A DNA stretch of 64,000 nt from Krasilnikovia cinnamomea (GTDB taxonomy: Bacteria > Actinomycetota > Actinomycetes > Mycobacteriales > Micromonosporaceae), in assembly GCF_004217545.1 (NCBI RefSeq), contig NZ_SHKY01000001.1:372001-436000 (forward strand), given 5' to 3'. Under the pieces are notes generated by a model. That model was not told where the DNA came from. It saw only the letters and a program-made list of their open reading frames with translations, and ran no database searches. Each line of letters starts with the position of its first letter. The stretch's first letter is position 1. Shown in pieces: positions 1 through 64,000 of the stretch. A program made the position numbers and the translations under genes.

Positions 1-1491
1 GGTGCGGTGCGCGGCGGCCCGGTGCAGGGCGGCGCGCAGCGTGGCCGGCAGGTGGGGGGCGCCGGTGAGGCGGCCGTGCGGCGCCCGCGCCCCGACCACG
101 CGGCCGCGACGCGCGTACGCCGGGGAGCGGCGGCCCGCGTGGCCGCCGTCGCCGCGCGCGGCGATCCGCAGCGTGCGCGGGCGGAACGCGGCGCCGGCCC
201 GCGCGGTCCCCGACCGTGGGCGGCCGGGTGACGCCGACTCGCCCGGCTGATCCAGCGGTGCGTGCCCGGCGGCCGGCCCGGGCCGGTCGGTGGCGGCCGC
301 CGGCTCCGGGGGGTGCTCCTGCGCCCGGCTCGGCGACGACGAACCGTCCGCGCCGGACGGGTCTCGGTCGCCCGGCGGCGGGCCCTGGGTGTCCCCTGAG
401 TGAGGGCCGTCGCCGGGCGCGGGGCCGTCGTCGGGTGGTGGGGCGCCGCCGTCCGGCGGGGTGGGCGGGTCGTCGTCCGGGTCCGCCTGGGCCAGGGCCT
501 CCTCGAGGCGCTGCTCGTCCGTGCCGGGCGGGTCGAGCGGGTCGCGGCGGCGCCGATGCGGCAACGCCAGCCGGGCCGCGTCCTTGACGTCGTCGCCGGT
601 CACCCGGTCGCGTCCGTGCCAGGCGGCCAGCGCCACCGCGCACCGGGCGACCACGATGTCGGCGCGCATGCCGTCGACGCCGTACGCGAGGCACACCCGG
701 GCGATCCGGTCCAGCTCGGCGTCGGGCAGCGCCACGCCCGGCAGGGCGGCCCGGGCCTCGGCGATCCGGTGGGCCAGTGTCCGCTCGGCGTCCGCGAACC
801 GGGCCGTGAACCCGGCGGGATCCGCCTCGTACGCGAGGCGGCGTCGCACCACCTCGGCGCGCTGCCCGGCGTCGCGGGGCGCGGCGACCGTGACCACCAG
901 CCCGAACCGGTCGACCAGCTGGGGGCGGGGCTCGCCCTCCTCCGGGTTCATGGTGCCGACCAGCAGGAAGCGGGCGGCGTGCTTGACGGAGACGCCGTCG
1001 CGTTCGACGTGTGCCCGGCCCATGGCAGCCGCGTCGAGGAGCAGGTCGACGAGGTGGTCCGGGAGCAGGTTGACCTCGTCGACGTACAGGGCGCCACGGT
1101 GGGCGGCGGCCAGCAGTCCGGGCTCGTACGCCTTGACCCCGTCGGCGAGGGCGCGCTGGATGTCGAGGGTGCCGACCACCCGGTCCTCGGTGGCGCCGAC
1201 CGGCAGCTCCACAAGGGTGGCGGGCCGGTGCCCGTGCGGTGCGTCGATCTCATGTGGCCCGTCGGGGCAGTCCGGGTCTGGTCCGGCGGGATCGCACGCG
1301 AAGCGGCAGCCGCGCACCACGTCGACCTCGGGCAGCAGCCCGGCGAGCGCGCGGACCACGGTCGACTTGGCGGTGCCCTTCTCGCCTCGGACCAGGACGC
1401 CGCCCACGGCCGGTGACACGGCGGTCAGCAACAGGGCGAGCCGCAGGTCGTCGAGGCCGACGACGGCGGAGAACGGGTACGCAGGCAGCAC
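1..1491 (-). CDS. Cobalt/magnesium chelatase fusion subunit (ChlI/ChlD type), partial
   Basis: The gene runs off the left edge, so only its first 497 or so codons are visible. The visible part is an AAA+ chelatase ATPase: Walker [10 protein letters not shown] lies near residues 36-44, Walker B is in [14 protein letters not shown], and [19 protein letters not shown] is the typical ChlI/BchI segment. After about residue 310 comes a Pro/Asp-rich linker, which in the family precedes a VWA domain that would lie off the window. Such subunits power metal insertion by the large CobN/ChlH subunit. The cobalamin riboswitch just upstream argues for cobalt insertion in B12 synthesis. The start is GTG at 1491, four codons before YPFSAVVG, with GGAAGGGA about eight bases upstream. 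The exact metal is inferred from context. Confidence 0.88.
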
Positions 1492-1540
1492 GCGGCAGAT
1501 CCCTTCCGCGGGTGTCCACGCCCGCATCCTCAAGGTACGA

Positions 1541-1720
1541 GCGGCCGGAGTCTCCTGGCTCCCGGATCGGCGCTCGCCGCGGCCTTCCGGCCGTCTCCGG
1601 CCGTGGCGTCGTCGCGGGTCACTCCCCGGTCACAGTGGCGGGACCGCCCCGGTCTCGCACCGGGTTCCTCCGCTACCGCTCGCCGGTCATGCTTTCCTAC
1701 CACGCCACCGGTCGTCAACG
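1541..1720 (-). promoter_or_regulatory. Cobalamin (B12) riboswitch
   Basis: Read on the minus strand, the leader of the chelatase gene carries the conserved cobalamin-aptamer blocks in order: a GGTGCGAG-type segment followed by GCCACTG (near 1632-1638), then the B12 box AGCCAGGAGACTC (1548-1560). Between them is a variable GC-rich helical insert. The B12 box ends about 55 bases before the GTG start, close enough to occlude initiation when cobalamin is bound. In this family binding lowers expression of the downstream gene, here a chelatase that probably acts in cobalamin synthesis. Confidence 0.92.
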
Positions 1721-1752
1721 TGACGTGCCGCCCTTCACGGCGCCGGCCGTCC

Positions 1753-3291
1753 TCACCGGCCGGTGAGCCCGCGCAGTTCGGTGTGCACGTCGGTCACGGC
1801 GTGGACGGCGCGCTCGACGAGCGGGCGCATCCGGCGGTACAGGGCCGCGGCGTCCGGGTCGGGCCGGGTGGGTTCGCCGACGCCGACAAGGGCCCCGGCG
1901 TGATCCAGGTCGGGTAGGGTGCCGAGGGCGTGCCAGCCCAGCAGGGCGGCGCCGAGCGCGGTGCCCTCGCGGGTACCGGCGACCGCGACCGGCAGGTCCA
2001 GCGCGGCGGCCAGCACGTCCACCCACAGGGCGGAGGCGACCGCGCCGCCGGTGGCCCGTACCTCGGCGACCGCGATCCCCTCGTCGGCGAAGGTGTCGCG
2101 GACGAGGGCCAGTTGCTGGCACACCCCCTCGACGGCGGCGCGGACCAGGTGGGCTCGGCCGTGCTCGCGCCCCAGCCCCAGGTACGCGCCGCGCAGCCCC
2201 GGCCGCCACCACGGCGCCCGCTCCCCCAGCAGGTAGGGCAGGCAGAGCAGGCCGTCGCTGCCCGCCGGGACACGGCCCGCCTCGGCCAGCAGCGCCGCGT
2301 CACCCACGTCGGCCCCGAGGGGGTCCATCTCGGCGCGGTCGGTCCCCGGGTAGCCCGTGAAGGTCTGCCGCGCCCAGCGCACCACCGACCCGGCGTTGTT
2401 GACCGCCCCGCCGACGACCCAGCGGTCCGTGGTGAGCGCGTAGCAGAACAGCCGGCCCGCCCGGTCCACCGTGGGCGCGCCTACGACCGTGCGCAGGGCG
2501 CCGCTGGTGCCCAGGGACACCGCGGCCACGCCGGGCGCGGTGGCGCCCACGCCGAGGGTGGCCAGCGGCCCGTCGGTGGCGCCGACGATCACCGGCGTGG
2601 TGGCGGGCAGCCCGGCAGCGGCCGCGATGTCCGGGCGCAGCGTGAACCGCGCGGTGGTCGGCACGACCTCGGCCAGGTGCGCGGGCCGCACCCCGGCGAT
2701 CTCCAGCGCCTCGGGGTCCCAGCGCCGCTGGTGGATGTCGTAGAGCCCGGTCCCGGAGGCGGCGGAGAGGTCGACGACGAACGGCGCGTCCGCGAGCGCG
2801 GCCAGCACCAGCTCCTTGACCCCGCCCCAGCGCGGGGTGTCGCGCAGCGTCGCCGGGTGGGTGTCGCGCCACCAGGCGAGCTTGGCCAGCGGCGACATCG
2901 GGTGCACGGGGGTGCCGGTGCGGGCGTGCAGGGCCCCGGCGCGCCCGGCGGCCACGAGCGCCGCGGACTGCGCCGCGGCGCGGCCGTCGGCCCAGGTGAT
3001 CATCGGGCCGAGCGGGCGCCCCACGGGATCCATCGGCACGAGCCCGTGCAGGAACGCGCTGAGGCTGACCGCGACGACCCGGTCGCCGCGCTGGCGGGAC
3101 TGCCGGGCCGCGTCGACGAGGGTGTGGATCGCGGCGTCGCGCAGGCCGTCGGGCTCCAGCTCGGCCCGGCCGGCCGCGGGTACGGACAGCGGATAGGCGA
3201 CGCTGGCGGGCGCCCTCGGCTCACCGGCCGCGCCGAGGGCCACCGCCTTGGTCGCGGTGGTGCCGGTGTCGATGCCGACGATGACGTCCAC
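1753..3291 (-). CDS. gntK: FGGY-family sugar kinase, gluconokinase type
   Basis: A full-length FGGY carbohydrate kinase of 512 residues. The N-terminal GIDTGTTATKAV is the ATPase phosphate-1 loop. The segment TGTPVHPMSPLAKLAWW is characteristic of FGGY gluconokinases of the Bacillus GntK kind. VIVGATDGPLATLGVGA and AAVSLGTSGALR form the second half of the nucleotide site. It should phosphorylate a sugar acid or polyol, most likely gluconate, feeding the pentose phosphate pathway. The start is GTG at 3291 with no convincing ribosome site. No transporter or regulator of gluconate lies next to it, so substrate choice rests on sequence motifs only; xylulokinase is the alternative. Confidence 0.82.
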   Translation of the reverse strand: MDVIVGIDTGTTATKAVALGAAGEPRAPASVAYPLSVPAAGRAELEPDGLRDAAIHTLVDAARQSRQRGDRVVAVSLSAFLHGLVPMDPVGRPLGPMITWADGRAAAQSAALVAAGRAGALHARTGTPVHPMSPLAKLAWWRDTHPATLRDTPRWGGVKELVLAALADAPFVVDLSAASGTGLYDIHQRRWDPEALEIAGVRPAHLAEVVPTTARFTLRPDIAAAAGLPATTPVIVGATDGPLATLGVGATAPGVAAVSLGTSGALRTVVGAPTVDRAGRLFCYALTTDRWVVGGAVNNAGSVVRWARQTFTGYPGTDRAEMDPLGADVGDAALLAEAGRVPAGSDGLLCLPYLLGERAPWWRPGLRGAYLGLGREHGRAHLVRAAVEGVCQQLALVRDTFADEGIAVAEVRATGGAVASALWVDVLAAALDLPVAVAGTREGTALGAALLGWHALGTLPDLDHAGALVGVGEPTRPDPDAAALYRRMRPLVERAVHAVTDVHTELRGLTGR

Positions 3292-3362
3292 GTGTCAGGC
3301 CGGGGGCGGCGCGAGGCACGGCGGGCGCCCGTCCAGAGTCGACGTCACGCCGCCGAGCCTAG

Positions 3363-3896
3363 TCAGCGGGCGAGGCGTCGCGCGTACCCGTCGCGCAGGT
3401 CGTCCCAGCCGTACGCGAGGGCGTCGCGGCCGCGGATGACACCGACGGGGGTGCCGTCGAGCAGCCGCCGCAGCACCGCCATGCACAGGTGCCAGCCGGC
3501 CGCGACCATGGCGTCCATGCCGGGCTGGGCCAGGGTGTGCCGCAGGGTGAGCCGGGTGCCGCCGCCCTCGGCGTCGAGCTCCCAGCGCAACCGGTCCTCG
3601 CCCCAGGTGTACTCCAGCACGCGGGGTGCCTCGGCGCGCAGCACGGTGACGGGCTGCTCCAGGCGGGTATCGCCGTCGATCATGGTGAGCGTGGTGTCGC
3701 CGGGCGCGCCGAGGTCACGGGCGACGGCGAAGGGTGCCCACTGGTCGAGTTCGCCGGGGTCGGTCAGGGCGCGCCACACCCGCTCGGGCGGCTGCCGCAG
3801 GTCGCGGACGAACACCAGGGTCCAGGCGTCACCGTCAGGAACGACGCTGGCGTCGCCGGGCGGGCCGGGGTCGAAATCGGTGGTGGGGTGTCTCAT
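3363..3896 (-). CDS. SRPBCC (AHSA1-type) domain protein
   Basis: A 177-residue protein of the START/Bet v1-like SRPBCC superfamily, AHSA1 branch. The pattern RDLRQPPERVWRALTDPGELDQW opens the domain, and the acidic beta strands ending in GGTRLTLRHTL are typical. The fold forms a hydrophobic ligand pocket; the ligand here is unknown. The start at 3896 is chosen because ATG overlaps the stop of the upstream ArsR gene by four bases (ATGA) and has GAGGAG five bases before it. Pairing with an ArsR repressor is a common actinobacterial arrangement, suggesting that the regulator controls its own operon. Confidence 0.85.
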   Translation of the reverse strand: MRHPTTDFDPGPPGDASVVPDGDAWTLVFVRDLRQPPERVWRALTDPGELDQWAPFAVARDLGAPGDTTLTMIDGDTRLEQPVTVLRAEAPRVLEYTWGEDRLRWELDAEGGGTRLTLRHTLAQPGMDAMVAAGWHLCMAVLRRLLDGTPVGVIRGRDALAYGWDDLRDGYARRLAR

Positions 3897-4207
3897 GGCT
3901 GCTCCTCGGAGTCGAGGTGGCGTTCGAGAGCGTCGAGGTGCCGGGTCCACAGCGCGCGGTAGGGCGCCAGCCAGGCGTCCAGGGCCCGGAAGCGTTCCGG
4001 CTCCAGGTGGTAGATGCGCTGTTGGGCGGCCGTCCGGCAGGTGACGAAGCCGGCGTCGCGCAGCACCCGCAGGTGCTTGGAGACCGCGGGCTGGCTCATC
4101 TGGAGCGCGCCGACCAGGGCACCGACGCTGAGGTCGGCGTGGCGCAGCTCGTCCAGGATGCGGCGCCGGGCCGGTTCGGCCAGTACGGCGAGGGCGTCGA
4201 CGGGCAC
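3893..4207 (-). CDS. ArsR-family winged-helix transcriptional regulator
   Basis: A compact 104-residue ArsR/SmtB-type repressor. The recognition helix is in LQMSQPAVSKHLRVLRDAGFV and the wing in RTAAQQRIYHL. There is no cysteine pair of the metal-binding type (a single Cys is visible in the wing region), so it is probably not a metal sensor. The start is GTG at 4207. It is the first gene of a two-gene operon with the SRPBCC protein, joined by a four-base stop/start overlap. Confidence 0.85.
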   Translation of the reverse strand: MPVDALAVLAEPARRRILDELRHADLSVGALVGALQMSQPAVSKHLRVLRDAGFVTCRTAAQQRIYHLEPERFRALDAWLAPYRALWTRHLDALERHLDSEEQP

Positions 4208-4278
4208 GACCCCGACTATTCCACCGCCGTTATATAACCGTCAAGGCAAACAATGAGGTACGGTCGCCGGAAACACCA

Positions 4279-4307
4279 CCGCCCCGCCGGCCGGGCCGAC
4301 GGGGCGG
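4279..4307 (-). terminator. Intrinsic-type terminator hairpin after citrate synthase
   Basis: Inverted arms CCGCCCCG (4279-4286) and CGGGGCGG (4300-4307) flank a short GC-rich loop about 15 bases past the citrate synthase stop. There is no clear U-tract, as is usual in actinomycetes. Confidence 0.55.
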
Positions 4308-4321
4308 AGTAGCGAGCGGGG

Positions 4322-5605
4322 TCAGCGCTTGTCGATCGGGATGAACTCGCGCTCCGGCGAACCGGTGTACAGCTGACGGGGCCGGCCGATCTTGGTGGTC
4401 GGGTCGGCGGTCATCTCGCGCCACTGGGCGATCCAGCCCGGCAGGCGGCCCAGCGCGAACAGCACCGTGAACAGGTTCGTCGGGAAGCCCATGGCCTTGT
4501 AGATCAGGCCGGTGTAGAAGTCGACGTTCGGGTACAGCTTGCGCGAGACGAAGTAGTCGTCGGCGAGCGCGATCTCCTCGAGCTTGAACGCGATGTCCAG
4601 CAGCGGGTCGGGCTTGTCCATGGTGGACAGCACGTCCCGGGCGGCCTTCTTCACGATCGCGGCACGCGGGTCGTAATTCTTGTAGACCCGGTGGCCGAAG
4701 CCCATGAGCTTGACGCCCTTTTCCTTGTTCTTCACCCGGTTGACGAACGTGTCGACGTCGCCACCCGCACGCTGGATCTGCTCCAGCATGTCCAGCACCG
4801 CCGCGTTCGCCCCGCCGTGCAGCGGGCCGGACAGGGCATTCACCCCGGCCGAGACCGACGCGTACAGGTTGGCCTGGCTGGAGCCGACCAGCCGGACCGT
4901 GGAGGTGGAGCAGTTCTGCTCGTGGTCGGCGTGCAGCACCAGCAGCATGTCGAGGACCTTGGCGAGGGTCGGGTCGACGTCGTACCGCACCGTAGGCAGG
5001 CCGAACGTCATGCGCAGGAAGTTCTCGACGTAGTCCAGGGAGTTGTCGGGGTACGGCAGCGGGTGCCCGATGGACTTCTTGTACGCGTACGCCGCGATCG
5101 TCGGAAGCTTCGCCATCAGCCGGATCGTGGAGATTTCGACCTGATCCGGGTCTGTCGGGTCGAGCGCGTCCTGGTAGAAGGTCGACAGGGCGGTCACCGC
5201 CGAGGAGAGCACCGCCATCGGGTGCGCGTCACGCGGGAAACCGGAGAAGAACGTCCGCATCTCCTCCTGCAGCAGCGTGTGCACCCGGATCTTGTCGGCG
5301 AAGTCAGCGAGCTCGGTGGGAGTCGGCAGCGCGTCGTGGATCAGCAGGTAGGACACCTCGAGGAAGGAGGCCCGACCCGCCAGCTGCTCGATCGGATACC
5401 CGCGGTAACGCAGGATCCCGGCGTCACCATCGATGTAGGTGATCGCGGACGAGCAGGAGGCCGTGTTGACGAAACCCTGGTCCAGGGTGACGAAACCGGT
5501 TTCCTTCAGCAGCGCGCTGACTTCGATGCCTCCGGGGCCCTCGACCGCCTCGCGCACCGGCATCGTCAACTGGCCACCGGGGTGGTCAAGCTTGACATCC
5601 GTCAT
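4322..5605 (-). CDS. gltA: Citrate synthase
   Basis: A 427-residue type II citrate synthase that condenses oxaloacetate and acetyl-CoA, the entry step of the TCA cycle. The catalytic histidine regions SGPLHGGANAAV and GFGHRVYKNYDPR, and the aspartate of NVDFYTG, are all present. The start was set at ATG 5605 because GAGGGA lies about six bases upstream; an in-frame GTG at 5623 lacks a comparable site. The gene is monocistronic, is followed by a hairpin, and is divergent from the universal stress protein. A perfect palindrome lies in its leader region (5644-5654). Confidence 0.97.
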   Translation of the reverse strand: MTDVKLDHPGGQLTMPVREAVEGPGGIEVSALLKETGFVTLDQGFVNTASCSSAITYIDGDAGILRYRGYPIEQLAGRASFLEVSYLLIHDALPTPTELADFADKIRVHTLLQEEMRTFFSGFPRDAHPMAVLSSAVTALSTFYQDALDPTDPDQVEISTIRLMAKLPTIAAYAYKKSIGHPLPYPDNSLDYVENFLRMTFGLPTVRYDVDPTLAKVLDMLLVLHADHEQNCSTSTVRLVGSSQANLYASVSAGVNALSGPLHGGANAAVLDMLEQIQRAGGDVDTFVNRVKNKEKGVKLMGFGHRVYKNYDPRAAIVKKAARDVLSTMDKPDPLLDIAFKLEEIALADDYFVSRKLYPNVDFYTGLIYKAMGFPTNLFTVLFALGRLPGWIAQWREMTADPTTKIGRPRQLYTGSPEREFIPIDKR

Positions 5606-5643
5606 GTATTTCCCTCGCTTCACCGGCAGATGTCCCCTAGAAC

Positions 5644-5654
5644 GTGAACTTCAC
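5644..5654. promoter_or_regulatory. Palindrome GTGAACTTCAC between gltA and the stress-protein gene
   Basis: A perfect 11-base inverted repeat, GTGAA-C-TTCAC, lies 39 bases upstream of the citrate synthase start in the divergent intergenic region. The location suits an operator. The cognate regulator is not identifiable from the sequence. Confidence 0.3.
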
Positions 5655-5714
5655 CGTAAACCCTCGACCTGAATGGGTCATTAGCTGCCCGCCTGCTGAG
5701 GCATTGATCACCTG

Positions 5715-5742
5715 TGCGACGAAGAACACACCGCTGGATAAT
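5715..5742 (+). promoter_or_regulatory. Putative vegetative promoter of the universal stress protein gene
   Basis: TGCGAC (5715-5720) and GATAAT (5737-5742) are separated by 16 bases. They would place the transcript start shortly before the GGAGGTG ribosome site of the gene at 5763. The -10 is good and the -35 is weak. Confidence 0.4.
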
Positions 5743-5762
5743 GGTTGTGGAGGTGGGAGTCA

Positions 5763-6638
5763 ATGGCGACCCCGGGCTCGACGGGTGTGGTGGTAGGCGT
5801 GAACCGGACCGCGGCCGGCCTCGCCGCGGTGCGGCTGGGTGCCCGGGAGGCGGTGGCCCGCGGGTGCGCGCTACGGATCGTGCACGCATTCACGTGGCCG
5901 GAAACCGCCCCACCAGGACAGAACCCGGAAGGCCAAGACTACGGCACCGCGCGGCACGCTGCGGCCCGGATGGTCGAGCACGCGGTCACCGTCGCGCGGC
6001 GCGCGACCCCGGCACCCCGGGTCCGTGGCCTGGTCGTCGACGGGCCCCCCGCACGGGTCCTGCTGCAGCAGAGCCGCGCCGCCCAGCTGCTGGTCCTCGG
6101 CGAGGACGACCTGGCCAGGGTGCCGCACCTGACGGAGTGCTCGGTGCTGCTGCAGACGGTGTCCCGGGCCCGCTGCCCGGTCGTCGTGGCCCGCGGCGTA
6201 CGGCCGCCGACCGGGCCGCTGCTGGCCGGGGTGGACGGTTCCGCCGCCTCGCTGGCCGCGTTGCGGCACGCCGCCGCCGAGGCGCGCCGCCGGCACCTGC
6301 CCGTCGAGGTGGCGCACGTGGTGGAGCGGCCCGACCCGGCGGCGCGGGCCCGCGCGCGGGGCCTGCTCGACGCGGCCGTCGCGGCCGTACCCGAACTGCC
6401 CGCCCACCGGGTCCTGCTGCTGACCGGAGATCCGGTGGCCGAGCTGGTCCGCGCCTCCCGGCACGCCCGCATGGTGATCGTCGGGCCGCGCGGCGCCGAC
6501 GGCAGCCCACTGCTCGGCCCGGTGGCCCACGAACTGCTCCGTCGATGCGTGAGCCCCACGTTGTTTGTTCACGGCGGCATTGCCAATGAGCACACCACTG
6601 CGGGTACGGTGCCTTCGGCGGGGGTGCCGGCCTCCTGA
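5763..6638 (+). CDS. Universal stress protein with two USP domains
   Basis: A 291-residue protein of two tandem USP domains. The first begins at GVVVGVNRTAAGLAAVR (about residues 6-22). The second begins at GPLLAGVDGSAASLAALRHA (about 150-170). Both open with the usual Val/Gly-rich strand and Asn/Asp. Tandem USPs in actinomycetes bind ATP and accumulate in stress and hypoxia, usually without a defined enzymatic role. The start at ATG 5763 has GGAGGTG six to eight bases upstream; an ATG at 5745 does not. The second domain carries GPRGADGSPLLGPVAHELLRR rather than a full ATP loop (G-2x-G-9x-G-S/T), so ATP binding is uncertain. Confidence 0.9.
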   Translation: MATPGSTGVVVGVNRTAAGLAAVRLGAREAVARGCALRIVHAFTWPETAPPGQNPEGQDYGTARHAAARMVEHAVTVARRATPAPRVRGLVVDGPPARVLLQQSRAAQLLVLGEDDLARVPHLTECSVLLQTVSRARCPVVVARGVRPPTGPLLAGVDGSAASLAALRHAAAEARRRHLPVEVAHVVERPDPAARARARGLLDAAVAAVPELPAHRVLLLTGDPVAELVRASRHARMVIVGPRGADGSPLLGPVAHELLRRCVSPTLFVHGGIANEHTTAGTVPSAGVPAS

Positions 6639-6773
6639 CTGCGACCTAATTGCCACCTGGCGAGACCCTAGGTGCCACCTGGTCCTGGCAGGGTTACCTG
6701 GCAACGCACGTGCAACAAAGTTCTCCACCGGCCACAGGCGGCCAGGAGACGGTCCTGCCAGGGGGCGATCGGG

Positions 6774-9083
6774 GTGCAATCCACGGTTCCGCCGACCACC
6801 GGTCGGCGGTACGCGCCATGGCTGCTGTTCGCGGTGGCGGGGCTCACCGCCACGGCGGTCTACGTGGCCGACCTCTCCGAGACGGCGAGCCTGCTGGCGT
6901 TCGCGGTCATCGGCATCGGCGCGGTCACCGCGTGTTTCGCCGGCCCCCGGCGGTTCGGCGCCGAACCGCGCGCCGCCTGGCTGCTGATGGGCGCGGCCTG
7001 CCTGGCCTTCCTCGTCGGCGTCGTGGTCCGGCCATGGGCGGCCACCCAGCCGCACCCGCAGGACCTGCTCGGCGACGCCGCGACCATCCCGGGGTATCTG
7101 CTGCTCGGGGTGTTCTTCGTGATCCTGCTGCGGGCCCGGCAGAGCGTCGAACGCCACGCCGTGCTCGACGGGCTGATCGTCTGCCTGGCCGGCGGGCTGG
7201 CCAGCGCGCTGCTGCTGGCGGCGCCCGCGGCGGCGGTGGCCGGGCGCCCGCCGATCGAGTCGGTGCTGGCGGGCCTGTACCCGCTGTTCGACGTGGTGCT
7301 GCTGCTGCTCGTGGTGAACCTGACCTTCACCGCCACCAACTGGCCGGTCAGCCTGGTCACGCTGCTGGGCACGATGGTGCTGATGATGACCGGCGACCTG
7401 GCGTACGCGATCATCGGGGTGGCCGGTAAGACGTACACCTCACCGCTGATGGACGTGCCGTTCCTGCTGGCGTACGTGCTGCTGGGGGTGACCGCGCTGC
7501 ATCCGTCGGTGGTGCAGCTGAGCCGGGCCGCCCGGCGCCCGGTGCAGGCCTGGTCCGGGCACCGGATGGCGCTGCTGGCGCCCGCGATCTGCGTGCCGTT
7601 CGTGCTGCTCGTGGCGGTCGGCGCGCGCTCGCCGTGGCATCGGCTGACCATCGCGGTCGGCGGCGCCGCCATCGTGGTGCTGCTGCTGGCCCGGGCCGTG
7701 TCCGCGGTCCAGGCCCAGGTGGCGGCGGAGCTGCACTCCGAGCACCAGGCCGTGACCGATCCGCTGACCGGGCTGCCGAACCGGCGGATGATCTCCGAAC
7801 GGATCGCCCACCTCGTCGAACAGACCCCGCCGGACGGGCCGCACCGGGTCTGGGTGTACTACCTGGACCTGGACGGCTTCAAGTGGGTCAACGACTCCTG
7901 GGGCCACGACACCGGCGACCAGCTCGTGATCGAGGTCGCGACCCGGCTGCGGGCCGCCCTGCCCCCGACCGTCACGCTGGCCCGGGTCGGCGGCGACGAG
8001 TTCGTGCTGGCGTACGTGGGTGAGCAGGCGGGCGCGCTGCGGATGGTCGAGGACGTGCAGGTCTGCTTCGCCCGGCCGCTACCGGTCCGCGACACCGAGG
8101 TCGTGATCACGGCGTCGGTCGGCATCGCGCACGCCGCGGGCGATCCCAACCCGGCCGTGACCGCCGAGGCCCTGCTGCGCGACGCCGACACGGCCATGTA
8201 CCGGTCCAAGGCCGAGGGGCCCGGCCGGTCGACCCTGTTCGATGTCTCGATGCACAACCGGGTCCGCGAGCGCATCGAGTTGGAGGCGGCGCTGCGCACC
8301 GCGCTGGCGCGCGGCGAGCTGCGGGTCGCCTACCAGCCGATCGTGAATCTCGAGACGGGGCAGCCGCTGGGTGCGGAGGCGCTGGTCCGCTGGGAGCACC
8401 CGGAGCGCGGGAACATCTCGCCGGCCACGTTCATCCCGATCGCCGAGGACGCCGGGCTGATCGGCTCCATCGGCACCTGGGTACGCAACCAGGCGATGAG
8501 CCAGCTGGCCCGCTGGCGGGCAGACGGCACCGTGGCCGACGACTTCTACCTGTCCGTCAACGTCTCCCCGCGCCAGCTCACCGACGCCAACCTGCCCCTG
8601 ATCGTCTCCGCCGAGCTCCTGCGGTACGGCGTCCCGGCCGGCGCCCTCGCGCTGGAGATGACCGAGTCGGTCATGGTGGACGGCTCCAGCGTGACCTCCC
8701 AGGTCCTGTTCGAGCTTCGCGAGCTGGGGCTGCGCCTGCTGGTCGACGACTTCGGCACGGGATTCTCGGCGCTGGGGTATCTGCGCCGCTTCCCGGTCAC
8801 CGGGGTCAAGATCGACCGGTCGTTCGTGTCCGGGCTCGGCGAGAGCGTGGAGGACGAGGAGATCGTCCGCGCGGTCGTCGCGATGAGCCGCGCCCTGGGG
8901 CTGAGCATCGTCGCGGAAGGCGTGGAGACCCCGACGCAGCGCGACGCCCTGGCCGCGGTCGGGGTGCGGCAGGGCCAGGGCTGGCTGTGGGGGCGCGCGA
9001 TGGCGCCCGACGAGTTCGTCGCGAGCGTCCGCGCCGTGGCGTCGGCGATCAACCGGGATCAGCTGGCGGCGGGGAACTCGTAG
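6774..9083 (+). CDS. Membrane GGDEF-EAL protein (c-di-GMP turnover)
   Basis: About 769 residues. Some eight hydrophobic segments fill residues 10-310, followed by a GGDEF domain (DPLTGLPNRRM; signature RVGGDEF near residue 405) and an EAL domain (GAEALVRW near 535; VDDFGTGFSALGYL; AEGVETPTQRDAL). The cyclase and phosphodiesterase signatures are both intact, so either or both activities are possible. No RxxD product-inhibition site precedes GGDEF. The N-terminal membrane region resembles multi-pass sensor modules but has no recognisable ligand motif. The start is placed at GTG 6774, just before the first hydrophobic segment; an upstream in-frame ATG at 6672 would add an unlikely basic extension. 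It overlaps the opposing gene's end by 25 bases. Confidence 0.9.
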   Translation: MQSTVPPTTGRRYAPWLLFAVAGLTATAVYVADLSETASLLAFAVIGIGAVTACFAGPRRFGAEPRAAWLLMGAACLAFLVGVVVRPWAATQPHPQDLLGDAATIPGYLLLGVFFVILLRARQSVERHAVLDGLIVCLAGGLASALLLAAPAAAVAGRPPIESVLAGLYPLFDVVLLLLVVNLTFTATNWPVSLVTLLGTMVLMMTGDLAYAIIGVAGKTYTSPLMDVPFLLAYVLLGVTALHPSVVQLSRAARRPVQAWSGHRMALLAPAICVPFVLLVAVGARSPWHRLTIAVGGAAIVVLLLARAVSAVQAQVAAELHSEHQAVTDPLTGLPNRRMISERIAHLVEQTPPDGPHRVWVYYLDLDGFKWVNDSWGHDTGDQLVIEVATRLRAALPPTVTLARVGGDEFVLAYVGEQAGALRMVEDVQVCFARPLPVRDTEVVITASVGIAHAAGDPNPAVTAEALLRDADTAMYRSKAEGPGRSTLFDVSMHNRVRERIELEAALRTALARGELRVAYQPIVNLETGQPLGAEALVRWEHPERGNISPATFIPIAEDAGLIGSIGTWVRNQAMSQLARWRADGTVADDFYLSVNVSPRQLTDANLPLIVSAELLRYGVPAGALALEMTESVMVDGSSVTSQVLFELRELGLRLLVDDFGTGFSALGYLRRFPVTGVKIDRSFVSGLGESVEDEEIVRAVVAMSRALGLSIVAEGVETPTQRDALAAVGVRQGQGWLWGRAMAPDEFVASVRAVASAINRDQLAAGNS

Positions 9084-9604
9084 CACCAGAACGACTGGCT
9101 GTCGACCCGCTGCGCGCGGGCCGCACCGGCGATCCGGCCGAGGATCAGCTCCACCCGCTGCGGCAGCGCGTGCACGGCCTCGTTGTGCGTGCACACGTCG
9201 ATGGTGACGATGCCCGCCACGGCCGTGATCGGGCGCATCATCTCGCGCAGCAGGGTCACGAAGACGCCCATGCCGCGCGGGCCCGGCCGGGCGCCGACGA
9301 ACACCGCGTAGAAGATCCGGCGCTGGGCGTACCGGTCGGGCCAGCGGTGGGCGAAGTACTCCGGCGAGATCAGCGGGACCGCGTGCAGGTCGTCGGTCTG
9401 CGCCGCGAGCCCGACGATCGCGTCGCCGTCGCCGGCCACGTACTTCATGACGCGCTTGTCGGCCATCAGCTCGTCGAATTCGTGGCGGTACATGACGTGC
9501 CGGGCCACCGCGCGCGTGCGCAGTTCGTCGAACGTGTCGTGATAGAACCGCCAGGCCGCATCCAGCAACGTCGGCGGCAGCTCCGCCACGACATCCACCC
9601 GCAT
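9059..9604 (-). CDS. Conserved hypothetical protein, possible GNAT-like acyltransferase fold
   Basis: A 181-residue protein without a motif I can name firmly. Its pattern is a helix (LLDAAWRFYHDTFDELRTRAV), strands around VGLAAQTDDLHAVPLISPEYF, then RRIFYAVFVGARPGPRGMGVFVTLLREMM and GIVTIDVCTHN. The length and alternating pattern recall GNAT or acyl-homoserine-lactone-synthase-like acyltransferases, but the acetyl-CoA loop is not convincing. The start is ATG 9604 with GGGGGAAC just upstream. It ends convergently inside the last codons of the GGDEF-EAL gene, and its start is divergent from exonuclease III. Function unknown. Confidence 0.75.
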   Translation of the reverse strand: MRVDVVAELPPTLLDAAWRFYHDTFDELRTRAVARHVMYRHEFDELMADKRVMKYVAGDGDAIVGLAAQTDDLHAVPLISPEYFAHRWPDRYAQRRIFYAVFVGARPGPRGMGVFVTLLREMMRPITAVAGIVTIDVCTHNEAVHALPQRVELILGRIAGAARAQRVDSQSFWCYEFPAAS

Positions 9605-9718
9605 GAGTTCCCCCTGTTCAGCGGGATCGACCGTAGCCGATGACGGCGGGCCGGGCGCGCCGGGGCCACGCCGCGGCCGGTAGCGGCGGCGCCCGCCCGG
9701 ATCGGGCAGGCTGTGCAG

Positions 9719-10501
9719 ATGCGCTTCGCCACGTGGAACGTCAACTCCGTCAAGGCCCGGCTCCCCCGCCTGCTGCAGTGGCTCGCGGACACCGGGCCGG
9801 ACGTCGTCTGCCTGCAGGAGACCAAGGTCGCGGCGGACGGTTTCCCGGCCGAGGAGGTCGCCGCGCTCGGCTACGCATGCGCCGCCTACGGCCAGGGCCG
9901 GTGGAACGGGGTCGCCCTGCTGTCCCGGATCGGCCTCGACGACGTCCGGCACGGCTTCCCCGGCGAGCCGGGCTTCCCCGAGCCGGAGGCCCGGGCGATC
10001 AGCGCGATCTGCGGCGGCGTGCGGTTCACCTCGGTGTACGTGCCGAACGGGCGGACCCCGCAGGACCCGCACTACGACTACAAGCTGCGGTGGCTGGCGG
10101 CGTTCCGGGACGCCCTCGCCACGGATGTGGCCGCCGGCCCGACGGTCGCGGCCGGGGACTTCAACGTGGCACCGACCGACGACGACGTGTGGGATCCCGC
10201 GCTGTTCGTCGGCGCCACCCACGTCACCGCGCCGGAGCGGCAGGCGCTGGCCGAGATCCTGGCGGTCGGGCTGACCGACATCGTGCCGCGCCCGCTCAAG
10301 GGCGACCACCCGTTCACGTACTGGGACTACCGCGCGGGCATGTTCCACCAGAACAAGGGCATGCGCATCGACCTCGTGTACGGCACGCCGGCGGTCGCGG
10401 CCGCGGTGCGCGACGCGGTGGTGGATCGGGAGGCGCGCAAGGGCAAGGGCCCGTCCGATCACGCGCCGATCGTCGTCGATCTCGATCCGGTGGCCGGGTA
10501 G
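9719..10501 (+). CDS. xthA: Exodeoxyribonuclease III / AP endonuclease
   Basis: About 260 residues of the ExoIII branch of the endonuclease/exonuclease/phosphatase family, which incises abasic sites and trims 3' ends in base excision repair. Family residues are visible: WNVNSVKAR at the start, LQETKV (metal-binding Glu), GDFNVAPTD (catalytic Asp/Asn) and the C-terminal SDHAPIVVDL (catalytic Asp-His). ATG 9719 is preferred because homologues start MRFATWN; a GTG two codons upstream (9713) is possible. It is divergent from the hypothetical gene at 9604. Confidence 0.94.
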   Translation: MRFATWNVNSVKARLPRLLQWLADTGPDVVCLQETKVAADGFPAEEVAALGYACAAYGQGRWNGVALLSRIGLDDVRHGFPGEPGFPEPEARAISAICGGVRFTSVYVPNGRTPQDPHYDYKLRWLAAFRDALATDVAAGPTVAAGDFNVAPTDDDVWDPALFVGATHVTAPERQALAEILAVGLTDIVPRPLKGDHPFTYWDYRAGMFHQNKGMRIDLVYGTPAVAAAVRDAVVDREARKGKGPSDHAPIVVDLDPVAG

Positions 10502-10809
10502 ACCGGATCGCGCGCGAAGTCCCGCGAAAAAGGGGTGGCGCCCGGGGCCGCCGCCTCGGTAGCGTGCCCGCATGATCTCCTGACGTCGCCGCCCGCACCG
10601 GGCCCGTGCCTCGCGCCGGTCCGGCTCCGCGGGCTTCCGCGCCCCCGGGCCAGCAGGCCCGGGCCGTGCGCCGGCCTCTCCGGTTCCGGGCGCCGCGGCG
10701 GTGTCGTCTGCCGTGGAACCGCCTTCCCGCCGCCCGGGACGTCCGACCGCGCGCCGCCGTGGCGGCGCTCCTTCCACGGTTCTCGCTCCTCGACTCAGGA
10801 GGACTTCGT
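10502..10809 (+). promoter_or_regulatory. Long structured leader region before a small protein gene
   Basis: This 308-base interval holds no long gene but is rich in structure. A four-codon mini-ORF, ATG ATC TCC TGA, starts at about 10572. A perfect hairpin follows, CCCGGGCC (10644-10651)/GGCCCGGG (10656-10663). A long-range pair CCGTGGAA (10711-10718)/TTCCACGG (10772-10779) encloses further GC helices. The interval ends in a strong AGGAGG ribosome site. The arrangement suits a 5' leader or attenuator, but no known riboswitch class is recognised. Confidence 0.45.
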
Positions 10810-11034
10810 ATGCCTGACCAACCGTTCACCGTGCACGTCGACCGCGACGATCTGGCCCGGCAGGAGATGGCCGCCGCGTCGCGCGACGGCCGTCCGACCG
10901 GGGCCGGTTCCCCGGCAGCGCACCACGGCGCCGGGGATTCGCGGCTGGCCGCCCGCCAGCGTTCCGAGCAGGTCCGCTCCGGCCGGGCGTCGCGGTCCGG
11001 CCAGAGCCGCTCGTACGCGTTCCGCCGTAGCTGA
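10810..11034 (+). CDS. Small hydrophilic protein, unknown function
   Basis: A 74-residue protein rich in Arg, Ser, Ala and Gln, with no hydrophobic segment. It starts MPDQPFTVHVDRDDLARQEM and ends in a basic Ser/Arg tail (GQSRSYAFRRS). The support for translation is unusually good: AGGAGG sits seven bases before ATG 10810. It has no family I recognise; the composition suggests a disordered, possibly nucleic-acid-binding protein. A strong hairpin closes the transcript at 11046-11075. Confidence 0.7.
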   Translation: MPDQPFTVHVDRDDLARQEMAAASRDGRPTGAGSPAAHHGAGDSRLAARQRSEQVRSGRASRSGQSRSYAFRRS

Positions 11035-11045
11035 GCCGGCAGGGG

Positions 11046-11075
11046 CGTGGCCCGGGACGGTCGTCCCGGGCCACG
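11046..11075. terminator. Bidirectional terminator hairpin
   Basis: Perfect 13-base arms, CGTGGCCCGGGAC (11046-11058) and its complement (11063-11075), surround a four-base loop GGTC. They sit between the convergent stops at 11034 and 11081. Confidence 0.75.
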
Positions 11076-11080
11076 TTCGC

Positions 11081-11812
11081 TCATCCGGCGACGGCGACCA
11101 CGTTGTCGAGGTACCCGTGGTACATGTCGGAGGTCGTGTTGAAGTTCGGCCCGCCGATCCGCATCGGCATGTTGTTGCCGATCTCCAGGGTGGGCGGGAT
11201 GATGACGTGGCCGCGGTCCACCCCGTCGATGTAGACGGTCAGGACGCCGCCGGAGCGGCGGCAGAGCACCCGGTGCCAGACGCCGTCGGCGACCGAGATC
11301 GTGGAGCGCGCGACGTAGGCCTGGCTGGAACCGCGCCCGACCACCACGCAGTGCGCCTTGCCGCGGTTCGCCCCGACCTGCAGCTTCCACTGACTCTCGG
11401 TGTCCGACACCCCCTTCTGCATGATGTTGGACGACCCGAGGACCTGCCATTGCTTGACGTAGACCGTGGCGCCCCAGCGGAACGGGGCGGTGCCCGGGTC
11501 GAGATCGTTGTCGTCCGGCGCCTCGAACAGGGCCCGCGGGCACCTCGTCGCGGTACGGGCGCAGGGCGCCGGGAAGCCGACGTACCGGCCCGTGGCGGTG
11601 CGCAGGAAGCGGATGGTGCCACCGTCCACAGTGCGCTTGACCAGCGGCGCGCCGGCACCTGAGGTGTCCGCGATCCGCCCGGTCGCGGTGGGGCCGGCGT
11701 CGAACGTGTACCGCATGACGGTCCGGGGTGCGGCCGTGGCGCTCGCGGCCAGGGCAGGGACGGCCGGGGTCGTGATCAGCAGGAGGGTGAGGAGTCTGGC
11801 AGGAACCTTCAT
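11081..11812 (-). CDS. Secreted LamG/concanavalin-like domain protein
   Basis: A 243-residue protein with a clear Sec signal peptide (MKVPARLLTLLLITTPAVPA, cleavage near ATAAP, about residue 28). A single beta-sandwich follows, resembling LamG/ConA-like domains: VMRYTFDAG at the first strand, VADGVWHRVLCRRSGG and VLTVYIDGVDRG as the typical central strands, and YHGYLDNVVAVAG at the end. Such domains bind carbohydrate or protein outside the cell. No catalytic domain is attached. The four cysteines could form two disulfides. It is monocistronic and convergent with the small protein. Confidence 0.82.
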   Translation of the reverse strand: MKVPARLLTLLLITTPAVPALAASATAAPRTVMRYTFDAGPTATGRIADTSGAGAPLVKRTVDGGTIRFLRTATGRYVGFPAPCARTATRCPRALFEAPDDNDLDPGTAPFRWGATVYVKQWQVLGSSNIMQKGVSDTESQWKLQVGANRGKAHCVVVGRGSSQAYVARSTISVADGVWHRVLCRRSGGVLTVYIDGVDRGHVIIPPTLEIGNNMPMRIGGPNFNTTSDMYHGYLDNVVAVAG

Positions 11813-11929
11813 GGGGCTTGAAGTTACTTAGATGCTCTTGGCGAGCAAAGTGCCCCTATTGCCGTTTCGGCCTTTTTATCCGAGCGCCCCGGCCGACCCC
11901 TCGGTCGGGCGCACGGCCAAAGTCGCGAA

Positions 11930-14248
11930 TCACACCCGGGCCTCGCGGTGGGAGCGGGCCAGCAGCTCGCCCGCCTCGGCGGCGGGCACCGGCCGGGCGA
12001 AGTGAAACCCCTGGGCCCGCTCGCACCCCAGCGCACGCAGCAGCGCCACCTGCTCGGCGGTCTCCACCCCCTCGGCGATCGTGCCCAGCCCCAGCGCGGT
12101 CGCGAGGTCGATGATCGCCTTCACCAGGGTTCGTGCGGTCGGATCCGGTTCGCCCGGTCCCGGCATGAACGACCTGTCGATCTTCACGTGGTCGATCGGG
12201 AGGTCACGCAGGTACGCCAGCGACGAGTAGCCCGTACCGAAATCGTCGACGGCGACCCGCACGCCGCGCTCACGCAGCGCGCCCAGATGCCGTACGGCCT
12301 GTTCGGCGACGGGGCCGGAACCCACCAGCACCCCCTCGGTGATCTCCAGGATCAGCGCCTGGGGCGGCAGTTGCGCCCGCTGCAGCGCGTCGAGGACCTG
12401 GGTCGCGAAGTCGGGTTCGCGCAGCTGGCGCGGCGAGGCGTTCACCGACACCACCGCGCCGTTGTCCCGGTGCCACGGGGCGGCGACCCGGCACGCCTCG
12501 TGCAGCACCCACGACCCGATCGGCACGATCAGGCCGCTGTCCTCGGCCTCGGGGATGAACGCGTCCGGCGGCACCATCGCCTCCCCGGCGGGCCGCCACC
12601 GCAGCAGCGCCTCGGCACCGACGTAGCGTTCGTCGGCGAGCCGGACCAGCGGCTGGAAGTGCAGCAGCAACTCGTCGCGGTCGAGGGCGCCGCGCAGCCG
12701 CTCCACGGTCCGCGCCCGGGCCAGCCGCTGCTCGCGCATCCGCTGATCGAACGTCGCGAGCTGGTCGCGCCCGGCCGCCTTGGCCGCGTGCAGCGCCACG
12801 TACGCGTCGCGCAGGATGTCCGCGGTGAGCAGGTCCGGGTCGAGCCCGCGCAGCCCGACGCTGATCGCGCCGAACAGCGCGTGGTGCTGCACGGTGACCG
12901 GACGGCGCATGGCGACCAGCAGCTCCTCGGCCCAGCCGATCGCCTCCCGGTCGGTGGCCTCCTCCAGCAGCACCGCGAACTCGTCGCTGTCCAGCCGTGC
13001 GACCATCGCCCGGCCCGCCAGCATGCCGGTGATCCGGTCCGCGACCGCGACCAGCAGGTCGTCGCCCACCGCGTGCCCGAGCCGGTCGTTGACGTCCTTG
13101 AAGTCGTCGATGTCGAGCACGATCAGCGCGCCTGGGGTGGCCGCGGCCAGCGCGGCGTCGATCCGCTCATACAGCAGCGCCCGGTTCGGCAGGCCGGTGA
13201 GCGCGTCGTGCTGGGTCCGGTGACGCAGTTCCCGCTGCAGCTCGGCCTCGGCGCGCAGGGCCTGTTCGAGCCGGGCGGCGTGGCGGCGGGCGACGCCGTT
13301 GAGCTGCTGGATGCGCCACAGCAGCAGAGCCGCGGCGAGGGTGGTGATCAGCAACGGCACCCCGATGTCGCCCGGCCGGATGGTGCCGGCGATCCGCTCG
13401 TACATCAGGTATGTGGCCGTGACCAGCGGGGCCAGCACGACGATCACCAGATACATGGGCGCGGCGGTGACCTGCTCCGGCCCGGTCGCCGTCACTTCCG
13501 GCGGCCCGGCCGGCGCCGGTTCGGCCGGTGCGTCGCGGGCCATCGACGGGTGCAGGGCGGCGGCGCCGAGCAGCAGGTTGGCCAGCAGCGAACAGACTGC
13601 GCTCAGCGGCGGAGTGCTCCCGGTCGCGGACACGAAGTACGCGGTGTCCGCCACCAGCAGCATGGCCGTGGCGAGTGCGATCAGCACGGTCCAGGGACTG
13701 CGCCGACCGCGGACCAGCCGCACCGCGAGGGCGAGCATCGCGAAGTCGAGCAGCGGGAACGCCAGCAGGCGGCCGTGCACCGGCAGGCGGCCCGCGTCGC
13801 TGAGCGGGTCGATCACCAGGATCCACCAGAGCACCGCCGCGCCGCAGGTGAGGATCCCGGCCTCGGCCATCCCCCCGGCCGTGGAGCGGTCGTCGCGGCC
13901 GCGCGGGCCGAGCATCGCCAGCGCCGCGGCCAGTACCAGGTAGACGGGGTAGTAGAAGTAGTCCAGGACAGGCGGTGGGGTGCCGTCCCGCCCGGCGAGC
14001 ACCTGCCCGGTCACGCCGAGCACGGTGGCCGCGCCGACCACCACGACCAGCAACCACCACGGCGTGGGCCGGGGCGGGCGGTGCAGCTGGATCCCGGCCG
14101 CGATGGCACCGCCGACGGCGAGCCCGATGACCAGCCGCCCGGCTGGTCCCCCGGCGGCCGCGCCGACCGCGGCCAGCAGCACGCAGGCGCACAGGCACCA
14201 CGGCCACCACCGGCGTGCTGCGCTCCCGGATCGCCCTGACTGGTCCAC
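11930..14248 (-). CDS. Membrane protein with degenerate GGDEF and intact EAL domain
   Basis: A 772-residue protein with about nine membrane segments (residues 12-315), then a GGDEF domain (DALTGLPNRALLYERI) and an EAL domain. The GGDEF signature reads RLDSDEF (near residue 418): both glycines are replaced, so cyclase activity is unlikely, although GTP binding may remain. The EAL domain keeps GAEALLRW, ILEITEGVLV, VDDFGTGYSSLAYLR, HVKIDRSF and IAEGVET, so it is probably an active c-di-GMP phosphodiesterase. The start is GTG 14248 with GGAAGG upstream. Its membrane architecture is like that of the GGDEF-EAL protein at 6774, so the two may be paralogues with opposite output. Confidence 0.88.
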   Translation of the reverse strand: MDQSGRSGSAARRWWPWCLCACVLLAAVGAAAGGPAGRLVIGLAVGGAIAAGIQLHRPPRPTPWWLLVVVVGAATVLGVTGQVLAGRDGTPPPVLDYFYYPVYLVLAAALAMLGPRGRDDRSTAGGMAEAGILTCGAAVLWWILVIDPLSDAGRLPVHGRLLAFPLLDFAMLALAVRLVRGRRSPWTVLIALATAMLLVADTAYFVSATGSTPPLSAVCSLLANLLLGAAALHPSMARDAPAEPAPAGPPEVTATGPEQVTAAPMYLVIVVLAPLVTATYLMYERIAGTIRPGDIGVPLLITTLAAALLLWRIQQLNGVARRHAARLEQALRAEAELQRELRHRTQHDALTGLPNRALLYERIDAALAAATPGALIVLDIDDFKDVNDRLGHAVGDDLLVAVADRITGMLAGRAMVARLDSDEFAVLLEEATDREAIGWAEELLVAMRRPVTVQHHALFGAISVGLRGLDPDLLTADILRDAYVALHAAKAAGRDQLATFDQRMREQRLARARTVERLRGALDRDELLLHFQPLVRLADERYVGAEALLRWRPAGEAMVPPDAFIPEAEDSGLIVPIGSWVLHEACRVAAPWHRDNGAVVSVNASPRQLREPDFATQVLDALQRAQLPPQALILEITEGVLVGSGPVAEQAVRHLGALRERGVRVAVDDFGTGYSSLAYLRDLPIDHVKIDRSFMPGPGEPDPTARTLVKAIIDLATALGLGTIAEGVETAEQVALLRALGCERAQGFHFARPVPAAEAGELLARSHREARV

Positions 14249-14322
14249 CGGCGGCCCCCTTCCGCCCGTTCCTCACGGTCGCACGACCGTCGGGCACAAG
14301 GGGGCGGAAAGGACAGAACGGG

Positions 14323-17300
14323 CTAGCCGGGCAGTTGGTCCATCGCCCGGTAGATGCGCTTGTCGGACACGGCGTACGCGGTGCCCAGCGACTGGGCGAA
14401 CAGATTGACCCGCAGCTCCTCGATCATCCAGCGGATCTCGTCCAGGCCCTCGTCGGCCTCCCCGCCCGGGGCCAGCTCCGCGCGCAGCTCCCGGTACTCC
14501 GCCTCGATCTCGTGGACCTGAGCCATCAGTTGCCGGTCCCGGGCCAGGGTGCCCGGCAGCCGGTCCAGCCGGTACGCGATCGCCTTCAGGTACCGGGGCA
14601 GGTGGTGCAGCTGCCGCCAGCCGGTCTGGGTGACGAAGCCGGGATGCACCAGCGCGCGCAACTGCGCCCGGATGTCCGCCAGCGCCGGCAGCAGCGCGGG
14701 GTCCTTCGTGGCGCCGATCCGCTGGTCGATCTCGTACGCCGTGGCCAGCACCGCCCGCACCTGGGTCACCACGTTCGCGACCGCGTCCACGAGGTCGGCC
14801 CGGACCGCGTCGCGCAACACGGCGAACGCCTCGGCGTCCCAGGCCGGGCCCCCCGCCTCGGCGACCAGCCGGTCCAGTGCCGCCCCCGCGCAGTCGTCCA
14901 GCAGCTCCGCGATCGACCGGTACGGGTTGCCCCGGCTCAGCTCCAGCTTGGCCCGGTTGTCCAGCCGCCCCTGCAGGTAGCGGGCGGCCTGCGGCAACGT
15001 GAGCAGCAGCAGCCGCCGGGTACCCGCCCGCATGGCGGCGCGCTGCTGCGGCTCGGTCTCGAAGACCCGTACGGCCACGCTGTCGCCCTCGTCGGCCAGC
15101 GCCGGGAAGACGGTCACCGCGTAGCCGCCGCGGTTCTGGGCGACGTGGCGCGGGATCGTACCGATCTCCGCCGTGGTGATGCCGCGCCGCTCGACGTTCC
15201 CGGCCGCCGCGGAGATCGTGGCCTGGACCTTCGGGGCCAGGCTGCGGCGCAGCACCTCCAGATCGCGGCCCTCGCCCAGCACCGCGCCGTCCTCGGCCAC
15301 CACCCGGAAGTTCATCCGGAGATGGTCGGGCACCTGGTCGGGCCGCCAGGCGTCGCGCGGCACCACGGTGCCGGTGAGGCGCCGCAGCTCGGTGCCGATC
15401 GCGTCGGGCAGCGGTCCGCGCCGGGCGGGCACCCGGGCCAGCACCGCCTCGGCCCAGTCCGGCACCGGGACGAAGTGGGTGCGCAGCGCCTTGGGCAGCG
15501 CCCGGATCAGCGCCACCACGACCTCCTTGCGCAGGCCGGGCACCGACCAGCCGAAGTCCTCGGCGTCCACCTTGTTCAGCAGCGCCAGCGGGATGCGCAC
15601 GGTGACCCCGTCGGCGGCCGCGCCCGGCTCGAACTGGTAGCTCAGCGGCAGCCGCACCCCGTCGGCCAGCCAGGCGTCCGGGTACGCCCCGGGGTCCACC
15701 GCGTCCTTGCCCGCGTTGACCAGCAGGTCGCGGGTGAAGGTCAGCAGTTCCGGCTCGGCGCGCCGGGCCTTCTTCCACCACGCGTCGAAGTGCCGCCCGG
15801 ACACCACGTCGGCCGGGATGCGGGCGTCGTACAGGGCGTACACGGTCTCGTCGTCGACGGCGATGTCGCGGCGGCGGGCCCGGTGTTCCATCTGCTCGAT
15901 CTGTTCCAGCAGCTTGGCGTTCTGCGCGAAGAAGGCGTGGTGGGTGTCCCAGTCCCCCTCGACCAGGGCGTGCCGGATGAACAGCTCCCGGGCCAGCACC
16001 GGGTCGACCCGGGCGTAGCCGACCTTGCGCCGGGGCACGATCGGCAGGCCGTACAGCGTGACCTTCTCGTAGCCCAGCACCGCGCCCTGCCGGCGGTCCC
16101 AGTGCGGCTCGCTGTAGCTGCGTTTGACCAGGTGCGGGGCGAGCTTCTCGGCCCACTCGGGCTCGATGCGGGCGTTCACCCGGGCCCACAGGCGGCTGGT
16201 CTCGACCAGCTCGGCGGACATCACCCACCGGGGTTGCTTCTTGAACAGCGCCGAGCCCGGGAAGATCGCGAACTTCGCGCCTCGGGCGCCCAGGTACTCC
16301 CGCTTGTCGGTGTCCTTCAGGCCGATGTGCGACAGCAGGCCCGCCAGCAGGGCCGTGTGCAGTCGCTGCGCGTCCGGCGGCTCGGCGTCGTCGTGCTCGG
16401 TCACGCTCAGGCCGAGGGTACGGGCGACCTGCCGCAGCTGCGCGTAGATGTCCTGCCACTCCCGGACCCGCAGATAGTTGAGGAATTCGGCGCGGCACAG
16501 GCGGCGGAACTGGTTGCCGGACAGCTCCCGCTGCTGCTCGCGCAGGTAGCGCCACAGGTTGAGGTAGCTGAAGAAGTCGGATTCCTTGTCGGTGAATCGG
16601 GCGTGCTTCTCGTCGGCCTGCTGCTGCTTCTCGGCGGGGCGCTCGCGGGGGTCCTGGATGGACAGCGCGGCCGTCACCACCATCACCTCGGCGACGCAGT
16701 CCTGCTTGTCGGCCTCGATCACCATGCGGGCCAGCCGTGGGTCGACCGGCAGCTGGGCCAGCTGGCGGCCCAGCGGGGTGAGCTTGCGCCCGTCCAGCGC
16801 GCCCAGCTCTTCGAGCAGCTTGATGCCGTCGGTGACGTTGCGCCGGTCCGGCGGGTCGATGAACGGGAAGCGGGCCAGGTCCCCCAGGCCGAGCGCGGTC
16901 ATCTGCAGGATGACGCTGGCCAGATTGGTACGCAGGATCTCCGGCTCGGTGAACTCGGGCCGCTGCGCGAAGTCCTCTTCGGAGTACAGCCGCACGCAGA
17001 TGCCGTCGGAGGTACGCCCGCAGCGGCCCTTGCGCTGGTTCGCGCTGGCCTGCGACACCGGCTCGATCGGCAGCCGCTGCACCTTGAGCCGGTGGCTGTA
17101 GCGGGAGATCCGGGCGGTGCCGGGGTCGATCACGTACCGGATGCCGGGGACGGTCAGCGAGGTCTCGGCGACGTTGGTGGCCAGCACGATCCGCCGCCCG
17201 GTGTGGCGTTCGAACACCCGGTGCTGTTCGGCGGCGCTCAGGCGCCCGTACAGCGGGACCACCTCGGTGTTGCGCAGGTCGCGCTTGTTCAGGGCGTCGG

Positions 17301-18249
17301 CGGTGTCGCGGATCTCCCGCTCGCCGCTGAGGAACACCAGGATGTCGCCGTCGCCCTCGGCCCCCAGTTCGTCGACCGCCGCGGCGATGCCGTCGACCTG
17401 GTCGACCGGCTCCTCCCGGCCCTCGTCCTCGCCCTCGCCGGTGGTGGCCACCAGCGGCCGGTAGCGCACCTCGACCGGGTAGGTCCGCCCGGACACCTCG
17501 ATCACCGGCGCCGGTCCGGCGGGGCCCGCGAAGTGCTGCGCGAACCGGGCCGTCTCGATCGTCGCCGAGGTGATGATCAGCTTCAGGTCGGGGCGGCGGG
17601 GCAGCAGCTCCTTGAGATAGCCGAGCAGGAAGTCGATGTTGAGGCTGCGCTCGTGCGCCTCGTCGATGATCAGCGTGTCGTACGCGCGCAGCGCCCGGTC
17701 GTTCTGGATCTCGGCCAGCAGAATGCCGTCCGTCATGACCTTGATCATGGTCTGGTCGCTGACCTGGTCGGTGAAGCGCACCTTGTAGCCCACCGTGGCG
17801 CCCAGCGGGGTGCCCAGCTCCTCGGCGATGCGCTCGGCCACCGTGCGGGCCGCGATCCGGCGCGGCTGGGTGTGCCCGATCGCGCCCCGGACGCCGCGGC
17901 CCAGCTCCAGGCAGATCTTCGGCAACTGGGTGGTCTTGCCCGAGCCGGTCTCGCCGGCCACCACCACGACCTGATGGTCGCGGATCGCCGCCGCGATGTC
18001 GTCGCGGCGGGCACTGACCGGCAGCTCCTCCGGGTAGCCGACCTTGGGCACGGCGGCCAGCCGGGCCTCGTAGCGCTGCTGCGCCTGCGTGACCTGTTCG
18101 GCGATCTCGGCCAGCGCGACGGCGCGGGCACCCTCGTCGCGGATGCGCCGGATGCCTTCCAGCCGCCGCCCGAGGCGGTGCTCATCGCGGGGCAGCAGGG
18201 TCGTCAGCGTACGGCGCAGCGCGGCGGCGTCCGGGGATGGCATCGACAT
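14323..18249 (-). CDS. hrpA: ATP-dependent RNA helicase HrpA
   Basis: A 1308-residue DEAH-box helicase, matching the usual HrpA length. GETGSGKTTQLPK is motif I, TQPRRIAARTVAERIAEEL is motif Ia, DEAH is motif II, SATIET is motif III, and QRKGRCGRTSDGICVRLYSE is motif VI. After the helicase core come the winged-helix/ratchet, OB-type and long C-terminal DUF3418-like regions typical of HrpA. It acts on RNA in the cytoplasm, with reported roles in mRNA processing and ribosome rescue in other bacteria. The start is ATG 18249. It is monocistronic between two unrelated minus-strand genes. Confidence 0.95.
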   Translation of the reverse strand: MSMPSPDAAALRRTLTTLLPRDEHRLGRRLEGIRRIRDEGARAVALAEIAEQVTQAQQRYEARLAAVPKVGYPEELPVSARRDDIAAAIRDHQVVVVAGETGSGKTTQLPKICLELGRGVRGAIGHTQPRRIAARTVAERIAEELGTPLGATVGYKVRFTDQVSDQTMIKVMTDGILLAEIQNDRALRAYDTLIIDEAHERSLNIDFLLGYLKELLPRRPDLKLIITSATIETARFAQHFAGPAGPAPVIEVSGRTYPVEVRYRPLVATTGEGEDEGREEPVDQVDGIAAAVDELGAEGDGDILVFLSGEREIRDTADALNKRDLRNTEVVPLYGRLSAAEQHRVFERHTGRRIVLATNVAETSLTVPGIRYVIDPGTARISRYSHRLKVQRLPIEPVSQASANQRKGRCGRTSDGICVRLYSEEDFAQRPEFTEPEILRTNLASVILQMTALGLGDLARFPFIDPPDRRNVTDGIKLLEELGALDGRKLTPLGRQLAQLPVDPRLARMVIEADKQDCVAEVMVVTAALSIQDPRERPAEKQQQADEKHARFTDKESDFFSYLNLWRYLREQQRELSGNQFRRLCRAEFLNYLRVREWQDIYAQLRQVARTLGLSVTEHDDAEPPDAQRLHTALLAGLLSHIGLKDTDKREYLGARGAKFAIFPGSALFKKQPRWVMSAELVETSRLWARVNARIEPEWAEKLAPHLVKRSYSEPHWDRRQGAVLGYEKVTLYGLPIVPRRKVGYARVDPVLARELFIRHALVEGDWDTHHAFFAQNAKLLEQIEQMEHRARRRDIAVDDETVYALYDARIPADVVSGRHFDAWWKKARRAEPELLTFTRDLLVNAGKDAVDPGAYPDAWLADGVRLPLSYQFEPGAAADGVTVRIPLALLNKVDAEDFGWSVPGLRKEVVVALIRALPKALRTHFVPVPDWAEAVLARVPARRGPLPDAIGTELRRLTGTVVPRDAWRPDQVPDHLRMNFRVVAEDGAVLGEGRDLEVLRRSLAPKVQATISAAAGNVERRGITTAEIGTIPRHVAQNRGGYAVTVFPALADEGDSVAVRVFETEPQQRAAMRAGTRRLLLLTLPQAARYLQGRLDNRAKLELSRGNPYRSIAELLDDCAGAALDRLVAEAGGPAWDAEAFAVLRDAVRADLVDAVANVVTQVRAVLATAYEIDQRIGATKDPALLPALADIRAQLRALVHPGFVTQTGWRQLHHLPRYLKAIAYRLDRLPGTLARDRQLMAQVHEIEAEYRELRAELAPGGEADEGLDEIRWMIEELRVNLFAQSLGTAYAVSDKRIYRAMDQLPG

Positions 18250-18319
18250 GGCGGAGCAAGGATAGGCGGCCCGGGCGCTGCGCGCCGCGTGATTACCGTC
18301 CCTGGGGTGTCGATCACCG

Positions 18320-19465
18320 TCACTTCCAGGTGTCGTACCGGTACAGACCCCACCGCGCCATGATGCCGGTGATCTTGGTGTAGTAGTTGGGGTCGGTGGC
18401 GTACCCGGCCTTCCACACGGTCCAGATGAACTTGTTCGCGCTGCGGGTGTACTTGAAGGCCGGCTTGTACCGGCTGTTGACCCGCAGGAAGTAGCCGTGG
18501 TCGCGGTACGAGTTCGCCTGCGACGCGTACGTCCGGAAGCTCGCGGTCGTCACGAAGCACTTGCCGGCCTTCGTGCACTCCTGCGTCTTGTACGTGTGGC
18601 AGCCGTTGGCCAGCGGGCCGTGCTTGCCGTTGAAGCACTTGATGCCGAAGAAGTTGCGATCGGCGACGGACAGGTCGCTGCGGCCCCAGCCGGATTCCAG
18701 GATGGCCTGGGCGATCGTCACCGACGGCGGCACGCCGTACTCGCGCCAGCCCCGCTGGGCACCCGCCACCGAGCGGGCGATGAACTGCTCCGGGGTCAGC
18801 GCGGGCGTCTGCACGGGCCGGGGCGCCCCCGGGCACAGGCGCAACGTCGGCGTCACCACGTACGCGTGGGAGACGTAGCGGCCGTTGGACAGCCGGTCCC
18901 ACTGGGTCGTGGTGCGGACGGTGCCCTTGACCCGGGCGCCGACCACCCCGCACACCAGGTTGACCCGGGCGCCGTTGGCCAGGGTGGCCCTGACCGGGGA
19001 GGTCAGCGACACGCCGGCGCGGACGTTGACCCGGCCGTCCGAGCTGCGGATCCGGCCGACGGTGTACTTCACGGCCGCCGTCTTGACGGCCGCGGGGCGG
19101 ACCTTGACCGGCTGGGCCTGCGCCCGCACGGCGGCGCACGACGGGATGGTGCCCAGCGGCCGCACGTACGCGTGGGAGATGTAGCGGCCGGCGCCGAGCC
19201 GGTCCCAGACGTCCGTGGTGCGCTGGCTGCCGCGCACCTCGGTGCCGCGGGTGGCGCACTCGACCGTGACGCGCTGCTCGTCGTGGACCGCGCCGACGAT
19301 CGGGGCGGCCAGCGACGGGGCGGTGCGGATCCGCAGCGTGCCCCGCACGTCCACCGTGGCGGCGACGCCCGCGGCGGCGGCCGCCTGCGGTGCGACGAGC
19401 AGACCGGCGCCAATCACGACGGCCAGCGCCGGGGCGGTGAGCAGCCGGCGGGCGGTGTGCAGCAT
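18320..19465 (-). CDS. Secreted N-acetylglucosaminidase (GH73-like) with two SH3b-like repeats
   Basis: A 381-residue exported peptidoglycan hydrolase. A signal peptide covers about residues 1-32 (MLHTARRLLTAPALAVVIGA, ending AAAAAG). Two bacterial SH3-type repeats follow, each ending in a WDRL-G-RYxSHAYV pattern, at about residues 35-100 and 115-185. The C-terminal half is a glucosaminidase domain: TPEQFIARSVAGAQ, PPSVTIAQAILESGWGRS (with the family glutamate), NFFGIKCFNG, and YRDHGYFLRVNSRYKPAF. It should cleave GlcNAc-MurNAc linkages in the wall. ATG 19465 has AGAGGGGAC upstream. A much longer frame to 19750 was rejected because it precedes the signal peptide with non-homologous residues. 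Confidence 0.9.
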   Translation of the reverse strand: MLHTARRLLTAPALAVVIGAGLLVAPQAAAAAGVAATVDVRGTLRIRTAPSLAAPIVGAVHDEQRVTVECATRGTEVRGSQRTTDVWDRLGAGRYISHAYVRPLGTIPSCAAVRAQAQPVKVRPAAVKTAAVKYTVGRIRSSDGRVNVRAGVSLTSPVRATLANGARVNLVCGVVGARVKGTVRTTTQWDRLSNGRYVSHAYVVTPTLRLCPGAPRPVQTPALTPEQFIARSVAGAQRGWREYGVPPSVTIAQAILESGWGRSDLSVADRNFFGIKCFNGKHGPLANGCHTYKTQECTKAGKCFVTTASFRTYASQANSYRDHGYFLRVNSRYKPAFKYTRSANKFIWTVWKAGYATDPNYYTKITGIMARWGLYRYDTWK

Positions 19466-19727
19466 GAAGCGGTCCCCTCTGGTGGCGTCGGGCGTCTGTT
19501 CGACAGTCACGGGGGGCCGTTGCGGGTGGAGGGGGAGCCCGGGTGCGGCTCGGTTGCACCGGATGGCACTACCGGGACAAGTGGTGCCTTTGGGAATTAT
19601 GACCCCTAGGGTGGCCGCCGGGGGGACCGTTACCGAACTGCGTCGTCGTCCGTGGCCTCGCCGGGCGTTCGTCGGTGCCGCGTGATACACAGCGAGGAAC
19701 ACCATCGGACGGCAGACAGGATCAGGG

Positions 19728-20519
<792 letters not shown>

Positions 20520-20525
20520 ACCGCC

Positions 20526-20990
20526 ATGGCCAGGAGCATCGCCACCAACACCAGCGCCGACCGCGCGCAGCTGCTCGAATTCCTGCGGCCCCGGCACCGC
20601 GCCATCCTGATCACGACGCGGCGCGACGGGCGCCCGCAGTCGTCACCGAACACCTGCGGGGTGGACGCCGACGGCCGGGTGGTCATCTCGACGTACCCGG
20701 AGCGGGCGAAGGTGGCCAACATCCGGCGCGATCCCCGGGTGTCGCTCTGCGTGCTCTCCGACGAGTGGAACGGCCCGTGGGTCCACCTCGACGGCACGGC
20801 GGAGGTGCTCGACCTGCCCGAGGCGCTGGAGCCGCTGGTGGAGTACTTCCGCTGCATCTCCGGTGAGCACCCGGACTGGGACGAGTACCGCGACGCCATG
20901 CGCGCCCAGGGCAAGTCGCTGATCCGGATCTCGATCGAGAGCTGGGGGCCGATTGCCACGGGCGGATTCCCGGCCCGGCTGGCCGACTGA
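20526..20990 (+). CDS. PPOX-class F420/FMN-dependent oxidoreductase
   Basis: A 154-residue split-barrel flavin/deazaflavin enzyme of the PPOX (pyridoxamine-phosphate-oxidase-like) class. Family features are the opening strand RHRAILITTRRDGRPQSSPN, then VVISTYPERAKVANIRRDPR and VSLCVLSDEWNGPWVHLDG, which build the cofactor site. Members in actinomycetes reduce small substrates with F420H2; the substrate is unknown. It starts at ATG 20526, six bases after ppgK, so a shared transcript is likely. Confidence 0.9.
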   Translation: MARSIATNTSADRAQLLEFLRPRHRAILITTRRDGRPQSSPNTCGVDADGRVVISTYPERAKVANIRRDPRVSLCVLSDEWNGPWVHLDGTAEVLDLPEALEPLVEYFRCISGEHPDWDEYRDAMRAQGKSLIRISIESWGPIATGGFPARLAD

Positions 20991-21002
20991 GCGCAGGCGG
21001 CC

Positions 21003-21041
21003 GGGCTGGGCGGGCGGGCTGGGCGGGCGGGCTGGGCGGGT
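21003..21041. repeat. Three tandem copies of a 13-base repeat
   Basis: The unit GGGCTGGGCGGGC is repeated at 21003-21015, 21016-21028 and 21029-21041 (last base T). It lies between the convergent stops at 20990 and 21047. No hairpin terminator is seen here. Confidence 0.9.
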
Positions 21042-21046
21042 GGCGG

Positions 21047-21634
21047 TCAGCCGCTGATGCCCAGCCAGGGGTTCGGCACCTCGACGCCGAGCAGGTAGCG
21101 CAGCGCGTCGCGGTGCATGCCCGCCACCGGGTCCAGCAGGTCGGGGTGGCGCAGCAGCACCGCGGCCGCGCGCTCGCGCGGGTTAGGGGTGGTGAGCCGG
21201 CGGAACTGCCCCAGCAGGTCCCCCGCCCGGCGCGGGCGCGGCCGGCGGTGGTCCTCCTGCTCGGGCACGGCCGCCGCGACGGCGGACACGGCGCGCACCG
21301 CGAGCACGGGGTCGGCCAGCAGGCAGGCGCCCCAGCTCACCACAACCTCGTCGACCCAGGTGCGCCACGCCTCGTCCTCGGCGTACTCCTCGACCGGTTC
21401 GCTGCCGGCCCGCCAGTCCAGCACGGCCGAGCCGCCCGGCCCGGCCAGCGCCACGAGTTCGGCGTCCACCGGCGTGGGGTAGCGCAGCCAGGCGGCGACG
21501 GTCACGGCCTGGCGCGCCTGCAACTCCGCCAGCGCGGCCGCCTGGTGATCCTCGCCGGTGGCCGGGTACGCCCGCGCCAGCCAATGCGTGCTGGCGGCGA
21601 TCACCGGCGACAGCGCGGCAGACGGACCGGCCAC
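21047..21634 (-). CDS. Conserved hypothetical protein
   Basis: A 195-residue soluble, mostly helical protein without a motif I recognise. Features are an Ala/Gln-rich helix (EDHQAAALAELQARQAVTVAAWLRY), an acidic stretch (EPVEEYAEDEAWRTWVDEVV) and the C-terminal DALRYLLGVEVPNPWLGISG. The start at GTG 21634 is chosen for GGGAGGG five bases upstream. The frame continues upstream to 21943 but that part overlaps the likely glgE promoter and reads as noise. It is divergent from glgE. Confidence 0.65.
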   Translation of the reverse strand: MAGPSAALSPVIAASTHWLARAYPATGEDHQAAALAELQARQAVTVAAWLRYPTPVDAELVALAGPGGSAVLDWRAGSEPVEEYAEDEAWRTWVDEVVVSWGACLLADPVLAVRAVSAVAAAVPEQEDHRRPRPRRAGDLLGQFRRLTTPNPRERAAAVLLRHPDLLDPVAGMHRDALRYLLGVEVPNPWLGISG

Positions 21635-21722
21635 GTGGCCCTCCCAGGGTCGAGGCGACCCGGGCGGGGCGCGACACGCCCTGTTCCTCGGCGGGGAGCC
21701 GCCCAGCCTAAGCAAGATCACT

Positions 21723-21745
21723 CGGTTGGCACCGCATGGCAACCG
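21723..21745. promoter_or_regulatory. Inverted repeat upstream of glgE
   Basis: CGGTTG (21723-21728) and CAACCG (21740-21745) form a six-base inverted repeat with an 11-base centre, inside the 277-base divergent region between the gene starting at 21634 and glgE. It could be an operator for the glgE operon. No regulator can be assigned. Confidence 0.3.
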
Positions 21746-21911
21746 ACGCGCACCCGAGGAGGCTCCCCGGCGCTCGCGCTCCGGTAGGTTGAGCCGTGAC
21801 GCGCGCCACCGGATCGCGCCGTTGCTCCACTGCGGAAACGCGGCCCGGGGCACGGCGTGGATTTCCCGGTCGCCGAGCCCGTTCCCGCGCCTGAAGACTA
21901 CGGTGGAGATC

Positions 21912-23879
21912 ATGACCGGTCGCTTTCCCATCGAAGACGTCACGCCGTCGGTGTCCTGCGGCCGCTACCCCGCCAAGGCGGTCGTGGGTGAGCTGGTCCC
22001 GGTCTCCGCCGTGTCCTATCGGGAAGGACACCACGCGCTGGGCGTCAACGTGGTATGGCAGGGCCCGGGCGCCCAGCCCGAGCCGTTCACGCGCATGCGG
22101 CCGGGCGAGCCGGGGCTGGACACCTGGCACGCGATGATCAAGCCGGACCGGGTCGGCCGGTGGACCTTCACCATCGAGGCGTTCGACGACCCGTACCTGA
22201 CGTGGCGCAACGCGGTCACCAAGAAGATCGGCGCGGGTCAGGGCGCGGGCGAGCTGGCGAACGATCTCGCCGAGGGCGCCGAGGTCCTCGACCTGGCCGC
22301 CAAGATCGTCCCGGCGGCCGAGGAGGAACGCGTCCGGGCCGCCGCGGCCGCGCTGCGCGACGAGCAGCGCCCGCTGTACGAGCGGGTCTCCCCCGCGCTG
22401 GACCTGGAGGCGCTGCTCTGGCAGCACCCGGTGCGGCACCTGGTCACCACGACCCGCTCGTACGCGATCTGGGTGGACCGCAAGCGCGCCCTGTTCTCCG
22501 CGTGGTACGAGTTCTTCCCGCGCTCGGAGGGCGCCGAGGTGGGTCCCGACGCCGTCCCGGTCAAGCACGGCACGTTCCGCACCGCCGCCGAGCGCATCCC
22601 GGCCGTCGCCGCCATGGGCTTCGACGTGCTCTACCTGCCGCCCATCCACCCCATCGGCAAGATCAACCGCAAGGGCCGCAACAACACCCTCGTGGCCCGC
22701 CCCGAGGACGTCGGCTCCCCCTGGGCGATCGGCTCCGATGAGGGCGGCCACGACGCCATCCACCCGGAGCTCGGCACGCTGGAGGACTTCCGGGCGTTCG
22801 TCGCCACGGCGCAGGACAACGGCATGGAGGTGGCGCTCGACCTCGCGCTGCAGGCCGCGCCGGACCACCCCTGGGTACGCGAGCACCCGGAGTGGTTCAC
22901 CACCCGCGCCGACGGCAGCATCGCCTACGCCGAGAACCCGCCCAAGAAGTACCAAGACATCTATCCCCTGAACTGGGACAACGACTACCAGGGCCTGCGC
23001 AGGGAGGTGCTGCGGGTCGTCCTGCACTGGGTGGAACAGGGCGTCAAGATCTTCCGGGTCGACAACCCGCACACCAAGGCCCTGAACTTCTGGCAGTGGC
23101 TCATCACCAAGGTCAAGGACGTCGACCCCGACGTGCTGTTCCTGGCCGAGGCGTTCACCCGGCCCGCCATGATGAGCGGCCTCGGCAAGATCGGCTTCAG
23201 CCAGTCGTACACGTACTTCACGTGGCGGACCACGGCCTGGGAGATGCGCGAATACCTCAACCAGCTGCTGGCCTCGGTGGACTGGATGCGGCCCAACTTC
23301 TGGCCCAACACCCCCGACATCCTGCACGAGACCCTGCAGCACGGCGGCCCGCCGATGTTCAAGCTCCGCGCGGTGCTGGCCGGGCTGCTGTCGCCGTCGT
23401 GGGGCATGTACGCGGGCTACGAGCTGTTCGAGCACGTGGCCCGGCCCGGCGCCGAGGAGTACCTCGACAACGAGAAGTTCGAGCTCAAGCCCCGCGACTG
23501 GGCGGGCGCCGCGCGCTCCGGGCGCACCCTGGCGCCGTACCTGACCACGATCAACCAGGTACGGCGGGAGAATTCCGCCCTGCACTGGCTGCGCAACCTG
23601 CACTTTCACGAGGTCGACAACGGCTCGCTGCTGTGCTGGTCGAAGCGGGACCCGGAGAACGGCAACACCATCCTGGCGATCTGCTCGTTCGACGCGAACA
23701 ACGTGCAGTGGGCCAACACCACGCTCGACATGCCGGCGCTGGGCATGGACTGGCACGAGCGGTTCACGGTGACCGACCAGATCACCGGGGCGTCGTACGA
23801 GTGGGGACAGCACAACGCGGTCCGCATCGACCCGTACGTCGAACCGGCGCACATTTTCGTGGTGCAGCCGCGGAGCTGA
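21912..23879 (+). CDS. glgE: Alpha-1,4-glucan:maltose-1-phosphate maltosyltransferase
   Basis: A 655-residue GH13 subfamily 3 enzyme that extends alpha-1,4-glucans with maltosyl units from maltose-1-phosphate. Diagnostic parts are [18 protein letters not shown], the nucleophile in [18 protein letters not shown], the acid/base in [10 protein letters not shown], and NTPDILHE. The N-terminal domain (residues 1-190) is the all-beta and helical dimerisation region of GlgE. ATG 21912 follows GGTGGAG closely. It is the first gene of a four-gene operon with treS (38-base gap), mak and glgB, a complete GlgE pathway. Confidence 0.97.
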
Positions 23880-23917
23880 CGCGATTCGAGTCCCTGCGGG
23901 TGGGGTAGGTGGGAGCG

Positions 23918-25671
<1,754 letters not shown>

Positions 25672-25672
<1 letters not shown>

Positions 25673-26988
25673 TGACGCTGCCGTTCGCCGACTGGCTGCC
25701 CCGGCAACGCTGGTACGCGGGCCGTACCCGCACCCTGGAGTCCGCGAAACCGGCGTCGTCCACCGCGCTGCGCGACGCCCTCGACCTGATCCTGGTCGAC
25801 GTCACCTACACCGACGGGAGCTCGGAGCGCTACCAGGTGCTGGTCGCCTGGGACTCCGGCCCGATCCCCGAGTACGCCGCGATCGCCACGATCGGCTCCG
25901 ACGGCGAGCGCATCGGCTACGACGCCCTCTACGACCCGGAGGCCACGCGGTACCTGCTGTCGCTGCTCGGCACGGGCAAGGCGGTCGGCGACGTCGTGTT
26001 CGAGCCGGAGCCCGGCGTGGCCCTGCCGTTCGACGCGGCGCCCCGGGTGTTCGACGCCGAGCAGACCAACACCAGCGTGGTCTATGACCAGGCGGCGATC
26101 CTCAAGGTCTTCCGCCGGGTGGCCAGCGGTGTCAACCCGGACATCGAGCTGAACCGGGTGCTCGGCCGCGCCGGCAACCCGCACGTGGCGCGGCTGCTCG
26201 GCTCGTTCGAGACGACCGAGAGCGGCGAGCCGTGCGCCCTCGGCATGGTCACCGCGTACGCGGCCAACTCGGCCGAAGGATGGGCGATGGCCACCGCCAG
26301 CGCCCGGGACCTGTTCGCCGAGGACGCGGAGCTGCACGCCGACGAGGTGGGCGGCGACTTCTCCGGCGAGTCGTACCGGCTGGGTGAGGCCGTGGCCAGC
26401 GTGCACCGGACCCTGGCCGAACAGCTGGGCGTCGGGCCGTCGCCGTTCCCGGTGGACGCGGTGCTGGCCCGGCTGCGGGCCGCGGCCGCCGCCGTGCCGG
26501 AGCTGGCCGCGCACGTACCGGCCATCGAGGCGCGCTTCCGGGAGCTGACCGGCGCTCAGGTGAACGTCCAGCGGGTCCACGGCGACCTGCATCTGGGTCA
26601 GGTGCTGCGGACCCCGCCCGCCTGGCTGCTGATCGACTTCGAGGGCGAGCCGGGTGCGCCGCTCGACGAGCGGCGGCTGCCCGACTCGCCGCTGCGCGAC
26701 GTCGCCGGGGTGCTGCGCTCCTACGAGTACGCCGCGTACCAGCTGCTCGTGGACACCGACGACGAGCAGGAGCATCTCGCCGCGCGGGCCCGGGAGTGGG
26801 TGGACCGCAACCGGGCCGCCTTCTGCGACGGGTACGCTGCGGCGGCAGGCATCGACCCGCGTGATCAGGCCCCGCTGCTCGCGGCGTACGAGTTGGACAA
26901 GGCGGTCTACGAGGCCGTGTATGAAGCCCGGCACCGGCCAGGGTGGTCGCGGATCCCGCTGCGCGCCATCGCCCGGCTCGTCGGCTGA
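25672..26988 (+). CDS. mak: Maltokinase (Pep2-type)
   Basis: A 438-residue maltokinase that makes maltose-1-phosphate from maltose and ATP, supplying GlgE. The N-terminal cap ([19 protein letters not shown]) is typical. The phosphotransferase core shows [16 protein letters not shown] (catalytic loop) and [18 protein letters not shown] (metal site), and the closing segment is [23 protein letters not shown] lies before ATG 25672, whose A is the last base of the treS stop. glgB starts 15 bases past its stop. Confidence 0.96.
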
Positions 26989-27003
26989 CTGCGGAGGAAA
27001 TCG

Positions 27004-29157
27004 ATGATCGGGCACAGCACCTCGGCCTCCTCGGCCGCCGACGAGCGGGCGATGCGCGCGGTGATCAGCGGGGACACCCACGACCCGCACGCGATCCTCG
27101 GGGCGCACCCGCACGGCGGGCGCACCGTGATCCGTACGCTGCGGCGCGGCGCCACCGCGGTGACCCTGCTGTTCGGCGGCGAGAAGGCGCCGATGACCAA
27201 GGTGCACCCGGACGGGATCTTCGCGGTCGACGTGGCGGGCACGGTGCTCGACTACCGCCTCGACGTCGACGGGGTGGAGTGTGACGACCCTTACCGGCAC
27301 CTGCCCACCCTGGGCGAGCTGGACCTGCACCTGATCGGCGAGGGCCGCCACGAGAAGCTGTGGACCGTGCTGGGCGCGCAGCACCGCGGCAGCGGGGTGG
27401 CGTTCGCGGTGTGGGCGCCCAGCGCGCAAGGGGTGCGCGTCGCGGGCGACTTCACCGGCTGGGGTCCGCACGACGGCTGGCCGATGCGCTCGCTGGGCTC
27501 CAGCGGGGTGTGGGAACTGTACGTCCCGGGCGCCGCGCCCGGCTCCAGGTACAAGTTCCGCATCCTCGGCCGCGACGGGGTGTGGCGGGAGAAGGCCGAC
27601 CCGATGGCCCAGCACACCGAGGTCCCGCCGCAGACCGCCTCGGTAGTGTACGAGTCCCGCTACGAGTGGGGCGACGCCGAGTGGATGACGGCCCGCGCGT
27701 CCCGGCACCCGCACCAGGACCCGATGAGCATCTACGAGGTGCATCTGGGCTCGTGGCGCCCCGGCCTGTCGTACACCGAGCTCGCGGAGCAGCTCACCGA
27801 GTACGTGCTGGACACCGGCTTCACCCACGTCGAGCTGATGCCCGTGATGGAGCACCCGTTCGGCGGCTCGTGGGGGTACCAGGTCACCGGCTACTTCGCG
27901 CCGACCTCCCGGTTCGGCACCCCGGACGAGTTCCGCCACCTCGTCGACACGCTGCACCGGGCGGGCATCGGGGTGATCCTCGACTGGGTGCCCGCGCACT
28001 TCCCCAAGGACGAGTGGGCGCTGGCCCGCTTCGACGGCACCCCGCTGTACGAGCACGGCGACTGGCGCCGCGGTGAGCACCCCGACTGGGGCACGTACGT
28101 CTTCGACTTCGGCCGTACCGAGGTGCGCAACTTCCTCGTCGCCAACGCGCTGTACTGGTGCGAGGAGTTCCACGCCGACGGCCTGCGCGTCGACGCGGTC
28201 GCCTCGATGCTGTACCTGGACTACTCCCGCAACTCCGGTGAGTGGACCCCCAACCAGTACGGCGGCCGGGAGAATCTGGACGCGATCAGCTTCCTGCAGG
28301 AGATGAACGCGACCGTCTACAAGCGCAACCCCGGCGTGGTGACGATCGCCGAGGAGTCCACGGCGTGGCCCGGCGTCACCCGCCCCACCCACCTGGGCGG
28401 CCTCGGCTTCGGCTTCAAATGGAACATGGGCTGGATGAACGACACCCTGACCTACATGGAGAAGGAGCCGATCTACCGGCAGTGGCACCACCACCAGATG
28501 ACCTTCGCCACGGTGTACGCCTGGAGCGAGAACTACATCCTGCCGATCAGCCACGACGAGGTGGTGCACGGCAAGGGCTCGCTGACCGGCAAGATGCCCG
28601 GCGACCGGTGGCAGAAGCTGGCCAACACCCGCGCGCTGCTGGCCTTCATGTGGGCGTTCACCGGCAAGCACCTGATCTTCATGGGCGCCGAGATGGGCGA
28701 CGAGCGGGAATGGAACGAGGCCCGCGGCCTGGACTGGGATCTGCTGCAGGACCCGGCGCGCGGCGGAATCCGGCGCCTCGTCCAGGACCTCAACCGGGTG
28801 TACCGCGACACCCCGGCGCTGTGGACGCAGGACACCGAGCCGAGCGGCTTCCGCTGGATCAGCGCCGAGGACTCCCAACACAACGTGTTCTCGTTCCTGC
28901 GCTTCGCCCCGGGCGGCGACACCCTCGCGTGCGTGGTCAACTTCGCCGCCGTACCACACGAGGGCTACCGCATCGGCCTGCCCCGGCCGGGCGTCTGGCG
29001 CGAGGTGATCAACACCGACAGCGAACTGTACGGCGGCTCCGGCGTCGGCAACCTCGGCCAGGTCACCGCCGAACCGCAGCCGTGGCACGCCCTCGACTTC
29101 TCCGTGTCACTGCGGGTCCCGCCGCTGGGTGCCGTCTGGCTCCGCCACGAACGCTGA
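27004..29157 (+). CDS. glgB: 1,4-alpha-glucan branching enzyme
   Basis: A 717-residue GH13 branching enzyme, last in the glgE-treS-mak-glgB operon. It has the N1 domain (residues 15-110), a CBM48 domain ([20 protein letters not shown]) and the catalytic barrel: nucleophile in [18 protein letters not shown], acid in [14 protein letters not shown], and [24 protein letters not shown] stands directly before ATG 27004. It introduces alpha-1,6 branches into the glucan built by GlgE. Confidence 0.97.
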
Positions 29158-29261
29158 CCGGGCCGGGCTGTCCGATGGTCGTCCGGCGAGATCCGGCAGG
29201 CGCACGGTAAGATTCCGAATCGAATCCCGATCGAGGACTCCCACCACAACGGACGGGCTGC

Positions 29262-30242
29262 GTGCCCCTCACGGACGATTCCCAGGCCCAGGACCGGCAC
29301 CGGATCGAGTTCGCCACCACCGACCCCGAACGCGCCATGGCGTACCTCAATGCTGCGTTCGGCTCGGCCACCACCATCCACAGCCACCCGGACACCTACC
29401 GGTTCAAGCACCGGCGGCTCAGCGTCGGCCCGTTCTGTCTGGATTCCCTGGAACATCACGCCCTGATCGAGTACCGGTGCGACACCGAGACGCCGATCAT
29501 GGTGACGCGGGTCCACCGTGGATGCCGGACCGATCTCGACCGCGGCATCCGCTACGGCATCGGCGACCTCGGCCTGCACGTCAACACGGGCCGGCTGCAC
29601 CGGGTGCGGCAGGAGGCCCTGGAGGGCTCGCTGGTCGGCATCGCCGCGCAGGTCGTCGTCGAGGTCGCCCGCAACGACCCCGAGTGTCCGGGTCCGCCGC
29701 TGCGCTTCACCGCCGTGAGCCCGGACCGTCCGGCCGACGTCCGCCGCTGGCTGCACGTCGTCGACTACGTCACCGACAGCGTGCAGAACGCCCCCGACTT
29801 CATCGCCCACCCGCTGCTGGTCGGCCCGTTCGCCCGGCTGCTGGCCGCGACCCTGCTCACCACGTTCCCGAATACCTGCGCGACCGAGCCGCACCACTAC
29901 GATCGCACGGACGCGACCGTCGCCGCCCTGTCCCGCGCGGTCGGGTTCCTCGAGGCCAACGCCGACCTCGACATCAGCGTGGTCGACGTCGCCCGCGCCG
30001 CCCGGGTCACCGTTCGTGCCGTTCAGCGCGCCTTCCGTCGCCACCTCGGCACCACCCCGATGGCCTACCTGCGGCGCGTCCGGCTGGCCCGCGCCCACGA
30101 CCAGTTGCGGGCCGCCGAGCCGGGCGACGGTACGACGGTCGCCGACGTCGCGTTCCGGTGGGGCTTCGGCCACGTCGGCCGGTTCACCGGCGCCTACCGG
30201 CAGATCTACGGCGAACAGCCCGGCCAGACCCTGCGCCGGTGA
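29262..30242 (+). CDS. AraC-family transcriptional regulator
   Basis: A 326-residue regulator. Residues 1-190 form an AraC_binding_2-like beta domain of unknown ligand. The C-terminal 110 residues hold two helix-turn-helix units: DISVVDVARAARVTVRAVQR with AFRRHLGTTPMAYLRRVRL, and TTVADVAFRWGFGHVGRFTG with AYRQIYGEQPGQTLRR. The start is taken as GTG 29262. It stands alone downstream of glgB on the same strand, 104 bases away. Whether it regulates the glucan operon is not shown. Confidence 0.9.
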   Translation: MPLTDDSQAQDRHRIEFATTDPERAMAYLNAAFGSATTIHSHPDTYRFKHRRLSVGPFCLDSLEHHALIEYRCDTETPIMVTRVHRGCRTDLDRGIRYGIGDLGLHVNTGRLHRVRQEALEGSLVGIAAQVVVEVARNDPECPGPPLRFTAVSPDRPADVRRWLHVVDYVTDSVQNAPDFIAHPLLVGPFARLLAATLLTTFPNTCATEPHHYDRTDATVAALSRAVGFLEANADLDISVVDVARAARVTVRAVQRAFRRHLGTTPMAYLRRVRLARAHDQLRAAEPGDGTTVADVAFRWGFGHVGRFTGAYRQIYGEQPGQTLRR

Positions 30243-30537
30243 GCCCGGGCAGTAATTCCTGTCACGTGCCGGGCCTATGAAGTGCCACGCCGGGGACGCC
30301 GATGGGAACCCGGAGCCGCGCTGCGGCCCAACGTCACGGCGTCCCGGCACGGATCATCAGCACCCTTGTCCTCGGCCGCCCCGGCGCGGCGCCGGGGATG
30401 ATCCGCGCCGTGCCGCCGATCCGCCAGGCCACCGCCCGGCACGTCCACCCCGCCTCGTCCACCCGTGGACGGCACCCGACCACACCGGCACCGCTCGCTG
30501 AGCGCCGCCCGGCCGAACACATGGAGGATCGACCCCG
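30243..30537. other. Intergenic region with a terminator-like hairpin
   Basis: No convincing gene is seen in this interval. A perfect GC hairpin, CCCCGGCGC (30379-30387)/GCGCCGGGG (30389-30397), could end the AraC transcript. The second half leads to the receiver gene, with GGAGG about nine bases before ATG 30538. Confidence 0.5.
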
Positions 30538-31674
30538 ATGACCGCCCCGTCCCGTGTCCTGTGCCTCGACGACGATCCCCGTATGTTGAACGAGCTGGAA
30601 CGGATGCTGCGCACCAGCTACCAGGTGGTCACCACCACCGACCCGGGCGACGCGCTGGGCCGGCTCGCCGACGCCGCCGCCGACCCGTTCGAGGTGTTCA
30701 TCGCGGACATGAACATGCCCACCGTCGGCGGCATCACGGTCCTCCAGCGGGCCTACGCCGTGTCCCCGCACACCACCCGGGTCCTGCTCGCCGACGAGAT
30801 CAACCTCAATGACACCGTCGCGGCGATCAACCAGGGACGCGTCTTCGAGTTGCTGCTCAAGCCCTGCCCGCCGGTCGAACTACACAACACCGTCGCCGCC
30901 GCCACCGTGCAGCACCGGGCCGCGACCCGCACCGATCCGCGCCAGGCCCAGGCCGCCCTCGCCGGCAGTGTCCAGGCGCTACTGGCCACGCTCGCCCAGG
31001 CCCAACCCGCCCTGGTCGAACGCGCACACCGGATGCGCCGCATCGCCGCACACGTCTGCGCCACCCTCCAGGTGCCCCACGCGTGGCAGATCGAGCTGGC
31101 CGCCGAACTGACCATGGTCGGCGCGGTCACGCTGCCGGAATCCACCGCCGAGGCCGTCATCACCGGCATCCCGCACAACGACGCGGAAGGGCGGGTGCTG
31201 GCCGACCTGTTCGACCGCGCCGCCGCGGTGCTGATCCACGTGCCCGGCCTGGCACCGGTCCGTACGATCATCCAGCACCAGCTACGCACGGACCGCGACC
31301 CGATGTGGCCGCTACCGGCCGACGCCCCGCACGGCGCGCTGGTGCTGCAGGCGGTCCGCGAATACGACGCGCTGATCCACCGCGGCACCCCCGCCGACCT
31401 CGCCCTGGCCACGCTCACCATGCGGAAGACCCACCGCCCGGAACTCGTCGCCGCCCTGGCCGGCTACGCCGGCGTCGCGCTGCCGAACCAGGCCGTCCGC
31501 GAGGTCACCGCCGAGGAACTCGCCATCGGCGACGAACTCGCCGACGACGTGCACTCCGCCCTCGACCTGCTGCTGGTCTCCCGCGGCGAGATCGTCACCG
31601 AGCAGCTGCTCGACCGGGTCCGCAACTTCAACGACTCCACCGGCCTGAAAGGCCGCATCCTCGTCACCGCGTGA
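30538..31674 (+). CDS. Response regulator with degenerate HD-type output domain
   Basis: A 378-residue protein. Residues 1-120 are a receiver domain: acidic pocket D11-D13, phospho-acceptor D57 in FIADMNMP, and Lys108 in LLLKPC. The usual switch Thr/Ser is replaced by Ala (VLLADE). The remaining 250 residues follow the helical layout of RpfG/HDOD-like proteins (RAHRMRRIAAHVCATLQVP), but the HD metal pair is missing: the position reads ELAAELTMVGAV. It is therefore more likely a binding or protein-interaction output than a c-di-GMP hydrolase. No histidine kinase gene is adjacent, so it is an orphan. Confidence 0.85.
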   Translation: MTAPSRVLCLDDDPRMLNELERMLRTSYQVVTTTDPGDALGRLADAAADPFEVFIADMNMPTVGGITVLQRAYAVSPHTTRVLLADEINLNDTVAAINQGRVFELLLKPCPPVELHNTVAAATVQHRAATRTDPRQAQAALAGSVQALLATLAQAQPALVERAHRMRRIAAHVCATLQVPHAWQIELAAELTMVGAVTLPESTAEAVITGIPHNDAEGRVLADLFDRAAAVLIHVPGLAPVRTIIQHQLRTDRDPMWPLPADAPHGALVLQAVREYDALIHRGTPADLALATLTMRKTHRPELVAALAGYAGVALPNQAVREVTAEELAIGDELADDVHSALDLLLVSRGEIVTEQLLDRVRNFNDSTGLKGRILVTA

Positions 31675-31689
31675 CCCTGCGCGCCGGTC

Positions 31690-32205
31690 TCAACGACGGG
31701 TCAGCCAGTCCGTGGCGAGCAGGCCGAACAGCAGGTCGTCGGTCCATTCACCCTTGGCCCAGGTGTGCTGGCGGCGCAGCCCCTCGCGGGTGAAGCCGAC
31801 GCGTGCGAGCAGGCGGGCCGAGGCGAGGTTGCGGGCGTCGCACTCGGCCGAGACGCGGTGCAGTCCGCGAACCCGGAACAGGTGATCCAGGACTGCGGTC
31901 ACGGCCTCGGTGGCGTACCCGTGGCCGCGGTGCCCCGGCGCCAGGGTGAAACCGAGCTCCGCCTGCCGCCCGTTCGGGTGCGTGCCGACCGCGACGTCGC
32001 CGACCAGGACGTGGTCGGCGGTGCGCTCGACCGCGTACTGGAACCATCCCGGGCCGTCGGGGTCGGACACCGCCATCTCGGCGACGAACGCGCGCGCCTC
32101 GTCGAGCGGGAACGGGGCGTCCCAGGACTGGTAGCGGGCGGTGTCCGGATCGGACCGGTACGCCGACAGCGCGGCGGCATCGGCGCCGGAGAAGCGGCGC
32201 AGCAC
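31690..32205 (-). CDS. GNAT-family N-acetyltransferase, RimJ/RimL type
   Basis: A RimJ/RimL-like acetyltransferase of about 171 residues. VLRRFSGADAAALSAYRSD opens the fold, ELGFTLAPGHRGHGYATEA is the acetyl-CoA loop (GHRGHGYAT), and NLASARLLARVGF closes it. The usual N-terminal TTERLVLRR of the family is encoded upstream of the first GTG (32205), continuous in frame back to CTG at 32226, which has GAGGAAG in front. A CTG start at 32226 would give a more complete protein. The gene follows the PP2C phosphatase directly and is probably co-transcribed. Substrate unknown. Confidence 0.85.
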   Translation of the reverse strand: MLRRFSGADAAALSAYRSDPDTARYQSWDAPFPLDEARAFVAEMAVSDPDGPGWFQYAVERTADHVLVGDVAVGTHPNGRQAELGFTLAPGHRGHGYATEAVTAVLDHLFRVRGLHRVSAECDARNLASARLLARVGFTREGLRRQHTWAKGEWTDDLLFGLLATDWLTRR

Positions 32206-32227
32206 CAGCCGTTCGGTGGTGAGCAGC

Positions 32228-32947
32228 TCAGGCTTCCTCGACGTCGGCGACGATGACCGTGACGTTGTCGGGGGCGCCCGCCTCCAGGGTGCGGGCGATC
32301 AGTTCGGCCGCGCACTCCTGCCGGTCCGGGTGGTCCCGCAGCGTCGACGCGATCACGTCGTCGGTGACGTAGTCGGAGAGCCCGTCGCTGCACAGCAGGA
32401 ACCGGTCGCCCGCCCGCACCGGCACCATCCGCCCGGCAGGCCGCAGCGGGCCGCCCTGCACCGCCTGGGTGACCAGCGCGCGCTGCGGGTGGCGGCGCGC
32501 GTCCGCCGGGGTGAGCACCCCGGAGTCCACGAGCGCCTGCACGTACGTGTCGTCGCGGGTGAGCTGGGTCAGCACGGCGTCGCGGCTGAGATAGCAGCGG
32601 GAGTCACCGACGTTGAGCGCGGCCATCGCGTCGCCCGTCAGCATCAGCGCCGTCACGGTGGTGCCCATGCCATCACGCGCGCCGTCGTCGGCGACCGCCG
32701 CCTCGATCCTCTCGTTCGCGGTGCCCAGCGCCGTGATCAGGTCCTGCAGTGGCTCCCCGGAGTCGGGCAGTTCGTCGACGGTCGCGAGCGTGCGCACCAG
32801 GATGTCGCTGGCCAGTTCCCCGGCGGGCAGGCCGCCCATGCCGTCGGCGACCACGAGCAGCCGGGCGCCGACAAACGCCGCGTCCTCGTTGTTGTCGCGC
32901 ACGAGTCCCTGATCGGTGGCCGTGACGGCGCGTAACACCAGCGTCAT
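32228..32947 (-). CDS. PP2C-family Ser/Thr protein phosphatase
   Basis: A 239-residue soluble PP2C phosphatase with the metal-binding residues in place: RDNNEDAAF, VVADGMGGLPAGELAS, GTTVTALML, LNVGDSRCYLS, LCSDGLSDYVTDD and GAPDNVTVIVADV. There is no membrane segment, unlike PstP. It dephosphorylates proteins modified by PknB-type kinases, and two such kinases are encoded 4-8 kb away. The start is ATG 32947. A palindromic operator sits between it and the divergent LuxR-type gene. Confidence 0.93.
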   Translation of the reverse strand: MTLVLRAVTATDQGLVRDNNEDAAFVGARLLVVADGMGGLPAGELASDILVRTLATVDELPDSGEPLQDLITALGTANERIEAAVADDGARDGMGTTVTALMLTGDAMAALNVGDSRCYLSRDAVLTQLTRDDTYVQALVDSGVLTPADARRHPQRALVTQAVQGGPLRPAGRMVPVRAGDRFLLCSDGLSDYVTDDVIASTLRDHPDRQECAAELIARTLEAGAPDNVTVIVADVEEA

Positions 32948-32981
32948 GCCACCAGACTGCCAAGAACCTGCGGCGGTGTCT

Positions 32982-33000
32982 GTAGTACCTACTACGTAGT
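32982..33000. promoter_or_regulatory. Overlapping palindromes in the PP2C/LuxR divergent promoter
   Basis: GTAGTA-CC-TACTAC (32982-32995) is a perfect inverted repeat. It overlaps a second perfect palindrome, ACTACGTAGT (32991-33000). Both lie in the 64-base gap between the divergent starts at 32947 and 33012 and could bind the LuxR-type regulator encoded alongside. These AT-richer bases stand out in the GC-rich surroundings. Confidence 0.5.
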
Positions 33001-33011
33001 GTTGGGTGGTG

Positions 33012-34034
33012 ATGGCGGTACCAATGGTGGGACGCGCCGCCGCGCTCGACGAGCTGCGGCGGGCGTGGCAGCGGGTCGACGACGGCGGCGGATGCCTGCC
33101 CGCGGTGCTCACGGGTGAGCCGGGCACCGGCAAGAGCGCCCTGGTCGGGGCGCTGTTGCGCGACGTTCGGGCGGGCACGGTGCTGGCGGGCGCGGCGCGG
33201 CTGCACTCCCCCGCGCCGTACGACTGGCTGGCCGCCGTGCTGGCCGGGCGGGACACCAGCGCGCTGCCGGTGCCGCCGGACGCCCTCGCGTGGCTGGCCC
33301 AGCATCCCGACGTCCCCCGGGAGCGGTACACGCCCGAGGCGCTGCTGCGGCTGGCGGTGGGCGCGGTGCGGGCGCTGGTCGGCACCGGACCGGCGGTGCT
33401 CGTGGTGGAGGATCTGCACGCGCTCGACCCGGCCAGCCTGAACCTGGTCGGCGAGCTGGCCGCCACGGACCTGCCCACCCTGCTGCTGGTCACCAGCCGC
33501 CCACCCGACGACGCGGTCTCCCCGCAACTGGCCGCGCGCAGCCTGGCCCGGCTCTCCGGGGTGCCCGGCGCGGTACGCCAGCACCTCGGCGCCCTGGACG
33601 CCGGGCACGTCGCGGAGATCATCGCGCACGCGTACCCGGACGACGCGCCGTCGGCGCACCTGGCGTCGGCGGTGTGGCGGCGTACCGGCGGCAACCCGTA
33701 CCGGCTGACGGAGCTGCTGGCGATGGCGGCCGGGCGGGGCCCGCAGGCGCTGGTCGACGAGCCGCTGCCCGGCTACCTGCGGCCCGACGCCGGCCCGGAT
33801 CCGGCTCCCGAGCCGCCGAAGGAGCTGACCGCCCGGGAGCGGGAGGTCCTCGGCTGCCTCGCCGAAGGGATGTCGAACAAGCAGATCGCCCGCGCCCTGG
33901 AGATCTCGGTGCGCACCGTGACGGTGCACGTGTCGAACCTGTTGCGCAAGACCGGCGCCTCGTCCCGCACCGAGGTGGCCCTGCGGGCGGTCCGCGCCGG
34001 GACCCCGGATCGTCACCCCAGCGTGCACCGATGA
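33012..34034 (+). CDS. LuxR-family regulator with N-terminal AAA/NTPase domain
   Basis: A 340-residue protein. Residues 5-240 are a STAND/AAA-like NTPase: Walker [13 protein letters not shown], Walker [12 protein letters not shown]. Residues 270-335 are a LuxR-type helix-turn-helix ([20 protein letters not shown], then [16 protein letters not shown]). It resembles a shortened LAL regulator, lacking the long TPR region. ATG 33012 was chosen among GTG 33006, GTG 33009 and ATG 33024. It is divergent from the PP2C gene across a palindromic site, so autoregulation is plausible. Confidence 0.86.
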
Positions 34035-34104
34035 GCGGGGCGGCGCGACAACCCCCGGCGGCCTTGGGCACAATCGTCGCGGCAGTCCTACGAGAGGTGA
34101 ACGA

Positions 34105-36585
34105 GTGACGACCACGATTCATCAGCGCATCGCCGAGGAGCTCGGGGTGCGCGAGCGCCAGGTGACCGCGGCGGTGGAGCTGCTGGACGGCGGGGCGACG
34201 GTGCCGTTCATCGCCCGCTACCGCAAGGAGGTCACGGGCACCCTGGACGACCAGCAGCTGCGCACGCTGGAGGAGCGGCTGGGCTATCTGCGGGAGCTGG
34301 AGGACCGCCGCGCGGCGGTGCTGGAGTCGATCCGCTCCCAGGGCAAGCTGGACGAGGCCCTCGAGGCGCAGGTGCTGGCCGCCGACTCCAAGGCGCGGCT
34401 GGAGGACATCTACCTGCCGTACAAGCCGAAGCGGCGCACCCGCGCGCAGATCGCCCGCGAGGCCGGACTGGAGCCCCTCGCCGAGCTGCTGCTGGGCGAC
34501 CCGACCCGCGACCCGCGCACCGAGGCGGCGGCCTACGTGGACGCCGACAAGGGTGTCGCGGACGCCGCCGCCGCGCTGGACGGCGCCCGCGCCATCCTCG
34601 TCGAGCGCTTCGCCGAGGACGCCGACCTGATCGGCGAGCTGCGCGAACTCATGTGGACCAAGGGCCGGCTGATCGCGAAGGTGCGCGACGGCCAGCAGAC
34701 CGAGGGCGCGAAGTTCGCCGACTACTTCGACTTCGCCGAGGCGTACACGAAGCTGCCGTCGCACCGGATCCTCGCGGTGTTCCGGGGCGAGAAGGAGAAC
34801 GTCCTCGACCTGACCATGGAGCCGGAGCCCGAGGACGCGTCGTCGTTCGAGCCGCGGATCGCGGCCCGTTTCGGCGTGGCCGACCACGGGCGGCCCGGGG
34901 ACAAGTGGCTGGCCGACACGGTGCGCTGGGCCTGGCGTACCCGGATCCTCGTGCACCTCGGCGCGGACCTGCGGCTGCGCCTGTGGCAGGCGGCCGAGGA
35001 CGAGGCGGTCCGGGTCTTCGCGGCCAACCTGCGGGACCTGCTGCTGGCCGCGCCCGCGGGCACGCGGGCCACGATGGGCCTGGACCCCGGTTTCCGTACG
35101 GGCGTGAAGGTGGCCGTGGTCGACGCGACCGGCAAGTGCGTGGCCACCGACACGATCTACCCGCACGTGCCCAGGAACCAGTGGGACGAGTCGATCCACA
35201 AGCTGGCCGGGCTCGCCGCCGCGCACGGCGTGGAGCTGGTCGCCATCGGCAACGGCACCGCGTCGCGGGAGACCGACCGGCTGGCCGCCGACCTGATCAA
35301 GCGGCATCCCGAGCTGACGCTGACCAAGGTGATGGTGTCCGAGGCGGGCGCGTCGGTCTACTCCGCCTCCCCGTACGCGTCGCAGGAACTGCCCGGCCTG
35401 GACGTCTCGCTGCGCGGGGCGGTCTCGATCGCCCGCCGCCTGCAGGACCCGCTCGCCGAGCTCGTGAAGATCGACCCCCGTTCGATCGGCGTCGGGCAGT
35501 ACCAGCACGACCTGTCGGAGCTGAAGCTGTCCAAGTCGCTCGACGCGGTCGTGGAGGACTGCGTGAACGCGGTCGGGGTCGACGTGAACACCGCGTCCGC
35601 GCCGCTGCTGACCCGGGTCTCCGGCATCGGCGCCGGGCTGGCCGAGAACATCGTGCTGCACCGCGACGCGAACGGGCCGTTCCGCAACCGCTCCGCGCTC
35701 AAGCAGGTGGCCCGGCTGGGTCCGAAGGCGTTCGAGCAGTGCGCTGGCTTCCTGCGCATCCCGGACGGCGACGACCCGCTGGACGCCTCCAGCGTGCACC
35801 CCGAGTCGTACCCGGTGGTCCGGACGATCCTCGCGGCGGCGGGCTCGGACCTGCGCACGGTGATCGGGAACAGCCCGCTGCTGCGCGGGCTCAAGCCGGA
35901 CCGGTTCGTCACGGACAAGGTCGGGCTGCCCACGGTCACGGACATCCTGCGCGAGCTGGAGAAGCCGGGCCGGGACCCGCGCCCCGCATTCACCACCGCC
36001 ACGTTCGCCGAGGGCGTCGAGAAGATCGCCGACCTGAAGCCCGGCATGATCCTGGAGGGCGTGGTCACGAACGTGGCCGCGTTCGGCGCGTTCGTGGACG
36101 TCGGGGTGCATCAGGACGGGCTGGTGCACGTGTCGGCGCTGTCGAACACGTTCGTGCAGGATCCGCGCGACGTCGTGAAGTCCGGCGACGTGGTCAAGGT
36201 CCGGGTCGTGGAGGTCGACGAGGCCCGCAAGCGGATCTCGCTGACGATGCGGCTGGAGGACACCCCGCGCCGGGAGCCGGGCGGCCGCTCCCGCGACGGC
36301 CGGGGCGGTCAGGACCAGCAGCGCCAGGGCGGCGGGCCGCGCCAGGGCCAGCAGCGCCAGGGTGACGGGCCCCGCCAGGGCCAGCAGCGCCAGGGCCAGC
36401 AGGGCGGGCAGCGGCAGGGCGAGCAGCGGCAGGGCGGGCAGCGGCAGGGCCAGCCGCGCGACGGTCAGCAGCGGCAGGGTGGCCAGCGGGGTCGCTCGGG
36501 CGGATCCGGTTCCGGTTCCGGCGGCAGCTTCAACGGCGGCGCGATGGCGGACGCCCTGCGGCGGGCGGGCCTGGCCAAGGACTGA
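34105..36585 (+). CDS. tex: Tex family RNA-binding protein with Gln/Gly-rich tail
   Basis: An 826-residue Tex-like transcription accessory protein. It has the N-terminal helical domain ([20 protein letters not shown]), the YqgF-like nuclease fold ([18 protein letters not shown]), the helix-hairpin-helix region ([19 protein letters not shown]), and an S1 RNA-binding domain at about 645-715 ([20 protein letters not shown]). After residue 718 a tail of about 108 residues is built from RQGQQRQG-like repeats and then a Gly/Ser stretch. The S1-plus-disordered-tail arrangement suggests enhanced RNA binding. GTG 34105 has GAGAGGTG upstream. Confidence 0.95.
36300..36500 (+). repeat. In-frame low-complexity repeat in the tex 3' end
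   Basis: Imperfect copies of CGCCAGGGCCAGCAG-type units, encoding [10 protein letters not shown], run through this stretch of the tex gene and give the Gln/Gly/Arg-rich tail. Confidence 0.85.
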
Positions 36586-36595
36586 TCCGCCGGAG

Positions 36596-36625
36596 CCGGG
36601 GTGACGCGGCGCCGCGTCACCCCGG
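36596..36625. terminator. Bidirectional terminator between tex and a kinase gene
   Basis: CCGGGGTGACGCGGC (36596-36610) is followed directly by its exact complement (36611-36625). This is a 30-base perfect palindrome between the convergent stops at 36585 and 36630. Confidence 0.75.
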
Positions 36626-36629
36626 CCGG

Positions 36630-38384
36630 TCAGCTCGCGGAGTAGATCTCGACGTTGCGGAAGGCCACCTCGTAGGCCTGCCCGGCGGGCACACCCTCCT
36701 CGGTGAAGATGCCCAGCACGACGCGCCCGTCGGTGATGAGATCGCGGTCCTGCAGCGGCACCGTGCCCAGCGCCGTGCCGTCGCGCGAGATCTCGACGGT
36801 GTCGCCGACGGTGGTGATCGTGACGTGGGTGGGCGGGCCACCGACGGCGATCGGTGCGGCGTCGAGCGGGAACGTCTTGTAGACGTCCGGATTCGCCCGC
36901 TTGTGCACGCCCACGTACACGGCCTTCTCGCAGAACCGCACCTGGTAGCCGCGAACCGCCTTGAACCGCAGCCAGATGCTCGCGCAACTGCCCGGGGTGC
37001 GCAGCTCCAGATCCACCTCCGTGCGCAGGTCGTTGGGGACCTGATCCAGCGGGCCCCGGCAGCGGAACGACCCGGAGCTCTCCCGGCGCACCACGAGGGC
37101 TCCTTCGAACGAGCAGCTCGCCTTCTCGTTGGCGTCCGACGTCGACTGCCACAACGACCGGACCGTCAGCGCGTCGGTGATGAGCGGGGTGGGTGCGGGC
37201 GCGGTGACCGTCGCGCTCGTGGTGGGCTCGCCCGCGCCGGCGTACCACGGCGGGCCGATCGCCAGCAGCGTGGCGATGCCGAGCACCGCCACCAGCAGCA
37301 CCACGGCCGCGGCCGCGGCGATGGCCCGGCCCGGCCCGCGTTTCGCCCCGTCCGGCTCGGCGGGCGGGGCCGACCGCAACGCGGCGACCGGGCGGGTCTC
37401 GGCCTCGCCGTCGACGATCCCGGCCAGTTCGGGCGCCGGGTTCAGCATGGTGAGCTGGCGGTTCGTGTCGTACCCGGTGGCGGCCTGGGCCTCCTCGGTG
37501 GCCGCCCGCAGCCCCGGCTGGTCGGCCAGGGCGGCCGCCGCGGCCGGTGTCCGCCGGGCGCCGCTGACCAGCAGGTCGAGCAGCTCGCGGGCGGTGGGCC
37601 GGTTCGCGGGGTCCTTCTCCAGAGCGTGCGCGACCAGGTCGCGCAGGGGACCGGAGAGTCCGTCCAGGGTGGGCGGCTGGGTCAGGATCCGGGCGGCGGT
37701 CGCGGTCGGCGAGTCGGCCGAGAACGGGGTACGCCCGGTGCCCGCGTACGTGACGACGCCGCCCCAGGCGAAGATGTCCGCGGCCGGGGTCAGGGTGTGC
37801 CGGACGTCGTCGCCGAAGCGCTCCGGCGCCATGTACGCCACCGTCCCGACCATCTGGTCGGTGCGGGTGAGGCCGGTGGTCGCCTCCAGCGCGCGGGCGA
37901 TGCCGAAGTCGATCACCTTGGGGCTGCCGGGCGCCAGCAGCACGTTGCGGGGCTTGAGGTCGCGGTGGATCACCCCGGCGCCGTGGATGGCGGTGAGCGC
38001 GGTGGCCACGCCGATCGCCACGGAGTGCAGGTTCGCGGAGGTCAGCGGGCCGCGGTCCTGCACGACGTCGGCGAGGCTCGGGCCGTCGACGTACTCGACC
38101 ACGAGGTACGGCAGCTCGTGGTCGGGGTCCGCGTCGAGCACCTCCGCGGTGCAGAACGGCGGCACCTGCCGGACCCGGTCGACCTCGCTGCGGAAGCGCC
38201 GCCGGAACTCGTCGTCGGGCGCCAGGTCCGCCCGGACCACCTTGACCGCCACCAGCGTCCCGCCGGGGTCGCGGGCCAGGTAGACCGTGCCCATGCCGCC
38301 CTGCCCGAGCCGGCCGACGACCTCGTACTTGCCCAGCTGGCGCGGGTCACGCGACCACAGCGGTGCCGCGCGCTCGTTCGTCAT
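36630..38384 (-). CDS. Membrane Ser/Thr protein kinase with extracellular four-Cys domain (kinase 1)
   Basis: A 584-residue PknB-type kinase. The cytoplasmic kinase domain is at residues 17-270: glycine loop GRLGQGGMGTVYLA, VAVKVV, HRDLKPRNVLL, DFGIARA and APERF. A linker leads to one membrane helix at about 345-370 (AIAAAAAVVLLVAVLGIATL). The outer 190 residues form a beta-sandwich-like domain with four cysteines (in KASCSFEG, FRCRGP, GSCASIW, VRFCEKA), shared with kinase 2. No PASTA repeats are present, so the sensed signal is not muropeptide in the PknB manner. It ends convergently with tex and lies 138 bases after kinase 2. Confidence 0.93.
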   Translation of the reverse strand: MTNERAAPLWSRDPRQLGKYEVVGRLGQGGMGTVYLARDPGGTLVAVKVVRADLAPDDEFRRRFRSEVDRVRQVPPFCTAEVLDADPDHELPYLVVEYVDGPSLADVVQDRGPLTSANLHSVAIGVATALTAIHGAGVIHRDLKPRNVLLAPGSPKVIDFGIARALEATTGLTRTDQMVGTVAYMAPERFGDDVRHTLTPAADIFAWGGVVTYAGTGRTPFSADSPTATAARILTQPPTLDGLSGPLRDLVAHALEKDPANRPTARELLDLLVSGARRTPAAAAALADQPGLRAATEEAQAATGYDTNRQLTMLNPAPELAGIVDGEAETRPVAALRSAPPAEPDGAKRGPGRAIAAAAAVVLLVAVLGIATLLAIGPPWYAGAGEPTTSATVTAPAPTPLITDALTVRSLWQSTSDANEKASCSFEGALVVRRESSGSFRCRGPLDQVPNDLRTEVDLELRTPGSCASIWLRFKAVRGYQVRFCEKAVYVGVHKRANPDVYKTFPLDAAPIAVGGPPTHVTITTVGDTVEISRDGTALGTVPLQDRDLITDGRVVLGIFTEEGVPAGQAYEVAFRNVEIYSAS

Positions 38385-38522
38385 CGTGCCCCCACGCCCA
38401 TCCCAGCCCTCGAACGGCCGCCGACCCGCGGCCGACTGGCACCTTATCGGGCAATGTCAGTGCCTGCGAACCCCCTGCCGCGCGTTGCCGCCTAACTGAC
38501 ACTCCGTGATCGCGGCGGGGCC

Positions 38523-40415
38523 TCAGAGGGACTGGATCGCGACGTCCGCGAAGGTCACCGAGGTCGCGGCCCGGGCGGCCGGCGCGGCCACGCTGGCGCC
38601 GAGCACCACCTGGCCGTCCTGGGGTGAGTCGGCGGGCAGCGGGAGGGCACCGGCGAACTCCCCGGCCAGGAACAGCTCGGCCCGCCCCTCGCGCACGACC
38701 AGGTGGATCCGGGTGTCGGCGCCCAGCGGGATCGGGCGCGGCAGCGGCACCGTGCCGAACACCTGCTGGTCCCCGGGGGCGTCCGCGGCGACCGACAGCT
38801 CCCGCTGGCACACCCGCAGGACCTGACCGCCCGCCTCGGAATCCCAGTGGTACCAGACGGCGGCGCAGCCGCCCGCGTTGAGCAGGGTGACGCTCACCTC
38901 GACGGCGAGGTCGCCCGGGAACTGCTCCGCCGGGCCCGGGCACTGCAGGGTGCCGGGGCCGGGGAGGGTGGCGCGCAGAACCCCGCGGACGGTGCAGCCG
39001 GCACCGTCGGCGCGCCGCGCGGTCTCGCGCCACTGGGCGGGCGAGTCGAGCGAATCCTGCAGGTCCGGCTCGCCGGACGGCTCGACCGGAGCGGCGCCCG
39101 GGCCACCACCGTCCCCGCCCGCGCTGCCACCGTCCGCGTCCGCGCTGCCACCGTCCGCGTCCGCACCCGAACCGTCGGCACCGCCGTCCGCCTCCGCACC
39201 CGAACCGTCGGCGCCGTCGTCCGCACCGGAACCGTCGGCGCCGTCGTCCGCGCCAGAGCCGTTCGAGCCGCCGCCAGAGCCATCCGGGTCGCCGCCGCGA
39301 CCGGAGTCGGAGATGAGCGCGTCGCGCGCCAGGCTGTCCAGGCGCAGCACCGCGGCGACGGTCCCGAGACCGGCGAGGACCAGCAGCATCGCCAGGGCCG
39401 CCAGCAGGCGGCCACCGCGCGGGCGCCGGGCGTACGCGACCGGGCCGCCGGGCGGGCGGACCGGGGCCGCCGAGGTCGCCCGGCCCGGATACGCCGGAGG
39501 CGGTCCGGCGAGCCGAGCCGGGGCCTGGGGCGGCCGGGGCCCGGTGCGTGTCGCGGGGCCGGCCGGACGCCGGACCGGCGCCTCGCCGAGCAGCATGTCG
39601 AGCAGTTCGCGGGCGGTGGGCCGCTCCGCCGGGTCCTTGGCCAGCGACAACTCGACGAGGCTGCGCAGCGGCTCGGCCAGCCCGTCGAGGTGCGGCGGCT
39701 GGGTGAGGATGCGCGCGGCGGTGGCCGGCGGCGAGTCGGCCCGGAACGGGGTGCGCCCGGTGCCCGCGTACCCGACCACGCACCCCCACGCGAAGACGTC
39801 CGCGGCGGCGGTCAGCGGCACGCCCGGCTCGGAGGAGAACCGCTCCGGCGCCATGTACGCCACCGTGCCCACCATCTGGTCGGTGCGGGTGAGCTGGCTG
39901 GTCGCCTCGAACGCCCGGGCGATGCCGAAGTCGATGACCTTGGGGCTGCCCGGGGCCAGCAGCACGTTCTCCGGCTTCAGGTCGCGGTGGATGACGCCCG
40001 CGCCGTGGATGCCGGCCAGTGCGGTGGCCACTCCCACGGCCACGGAGTGCAGGTTCGCGGCGGTCAGCGGCCCGCGCTCCTCGACCACCTGGCCGAGGCT
40101 GGGCCCGGGAACGTACTCGACCACCAGGTACGGCGGCTGGTGTTCGAGGTCCGCGTCCAGCACCTCCGCCGTACAGAACGACGGCACCTGGCGGGCCCGC
40201 TGCACCTCGCTGCGGAACCGCTGGCGGAACTCCGGGTCGTGCGACAGCACGGCGTGCACCAGCTTGACCGCGACCGGGCCGCCATCGGGGTCCTCGCCGA
40301 GGTAGACGACACCCATGCCGCCGGATCCGAGCCGCCCGACGAGCCGGTACCGGCCCAGCCGGCGCGGGTCGTTGCGGTGCAGGGCCTGCACCGGGGGCGC
40401 GGCGGGTGCACTCAT
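38523..40415 (-). CDS. Membrane Ser/Thr protein kinase with Asp/Gly/Ser-rich linker and four-Cys sensor domain (kinase 2)
   Basis: A 630-residue paralogue of kinase 1. The kinase domain is at residues 20-275 (GRLGSGGMGVVYLG, VAVKLV, HRDLKPENVLL, DFGIARA), followed by a Pro-rich juxtamembrane stretch and a membrane helix near 345-365 (LLAALAMLLVLAGLGTVAAV). Next is an acidic linker of DGADGSGA-like repeats of about 60 residues, then the four-Cys extracellular domain (GCTVRG, LQCPGP, GGCAAVW, RVCQREL). ATG 40415 overlaps the ccdA stop by four bases (ATGA). The kinase is thus translationally coupled to the redox genes upstream, and I infer that it reports on that system. Confidence 0.93.
   Translation of the reverse strand: MSAPAAPPVQALHRNDPRRLGRYRLVGRLGSGGMGVVYLGEDPDGGPVAVKLVHAVLSHDPEFRQRFRSEVQRARQVPSFCTAEVLDADLEHQPPYLVVEYVPGPSLGQVVEERGPLTAANLHSVAVGVATALAGIHGAGVIHRDLKPENVLLAPGSPKVIDFGIARAFEATSQLTRTDQMVGTVAYMAPERFSSEPGVPLTAAADVFAWGCVVGYAGTGRTPFRADSPPATAARILTQPPHLDGLAEPLRSLVELSLAKDPAERPTARELLDMLLGEAPVRRPAGPATRTGPRPPQAPARLAGPPPAYPGRATSAAPVRPPGGPVAYARRPRGGRLLAALAMLLVLAGLGTVAAVLRLDSLARDALISDSGRGGDPDGSGGGSNGSGADDGADGSGADDGADGSGAEADGGADGSGADADGGSADADGGSAGGDGGGPGAAPVEPSGEPDLQDSLDSPAQWRETARRADGAGCTVRGVLRATLPGPGTLQCPGPAEQFPGDLAVEVSVTLLNAGGCAAVWYHWDSEAGGQVLRVCQRELSVAADAPGDQQVFGTVPLPRPIPLGADTRIHLVVREGRAELFLAGEFAGALPLPADSPQDGQVVLGASVAAPAARAATSVTFADVAIQSL
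39115..39300 (-). repeat. In-frame Asp/Gly/Ser/Ala repeat in kinase 2
   Basis: Direct repeats based on CCGTCGGCGCCGTCGTCCGC on the plus strand encode DGADGSGA-type units that form the extracellular linker of kinase 2. Confidence 0.8.
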
Positions 40416-41287
40416 CGGGCCCCGCCTCCCACCGCGCCAGCGGCGCCCGCCGGCTCGGCCCGGCGCTGCCACCGCAGCCCCGCCGCGACGAGCACCAGCA
40501 GCGCCACGGCGAGCCAGCCCGCGCCGACGCCGCCGATCAGGTCGCTGATCCGGCGCTGCAGGCCGGTGGCGGCGGCGACGAGCGGGTCGTGTCCCGAGAC
40601 CCGCAGGTCCCGGGCGAGGCGCAGCTCGTACCAGCCGTAGTAGGCGACGTATGCGCCGCAGATCAGCAGGACCGCGCCGCCGAGGCGGGGCACCACGGCG
40701 GCGGCCCGCCGCAGCCGGGTCACGGCCGAGGTCCGGGCCAGCGCCACGGCGACCGCGACGACGCCGACGACGATCGCCATGCCGAGCGCGTAGGCCGCGA
40801 ACAGCGCCAGCCCGGCGCCGATGGTTCCGGCGCGCAGGGACGCGGCCACGATGGCGAGGAACGGACCGGCGGCGCAGCCGAGTGAGGCCAGCGCGTACCC
40901 GGCGCCGAACAGTGCAGTGGAGGTGAGCGAGCCGGTCAGCCGGGGGGCGCGCAGCCGGGCGCCGAGCGCGGGCAGCGAGCGCCCGGCCACCAACCATCCA
41001 CCGATCGCGGCCAGCAGCGTGCCGAGCACGACGGTCAGCCACGGCAGGTGCGGCTGGACCCGCGCGGCCAGCGGCGCGACCACGAGGCCGAACGCGCCGA
41101 ACACGGCGACGTACCCGGCGGTGAGGGCGGCGGTGCAGCGCAGCGCGCGGACCACCGGGGCCGCCCCGGCGGGTCCGCCGTCTGCGGACACCAGCAGGGA
41201 CAGGTACGCGGGCAGCAGCGCGAATCCGCACGGGTTCACGGCGCCGAGCATCCCGGCGGTGAGGGCGAGGAGCACCGGCACCTGCAC
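40412..41287 (-). CDS. ccdA: CcdA-type transmembrane thiol-disulfide electron carrier
   Basis: A 291-residue DsbD/CcdA-family membrane protein with six or more membrane helices. The two redox cysteines sit where expected: GAVNPCGFALLPAYLSLL in the first helix and ASLGCAAGPFLAIV in the fourth. CcdA passes reducing electrons from cytoplasmic thioredoxin to extracytoplasmic thioredoxin-like partners; the TlpA-like lipoprotein just upstream is the obvious partner. The start is GTG 41287, three bases after the preceding stop. Its stop overlaps the kinase 2 start. Confidence 0.92.
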   Translation of the reverse strand: MQVPVLLALTAGMLGAVNPCGFALLPAYLSLLVSADGGPAGAAPVVRALRCTAALTAGYVAVFGAFGLVVAPLAARVQPHLPWLTVVLGTLLAAIGGWLVAGRSLPALGARLRAPRLTGSLTSTALFGAGYALASLGCAAGPFLAIVAASLRAGTIGAGLALFAAYALGMAIVVGVVAVAVALARTSAVTRLRRAAAVVPRLGGAVLLICGAYVAYYGWYELRLARDLRVSGHDPLVAAATGLQRRISDLIGGVGAGWLAVALLVLVAAGLRWQRRAEPAGAAGAVGGGAR

Positions 41288-41290
41288 GAC

Positions 41291-41824
41291 TCAGGCCACC
41301 AGCGCCTTGATCTGGGCGGTGAGCTGCAGGTCGTCGAGGTAGCCCGAGATTCGCACCGCCCCGGCGCGGTCCAGCAGCACGTACGTGCTCTGCTCAGTGA
41401 CCCCGAAGCGGCGCCACAGGACGCCCTGCCCGTCGTCCAGGTGCGGCACGGTGCCCACCGTCAGGTCCGCCACGAACCGGTGCATCGCCGTGTTGTCGCC
41501 CATCCCGGCGATGCCGAGCACGGCGAGCCGGTCGCCGTACGTGTCCTTGAGGTCGGCCACGGACTGTGCCTGAGCCGCGCAGGTCGCGCACCACGGGGCC
41601 CAGAACCACAGCACGGTGGGGCGGCCGGCGAGGGTGGCCGCGTCGTACGCCGCCCCGTCGAGGGTGCGGCCGGTGAACCGCAGGTTCGCCGGAACGCTCG
41701 CCGCCGAGCCGGAGCTCGCGGCGGTCTCGGCTGCCGGGCGGGCGGCACAGCCGGCCGTGGCGGCGGCGAGGCCGGCGGCCGCCACCGCCAGAGCCATCGC
41801 CGCCGCCACGGCCCGCCGGGTCAC
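41291..41824 (-). CDS. TlpA/ResA-like thioredoxin-fold lipoprotein or exported protein
   Basis: A 177-residue exported thiol-disulfide protein. An N-terminal hydrophobic signal ends in ATAGCAARP, a lipobox-like site, although Thr at -3 is not ideal. The thioredoxin fold carries the active site FWAPWCATCAAQAQ (CxxC). The final strands are LGIAGMGDNTAMHRFVADL and STYVLLDRAGAVRISGYLDD. GTG 41824 overlaps the stop of the NuoF-like gene by four bases (GTGA). It lies between the NuoF-like gene and ccdA and is probably reduced by CcdA. Its own client could be a haem, a cell-wall thiol or the cysteines of the kinase sensors. Confidence 0.88.
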   Translation of the reverse strand: MTRRAVAAAMALAVAAAGLAAATAGCAARPAAETAASSGSAASVPANLRFTGRTLDGAAYDAATLAGRPTVLWFWAPWCATCAAQAQSVADLKDTYGDRLAVLGIAGMGDNTAMHRFVADLTVGTVPHLDDGQGVLWRRFGVTEQSTYVLLDRAGAVRISGYLDDLQLTAQIKALVA

Positions 41825-43293
41825 TTCCCGGCCGCCTCGGTGAGCCGCAGCGCGAGCGCCGGGCACACGTTGACGGCCCGGCGGGCGCCGTCCTCCAGCC
41901 ATGGCGGCAGGGGCGTCGTCGGGAACGCCGGGAAACCGTTGGCGTCGAGCCGGATGATCTCGGGCGCGACGGCGGAGCACAGCCCGTGCCCGTCGCACCG
42001 CGACCAGTCGAGGGCGAGCTTGCGTACGCCCTGATTCTGGTGGTAGGGCAGCGGCAGGATGCCGCGCACCTGCTTGCCGCAGCCCTCGCCGTTGGCGTGC
42101 GCCGCGACGTCCTTGTGGAAGATCTCCAGCGCGGACAGCGCGAACCGGGCGGTGCCGTCCGGGTGGCTGCACGCGCCGCGGCCCTTGACCACACCCGCGG
42201 CGGCGCGCACGTCCTCCAGCGCGTTGCCGCCCAGCGAGACCAGGGTGACCGAGCGGGCCAGGTCGGGCAGGCCGAGCCGGCACGGCCCGCACTGCCCGGC
42301 GGACTCCCCGGCCAGGTACTGGGTGACCTGGGCGACCTCGCCGAGCGGGCAGGTGGACGACCCGATCGGCAGCAGCATGCCGGCGCCGAGGGTGGCCCCG
42401 GCCTTGGCGAAGCCCTTGCGGCTGATCGTGACGGTCTTCGCGGCCTCGGCGGACAGCCACTTGCCGTGGTAGCCGCCGACCAGGATGCCGGGCCCGATGT
42501 CCGCGCCGCACATGGTGAGGATGTCCATGAGCGGGGTCCCGGTCGGGGCCTCGACGACGGCCGGCGCGGTGGCCGAGCCGCCGACGGTCAGCATGACCGT
42601 GCCGGGCTCCTCGGGGATGCCGACGCTGTTGTACTCCCACGGCCCGAGCCGCGCGGCGATGGCCAGCTGCGAGTACGTCTCCGCGTTGGACAGCAGGGTG
42701 GGCAGGCCCATCACGCCGTTGTCGCTGGAGCGCACCTTGCGCCCGGGCGGGATGTGGGCCTCGCCGTTGATGCCGCGCACCAGGGCACCACCCTCACCGG
42801 AGATGAACCGGTGCGGCACCGTGACAATCCGGGTCGGTACGGGCATCTTGCGCTCGGCCAGCGCCGCCGCGAGCGAGTCCTGGCCGATGCCGTCGTCGGC
42901 GACACCGATGACGATCTCCTCGGCGTCCAGGGCGGCGGCGGCCAGCGCGGCCCCGTCGAGGATCAGGTGCGGGCCCCGGGTGAGGATCGCCTTGTCCTTC
43001 CAGGACGGCGGCTCACCCTCGGTCGCGTTGACCACGATGACCGGCGGCAGGTCCTGGCGGCGGCAGGAGTCCAGCACCGCGCGCACCTTGCGGGCGAACG
43101 GGAACCCCGCCCCGCCGCGGCCGCGCAGCTCGATGCGGTCCGCCAGCCCGATCAGCTCCCCCGAGCTGAGCGCCGCGAAGCCGCCGTGTACCTCCTGGTG
43201 GGCGACCAGGTCGAGGCGGCCGTACTCGTCGAAACCCGCGGTGATGCGCGGGGTCCCGATCGCGGTGACCGGTGGAACCTTGGACGCGCTCAT
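41821..43293 (-). CDS. NuoF-like FMN/Fe-S oxidoreductase with C-terminal ferredoxin domain
   Basis: A 490-residue soluble protein related to the 51-kDa subunit of complex I. FMN/NADH features are LRGRGGAGFPFARK, NATEGEPPSWKDKAIL and FISGEGGALVRGINGEAH. The Fe-S binding region reads ESAGQCGPCRLG with a later GACSHP: the first of the four NuoF cysteines is Ala here. Residues 420-490 form a small ferredoxin, CDGHGLC with a later VNVCPALAL, the three-Cys pattern of 3Fe-4S ferredoxins. It is not part of a nuo operon. It sits between a di-haem membrane protein and a TlpA-like gene, and I infer that it carries NAD(P)H electrons to the membrane protein. Confidence 0.88.
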   Translation of the reverse strand: MSASKVPPVTAIGTPRITAGFDEYGRLDLVAHQEVHGGFAALSSGELIGLADRIELRGRGGAGFPFARKVRAVLDSCRRQDLPPVIVVNATEGEPPSWKDKAILTRGPHLILDGAALAAAALDAEEIVIGVADDGIGQDSLAAALAERKMPVPTRIVTVPHRFISGEGGALVRGINGEAHIPPGRKVRSSDNGVMGLPTLLSNAETYSQLAIAARLGPWEYNSVGIPEEPGTVMLTVGGSATAPAVVEAPTGTPLMDILTMCGADIGPGILVGGYHGKWLSAEAAKTVTISRKGFAKAGATLGAGMLLPIGSSTCPLGEVAQVTQYLAGESAGQCGPCRLGLPDLARSVTLVSLGGNALEDVRAAAGVVKGRGACSHPDGTARFALSALEIFHKDVAAHANGEGCGKQVRGILPLPYHQNQGVRKLALDWSRCDGHGLCSAVAPEIIRLDANGFPAFPTTPLPPWLEDGARRAVNVCPALALRLTEAAGK

Positions 43294-43345
43294 GGCCGCG
43301 CCCCCCGGCGCCGCCCCGCGTCACCCCTGCCGTGGTGGTGCATGT

Positions 43346-45196
43346 TCACTGCGCTTCTCCTCGCAGCTGACGCCAGTACTGGTCGTCGGCCACATCGTCG
43401 GTGCTACGTCCCCGACCGCGACGAGCCCCCCGGCTCGCCCCGCGCGGGGATTCGGGCTGTTCCGCCCGGCGGGCCCGCCGCGACGCCATGTCCACGAGGG
43501 TGGGCGTCTCGTCGGGCTCCAGGTCGGGGCCCCACGCCTGACGGTCGTACTGCGGGCCACCGAGGTCGACGAACTCGCTGCGGCTGTGCCGCCCGGAGTC
43601 GGCCCGGTCGACGTCGCCACCGCGATCCCCACGGTCGCGCCGGGAGCGGGGCGCGGGCGAGGGGTCGTCAGAGTACCGGGTCGAGCGGGGTTCCGGGAGG
43701 CCCGGCGCGTAGCCGGGATCGGCCCACCGGTCGGCGCGGCGGGGCCGCGGGTCGGCGTACCCGTCGTCCTCGGCGGAGCGGCGGCCGCGGGGCGGGTCGT
43801 CGGCGTACCGGCGGCCTCGGGGCTCGTCGTCGCCGCGCGGGGCGCGGCGGGGCTCGTCCTCGGCGTACCAGCCACGGGCCGGAGCGGCCTCGATGGCGCG
43901 GCGCTGCCGGGGGGCGGGCTCGTCCTCGGCGTAGCGGCCGGCGCGGGTCTCGCGCTCGTAGCGGGGCGGCACGTACTGCTCCTGCTCGCCCGTGCGGCGG
44001 CGCGAGCGCGGCGCCGGCTCCTCCTCGGCCTCGAAGTGGCGCCGGCCCGACTCGATCGCCCGCTGCGACATCGCGCGGGTCTCCTCGTCGAAGCGGGGCG
44101 CCGGGCGCCGGGCGGGCCCGTCGGAGTCGGCGTGGCGGCGCGAGCGCGGTGCCTCGTACCCGTCCTCGCGCCGGCCGCGTGGCGCGCGGTCCTCCTCGCC
44201 GGCGCCGCGGCGCGACCGGGTCTCGCGCCGGTACACCTCCTCGTCGTACTCGGACCGGCCATCCGCCTTGGCGGGCGGGGCGCTGTCCGCCTTGGCCGCC
44301 GGCTTGTCTCCGGCGGGCGCGGGGGCGGCCGGGACCCAGGGCTCCAGCACGGCGGTCTCGGTGAGGCCCGGGTTGGAGGAGATCCGCGAGCCGAACCGGT
44401 CGCCGTCGCGGCGCTTCCTCATTCCGGCGGCGCCGCTGGGTGCGAGCTTGCCGACCGGCTTCATGGCGCCCGTGCTGGTGCCGGACTGGGAGGCGAAGTC
44501 CTTCTTGCGGTTCAGGCTGACGGAGACGCGCACGGCGAGGCCGAGGACGACCAGCAGGATGCAGACGACGTAGCTGACGATGACCCAGACCGCGCCGGGG
44601 CGGCCCGCGTTCAGGCCGTGCACCACCGCGAGCGGCCACATCAGGTACGAGCTGGCGTGCACCGAACGCCACATCCACGGCTTGCCGCGGCCGATGAACC
44701 GGGCCCGCGCGATGCCGCTCCACAGGACCACCACCATGATGATCGCGGAGATCGTGCCGAAGCCGACGAAGAAGTTCCCGTGGAGGAACGGGATGAACAC
44801 GTCGATCACATCGATGTGCTGCTCCATCAGCTTCGCCCACAGGTGCACGCCGAGCGCGCCCACGGCGATCACGCCGAAGGTGCGGTGGGCGGACTGCAGC
44901 AGCACGCGCTGCCGGATGGAGAGCACGAGCCGGTCGGTGCTGACCAGGCCGAGCATGATGGTGATCGAGAGCGACACCAGGGTGAGCACACCCATGTAGT
45001 ACTCGAGATAGGCGAAGACATAGACGTACAGGACACGGCCGGCCGGCGTGAGCATCGCGGCGGCCCAGATCGCCAGGATGATCGAGACCGCGAGGGTCAC
45101 GATCGCGAGCTTCGACGGCGGGGTGGGGCCACCGGTGGCGTCCATCGGCACGCTTCCACGATTGGCGGATCGTTGGTTCAGCTTCGTCCGGGCCAT
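43346..45196 (-). CDS. Ferric-reductase/NOX-like di-haem membrane protein with long disordered tail
   Basis: A 616-residue protein. Six membrane helices span residues 29-226. Helix 3 has His104 and His118 (H-x13-H) and helix 5 has His180 and His193 (H-x12-H), the same spacing as the two-haem core of NADPH oxidases, FRE reductases and MsrQ. No FAD or NADPH domain follows. Instead residues 227-616 are a hydrophilic Arg/Asp/Glu/Pro-rich stretch (repeated RGRRYAD, DEPRR and similar) predicted to be disordered and cytoplasmic. ATG 45196 has GAGGAG just upstream and replaces a longer frame from 45253. It is the first gene of the redox-kinase operon. Confidence 0.88.
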   Translation of the reverse strand: MARTKLNQRSANRGSVPMDATGGPTPPSKLAIVTLAVSIILAIWAAAMLTPAGRVLYVYVFAYLEYYMGVLTLVSLSITIMLGLVSTDRLVLSIRQRVLLQSAHRTFGVIAVGALGVHLWAKLMEQHIDVIDVFIPFLHGNFFVGFGTISAIIMVVVLWSGIARARFIGRGKPWMWRSVHASSYLMWPLAVVHGLNAGRPGAVWVIVSYVVCILLVVLGLAVRVSVSLNRKKDFASQSGTSTGAMKPVGKLAPSGAAGMRKRRDGDRFGSRISSNPGLTETAVLEPWVPAAPAPAGDKPAAKADSAPPAKADGRSEYDEEVYRRETRSRRGAGEEDRAPRGRREDGYEAPRSRRHADSDGPARRPAPRFDEETRAMSQRAIESGRRHFEAEEEPAPRSRRRTGEQEQYVPPRYERETRAGRYAEDEPAPRQRRAIEAAPARGWYAEDEPRRAPRGDDEPRGRRYADDPPRGRRSAEDDGYADPRPRRADRWADPGYAPGLPEPRSTRYSDDPSPAPRSRRDRGDRGGDVDRADSGRHSRSEFVDLGGPQYDRQAWGPDLEPDETPTLVDMASRRARRAEQPESPRGASRGARRGRGRSTDDVADDQYWRQLRGEAQ

Positions 45197-45593
45197 TGAC
45201 TCCTCGTTCTCCGCAGCGGTCGCGTCTCGGCGGGCCTTCCTTGACGCCGGCACCCGTGGGGGATGCCCCGCGCTATTCCGTTGGGCGGTGCCGCAGACCT
45301 ACCTTTCTCACCGTGCGTTGCGGCCAGTCCCTGCCCAATCCCCATCTACGTGTGCGGGCCGCGTGCGGATGAACGATCCGCAACTTCTTTGTCGGCAACT
45401 TTGCACCGGGCTGCTAGGGCACCCGCTTGCATGGCCTCTGAGCTGCGAAGACATCGGAGCGCAACCGACGGGTAAGAGAAAAGTAAGGTCCCCGCGCGGG
45501 TAATCCCGCACACGTGGTGAACCTTTCGGCGGCGCCGCCCGAACTACCTCGTGAGCGAGCAAGCTGACGCCTGAGCGTAAGGAGATGGTCGCC
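45197..45593. promoter_or_regulatory. Divergent intergenic region between redox operon and surface protein
   Basis: Nearly 400 bases without a convincing gene; they must hold both divergent promoters. Two GCAACTT elements occur 15 bases apart (45380-45386 and 45395-45401), a helically spaced direct repeat. A short hairpin GCGGG-TAAT-CCCGC lies at 45496-45509. The stretch 45470-45490 is locally A/G-rich. No -35/-10 pair is convincing. Confidence 0.4.
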
Positions 45594-46409
45594 GTGCGGC
45601 ATCGTGCTGCCCTGCTCTTGGCGGTGCCGGTGGTCGCGGCCGCGGCCGCGTTCCTGGTCCTGCCCAGTGCCGCCTCGGCGGCGCCCGGCCCCGGTGGGGC
45701 CGAGGTCCGCATCACCGAGGCACCCCGGACACTCGACGCGGGCGAGGACGCGGACACGGTCACCGCCGTCGTCACGACGGACCGCGGCGGCCGTTGCCGC
45801 AAGGTGCGCTGGTCGGCGGTGCTGCGGGCGGAGGGCCCCAGCCTCGATCAGGTACGCGTGCAGCGGATCGAGGACGACGGCGACTTCGCGGTGCAGGTGC
45901 AGGCCGCCGGTGACGCCGCCCGCCTGACCGATGTGCAGTTCGACCCGGGTGAACTGTGCCGGGGCAAGACCGTGACAGCGCGGTACCGGATCGCGGTGGA
46001 CGAGGACGCGCCGCAGGGCCGGATCACGCTGGAGGTGCAGGCGTTCGAAGGGGGTGTGCGGGCGCTGGGTGCCGCCGTCACGACCGCCACGGTGCAGGGC
46101 GAGGGTGCGCAGCCGGAGCCGAGCGAGTCCGAGGAGGCCGAGCCGAGCCCGTCACCGGACGAGTCGGACGACACCGGCGGCGCGGCCGTCGGCGACACCA
46201 CGGAACCGTCCGGGCGGAACCCGGGCGCGGCCGCCCCGGCGGCCGACAACGCCGCCTCCTCCTCGGACGGCTCCTCCGGCCTGCTCGGGCCCGGCCTGAT
46301 CGTCGGGGCGCTGCTGGTCTTCGCCGGGGTGGGCCTGCTGCTGCGGCTGCGTACCCGCAACCGGGCGGCACGCCACCCCATGCCGACCTCGTTCTACCCG
46401 GCCCCGTGA
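45594..46409 (+). CDS. Secreted, C-terminally membrane-anchored surface protein
   Basis: A 271-residue protein with a signal peptide (residues 1-30, ending AASAAPG). A beta-rich ectodomain of about 135 residues has two cysteines (GGRCRKVRW and GELCRGKTV). A Ser/Glu/Pro/Asp-rich stalk follows, then a single membrane helix (GLIVGALLVFAGVGLLLRL) and a short basic tail. No LPXTG motif is visible. The start is placed at GTG 45594 because AAGGAG lies eight bases before it; the ATG at 45585 directly abuts that site. Function unknown. It is divergent from the redox operon and may share its regulation. Confidence 0.82.
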   Translation: MRHRAALLLAVPVVAAAAAFLVLPSAASAAPGPGGAEVRITEAPRTLDAGEDADTVTAVVTTDRGGRCRKVRWSAVLRAEGPSLDQVRVQRIEDDGDFAVQVQAAGDAARLTDVQFDPGELCRGKTVTARYRIAVDEDAPQGRITLEVQAFEGGVRALGAAVTTATVQGEGAQPEPSESEEAEPSPSPDESDDTGGAAVGDTTEPSGRNPGAAAPAADNAASSSDGSSGLLGPGLIVGALLVFAGVGLLLRLRTRNRAARHPMPTSFYPAP

Positions 46410-46415
46410 CCTGGT

Positions 46416-46447
46416 GGGCCCCCGCCACTCCGGAGCGGCGGGGGCCC
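46416..46447. terminator. Bidirectional terminator hairpin
   Basis: GGGCCCCCGCC (46416-46426) pairs with GGCGGGGGCCC (46437-46447), between the convergent stops at 46409 and 46456. Confidence 0.75.
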
Positions 46448-46455
46448 GGTCCCGG

Positions 46456-48222
46456 TCAGGACAGCGGCGGGTACGCGTTGGCCATCAGCTCACGGAACTG
46501 GGCGGAGAACCAGGCCCCCGACAGGGGAGCCCCGGACAGGGCACCGGTCAGGTTGTTGCCGTTGCGGGCGTTGCCGGTGTACGTCGGGTCGCACATCCGG
46601 TCGAAACCCTTGCCCTCGTCGTTCGGGATGAGGGTGCTGGAGCCGTCCGACTCCCCCGGCGGCTTGACCCACACGTACGCGTCGATGCCCGGTTCGGGGG
46701 CCGCCGTGGGCCGCTCGCCCAGGCCCGCACCGGACTGGTTGCACCAGTTGCCGGCGTGGATGCGGCGGTCGACGCGCGACTCGTTGACGAACGTGTTCAC
46801 GTCCGTCGACGTGCTGGCCCGGGTGGGCCGGTTCGGGCCGCCCCAGCCGTTGCGGGAGGTGTCGATGAGCATCCCGATGCCCGGGTCGAAGCCGATCGAG
46901 ACGAGCTTGCTCCGGAACGCGGTGGCGAACGTCAGCTCGTCGACGTACTGGTTCCAGTCGATCCACTTCGACTGCCGTACGGAGGTCCCGTTGACCGTCG
47001 AGGCGACCGTGAAGTGCGGCTCCCGCAGCGCCGAGTAGTTGGCGGTGTCGGTGATGAACCCGGTGACGTTGCGGACGTCCCCGGAGGCCCGGGCGGTCTG
47101 CAGCATCAGGTCGGCGGTGGGGCCGAAGCTGGAATCCCAGCCGATCCAGCCGTGGTGCGCCGCGTCGAGGTAGTTGTAGGTGTTGCCGATCGCCCCGAGC
47201 TTGCGCAGCGCGTACGCGATGCCGTTGACGTATCCGCCGTTGCTCTTCATGGTGTCGCACATCGCGGTGGCACCGGCCTGGCCGGCGGTGTTGGTGACCA
47301 GGTTCGGCAACGAGTCGATCTCGATGACGTTGATGATGCGCAGGCCGCGGTACCTGGCGTCGGCCTGGATCGCGGCGATCGGGTCGATGTACTCGGCCTG
47401 GTAGCGGGGCAGGTCGGTGGGCCCCAGTTCGCCGTTGGAGGCCAGCGCGGCGCAGTCGCGGCCGGGCAGGTTGTAGATGACGAGCTGGATGTAGCCGGCG
47501 CCCTGGGCGAGCGCGGCGTCGAGGTGGTCGCGCAGACCCATGGCGCCGTTGGAACCGCTGCCGGTGGCGCCGTCGATGGCGGCGATCCGGTCCAGCCACA
47601 CGGCGGTGGGGTTCTGCGAGATCCGGCTGCCGCCCGGCTCGGCCTCCGCCTTGGCCCTCCACTCGGGATTGACGTAGCCCTTGGCCCCGACGTACGGGTT
47701 GTCGACCCGCGACCCGGGGGCCGGCGAGGTCGGGGGCGTGGTGGGCGGGGTGGTCGGGGGCGGGGTGGTCGGGGGCGGGGTGGTCGGGGTCGTGCCGGTG
47801 CAGGCGACGCCGTTGAGCGAGAACGTGGCGGGGGCCGTGTTGGTGCCGGAGTAGTCGGCGTTGAAGCCGAGCGACGCCGTGGCGTCGGTGGCCAGCGACG
47901 CGGACCAGCCGGGATTGGCCACGCTGACCCGCTGGCCGGACTGGCTGAAGGTGCCGTTCCAGCCCTGGGTGATGCGCTGGTTGCCGGCGAACTCCCAGGT
48001 CAGCGTCCAGCCGTCGGTGATCGGGTCGCCGAGGTTGGTCAGGTTGATCGACCCGGTGAACCCGGTGTTCCACTGGTTGACGGAGTAGGCCACGCGGCAG
48101 CCGGCCGCCGCGTGCGCGCCGGGGGCGAGCGCGACGACGCCGGCGCCCGAAACGGCGGCGGCGAGGGCCGCGGTGGCACCGCGTGCCAGGCGTGAGCGCC
48201 GGGTGGGTGGATCGGATCTCAT
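46456..48222 (-). CDS. Secreted GH6 cellulase with N-terminal CBM2
   Basis: A 588-residue exported cellulase. After a signal peptide (about residues 1-39) comes a CBM2 cellulose-binding module (residues 40-142; CRVAYSVNQWNTGFTGSINL and WNGTFSQSGQ, with surface Trp and Cys at both ends). A Pro/Thr linker leads to a GH6 catalytic domain from about 170. The GH6 parts are VIYNLPGRDCAALASNGE, RIINVIEIDSLPNLVTNT, YNYLDAAHHGWIGWD, and DAYVWVKPPGESDGSS near the end. It degrades cellulose from chain ends or internally; the subtype cannot be fixed by eye. ATG 48222 follows GAGGAG. An exact CebR-type operator lies 149 bases upstream. Confidence 0.94.
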   Translation of the reverse strand: MRSDPPTRRSRLARGATAALAAAVSGAGVVALAPGAHAAAGCRVAYSVNQWNTGFTGSINLTNLGDPITDGWTLTWEFAGNQRITQGWNGTFSQSGQRVSVANPGWSASLATDATASLGFNADYSGTNTAPATFSLNGVACTGTTPTTPPPTTPPPTTPPTTPPTSPAPGSRVDNPYVGAKGYVNPEWRAKAEAEPGGSRISQNPTAVWLDRIAAIDGATGSGSNGAMGLRDHLDAALAQGAGYIQLVIYNLPGRDCAALASNGELGPTDLPRYQAEYIDPIAAIQADARYRGLRIINVIEIDSLPNLVTNTAGQAGATAMCDTMKSNGGYVNGIAYALRKLGAIGNTYNYLDAAHHGWIGWDSSFGPTADLMLQTARASGDVRNVTGFITDTANYSALREPHFTVASTVNGTSVRQSKWIDWNQYVDELTFATAFRSKLVSIGFDPGIGMLIDTSRNGWGGPNRPTRASTSTDVNTFVNESRVDRRIHAGNWCNQSGAGLGERPTAAPEPGIDAYVWVKPPGESDGSSTLIPNDEGKGFDRMCDPTYTGNARNGNNLTGALSGAPLSGAWFSAQFRELMANAYPPLS

Positions 48223-48370
48223 GGTGGGGGCTCCTCGGGGATGGAGTGGGGGCGCGACCGGGCAGTGTGGCCGGGCTGACCGGCGAGGTCGCGACTGCCG
48301 ACACCCGGGGCCGGTCGGCGGTGATCGACACATGGACATCGGTCACTGCGACCGCCCCGTCAGCATGGCA

Positions 48371-48384
48371 TGGGAGCGCTCCCA
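48371..48384. promoter_or_regulatory. CebR-type operator TGGGAGCGCTCCCA
   Basis: A perfect 14-base palindrome identical to the published CebR operator of Streptomyces, where the LacI-family repressor CebR is released by cello-oligosaccharides. It lies upstream of the GH6 cellulase, the expected kind of target. cebR itself is not in the window. Confidence 0.9.
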
Positions 48385-48432
48385 GCGCAATCGTTCTGTG
48401 ACGACTCGGAAACAGCTGAGTAACCGGCGGTG

Positions 48433-49416
48433 CTACGGCAGGTCGAAGGTGGCCACCACCGGGGCGTGGTCCGACTCGGGGTACTTGCGGTCCGTGGCGA
48501 ACGACGCGCTCTCGTCGTGCAGCACCTCGTTGTGGATCTCCGAGCCCCGGTAGTAGGCCAGCAGATTGCGGGTCACCAGCAGGTGGTCCAACATCTCGCC
48601 CCGGCCCTGGTGGAACAGCGTGTACCGGTTCGACAACGGCACCGTGTTCTCGATCGGCACGAGGACCCGGCCCGCCAGATCACCGTTGCCGGTGTCCTCG
48701 ACGTTGCCCCGGATGGCCAGCACGGGCACGTCGTCGGGGGTGGCGTTGAAATCGCCCGCCACGATGACCCGCGCCGCCGGGTCGGCGTCCAGGATCCGGT
48801 CGACCAGGCGGCGCACCTCCACCGCCTGCGCCATCCGTTTCATGCTGGACAGGAACACCCCCTCGGCCCAGGCGTCGGCCGCGCGCCAGGTGTACGCGTC
48901 CACGGTCTGCCCCGGGATCGGGGTGGGGATCTTCGACTTGAGGTGGACGTTGATCATGTGCAGCGGGAGACCGTCGGGGGTGGACAGTTCGACGTGCAGG
49001 ATCGGCCGCTCGACGCTCACCTCGACCGGCGCTGCGTCGGCGGGCACCGCGGTCAGCCGCTGATAGCGGGGCGCGGCCACCAGCTGGTGTTTGAGCTGCT
49101 CGCGGGCCACCACGGGCAGGGCGGTGGCGACGACCAGGTTCCGTTCGTCGTACACCTCGTCGCCCTGCGGGCGGGTGCTGACCAGCTCGGCCCGCTCCAG
49201 CGCGGTCCCGGTCAGCAGCTCGCGCAGGGCCAGCAGCGCGCGCGGGCGGCCGGGCCGCTCCTGGCCGTTGACCTCCTGGAAGCAGACCACGTCGGCGCGC
49301 AGCCGGGCGATCTGCGGGCGCATCAGGGTAATCCGCTCGCCGAGGCTGGGCCGCTCCCCGGCCGCGGTCTCGTCGAAGTTCTCCAGGTTGAACGTGGCCA
49401 CCCGCAGCTCTGCCAT
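48433..49416 (-). CDS. Endonuclease/exonuclease/phosphatase-family hydrolase
   Basis: A 327-residue EEP-superfamily enzyme. RVATFNLENFDE, VCFQEVNGQ (metal Glu), MINVHLKSK, VAGDFNATPDD and the C-terminal SDHAPVVATF supply the active-site residues. The fold covers nucleases, phosphodiesterases and inositol or sphingolipid phosphatases; the substrate cannot be told. There is no signal peptide. The start is ATG 49416; a frame extending to 49473 has no support. It lies on the minus strand downstream of the glycosidase remnant. Confidence 0.85.
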   Translation of the reverse strand: MAELRVATFNLENFDETAAGERPSLGERITLMRPQIARLRADVVCFQEVNGQERPGRPRALLALRELLTGTALERAELVSTRPQGDEVYDERNLVVATALPVVAREQLKHQLVAAPRYQRLTAVPADAAPVEVSVERPILHVELSTPDGLPLHMINVHLKSKIPTPIPGQTVDAYTWRAADAWAEGVFLSSMKRMAQAVEVRRLVDRILDADPAARVIVAGDFNATPDDVPVLAIRGNVEDTGNGDLAGRVLVPIENTVPLSNRYTLFHQGRGEMLDHLLVTRNLLAYYRGSEIHNEVLHDESASFATDRKYPESDHAPVVATFDLP

Positions 49417-49476
49417 GCCCCACGCTAGCCCCGGAACCTGCTCTGACCTGCGGTTCTGTCGGTGATTTCGCACCGG

Positions 49477-50350
49477 TCAACTAATCGCGGCCGATCCGGC
49501 GACCCCGGCCGTGTCGGCCGGGGTCGCCGGGGCGCTCAGTCCCCCGAGCTCCGGCCCGGCCGGGGCGCCAGCGCGCACCCCGGCGAAGCTCGTCGTGAAG
49601 TGCTGGTCGGCCCCGGAGTACTGCAGGTAGAAGTCGCTGTTGCTGGGCCCGTCCTGGCTGACCACGGTCTGGAAGGCGCCGTCGGCCTTGTCGAGCCTCA
49701 CCCACGCGGCGGCGGTGTAGTCCGATGCCGTGTTCAGCAGGGGCGCACCGGTGCCCAGGTACTGCGTCGCGCCGTCCAGGGCCACGGCCTGTCCGGTGTG
49801 ACCGGCGACGAAGGCGGCGCCACCGACCGGGGTCGCGTCGTGGCCACCGGCAGCGGCCACGCCCGTGCCGTCGAGCGGGTAGATGGCGATCCCGGTGAGC
49901 CCGGGTGTGCCGGGTGCCGGCTGGGGCACCTGACCGGCCGAGCCGTCCGCCTCGGCGATGATCCTGGTGTTGATCGCCCGGACCTGGTCGAGGTCCATCT
50001 GGCCACCCGCCGGTCGTACGTGAAGAAGCCGTTGACCTCCCCGCGACGTCAGTGAGCTGGGTGTACACGGCCGCGCTGATGCCGCACGCCCGCGTCGGGG
50101 CGAGCACGTCCTCCTGGTTGTCCCACGTACTTGCCGGTCAGGGTCGCCGCGCCGGGCTCCATCTCGTACGCGTGCCCGTCGCCGAACCACATGTGGTTGG
50201 CGACCTTGAAGCCGAAGCCGCCGTGCTCGCCGTCGATGGCCACCCGCTCGCCGCTGGGCGACAGGTAGGCCGGGCCGAGGTACTGGTGGAAGTCGATCAC
50301 GCCGCCGTGCGCGCCGGCGGAGACCGGCGTCGCCGTGCGAGTTGCTGGCT
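49477..50350 (-). pseudogene. Remnant of a GH2-type glycoside hydrolase with C-terminal LamG domain
   Basis: Three reading frames, read in order on the minus strand, join into one protein. Segment one is near 50325-50130 (GGVIDFHQYLGP, IDGEHGGFGFKV, HMWFGDGHAYEMEP). Segment two, near 50125-50045, contains QEDVLAPTRACGISAAVYTQ. Segment three, from about 50020 to 49477, begins MDLDQVRAINTRIIAEADG and includes the LamG-like end (YTAAAWVRLDKADG, SDFYLQYSGADQ). Joining needs one extra G near 50130, one missing G near 50045 and one missing A near 50022. The catalytic N-terminal two-thirds is absent: the frame stops matching around 50350, where the XRE gene's promoter begins. It looks like a decayed beta-galactosidase-like gene. 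Confidence 0.75.
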
Positions 50351-50355
50351 AGACT
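50350..50355 (+). promoter_or_regulatory. Putative -10 element (TAGACT) of the XRE-CYTH operon
   Basis: TAGACT lies 61 bases before the GTG start, within an AGTTG/CAACT inverted repeat (50340-50344/50356-50360) that could be an autoregulatory operator. No good -35 is seen. Confidence 0.3.
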
Positions 50356-50416
50356 CAACTTTCGCGAGGGCCATCGGAGCCGCCCGACCCACTGACCGCC
50401 GACGGAAGGTGACACT

Positions 50417-51184
50417 GTGGACGGACCTGCCCCGGCTTTCGGCGAACTGCTACGCCAGCTCCGCCTCGCACGCGGCCTGTCGCTGCGCGCCTTCCAGCCG
50501 CTCACCAACCACTCGAAGAGCCTGATCGGCGACTGGGAGACCGGCCGCAAAGTACCAACGTCCGACATCGCCAAGCGCCTCGACCACCTCCTCGACGCCG
50601 GCGGTCGACTCGCCGCCGCAGCCGCAGCCACCCGCCCGCCTAACGCGCCGGACCGGATCGCGTCCGAGGTCGTCCGCCACTTCGCTCACCAGGGCCCGGT
50701 CGCTGACGAGATCAGACGACGCGCCGAGGTCGCCGGGCAAGTCGACGTGCTGGCAATTCGCGGCCTCGGCATCCTCGGCCTCAACGACTCTCTGCTACGG
50801 CCCACGCTGGCCCGACGCGGCTGCCCGTTGAAGGCGCGCATCCTGCTGCTCGAACCCGGCTGCGAGGCGGCCGCCACCCGGGCGGGTGAAATCGGCGAGA
50901 ACCCCGCCGCGTTCGCCTCCGGCATCAAATTCACGCTCGCCCGGCTCGAGGAGCTGACGGCGTCCGCGGAGAACCTCGACCTGACCGTGTCCCTGTACTC
51001 CAGCCAGCCGATCTGGCGCACCATCCGTGTCGACGATGTCCTCTGGGTGTCGAGCTTCGCCCCTGGCTGGGAGGGCCACGAGTCGACGATCTACGAAATC
51101 CCCAAGACACCGCGCGGAAGCTTCTGGTCAGGCTACTGCAAACAGTTCGACGAGATGTCCGCCCACGCCCGCCGCGTCATCTGA
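50417..51184 (+). CDS. XRE-family regulator with C-terminal sensor-like domain (DUF5919-like)
   Basis: A 255-residue protein. Residues 8-68 are an XRE helix-turn-helix (FGELLRQLRLARGLSLRAFQ, then SLIGDWETGRKVPTSDIAKRL). The C-terminal half (residues 90-255) carries LGILGLNDSLLRPTLARRGC, KARILLLEPGCEAAATRAGE, SLYSSQPIWRTIRVDDVLWV and GHESTIYEIPKTPRGSFWSG. I associate this pattern with a phospholipase-D-like, non-catalytic sensor domain common in actinomycetes, tentatively DUF5919. GTG 50417 has GGAAGGTG six bases upstream. The CYTH gene follows ten bases after its stop. Confidence 0.82.
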   Translation: MDGPAPAFGELLRQLRLARGLSLRAFQPLTNHSKSLIGDWETGRKVPTSDIAKRLDHLLDAGGRLAAAAAATRPPNAPDRIASEVVRHFAHQGPVADEIRRRAEVAGQVDVLAIRGLGILGLNDSLLRPTLARRGCPLKARILLLEPGCEAAATRAGEIGENPAAFASGIKFTLARLEELTASAENLDLTVSLYSSQPIWRTIRVDDVLWVSSFAPGWEGHESTIYEIPKTPRGSFWSGYCKQFDEMSAHARRVI

Positions 51185-51194
51185 GGAGTCCACG

Positions 51195-51755
51195 GTGATC
51201 GAAGCCGAGCTCAAGGCCCGCCTGAGCAACCCTGGAGCCGTCCGTGCCGCCCTGGCCGCCCGGGCAGCGCCGACCCGCGAGATCTACCAGGACACCTACT
51301 ACGACACCGCGGGCGAGGACCTCGACCACACCGGGCGGGAACTGCGGCTGCGCAGCGTCGACTCCGGTGAAGTTCGGAGCCACCTGCTGACCTTCAAGGA
51401 ACCGGCCGTCGACGAGGTTTCCGGGTCGAAGCCCGAGCACGAGTCGACCGTGGGAGCGCCGCGGGCCGTCGACCACCTCCTGCGCTCGCTCGGGTATCAC
51501 CCAATAGTCGAGCTGATCAAGGAATGCGAGAACTATCGGCTGTCCCACCTCGGCCGTGACTTTCTGGCCACGGTGGTCGAGGTGCCGGAGATCGTTGGCA
51601 CCTTCCTCGAAGTAGAGACGATGGCCGAAGCGCACGAGGTCGACAAGGCGCTCGCCGCAGCTCTGGATCTTCTCGGCGAACTGGGCGTCACCGCAGGCGA
51701 GCTGACCACAGAGCTGTACACGGACGCGGTCCGTGCCGCTCGCGCCGCCCGGTAG
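51195..51755 (+). CDS. CYTH-domain protein (class IV adenylyl cyclase / triphosphatase type)
   Basis: A 186-residue CYTH domain. The signature ExExK is present at the N-terminus (IEAELKAR). Basic and acidic strands follow (DTYYDTAGEDLDHTGRELRL, LTFKEPAVDE, ATVVEVPEIVGTFLEVETM), forming the charged triphosphate tunnel. Members act as CyaB-like adenylyl cyclases, thiamine triphosphatases or inorganic triphosphatases. The YDT and TFLEVET pattern is closest to CyaB, but cyclase activity cannot be assumed. GTG 51195 has GAGGAG six bases upstream. It is coupled to the XRE-type gene, ten bases apart. Confidence 0.86.
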   Translation: MIEAELKARLSNPGAVRAALAARAAPTREIYQDTYYDTAGEDLDHTGRELRLRSVDSGEVRSHLLTFKEPAVDEVSGSKPEHESTVGAPRAVDHLLRSLGYHPIVELIKECENYRLSHLGRDFLATVVEVPEIVGTFLEVETMAEAHEVDKALAAALDLLGELGVTAGELTTELYTDAVRAARAAR

Positions 51756-51934
51756 CGGACGGCTGTCCGCGGCTCCGTCCGCGTCCACATTTCCGGAGGT
51801 GGACAAGGCTCGGACGTCCCCGCCTCCACACTCGGTGATCGCGCCGCCACGATCGGAGCGGGAGGCGGCGGCCGTACCCGATGGTTCGCGATCAGTCCCG
51901 CCGTCTCCCCCGATCAACGGTGGAGGTGGAATTG

Positions 51935-52063
51935 ATGTTGCTGTCCATGCGATTGCTCAGGACGGGAAGGGCCCGCGCCCGGGCGGCACTGAGGGCGGCT
52001 GCCGCTCGGGAGGAAGCCGAGCGGCGCGCAGCGTACGAGCGCATCCGCGGGCTCGCCCGGTGA
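51935..52063 (+). CDS. Very small basic protein, 42 residues
   Basis: A short gene encoding MLLSMRLLRTGRARARAALR followed by an Ala/Arg/Glu helix (residues 21-42), probably one amphipathic helix. Support comes from GGAGGTGG seven or so bases before the ATG and from a four-base overlap (GTGA) with the next start. Such coupling is hard to explain by chance. Function unknown. Confidence 0.5.
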   Translation: MLLSMRLLRTGRARARAALRAAAAREEAERRAAYERIRGLAR

Positions 52064-52347
52064 GCGGGGAGCACCAGGCGGCCCGGCCGTCCTGGGACTG
52101 CGCCGCGTGCGCTAGGCCCTGGCCATGCGATCCGGCCCAAGAACGGCTGGCGACCGATACCGGCGGTGGCACGAGGCTGGCCGTACTGATGTGGACCTAC
52201 CTTGAGACCTACTGCAGCGACCGTCACGACGGACCGCTCGGGGAGGTCTTTGAGCGGTTCATCGCCTGGACGCGTCGGTCCAGGGCACCCCGGATGCCGA
52301 TCGGGGGGCCAACCCCAACCCGTTCGGGGGAGCGGGCGCAGGCTTGA
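52060..52347 (+). CDS. Small Cys-containing protein, 95 residues, unknown function
   Basis: GTG 52060 overlaps the previous stop (GTGA). The protein begins SGEHQAARPSWDCAACARPW and has a CxxC-x4-C cluster (DCAACARPWPC) suited to metal binding. A helical region follows, LAVLMWTYLETYCSDR with VFERFIAWTRR. I recall similar RPSWDC-PWPC proteins from Micromonosporaceae, with no assigned function. It is probably co-transcribed with the 42-residue gene and possibly with the XRE-CYTH pair upstream. Confidence 0.6.
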   Translation: MSGEHQAARPSWDCAACARPWPCDPAQERLATDTGGGTRLAVLMWTYLETYCSDRHDGPLGEVFERFIAWTRRSRAPRMPIGGPTPTRSGERAQA

Positions 52348-52374
52348 ATGGGGCGAGCAGCGGGCGCAGTGGAC

Positions 52375-52390
52375 GGGCGGTCAGCCGCCC
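52375..52390. terminator. Short hairpin between converging genes
   Basis: GGGCGG-TCAG-CCGCCC spans the stop codon of the UDP-glucose dehydrogenase gene, 27 bases past the converging stop at 52347. The stem is short, so the terminator role is tentative. Confidence 0.35.
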
Positions 52391-53745
52391 ACCGACAGAT
52401 AGCGGTAGCCGAGGCGGCGCATGCGCTCCGCGTCGAGGCAGTGCCGCCCGTCCAGCAGCACCGGCGTACGCATGGTCGGCAGCAGTTTGCCCCAGTCCAG
52501 GTCGAGGTAGTGCGACCACTTGGTCACCAGCACCACCGCGTCGCTGTCGTCGAACACCGCCTCGGCGCTGTCGCAGAGGTGCCGGGCCAGGTCCGGCCGC
52601 TCGCGGCGGAAGCGCTCGGCGGCCACCGGGTCGTGCAACGCCACCCGTGCCCCGTGCGCGATCAGCTGCTCGGCGATGTCGGTCGCCGGAGAGTCGCGCA
52701 GATCGTCCGTCTCCGGCTTGAACGCGAGCCCGAGCAGGCCGATCCGCCGGCCCTTGATCAGGCGCAGCTCGTCGAGGAGCCGATCCACCACCATGCGGCG
52801 CTGGCGCGCGTTGACCTCCCGGGCGGCCTGCACGATCGGCATGTCGTGGTGGTACTCCCCCGCGGTGGTGATCAGCGCCGCGGTGTCCTTGCCGAAGCAG
52901 GAGCCGCCCCAGCCCACCCCGGGCTCCAGGAACCGCGGCCCGATCCGGGCGTCGAGCCCGGTGCCGCGGGCCACCTCCATGATGTCGGCGCCGACCCGGC
53001 CCGCCAGCCGGCCGATCTCGTTGATGTAGCTGATCTTGATGGCGAGGAAGGCGTTCGCGGCGTACTTGATGAGCTCGGCGGAGGCCAGGTCGGTGGAGAC
53101 CATCGGCACCGCGCCGAGTTCACCCGGGCGGGGCAGGAACGTCGGCGGGGTGAAACTCTGGTTGAGGATGGGACGGTAGAGCTCGTTGAGCACGTGGAGG
53201 CTGCGCGGGTCGTCCGAGCCGATCACGATCCGGTCCGGGTACAGGGTGTCGAAGAGCGCGACGCCCTCGCGCAGGAACTCCGGGTTCGACGCCACCGCGA
53301 ACGCGCCGTCCGGGCGCCGCCCGTGAGCCCGCTCGAAGGACTCCCGCAGGATCGCGTCCACCCAGTTCCCGCTGCCGATCGGCACGGTCGACTTGTTCAC
53401 CACGACCGTGAACGGGCCGGCGACATGCTCGCCCACGGTCTCGGCGGCCGAGCGCAGGTACCGCAGGTCCGGGTTGCCGTCCGGCAGCGAGGGGGTCTGC
53501 ACCGCGATGAACACGACGTCCGCGCCCGGCACCGCCTCGGCGTACTCCGTGGTGAAGCGCAGCCGCTCGGCGGCCTCGGCCAGCAGCTCGTCCATGTGCG
53601 GCTCGTAGATCGGCGACCGGCCCGCCCGCAGCGACTCCACCTTCGCGGCGTCCAGGTCGACGCAGGTCACATCGTGTCCGAGATAGGCCAGGCACGCACC
53701 GGTGGTCAGTCCCACGTACCCCGTGCCGACAACACACACCTTCAT
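52381..53745 (-). CDS. UDP-glucose 6-dehydrogenase
   Basis: A 454-residue UDP-glucose/GDP-mannose dehydrogenase. The N-terminal Rossmann loop is KVCVVGTGYVGLTTGACLAY. VNKSTVPIGSGNWV, ASNPEFLREGVALFD and the catalytic cysteine in GVGWGGSCFGKDTAAL follow, then the C-terminal UDP-binding domain (LGLAFKPETDDLRDSP). It oxidises UDP-glucose to UDP-glucuronate for wall or capsule polymers. ATG 53745 was chosen because the Rossmann fold begins at once; the longer frame from 53832 adds an Arg-rich extension. It is divergent from the GGDEF gene. Confidence 0.94.
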   Translation of the reverse strand: MKVCVVGTGYVGLTTGACLAYLGHDVTCVDLDAAKVESLRAGRSPIYEPHMDELLAEAAERLRFTTEYAEAVPGADVVFIAVQTPSLPDGNPDLRYLRSAAETVGEHVAGPFTVVVNKSTVPIGSGNWVDAILRESFERAHGRRPDGAFAVASNPEFLREGVALFDTLYPDRIVIGSDDPRSLHVLNELYRPILNQSFTPPTFLPRPGELGAVPMVSTDLASAELIKYAANAFLAIKISYINEIGRLAGRVGADIMEVARGTGLDARIGPRFLEPGVGWGGSCFGKDTAALITTAGEYHHDMPIVQAAREVNARQRRMVVDRLLDELRLIKGRRIGLLGLAFKPETDDLRDSPATDIAEQLIAHGARVALHDPVAAERFRRERPDLARHLCDSAEAVFDDSDAVVLVTKWSHYLDLDWGKLLPTMRTPVLLDGRHCLDAERMRRLGYRYLSVGG

Positions 53746-53876
53746 CGCTGGTGTCCCTTTCCGCCGCCTGGATGCGCTGCGCCGCACCCGGTCCGCCACG
53801 GTAATGCACCGGGGCCCACAGGAAACCCCCATGGTTCCAGGCTCAAGGTCAGGGAGTCGCTGCCGACCTTAGGTCC

Positions 53877-55403
53877 GTGACTGTGAGCAGTGGCGTGCGC
53901 CTCGCCGGTAGCCGGGACGGGTTCACCGTGCCCAGCCAGGCCCATGCGGTCGACGTGCAGACCGACCTGCTTGCCGCCCTCGTGGACGTCATGACCCGGG
54001 ACACACCGGTCATCGAGCACGTTCTCGACCTCGTCCACCGCCACCTGGGCGAGGTCGCGGAACTGCGCTGCGCCACGGTCTTCACCCTCAGCTCGGAGGA
54101 CGGCGGACTCTATCCGGTCGCCACCGTCGGCGATCCGGAACCCGGCGAACTGCGTACCGCCGGCATGGTCTTCCGCGTTCCGGCCGGTGCGCCGCCGACC
54201 CGAAACGGCGACCGGCTGACCGTACGGTTGCGCATCGGCGGCCAGACGGTCGGCGTGCTCGTGCTGACCGGCGGCCGCCTCGACCGGGTCCGCGAGGACG
54301 TCGTCGCGTCGGCCGGCCTGCACCTGGCCGCCACACTGCAGTCGCTCGAGGCGGAACGGCAACGGCAGTTCCTCGCCAACGCGACCACCACGATCCGCCG
54401 CCTCTTCGAGCGCGGCACGGTCGCCACCAGCGTCGAGACCGCCGCCGAGCTGGTCGCCCGCGCCACCGCCGAGGCGTTCCGCACCGAGTTCTCCGGGCTG
54501 CACCTCGTCGACACCGACGGCCGGATCCGCTACGCCATGGGCGTGGGCCCCACGGTCGACAACACCGAGACCCTGCAGCGCAACCTGATCGGCAAGATGG
54601 CCAACGACTCGCCGATCTGGCGGGCGGCCGTCCAGGACGGCTCGCCGGTGCTGGTCAGCGACGTCGAAACCGTCGGGGTCTCCCCGGGCGGCTTCGTCCA
54701 CACGATGGGGCTGCGTTCCTTCATCGCCATGCCGCTGATGTCCGCGACCGGCCCGGTGGGCATCGTGCTGTGCGGCGACGCCAGCAACACCCGCCGGTGG
54801 AGCGCCGACGACCACGGCCTGGCCCGCCAGCTCGCGGTCGAGGGCGCGCTGATCGTCGACAGCGCCCGGCTGCGCCAGGCCGAGCAGCAGCACGTCGCCG
54901 AGCTCACCCGCCAGGCGTTCCACGACGCCCTGACCGGCCTGCCGAACCGCTCCCACCTGCTGGAGGGGGCGGAGCAGGCGGTGGCCGCGGCCGAACGCGC
55001 CGGCGAGCGGACCGCCCTGCTGCTGCTCGACCTCGACGGCTTCAAGCAGGTCAACGACACCGCCGGGCACCACGCGGGCGACGCCCTGCTGCAGGCCGTG
55101 GCGCACCGGCTGCTGCGAACCGTGCGCGACAACGACCTGGTGTCGCGGCTGGGTGGCGACGAGTTCGCCATCCTGCTGACCCGCAACCCGGACCACGCCT
55201 CGGCCGCCACCGCCGCCGAGCGGATCCACCAGCGACTCAGCGAGCCGTTCGACATCGAGGGCCGGACGGTCACGATCGGCGCCAGCATCGGGGTCGCGAT
55301 GTTCCCCGACGACGCCGGCGACGTGCCCCGCCTGCTGCGCGGCGCCGACGCGGCCATGTACCGCGCGAAGCGCGACGGCGGCGGCGTGCGCCTGGCCCGC
55401 TGA
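53877..55403 (+). CDS. GAF-GAF-GGDEF diguanylate cyclase
   Basis: A 508-residue soluble protein with two GAF-like sensor regions (about residues 25-160 and 165-335; the second is clear from VLVSDVETVGVSPGG and MPLMSATGPVGIVLCG) and a C-terminal GGDEF domain (DALTGLPNRSHLLEG, signature RLGGDEFAILL near residue 425). The active site is intact. An inhibitory I-site RDND sits exactly five residues before GGDEF, so product inhibition is expected. There is no EAL domain. The start is GTG 53877 with a poor ribosome site. This is the clearest c-di-GMP synthase in the window. Confidence 0.92.
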   Translation: MTVSSGVRLAGSRDGFTVPSQAHAVDVQTDLLAALVDVMTRDTPVIEHVLDLVHRHLGEVAELRCATVFTLSSEDGGLYPVATVGDPEPGELRTAGMVFRVPAGAPPTRNGDRLTVRLRIGGQTVGVLVLTGGRLDRVREDVVASAGLHLAATLQSLEAERQRQFLANATTTIRRLFERGTVATSVETAAELVARATAEAFRTEFSGLHLVDTDGRIRYAMGVGPTVDNTETLQRNLIGKMANDSPIWRAAVQDGSPVLVSDVETVGVSPGGFVHTMGLRSFIAMPLMSATGPVGIVLCGDASNTRRWSADDHGLARQLAVEGALIVDSARLRQAEQQHVAELTRQAFHDALTGLPNRSHLLEGAEQAVAAAERAGERTALLLLDLDGFKQVNDTAGHHAGDALLQAVAHRLLRTVRDNDLVSRLGGDEFAILLTRNPDHASAATAAERIHQRLSEPFDIEGRTVTIGASIGVAMFPDDAGDVPRLLRGADAAMYRAKRDGGGVRLAR

Positions 55404-55545
55404 CGCGCGGCGTGCTCCCCGGCCGTTGACGCGGACGGGGGATCCCCGTGTCGCACTGGTGACACCCAGTGGGCAGGCGAACGCGAGCGGGTCACCATGG
55501 CGGCAGGGGCGGCCCCCGCAGCGCCGCCCGAAGGGGATGATCGAC

Positions 55546-56004
55546 ATGGCCGCCCTCTCACCCTGGCCGATCGTGCGCCGCGGCGCCACCGACCACCCGG
55601 TACCCAGCCTGCAGTACCTGCTGCGGGCACGCGGGCAGACCATCACCGTGGACGGTGACTTCGGCCCGCGCACCGAGAACGCGGTGCGCACCTTCCAAAC
55701 CCAGCGGCACCTCACCGTGGACGGCGTCGTCGGGCCACAGACGTGGGGCGCGCTCATCATCACCGTACGGCGCGGCTCGCAGGGCGACGCGGTGCGCGCG
55801 GTGCAGGAGGAGTTCCAGTTCCGCAACCTGTCCGGCGACCCGAGCAAGGGGCCGCAGATCGACGGGATCTTCGGGCCCGTCACGGAACGCTTCGTCCGCG
55901 ACTTCCAGCAGGCCATCAAGGCGGACGTCCCGTCCATGGCGGTGGACGGCATCGTCGGCCCGATGACCTGGCAGGCTCTGATCAGCGGCATGTTGTCGTT
56001 CTGA
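55546..56004 (+). CDS. Protein of two peptidoglycan-binding domains
   Basis: A 152-residue protein made of two PG_binding_1 units. Unit one is VPSLQYLLRARGQTITVDGD, then FGPRTENAVRTFQTQ and VDGVVGPQTWGALI. Unit two is GDAVRAVQEEFQFRN with FGPVTERFVRDFQQA and VDGIVGPMTWQALISG. The repeated VDG-xVGPxTW motif is diagnostic. No signal peptide or enzyme domain is visible, so how it reaches the wall is unclear. ATG 55546 has GAAGGGG eight bases upstream, which rules out the ATG at 55537. Confidence 0.9.
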   Translation: MAALSPWPIVRRGATDHPVPSLQYLLRARGQTITVDGDFGPRTENAVRTFQTQRHLTVDGVVGPQTWGALIITVRRGSQGDAVRAVQEEFQFRNLSGDPSKGPQIDGIFGPVTERFVRDFQQAIKADVPSMAVDGIVGPMTWQALISGMLSF

Positions 56005-56045
56005 GCCACGCGGCGAATTGAGTACGGGGCAACCCCGCCCGCTCG

Positions 56046-56051
56046 TAGACT
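56046..56051 (+). promoter_or_regulatory. Putative -10 element for leaderless glycyl-tRNA synthetase mRNA
   Basis: TAGACT ends eight bases before ATG 56060, which would place the transcript start at or next to the start codon. No ribosome site precedes this ATG, as expected for leaderless actinobacterial mRNAs. Confidence 0.45.
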
Positions 56052-56059
56052 TCGGACCC

Positions 56060-59038
56060 ATGCTGGCCATGCAGGACGCCCTCACCCGGTTGATCGAGTA
56101 CTGGACGCGGCAGGGCTGCCTGACCGTCCAGCCGATGAACACCGAGGTCGGCGCCGGGACGCTGAACCCGGCCACGTTCCTGCGGGTACTCGGCCCGGAG
56201 CCGTGGCGGGTCGCGTACGTGGAACCGTCCGTGCGCCCCGACGACTCCCGCTACGGCGAGAACCCCAACCGCCTGCAGACCCACACCCAGCTCCAGGTGA
56301 TCCTCAAGCCGGACCCGGGCGACGCGCAGGAGCTGTACCTGGGCAGCCTCGCGGCCCTCGGCATCGACGTCGCCGCCCACGACGTGCGCTTCGTCGAGGA
56401 CAACTGGGCCTCCCCTGCGCTGGGCGCCTGGGGTCTGGGCTGGGAGGTCTGGCTCGACGGCCTGGAGATCACCCAGTTCACGTACTTCCAGCAGGCCGGC
56501 GGCCTCGACCTCGACCCGGTGTCGGTGGAGATCACCTACGGCATCGAGCGGATCATGATGGCGTTGCAGGAGGTGCGGCACTTCAAGGACATCACGTACG
56601 CGCCCGGCATCAGCTACGGCGAGGCGTTCGGCCAGGCCGAGTACGAGATGTCGCGGTACTACCTGGACGATGCGGACGTCGCCGCCAACCGGCGCCTGCT
56701 CGACGAGTACGCGGCCGAGGCGCAGCGGATGGTCGACGTGGGACTGCCAGTGCCCGCCCACACGTACGTGCTGAAGTCCTCGCACGCCTTCAACGTGCTC
56801 GACGCCCGGGGCGCGGTGTCCACCGCGGACCGCGCGGCCGAGTTCGCCCGGATGCGCCGCCTGGCCGGCGACGTCGCCCGGCTCTGGGTGGCCCGCCGCG
56901 CGGAACTGGACCATCCGCTCGGGGTTTCGGCGCCCCCCGCACCCGCGACGCCGCAGCCCGCCGTCGAGGTGACCGGCGACCGGGCCCGGACCCTGGTGTT
57001 CGAGATCGGCACCGAGGAGATGCCGCCCGCCGAGGCGCGCGCCGCCTGCGCCTACGTGCGCCGCGCGGTCGCCGAGCGGCTGGCCGCGACCAGGCTGACG
57101 CACGGCGAGGTACGGGTGGCGGCGACACCGCGGCGCCTCATCGCGACCGTCGCCGACGTGGCCGCCCACGAACCGGACCAGGTCGTCACGGTCCGTGGCC
57201 CCCGCGCGTCCGCCGCGTACGACGCCGCCGGCCAGCCCACCCCGGCGCTGGCCGGTTTCGCCCGCGCCCAGGGCGTCGCGGTGGAGTCCGTGGAGACCGC
57301 CGAGCTCAACGGCGTACCCCATGTGGTGGTGCGGCGGCACGAGGCCGGCGGCGCGGCAGCCACCGTGCTGGCCGCCGCGCTCGCGCCCGTGGTCACCGGG
57401 CTGCGCGGCGCCCGCAACATGCGGTGGAACGATCCCCGGCTGTCCTTCATTCGGCCGATCCGCTGGCTGCTGGCCCTCTGGGGTGAGCAGGTCGTGCCGG
57501 TCACCGTGTCGGCGCTGGCCGCCGGACGGCACACCCGCCTGCTGCGCACCGCCGCCGAACCGGTCGTGCCGGTGCCCTCGGCCGAGGAGTTCGCGGAGCT
57601 GATCGCGGTCAACGGCATCGTCGCGGACGCCGACGACCGGCGCGATCTCGTGGTGACCGGCGCGCAGGATCTCGTCTACCCGGACGGCCGGATCGACGTG
57701 GCCGCCGAGAGCGGCCTCATCGACCAGATCACCTACCTGGTGGAGCAGCCGACGCCGCTGCTCGGCACGTTCGACGAGGCCCACCTCGAACTGCCCGAGG
57801 CCGTGCTCACCACGGTGATGCGCAAACACCAGCGGTACCTGCCGGTGCGTGACGCCGACGGCGCGCTGCTGCCCCAGTTCGTGACGGTGGCCAACGGCCC
57901 GGTCGACGTGGACCGGGTGCGGGCGGGCAACGAGGCCGTGCTGCGGGCCCGCTTCGCCGACGCCGCGTTCTTCTACGCCGCCGACCGGCGCGCCGACCCG
58001 GCCACGCTGCGGGCGCGGCTGGCCCGGCTGACCTTCACCGACCGGCTGGGCTCGATGGCCGACCGGGCGGACCGGATCGCCGCCCTGGCCGCCGCGCTCG
58101 CCGCCCCGCTCGAACTGTCCCCCGCCGACACGGCCGCCCTGCGCCGGGCCGCCCCACTGGTCAAGTTCGACCTGGGCGCCCAACTGGTGACCGAGATGAC
58201 CAGCCTGGCCGGGGAGATGGCCCGCGACTACGCCCGGCACGCCGGCCAACCGCGCGACGTCGCCACCGCACTGTACGAAGTGGAACTGCCCCGGCACGCG
58301 GGCGACGCGCCGCCGCGTACCCTGCCCGGCGCGCTGCTGTCACTGGCCGACCGGCTCGACCTGCTGGCGGGCCTGTCCGCCACCGTGGGCCTGCCCACGG
58401 GCAGCAGCGACCCCTTCGCGGTACGCCGGGCCGCGCTCGGCGCCCTCGCGGTGCACCGCGCCCACCCCGCCCTGGGCGCCCTGAGCCTGACCGGCGCGCT
58501 GGACGAGGCGGCGAAGCTTCAGCCCGTCGAGGTCCCCGGGCCGGTCCGCCGCGACGTCGCCGACTTCCTGGCCCGCCGCCTGGAACAGGTGCTCACCGAG
58601 GAGGGCCATCCGGTCGACCGGGTCCGCGCGGTGCTGCCGCACGCGGACCGCCCGTCGCGCGCCGACCACCTGCTGTCCGAACTGGCCACCCTCGTCGAGG
58701 ACGAGTCGTTCCGGGGTGTCGCGGCGGCGATCCAGCGGGCCCGGCGCATCGTGCCGGAGGGCACCGCGGCCGCCTACGATCCCGCGACGCTGAAGGAACC
58801 GGCCGAGGTCGCCCTGCACGAGGCGGTCGTGGCGGTCCGTGCCGATCTCGACCCGGACCCGGATCTGGCCGGCTTCACCCGGGTCGCGGGGCGGCTGGTC
58901 GCGCCGGTGGACGCGTTCTTCGCGGACGTGTTCGTGATGGCCGAGGACCCGGCGCTGCGGGCGGCCCGCCTCGGCCTGCTGGCCACGGTCCGCGACCTCG
59001 GCGCCACCCTCCTCGACTGGCCCCAGCTACGCCTCTGA
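56060..59038 (+). CDS. glyQS: Glycyl-tRNA synthetase, fused alpha and beta subunits
   Basis: A 992-residue single-chain bacterial-type GlyRS. The first 290 residues match GlyQ (GCLTVQPMNTEVGAGTLNPA, EPWRVAYVEPSVRPDDSRYG, LQTHTQLQVILKPDPG, FVEDNWASPALGAWGLGWEV). A Pro/Ala linker leads into the GlyS beta part (LVFEIGTEEMPPAEARAA, FIRPIRWLLALWG, MRKHQRYLPV). It charges tRNA-Gly. Such fusions are known from Chlamydia and some other lineages, while many actinomycetes use the unrelated alpha2 enzyme. The start is taken as ATG 56060 on promoter and homology grounds; TTG 56018 would add 14 residues. Confidence 0.94.
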   Translation: MLAMQDALTRLIEYWTRQGCLTVQPMNTEVGAGTLNPATFLRVLGPEPWRVAYVEPSVRPDDSRYGENPNRLQTHTQLQVILKPDPGDAQELYLGSLAALGIDVAAHDVRFVEDNWASPALGAWGLGWEVWLDGLEITQFTYFQQAGGLDLDPVSVEITYGIERIMMALQEVRHFKDITYAPGISYGEAFGQAEYEMSRYYLDDADVAANRRLLDEYAAEAQRMVDVGLPVPAHTYVLKSSHAFNVLDARGAVSTADRAAEFARMRRLAGDVARLWVARRAELDHPLGVSAPPAPATPQPAVEVTGDRARTLVFEIGTEEMPPAEARAACAYVRRAVAERLAATRLTHGEVRVAATPRRLIATVADVAAHEPDQVVTVRGPRASAAYDAAGQPTPALAGFARAQGVAVESVETAELNGVPHVVVRRHEAGGAAATVLAAALAPVVTGLRGARNMRWNDPRLSFIRPIRWLLALWGEQVVPVTVSALAAGRHTRLLRTAAEPVVPVPSAEEFAELIAVNGIVADADDRRDLVVTGAQDLVYPDGRIDVAAESGLIDQITYLVEQPTPLLGTFDEAHLELPEAVLTTVMRKHQRYLPVRDADGALLPQFVTVANGPVDVDRVRAGNEAVLRARFADAAFFYAADRRADPATLRARLARLTFTDRLGSMADRADRIAALAAALAAPLELSPADTAALRRAAPLVKFDLGAQLVTEMTSLAGEMARDYARHAGQPRDVATALYEVELPRHAGDAPPRTLPGALLSLADRLDLLAGLSATVGLPTGSSDPFAVRRAALGALAVHRAHPALGALSLTGALDEAAKLQPVEVPGPVRRDVADFLARRLEQVLTEEGHPVDRVRAVLPHADRPSRADHLLSELATLVEDESFRGVAAAIQRARRIVPEGTAAAYDPATLKEPAEVALHEAVVAVRADLDPDPDLAGFTRVAGRLVAPVDAFFADVFVMAEDPALRAARLGLLATVRDLGATLLDWPQLRL

Positions 59039-59056
59039 CGGCTCCACCCCACGCCT

Positions 59057-59111
59057 GGCAGATCTTGAAGCGTTCGGGTCAGCGCCGAACCCGAACTCTT
59101 CAAGATCTGCC
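59057..59111. repeat. Large near-perfect hairpin (REP-like or terminator)
   Basis: GGCAGATCTTGAAG (59057-59070) pairs with CTTCAAGATCTGCC (59098-59111). Inside it GTTCGGGT (59072-59079) pairs with ACCCGAAC (59089-59096), across one C/T mismatch and a nine-base loop. The stem has 22 base pairs and begins 19 bases after the synthetase stop. Its AT-containing outer stem is unlike the GC-only terminators elsewhere in the window. Confidence 0.85.
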
Positions 59112-59176
59112 GTCCCCACCAAACTCGCCGGTCGTCGGGAGACGTATCGCGGTGGGGCTGCTCTGGCTACCGTGGG

Positions 59177-61027
59177 ATGAGCGGGCGAGAGCGGGTGGTG
59201 GCGATGCGAGCCAGGCTGGAGCCACGGCGTGACGCCGACGAGGCGATCGTGCCGGTTGCCCATCCCACCAGGCCATCCCCGCGGCCCGGCCGCCTGTCCC
59301 CGGACCAGTTGCCACCCGACCGGTTCTCGTTGGAGACCGCCCTCGTCGCGGGCAACGCGGCGATCCACCGGCTGGTCCGTGACACCACGGTCCCGCCGCA
59401 CCAGGACCGGAGCGAGCCGGCCGACGCGTTTGCGCTGGCGACCTCGGGCCAGGCGGGATCGGTACCCTACCGCGCGCGGATGGAGGCGGCATTCGGTCAG
59501 GACTTCGGGCACGTCGACGCCTACCTGGGCGGCGAACGGGCGCGGGCCGGGCTGGCGGCGCTGGGCGCGCACGCCGCGACGTACGGCAACCGGATCGCGT
59601 TCGCCGACCCACACCCGGCCCCCGGGGTTGTCGCGCACGAACTGGCGCACGTCCTGCAACACGATGGGGCGAGCCTGCCGGAGCGGCCCAGTGGGGTGAG
59701 CTCCCCCGGCGACGCGACGGAGCGGGCAGCGACAGAGCGGGCCGCGGCGGAGCGGGCAGCGACCGGCCGGTCGGTCGGCGCGGCCCCCGCGCTGATTCAC
59801 CGGCTGGTCGCCACGGCGGGCGGGTCCTGGACGACCTCGGCGTACCGGCCGGTCAACCAGCCGGGCCGGATCGGCGCGCACATCGAGCTGCACTTCACCG
59901 CGAACGACCTGGTCGAGGCGACCCAGATCGGCCTGAGCCAGAGCGTCCGGACGCTGTCGGCGACGGCCCGTGGCGGCGCCGTGGACACGCCGTCGAACGC
60001 CCGTACGATGCCGGACTTCCTGCAGCGCGGCGAGGGCGACGTGGGCCGCGGCATCGACCGGCGCGACTTCGGCCGCGGTGGCACGATCCCCAACACCAAC
60101 CCGCTGTACGGCGTCTACAACGTCGCCCCGGCCGGCGCCGCCCCGGCGGTCGTGTCGGCCGCCCTGGGTGACGTGGCCGCCAGCGGCGGGAACAACGCCA
60201 CGGGCGTGCACCGGCGCAAGCCGGACGGCACGTTCTTCCCGGCGGTCGACGCGGTGCTCGACGACACCCCGGGGCGCACCCCCGCCTTCGCGGGGCAGCA
60301 GTGGGAGCAGAGCTTCGAGGTCGCGGCGCTGGCCATCGACGGTCCGCTGGCGGGGATGTACCTCGGCAGCGTGGCGTGGGGCTGGCGCACCGACGACGCG
60401 GGCCGGGCCAAACTGGATCCGGCCGCGATCACGCTGGTGCGGCAGGGTCCGCCGACGGAGGCGTTCGGCGACGCGGCCGTGAAGTGGAACGCGCTGACCT
60501 TCACCGACCCGACCACGGGCACGGTGTACAACACGGTAGACCTGCCGATCGCCCACGACATCGACATGTTCGACACGGTCAACCTGGCCCGGCGGCTGGT
60601 CGAGCTGCGCGCGGAGGTCGCGCGCCTGCCCGCGGGCCCGGACCGGGTACGGCGCGACTTCACCCGCCTCGCGTACGAGCGGGAGCTGGCGCACCGCAAC
60701 GTCGAGGTCTGGGTCAAGGTGCGCGGCACCGAGGACTGGACCGGCGCCGACGAGGTGTACGTCCGGGTCAGCGGCCAGAAGAAGCACAGGACGAAGGCGA
60801 AGAAGCTCAACGACGGTGACAGCCACGACTTCCTGGTGCCGCTGGAGGCGTTCACCACCACGCTGCCGCTGGCGTCGGAGGTGCTGATCGAGGTGTTCGA
60901 CGAGGACACCCCGGACGCGGACGACAAGATCGTGTCGATGCGCTGGTCGCCGGCCATGGGCCCGGTCAAGAACAAGGCGTCGATGGACGACGCCAACTAC
61001 GACGTACGGGTCGGCTACGAGCGCTGA
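59177..61027 (+). CDS. DUF4157 (eCIS-associated) protein with C-terminal C2-like domain
   Basis: A 616-residue protein. After a disordered N-terminus comes a DUF4157 core at about residues 95-165: RARMEAAFGQDFGHVDAYLG and YGNRIAFADPHPAPGVVAHE, with an intact HELAH (154-158) of the HExxH metallopeptidase type. An Ala/Glu/Arg-rich linker (ERAATERAAAERAA) follows, then a large region of unknown fold containing HDIDMFDTVNLARRLVELRA, and a C-terminal beta domain (505-616) with C2-like acidic loops (VFDEDTPDADDKIVSM). DUF4157 proteins travel with extracellular contractile injection systems, but no sheath or baseplate genes are here. ATG 59204 is an alternative start. Confidence 0.82.
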   Translation: MSGRERVVAMRARLEPRRDADEAIVPVAHPTRPSPRPGRLSPDQLPPDRFSLETALVAGNAAIHRLVRDTTVPPHQDRSEPADAFALATSGQAGSVPYRARMEAAFGQDFGHVDAYLGGERARAGLAALGAHAATYGNRIAFADPHPAPGVVAHELAHVLQHDGASLPERPSGVSSPGDATERAATERAAAERAATGRSVGAAPALIHRLVATAGGSWTTSAYRPVNQPGRIGAHIELHFTANDLVEATQIGLSQSVRTLSATARGGAVDTPSNARTMPDFLQRGEGDVGRGIDRRDFGRGGTIPNTNPLYGVYNVAPAGAAPAVVSAALGDVAASGGNNATGVHRRKPDGTFFPAVDAVLDDTPGRTPAFAGQQWEQSFEVAALAIDGPLAGMYLGSVAWGWRTDDAGRAKLDPAAITLVRQGPPTEAFGDAAVKWNALTFTDPTTGTVYNTVDLPIAHDIDMFDTVNLARRLVELRAEVARLPAGPDRVRRDFTRLAYERELAHRNVEVWVKVRGTEDWTGADEVYVRVSGQKKHRTKAKKLNDGDSHDFLVPLEAFTTTLPLASEVLIEVFDEDTPDADDKIVSMRWSPAMGPVKNKASMDDANYDVRVGYER

Positions 61028-61037
61028 GGGGGCACGG

Positions 61038-61457
61038 GTGGGTGAGGTGGCGTGGTCGCCGGTGGTGGCCGGGCTGCGGCTGGGCGGTGCGGCCGACGGC
61101 GACACGGTGACGTTCACGCTGCAGAACGCGGGCCCGGCGCAGCTGACCGTCCTGAGTCACGTGGACGTCGGCGAGATCCACCTGGACTGGTACACCGTGC
61201 TGCTCGACGGCGGACGCAGCCTGCGCTTCGTCGCCGACCGCGACGAGTCGGCGGTCGAGCGGGCCCGGCTGGCGCCCGGGGAGTCACTGACCCACACGGC
61301 CGATCTGCGGCACTGGGCGGGCCGGCCGGTCAACGGGGGTGCACCGTTGCCGTCCGGCCCGCTCGTGCTGCGGTGCCGCTATGAGGTCGACGCGGCGACG
61401 GCGGCGACGTTCGGCGGCGTGTGGTCGGGGTCGGTGACCACACCGCAGTTCGGCTGA
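61038..61457 (+). CDS. Small beta-rich protein, probable partner of the DUF4157 protein
   Basis: A 139-residue, beta-rich, cysteine-poor protein with no signal peptide. Its pattern (GDTVTFTLQNAGPAQLTVLS, HLDWYTVLLDGG, LRFVADRDESAVERARLAPG, GPLVLRCRYEV) is that of a single Ig-like or inhibitor-like sandwich. It starts at GTG 61038, eleven bases after the DUF4157 gene, so the two are one transcript. The function is unknown; an immunity, chaperone or structural partner role is speculation. Confidence 0.75.
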   Translation: MGEVAWSPVVAGLRLGGAADGDTVTFTLQNAGPAQLTVLSHVDVGEIHLDWYTVLLDGGRSLRFVADRDESAVERARLAPGESLTHTADLRHWAGRPVNGGAPLPSGPLVLRCRYEVDAATAATFGGVWSGSVTTPQFG

Positions 61458-61487
61458 CGGGAAAGAGGGGGGCGGGCCCCGTCAGCC
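61452..61487. terminator. Terminator hairpin between converging genes
   Basis: GGCTGACGGG (61452-61461) pairs with CCCGTCAGCC (61478-61487). It overlaps the stop at 61457 and ends just before the opposing stop at 61492. Confidence 0.7.
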
Positions 61488-61491
61488 TGGT

Positions 61492-62256
61492 TCAGTTGTT
61501 GAGGGCACAGGGCGCGAGGGTCGCCACGTCGAGGCTCGGCCGGGCGGCATGCCGCCCGATGGCGGTGGCGATCCGGTTGATGGTGGCGACCCGCTTGTCC
61601 TCCAGCGGCCCGAGGATCGCGTTCCGCACGAAGTTCGGACCACCCTCGCCGACGCTGGTGGCCAGCCGCCGGTTCGCCTCGCCGATCTGGGTGTCCAGCA
61701 GGGCCAGATTGCGGGTCACCTCGTCCTGGGCCCGCGCCGGTATCGCGGGCAGCGCACCGTCCACGCGCGGGCAGTTCACGGTCCGCGCCGCGACCGTGCC
61801 GGGCGCCTGGGTGGCCACCGTGGTGGGTTCGGCGGCAGAGCCGCCGCCCTGCTGGTTCAGCGAGCAGGTGGCGAGCCCCTGCACGTCGAGCTGCGGACGC
61901 GCCGCGTTGCGCCCGATCGCCGTGGCCATCCGGTTGATCGTCGCAACGCGTTTGTCCTTCAGCGGCCCCAGGATCGCGTTCTGCACGAAGTTCGGACCAC
62001 CCTCACCACGGCTGGTCACCAGCCGCCGGTTCGCCTCGGCGATCTGGGTGTTCAGCAGCGCCAGGTTCCGCGAGATCTCCGCCCGCGCCTGAGCCGGCAC
62101 CGCGGGCAGTTTGCCGGCGACTCCGGGGCAGTTGACGGTGGGTGCGCCGGTCTCGTCGGCGGCGGCCACGCCGAGCCCGACGCCGACCATTGCCACGGCC
62201 ACTGCGGCGACGCCGGCGATCTGCCAGCGACGTACGTTCGTTCGGGAGGTATACAT
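61492..62256 (-). CDS. Secreted protein with two tandem ~95-residue repeats
   Basis: A 254-residue exported protein: an N-terminal membrane/signal segment (WQIAGVAAVAVAMVGVGLGV), then two closely similar helical repeats at about residues 40-135 and 155-254. Each starts at a VNCP motif and ends with a second cysteine (LATCSLN, LAPCALN), suggesting one disulfide per repeat. Both contain RNLALLNTQIAEANRRL-like, GEGGPNFVQNAILGPLKDKR-like and ATINRMATAIGR-like blocks. I know no function. A CebR-like operator lies about 50 bases before ATG 62256, suggesting induction by cello-oligosaccharides. Confidence 0.82.
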   Translation of the reverse strand: MYTSRTNVRRWQIAGVAAVAVAMVGVGLGVAAADETGAPTVNCPGVAGKLPAVPAQARAEISRNLALLNTQIAEANRRLVTSRGEGGPNFVQNAILGPLKDKRVATINRMATAIGRNAARPQLDVQGLATCSLNQQGGGSAAEPTTVATQAPGTVAARTVNCPRVDGALPAIPARAQDEVTRNLALLDTQIGEANRRLATSVGEGGPNFVRNAILGPLEDKRVATINRIATAIGRHAARPSLDVATLAPCALNN

Positions 62257-62278
62257 GAGGGCGAGGAACCTTCCTGTG

Positions 62279-62298
62279 CGGGGAAGCGGGCTTCCCCG
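62279..62298. promoter_or_regulatory. Hairpin in the leader of the two-repeat protein gene
   Basis: CGGGGAAG (62279-62286) and CTTCCCCG (62291-62298) form a perfect inverted repeat around CGGG, between the CebR-like site and the gene start. It could be an mRNA 5' hairpin or a second operator. Confidence 0.4.
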
Positions 62299-62306
62299 AT
62301 AGTTAC

Positions 62307-62318
62307 GGGAGCGCTCCC
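62307..62318. promoter_or_regulatory. CebR-like operator upstream of the two-repeat secreted protein
   Basis: GGGAGCGCTCCC is perfect; the flanks extend it to a near-perfect 22-base palindrome (GTTAC...ATAAC, 62302-62323) with one mismatch. It differs from the Streptomyces CebR consensus by one outer base. On the minus strand it falls between a possible -35 (GTGAAC) and -10 (TAACTAT), a repressing position. Confidence 0.75.
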
Positions 62319-62378
62319 ATAACCGTTCACCGCACCGGATTTCTTCAGGCTCCCTTAAAGTTGCGCGCTCGCGGATGC

Positions 62379-62405
62379 CCGGTCCGCGGCGGCGCCGCGG
62401 ACCGG
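62379..62405 (-). terminator. Terminator hairpin after the phosphate transporter operon
   Basis: CCGGTCCGCGGCG (62379-62391) and its exact complement (62393-62405) flank a single base, eight bases past the stop of the small membrane protein gene. Confidence 0.7.
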
Positions 62406-62412
62406 AACGGCC

Positions 62413-62724
62413 TCACTTGTCGACGATCGTCGGGAACACGTCCGCGAAGCTGATCGTCTTGCCGAACCCGCTGGCCACGATGAACGCGATACCCAGGACG
62501 ACGGCGAGCAGTACCACCCCGAAGCAGACCCAGCCGAGCGCGGTGCCCAGCGGGCGCGGGGTCGGCCCGGTCACGCCGGTCTCGTGCACCTCGGCGTCGC
62601 CGCCGCCGCCCCAGGCCAGCGACCGCACCCCGAGGGTGAACAGGGCCGGCAGCCCGGCACCCAGCAGCAGACCGGCCAGCAGGACCCGCCACGCGCCGTC
62701 CAGCGCGAAACCCAGATTGTGCAT
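62413..62724 (-). CDS. Small two-helix membrane protein next to PiT transporter
   Basis: A 103-residue protein with two membrane helices (VLLAGLLLGAGLPALFTLGV and GWVCFGVVLLAVVLGIAFIV) joined by a polar loop. It starts at ATG 62724, 16 bases after the transporter stop, so it belongs to the same operon. A small membrane gene after pitA/pitH is a recurrent arrangement in actinomycetes, but its role is unknown. Confidence 0.8.
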   Translation of the reverse strand: MHNLGFALDGAWRVLLAGLLLGAGLPALFTLGVRSLAWGGGGDAEVHETGVTGPTPRPLGTALGWVCFGVVLLAVVLGIAFIVASGFGKTISFADVFPTIVDK

Positions 62725-62740
62725 CTCGTACGGCTCCTTC

Positions 62741-63964
62741 TCAGCTCGCCGCGGCGGCGGGGACCGGGGCGGTGACCGCCGGGGCGGGCTCCCACTCGTC
62801 GTTGACGTTGTGGTGGTCCACCGGGGCCCGCCGCGACCACAGGTACATGGCCGCGGAACCGACCACCAACAGGGTGAAGATGGCCAGGGCGCCGCCCATG
62901 CCGCCGATCAGGTGGCCGATCCACCACATGACCGCGCCGACCAGACCGGCCGCGGGCAGGGTGACCAGCCACGCGGCCACCATCCGGCCCGCCACGGCCC
63001 AGCGCACCGAGGCACCGGCCCGGCCGACGCCGCCACCGATGATGGACCCGGTGGCCACGTGCGTGGTGGACAGCGCGAAGCCGAGGTGGCTGGAGGCGAG
63101 GATGACGGTGGCCGCAGCGGACTGCGCGGCCATGCCCTGCGGCGGGGTGATCTCCACGACCCCCTTGCCAAGGGTCCGGATGATGCGCCAGCCGCCCAGG
63201 TAGGTCCCGAGGGCGATCGCGACCGCACACGCCACCTTGACCCAGAACGGGATGTTCGCGGTGTCGTGCCACTGCCCCGCGGCGATCAGCGCGAGGGTGA
63301 TGACGCCCATGGTCTTCTGCGCGTCGTTGGTGCCGTGGGCCAGCGAGACCAGCGAGGCGCTGCCGATCTGGCCCCACCTGAAACCGGAGTCGGTGAACCG
63401 CTGCGCCACGCCGATGCTGGCGCGGTAGACCAGCCAGGTCCCGGCCGCGGCCACGATCCCCGCGATCATCGGCGAGAGTACGGCCGGCAGCAGGACCTTG
63501 CCGATCACGCCGTCGAGCTTGCTGCCGTCACCGGCCCAGTTGACCCCGGCCCAGCCCAGGCCGGCGACCGTGGCGCCGATCAGGCCGCCGAACAGGGCGT
63601 GCGACGAGCTCGACGGCAGGCCGAGCAACCACGTCAGCAGGTTCCACAGGATGCCGCCGGCCAGCCCCGCCAGGATGATCAGCAGCAGCGCGGTGCCGCC
63701 GTCGGAGAGCAACTCGGGCTTCGGGGCGCCGGTCTTGCCTTGGATCTTGACGACGGCGTTGGTGACCGTCAGGGCCACCTCCACGGACAGGAAGGCGCCG
63801 ATCAGGTTGAGGACCCCGGACAGGGCGACGGCGACTTTTGGCCGCAGGGCGCCCGTGGCGATGGAGGTGGCCATCGCGTTGGCGGTGTCGTGGAACCCGT
63901 TCGTGAAATCGAACGTGAGCGCGGCGACGATCACCAGCGCCAGGATCACCGATGTGGTTGTCAC
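62741..63964 (-). CDS. pit: PiT-family inorganic phosphate transporter
   Basis: A roughly 407-residue low-affinity phosphate:cation symporter of the PiT family with about ten membrane helices. Both inverted-repeat signatures are intact: FDFTNGFHDTANAMATSIAT near the N-terminus and SLAHGTNDAQKTMGVI in the second half. SSSSHALFGGLIGA and STTHVATGSIIGGGVG are also family blocks. The C-terminus is a short Pro/Ala-rich tail. The start is taken as GTG 63964, just before the first helix; GTG 63991 is possible, and sequence upstream is cut by the window edge. It is followed in operon by the small membrane protein. Confidence 0.93.
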   Translation of the reverse strand: MTTTSVILALVIVAALTFDFTNGFHDTANAMATSIATGALRPKVAVALSGVLNLIGAFLSVEVALTVTNAVVKIQGKTGAPKPELLSDGGTALLLIILAGLAGGILWNLLTWLLGLPSSSSHALFGGLIGATVAGLGWAGVNWAGDGSKLDGVIGKVLLPAVLSPMIAGIVAAAGTWLVYRASIGVAQRFTDSGFRWGQIGSASLVSLAHGTNDAQKTMGVITLALIAAGQWHDTANIPFWVKVACAVAIALGTYLGGWRIIRTLGKGVVEITPPQGMAAQSAAATVILASSHLGFALSTTHVATGSIIGGGVGRAGASVRWAVAGRMVAAWLVTLPAAGLVGAVMWWIGHLIGGMGGALAIFTLLVVGSAAMYLWSRRAPVDHHNVNDEWEPAPAVTAPVPAAAAS

Positions 63965-64000
63965 GCGGCGATGGTGACCTGCCCGGGCCACGTTGATCCA

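Follow-up and report, generated by a model that had tools for sequence, protein, structure and literature searches.

The window analysed here is a 64,000-nt stretch of Krasilnikovia cinnamomea DNA (assembly GCF_004217545.1, contig NZ_SHKY01000001.1, positions 372,001 to 436,000). Six of its minus-strand genes form the locus under study. The first encodes a 616-aa membrane protein with a NOX-type fold, predicted to bind two haems (43346..45196), and is followed by genes for a 490-aa NuoF-like FMN/Fe-S protein with a C-terminal ferredoxin (41821..43293), a 177-aa TlpA-like thioredoxin-fold protein (41291..41824), a 291-aa CcdA/DsbD-TM-like protein (40412..41287) and two membrane Ser/Thr kinases with Pkinase domains and four-Cys ectodomains, which are neighbours at the genus level (kinase A, 630 aa, 38523..40415; kinase B, 584 aa, 36630..38384). 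The ORF check confirmed the six genes and the close joins at 41824, 41287 and 40415 given in the earlier note, the junctions being exact: an overlap at 41821-41824 (NuoF-like/TlpA), a gap at 41288-41290 (TlpA/CcdA) and an overlap at 40412-40415 (CcdA/kinase A). Two wider gaps, absent from that note, separate the haem gene from the NuoF-like gene (52 nt) and the two kinase genes from each other (138 nt, 38385-38522). The start of the haem gene was taken as the ATG with GAGGAG upstream, which gives 616 aa, the mechanical ORF beginning at a GTG at 45253; since genes were called with a home-made caller, starts and some counts are approximate. No sigma-70-like promoters were detected within 36400-45700, and the three terminator-like sites found there, against 1.1 expected, carried no weight in the interpretation.

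Upstream of the haem gene, aligned loci share intergenic elements around GTTCATCCG and CACGTA (45347..45374, minus strand), which are presumably functional; TCATCCG and ACGTA are identical in 16/16 aligned loci from g1, the genus of the window, and g29. A 19-nt palindrome at 45364-45382 was rejected as a conserved element, the corresponding sequence being non-palindromic in the other aligned loci. The divergent gene beyond (45585..46409, plus strand) is likewise conserved in all 16 g1/g29 loci and may share a promoter region with the haem gene. Its product, which gave no Pfam match at E ≤ 0.01, is probably a secreted membrane-anchored protein, judged by eye.

The haem protein and its tail

The haem protein is modelled with six transmembrane helices, the third and fifth of which carry the His pairs H104/H118 and H180/H193, an arrangement characteristic of the FRD/NOX superfamily. 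These histidines are invariant in the 39 rows chosen for alignment, and both pairs occur in 93 of 94 gene-called homologues, the single miss (L100) being a truncated gene call, so the pattern is not due to chance. Together with the predicted fold, the two pairs suggest two haems per protein. The whole 616-aa chain gave no Pfam or NCBIfam match at E ≤ 0.1. Ferric_reduct (PF01794) scored the window's haem core below its cut-off (E=0.02; 15.4 bits, gathering score 28) and matched 19 of 39 family members at E ≤ 1, the best at 2.8e-9. A PDB sequence search with the haem-protein profile returned no relevant match. The top structural neighbours of the predicted protein are SpNOX and csNOX5, which, with the four histidines, bears out the NOX-like fold proposed earlier. 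Both observations could also indicate extracellular superoxide formation from oxygen by a NOX-like enzyme. However, STEAP and cytochrome b561 come close in the structural comparison, the residue match covers the haem-ligand His, and the donor chain is unlike that of NOX; we therefore regard superoxide production as unlikely.

The remainder of the protein, placed in the cytosol by a charge-based topology, is a 388-aa charged tail (43349..44512, minus strand) with 40% K/R/D/E and 9% V/I/L/M/F/W, a composition which suggests that it is probably disordered. It ends in YWRQLRGEA (43353..43378, minus strand), whose DNA pattern matches nowhere else in the genome, and a motif of the YWxxLRGE type closes the haem-protein tail in 62 of 76 cases. 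A strict DNA pattern for the motif matched 14 times in 61 genomes, every time at a haem gene. The motif codons include GAGGAG, which could be a ribosome-binding site. For testing partner recruitment, the terminal motif offers a simple handle.

The NuoF-like protein

Pfam domains Complex1_51K, NADH_4Fe-4S and Fer4_15, together with the sequence alignment and the predicted fold, define the NuoF-like protein. It has the predicted NuoF fold and the FMN and Fe-S domains in common with NuoF, HydB and NfnB, but differs from them in several respects. The N3 four-Cys site of complex I NuoF (ESCGxC..C..C) is not intact, its first Cys being Ala (A332, in at least 90% of 39 rows); H399 and C405 are invariant; and the ferredoxin is different. 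The latter (41833..42024, minus strand) carries CDGHGLC...CP, a CXXHXXC motif of the [3Fe-4S] type, belonging to the CXX?XXC(X)nCP class described in PMC6237146. A separate NuoF is encoded elsewhere in the same genome, and no other complex I genes were seen beside the NuoF-like gene.

Linkage of the haem and NuoF-like genes

The neighbourhood survey called for in the earlier note covered 78 ortholog loci, drawn from 150 genomes of the family. Far from co-occurring rarely, the haem gene adjoins a NuoF-like gene in 77/78 loci, the exception being a contig end (L056 and L074 were missed by the clustering; the haem gene of L056 was recovered in the adjacency count). An ortholog is found in 77/150 sampled family genomes, and the pair in 8/11 genomes of group f4 g50, probably Streptomyces, so a function established in one strain would apply widely.

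The position of the ferredoxin varies: in the window it is part of the NuoF chain, in relatives it is a free protein, and three loci have it joined to the haem protein, two of them with an FAD ferredoxin reductase in place of NuoF (L100 and L104 were counted as unfused owing to a late frame change and a contig end, respectively). These donor swaps support the electron order NuoF, ferredoxin, haem. The adjacency and the fusions to either partner also uphold the earlier proposal of a split flavin donor, with the NuoF-like protein as the likely donor to the haem protein.

A wider contig profile scan gave at least 80 loci, a list that may lack close relatives of the window, and 29 of those listed were examined. 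Among these listed matches, 16/29 have the haem gene: 9/11 loci whose ferredoxin was recognised as fused (upstream of the two without it lie 461 and 725 bases) and 7 outside this set. No haem gene was detected in L180, with 95 bases upstream, in L188, where the NuoF match is partial and no ferredoxin was recognised, or in nine more, including the mycobacterial and nocardial loci. An alternative is that the NuoF-ferredoxin protein serves chiefly soluble P450 and Rieske enzymes, as a general NADH:ferredoxin reductase, with the haem gene a mere neighbour. Three mycobacterial relatives without a haem match (L183, L185, L155) have ferredoxin and Rieske-like genes close by, and L155 and L185 also P450 genes, as judged mostly by eye, with one P450 by Pfam. 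Against this stand the 77/78 linkage, the fusion of ferredoxin to the haem protein elsewhere and the NuoF-like/haem pair in two genomes of genus g45, taken as mycobacterial, which together render this alternative very improbable. In twenty loci picked from haem-profile matches, no ferredoxin match was seen; a single NuoF-profile match, in L294, lay in the opposite orientation, and a single ferredoxin-reductase-like match, in L292, lay about 4 kb off.

Accessory genes

The TlpA-like protein belongs to the Redoxin/AhpC-TSA Pfam family and has WCATC and, by eye, a signal/lipobox-like N-terminus. WCAxC, the CxxC signature of TlpA/ResA, is present in all 30 TlpA-like proteins, as is Ser at the position where the TlpA/ResA fold usually has cis-Pro. 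The CcdA-like protein matched DsbD_TM below the cut-off (20.8 bits, cut-off 27.1), but the two membrane Cys expected of CcdA/DsbD are kept in 19/19. With tlpA in 30/78 ortholog loci and ccdA in 19/78, lower bounds because contig ends shorten some loci, linkage lends weak support to the reducing thiol arm of the earlier note, whereas an obligatory partnership is ruled out by the same counts.

The kinases had been proposed as readers of the redox output. In the corresponding alternative, the six genes form one redox-sensing unit, in which the haem and TlpA/CcdA routes export electrons and both kinases read the outcome through extracellular cysteines. Overlapping junctions are consistent with such a unit, as is the four-Cys ectodomain, which is conserved in 19 aligned locus kinases and has no match in this genome at E ≤ 0.01 beyond these two. 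Moreover, a same-strand kinase lies nearby in 13/16 g1/g29 loci, in 6 of the 16 directly after tlpA/ccdA with no intervening gene, and one more is cut by a contig end. However, no same-strand kinase of this type occurs in the 62 other ortholog loci, an opposite-strand gene precedes the kinase in several g1 loci, the kinase genes are 138 nt apart, and their similarity and adjacency suggest local duplication. A six-gene unit thus appears doubtful. As a general feature the kinase readers find no support, and their distribution rules them out of the system core; they are a lineage-specific addition outside the conduit, perhaps sensors. The haem/NuoF-like pair is widely conserved, and the neighbouring kinases are a local addition in this genome.

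Proposed mechanism

We consider it probable that the locus encodes a two-protein transmembrane electron conduit, running from NADH through the NuoF-like FMN/Fe-S protein and its ferredoxin to the NOX-fold haems and an outside acceptor, with tail docking and with the kinases outside it. The cytosolic NuoF-like protein would oxidise NADH at FMN, and electrons would cross the modified NuoF-type Fe-S site to the fused CxxHxxC ferredoxin. This would reduce the inner haem, and the outer haem would in turn reduce an extracytoplasmic acceptor. For this, a metal or a redox partner in the cell envelope is the likeliest candidate, supplied by swappable neighbours. The disordered tail and its terminal motif most likely dock or tether the NuoF-ferredoxin protein, and TlpA/CcdA would act in the window as a parallel or coupled thiol arm. 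What the analysis shows is the linkage of the genes, the cofactor residues, the predicted folds, a topology based on charge, the swaps of fusion partner and the confinement of the motif to the haem gene in scanned genomes; NADH use, direction, docking and acceptor are what we infer. Many actinobacteria seem to pass NADH electrons outward by a pair made up of a NuoF-ferredoxin protein and a NOX-shaped membrane haem protein.

A more elaborate version is quite unlikely to hold as a whole: a P450-style NADH-to-ferredoxin chain, based on a NuoF-like protein whose cluster is re-ligated, would be recruited by a conserved C-terminal peptide of the disordered tail and would drive the NOX-fold conduit, and in the window's genus conduit and TlpA/CcdA would set the redox state of extracellular Cys on two dedicated Ser/Thr kinases.

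Comparison with known systems

In MsrPQ, an FRD membrane protein is fed by a separate flavoprotein. The present system likewise has a separate flavoprotein donor, but of a different family, and no MsrP gene was recognised among the neighbour families read, for which part of the neighbours was scanned. NOX enzymes carry the FAD/NADPH dehydrogenase in the same chain (PMC3591440). The haem protein shares the transmembrane fold and the four His with NOX and SpNOX, whereas its donor is the separate NuoF-ferredoxin protein, and a Pfam scan of the 616 aa found no FAD/NAD(P)H dehydrogenase domain of the NOX/FRE kind, the tail being charged and poor in hydrophobic residues. The CXX?XXC ferredoxins of class I P450 chains (PMC6237146) fall in the same motif class as the ferredoxin of the locus, and in two relatives an FAD ferredoxin reductase takes the place of NuoF; the haem protein served here is, however, a membrane FRD protein and not a P450.

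The closest parallel (PMC8238504; Meheust et al., 2021) is the MsrQ-like clusters with a NuoF-like protein, 31 in number and defined by apbE/FMN-binding genes. Common to both are the FRD membrane protein, the occurrence in Actinobacteria and the separate NuoF-like cytosolic NAD(P)H donor; what sets the present locus apart is the fusion of the ferredoxin to the NuoF-like protein and the long tail of the haem protein with its motif. The known clusters, and an apbE that adjoins distant relatives, make it conceivable that the conduit feeds an extracytoplasmic FMN protein flavinylated by ApbE. However, an apbE profile matched 0/86 ortholog-set loci within the stretches fetched, which rules out flavinylation as the electron outlet in that set, and in the own genome the single apbE and the single FMN_bind site detected sit some 0.8 Mb from the locus, next to an apparent single-chain flavocytochrome. 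FMN_bind itself was checked weakly, with a single typed query sequence, and only the own-genome protein matched. For the window, a flavinylated outlet is thus highly unlikely. The earlier statement that no described system has this composition has to be narrowed in view of these clusters, yet stands in so far as they are defined by apbE/FMN-binding genes and no apbE was found here; the exact variant was not found in open-licence papers. If the conduit is real, NOX-like membrane reduction needs neither a fused flavin domain nor flavinylated partners, and a single NADH-ferredoxin module can serve P450-type chemistry and electron export alike. We class the locus as a variant of a known MsrQ/NOX-like system that is fed by ferredoxin and free of flavinylation.

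Conservation of the haem/NuoF-like gene pair

The six minus-strand genes and the three joins reported for them were found exactly as described in the earlier note, which had omitted a 52-nt gap between the haem gene (43346–45196) stop and the NuoF-like gene (41821–43293) and a 138-nt gap between the two kinase genes (38523–40415 and 36630–38384). Domain searches bore out the two kinases and the NuoF-like protein with its ferredoxin domain, and typed the TlpA-like protein (41291–41824) as a redoxin. CcdA (40412–41287) was recognized as a DsbD/CcdA-like membrane protein, with a score under the Pfam cut-off and both cysteines kept in 19 of 19 sequences.

A neighbourhood survey of 150 Micromonosporaceae genomes gave 78 places, in 77 genomes, that encode an ortholog of the NuoF-like protein with at least 59% identity. 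All 78 loci were fetched; for many the flanks reached 7 kb upstream and 11 kb downstream, and for others contig ends cut them shorter. Co-occurrence held: the haem gene adjoined the ortholog in 77 of the 78 loci, and the remaining locus extended just 389 bases upstream. Gene calling yielded 94 pairs (76 from the family, 8 from f4g50, probably a Streptomyces group, and 10 from unfused relatives, where the ferredoxin is not joined to the NuoF-like protein). The two genes shared a strand in 93 of these, most commonly with a four-base overlap, and the gap was at most 100 nt in 73 of the 76 family pairs.

The neighbours were far more variable. Across the 78 family loci, tlpA was present in 30, ccdA in 19 and a same-strand kinase in 13; the corresponding counts in the window's genus (g1) and a second genus (g29) were 16, 8 and 13 of 16, while a third genus (g4) had tlpA in 12 and ccdA in 11 of 15 loci. 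A kinase directly followed tlpA or ccdA in 6 of the 16 g1/g29 loci, with one more cut by a contig end, and locus L039 carries its kinase on the opposite strand. On these counts the unit consists of the haem and NuoF-like genes; TlpA/CcdA is an accessory found in certain genera, and the kinases are neighbours with a local distribution. The proposal that the kinases read the redox output was unsupported as a general feature, given a same-strand kinase in 13/78 loci. Four cysteines occur in the ectodomain of each of 19 aligned locus kinases. Since the window kinase ectodomain had no other match in its own genome at E ≤ 0.01, the kinases may have a dedicated role.

Several features near the locus deserve mention. 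All 30 aligned TlpA-like proteins have serine in place of the cis-proline usual in thioredoxin-fold proteins, after an otherwise normal CxxC site. In the intergenic region (45197–45584) that separates the haem gene from a divergent one, TCATCCG and ACGTA were identical in 16/16 g1/g29 loci; the divergent gene (45585–46409) encodes a probably secreted, membrane-anchored protein with no Pfam match. Flanking genes that we take to be Tex-like (34105–36585) and to resemble a cellulose-binding GH6 cellulase (46456–48339) displayed no connection to the redox system.

Among 396 genomes of the phylum, a NuoF-like match at E ≤ 1e-40 was found in 39 and one to the haem core at E ≤ 1e-10 in 76. A same-strand haem gene lay within 4 kb of 25 of the 44 NuoF-like places and was absent from 19. 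Ten of the latter belong to genus g45 or g46, judged from named loci to be mycobacteria or close to them; the linked pair does occur in two g45 genomes. Three haem-free loci (L155, L183, L185) were read by eye as having ferredoxin and Rieske-like genes alongside, with P450 genes in L155 and L185 (one confirmed by Pfam), and this mycobacterial branch may represent a ferredoxin reductase for P450s that has gone unrecognised.

Proposed electron route and haem-protein tail

Profile and structure searches placed the NuoF-like protein with NuoF, HydB and NfnB; the complex I NuoF of the same genome is a separate gene. Relative to the latter, the N3 site has alanine in place of its first cysteine; C315, C335, C338, C375, C405 and H399 were invariant in 39/39 chosen rows. 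C405 is a candidate relocated cluster ligand. It may alternatively be an inherited metal site, since in the alignment an electron-bifurcating Nfn-type protein likewise carries a cysteine close to this position. The ferredoxin motif, CDGHGLC...CP, belongs to the CXXHXXC class, for which PMC6237146 reports [3Fe-4S] clusters in other bacteria.

The ferredoxin was fused to the NuoF-like protein in 76/78 family and 8/8 f4g50 loci, and 95 fused tips fell within one clade of 97 (support 0.966), whose other two tips (L100, L104) have ends out of frame or cut. In relatives such as L109, L148 and L152 a small gene of its own, immediately following the NuoF-like gene, encodes it. Loci drawn from weak haem matches, which serve as examples and imply no rate, included L247, L248 and L249, where a CxxFxxC-type ferredoxin is fused to the haem protein end, the next gene in L247 and L249 being an FAD ferredoxin reductase (PF07992 and PF14759 in L249). 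In L245 the ferredoxin gene accompanies those for the haem protein and apbE, the NuoF-like gene being absent from the stretch fetched. The three ferredoxin arrangements point to one electron route.

Haem-protein tails accompanying a fused ferredoxin were long (family genus means 80–466 aa; f4g50 90–347 aa), compared with 12–33 aa in 9/10 unfused forms and 196 aa in the remaining one; as the loci share ancestry, this counts as one association. A YWxxLRGE-type motif lay within the last 25 residues of 62/76 family haem proteins, with near-matches in L102, L103, L107 and L108 among the other 14, and was found in 0/8 f4g50 and 0/10 unfused forms. A second tail stretch like DDTPTLVDLASRRARR occurred in 55/76. 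A strict DNA pattern for the motif matched once in the own genome. Across 61 family genomes it matched 14 times, and 14 of the 27 ortholog-bearing genomes had a match, whereas the reversed control matched once; positions compared by eye put all 14 just upstream of the NuoF-like ortholog. Some motif codons look like a ribosome-binding site serving the next gene, which in the window starts 52 nt past the haem gene stop, but such a role cannot account for YW or the second stretch.

The best-supported reading is an NADH-to-outside electron route with the tail as tether. NADH would reduce the FMN of the NuoF-like protein, and electrons would pass through Fe-S centres to the ferredoxin, on to the inner and then the outer haem, and finally to an acceptor presumably outside the cell, with the tail probably docking the partner. 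That the NuoF-like protein is the likely donor to the haem protein, as first suggested, is supported by the linkage in 77/78 loci and the ferredoxin arrangements, the direction and docking being inferred. Some other loci have neighbours resembling, by eye, DUF4142 and Lipoprotein_15 proteins (Pfam searches typed both in L249, where haem protein and ferredoxin are fused) and the window has TlpA, which suggests clade-specific outside partners.

Comparison with flavinylation-associated systems

A home-made apbE profile, searched over the fetched loci, matched 0/86 ortholog-set loci (78 family, 8 f4g50), 9/14 other first-survey loci and 6/10 further loci; apbE adjoined the haem gene in 15/20 hand-picked haem loci without a NuoF-like row. 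In the own genome a single apbE place and a single FMN-binding place were found, adjoining each other approximately 0.8 Mb from the window system; there (L246, C1:1199086-1217974) they lie beside a haem protein reading as a conventional single-chain flavocytochrome.

The earlier note knew of no described system of this kind. However, PMC8238504 describes 31 flavinylation-associated MsrQ-like clusters that include a NuoF-like protein, and the idea that NuoF-like proteins feed MsrQ-like proteins is therefore already in print there. What stands of the claim concerns the ferredoxin-fused, apbE-free form, of which no description was found in the open-licence literature. In the window's system no apbE was found at 86/86 ortholog loci, which sets it apart from the clusters of PMC8238504, and it is a broad variant of a system already sketched in print.
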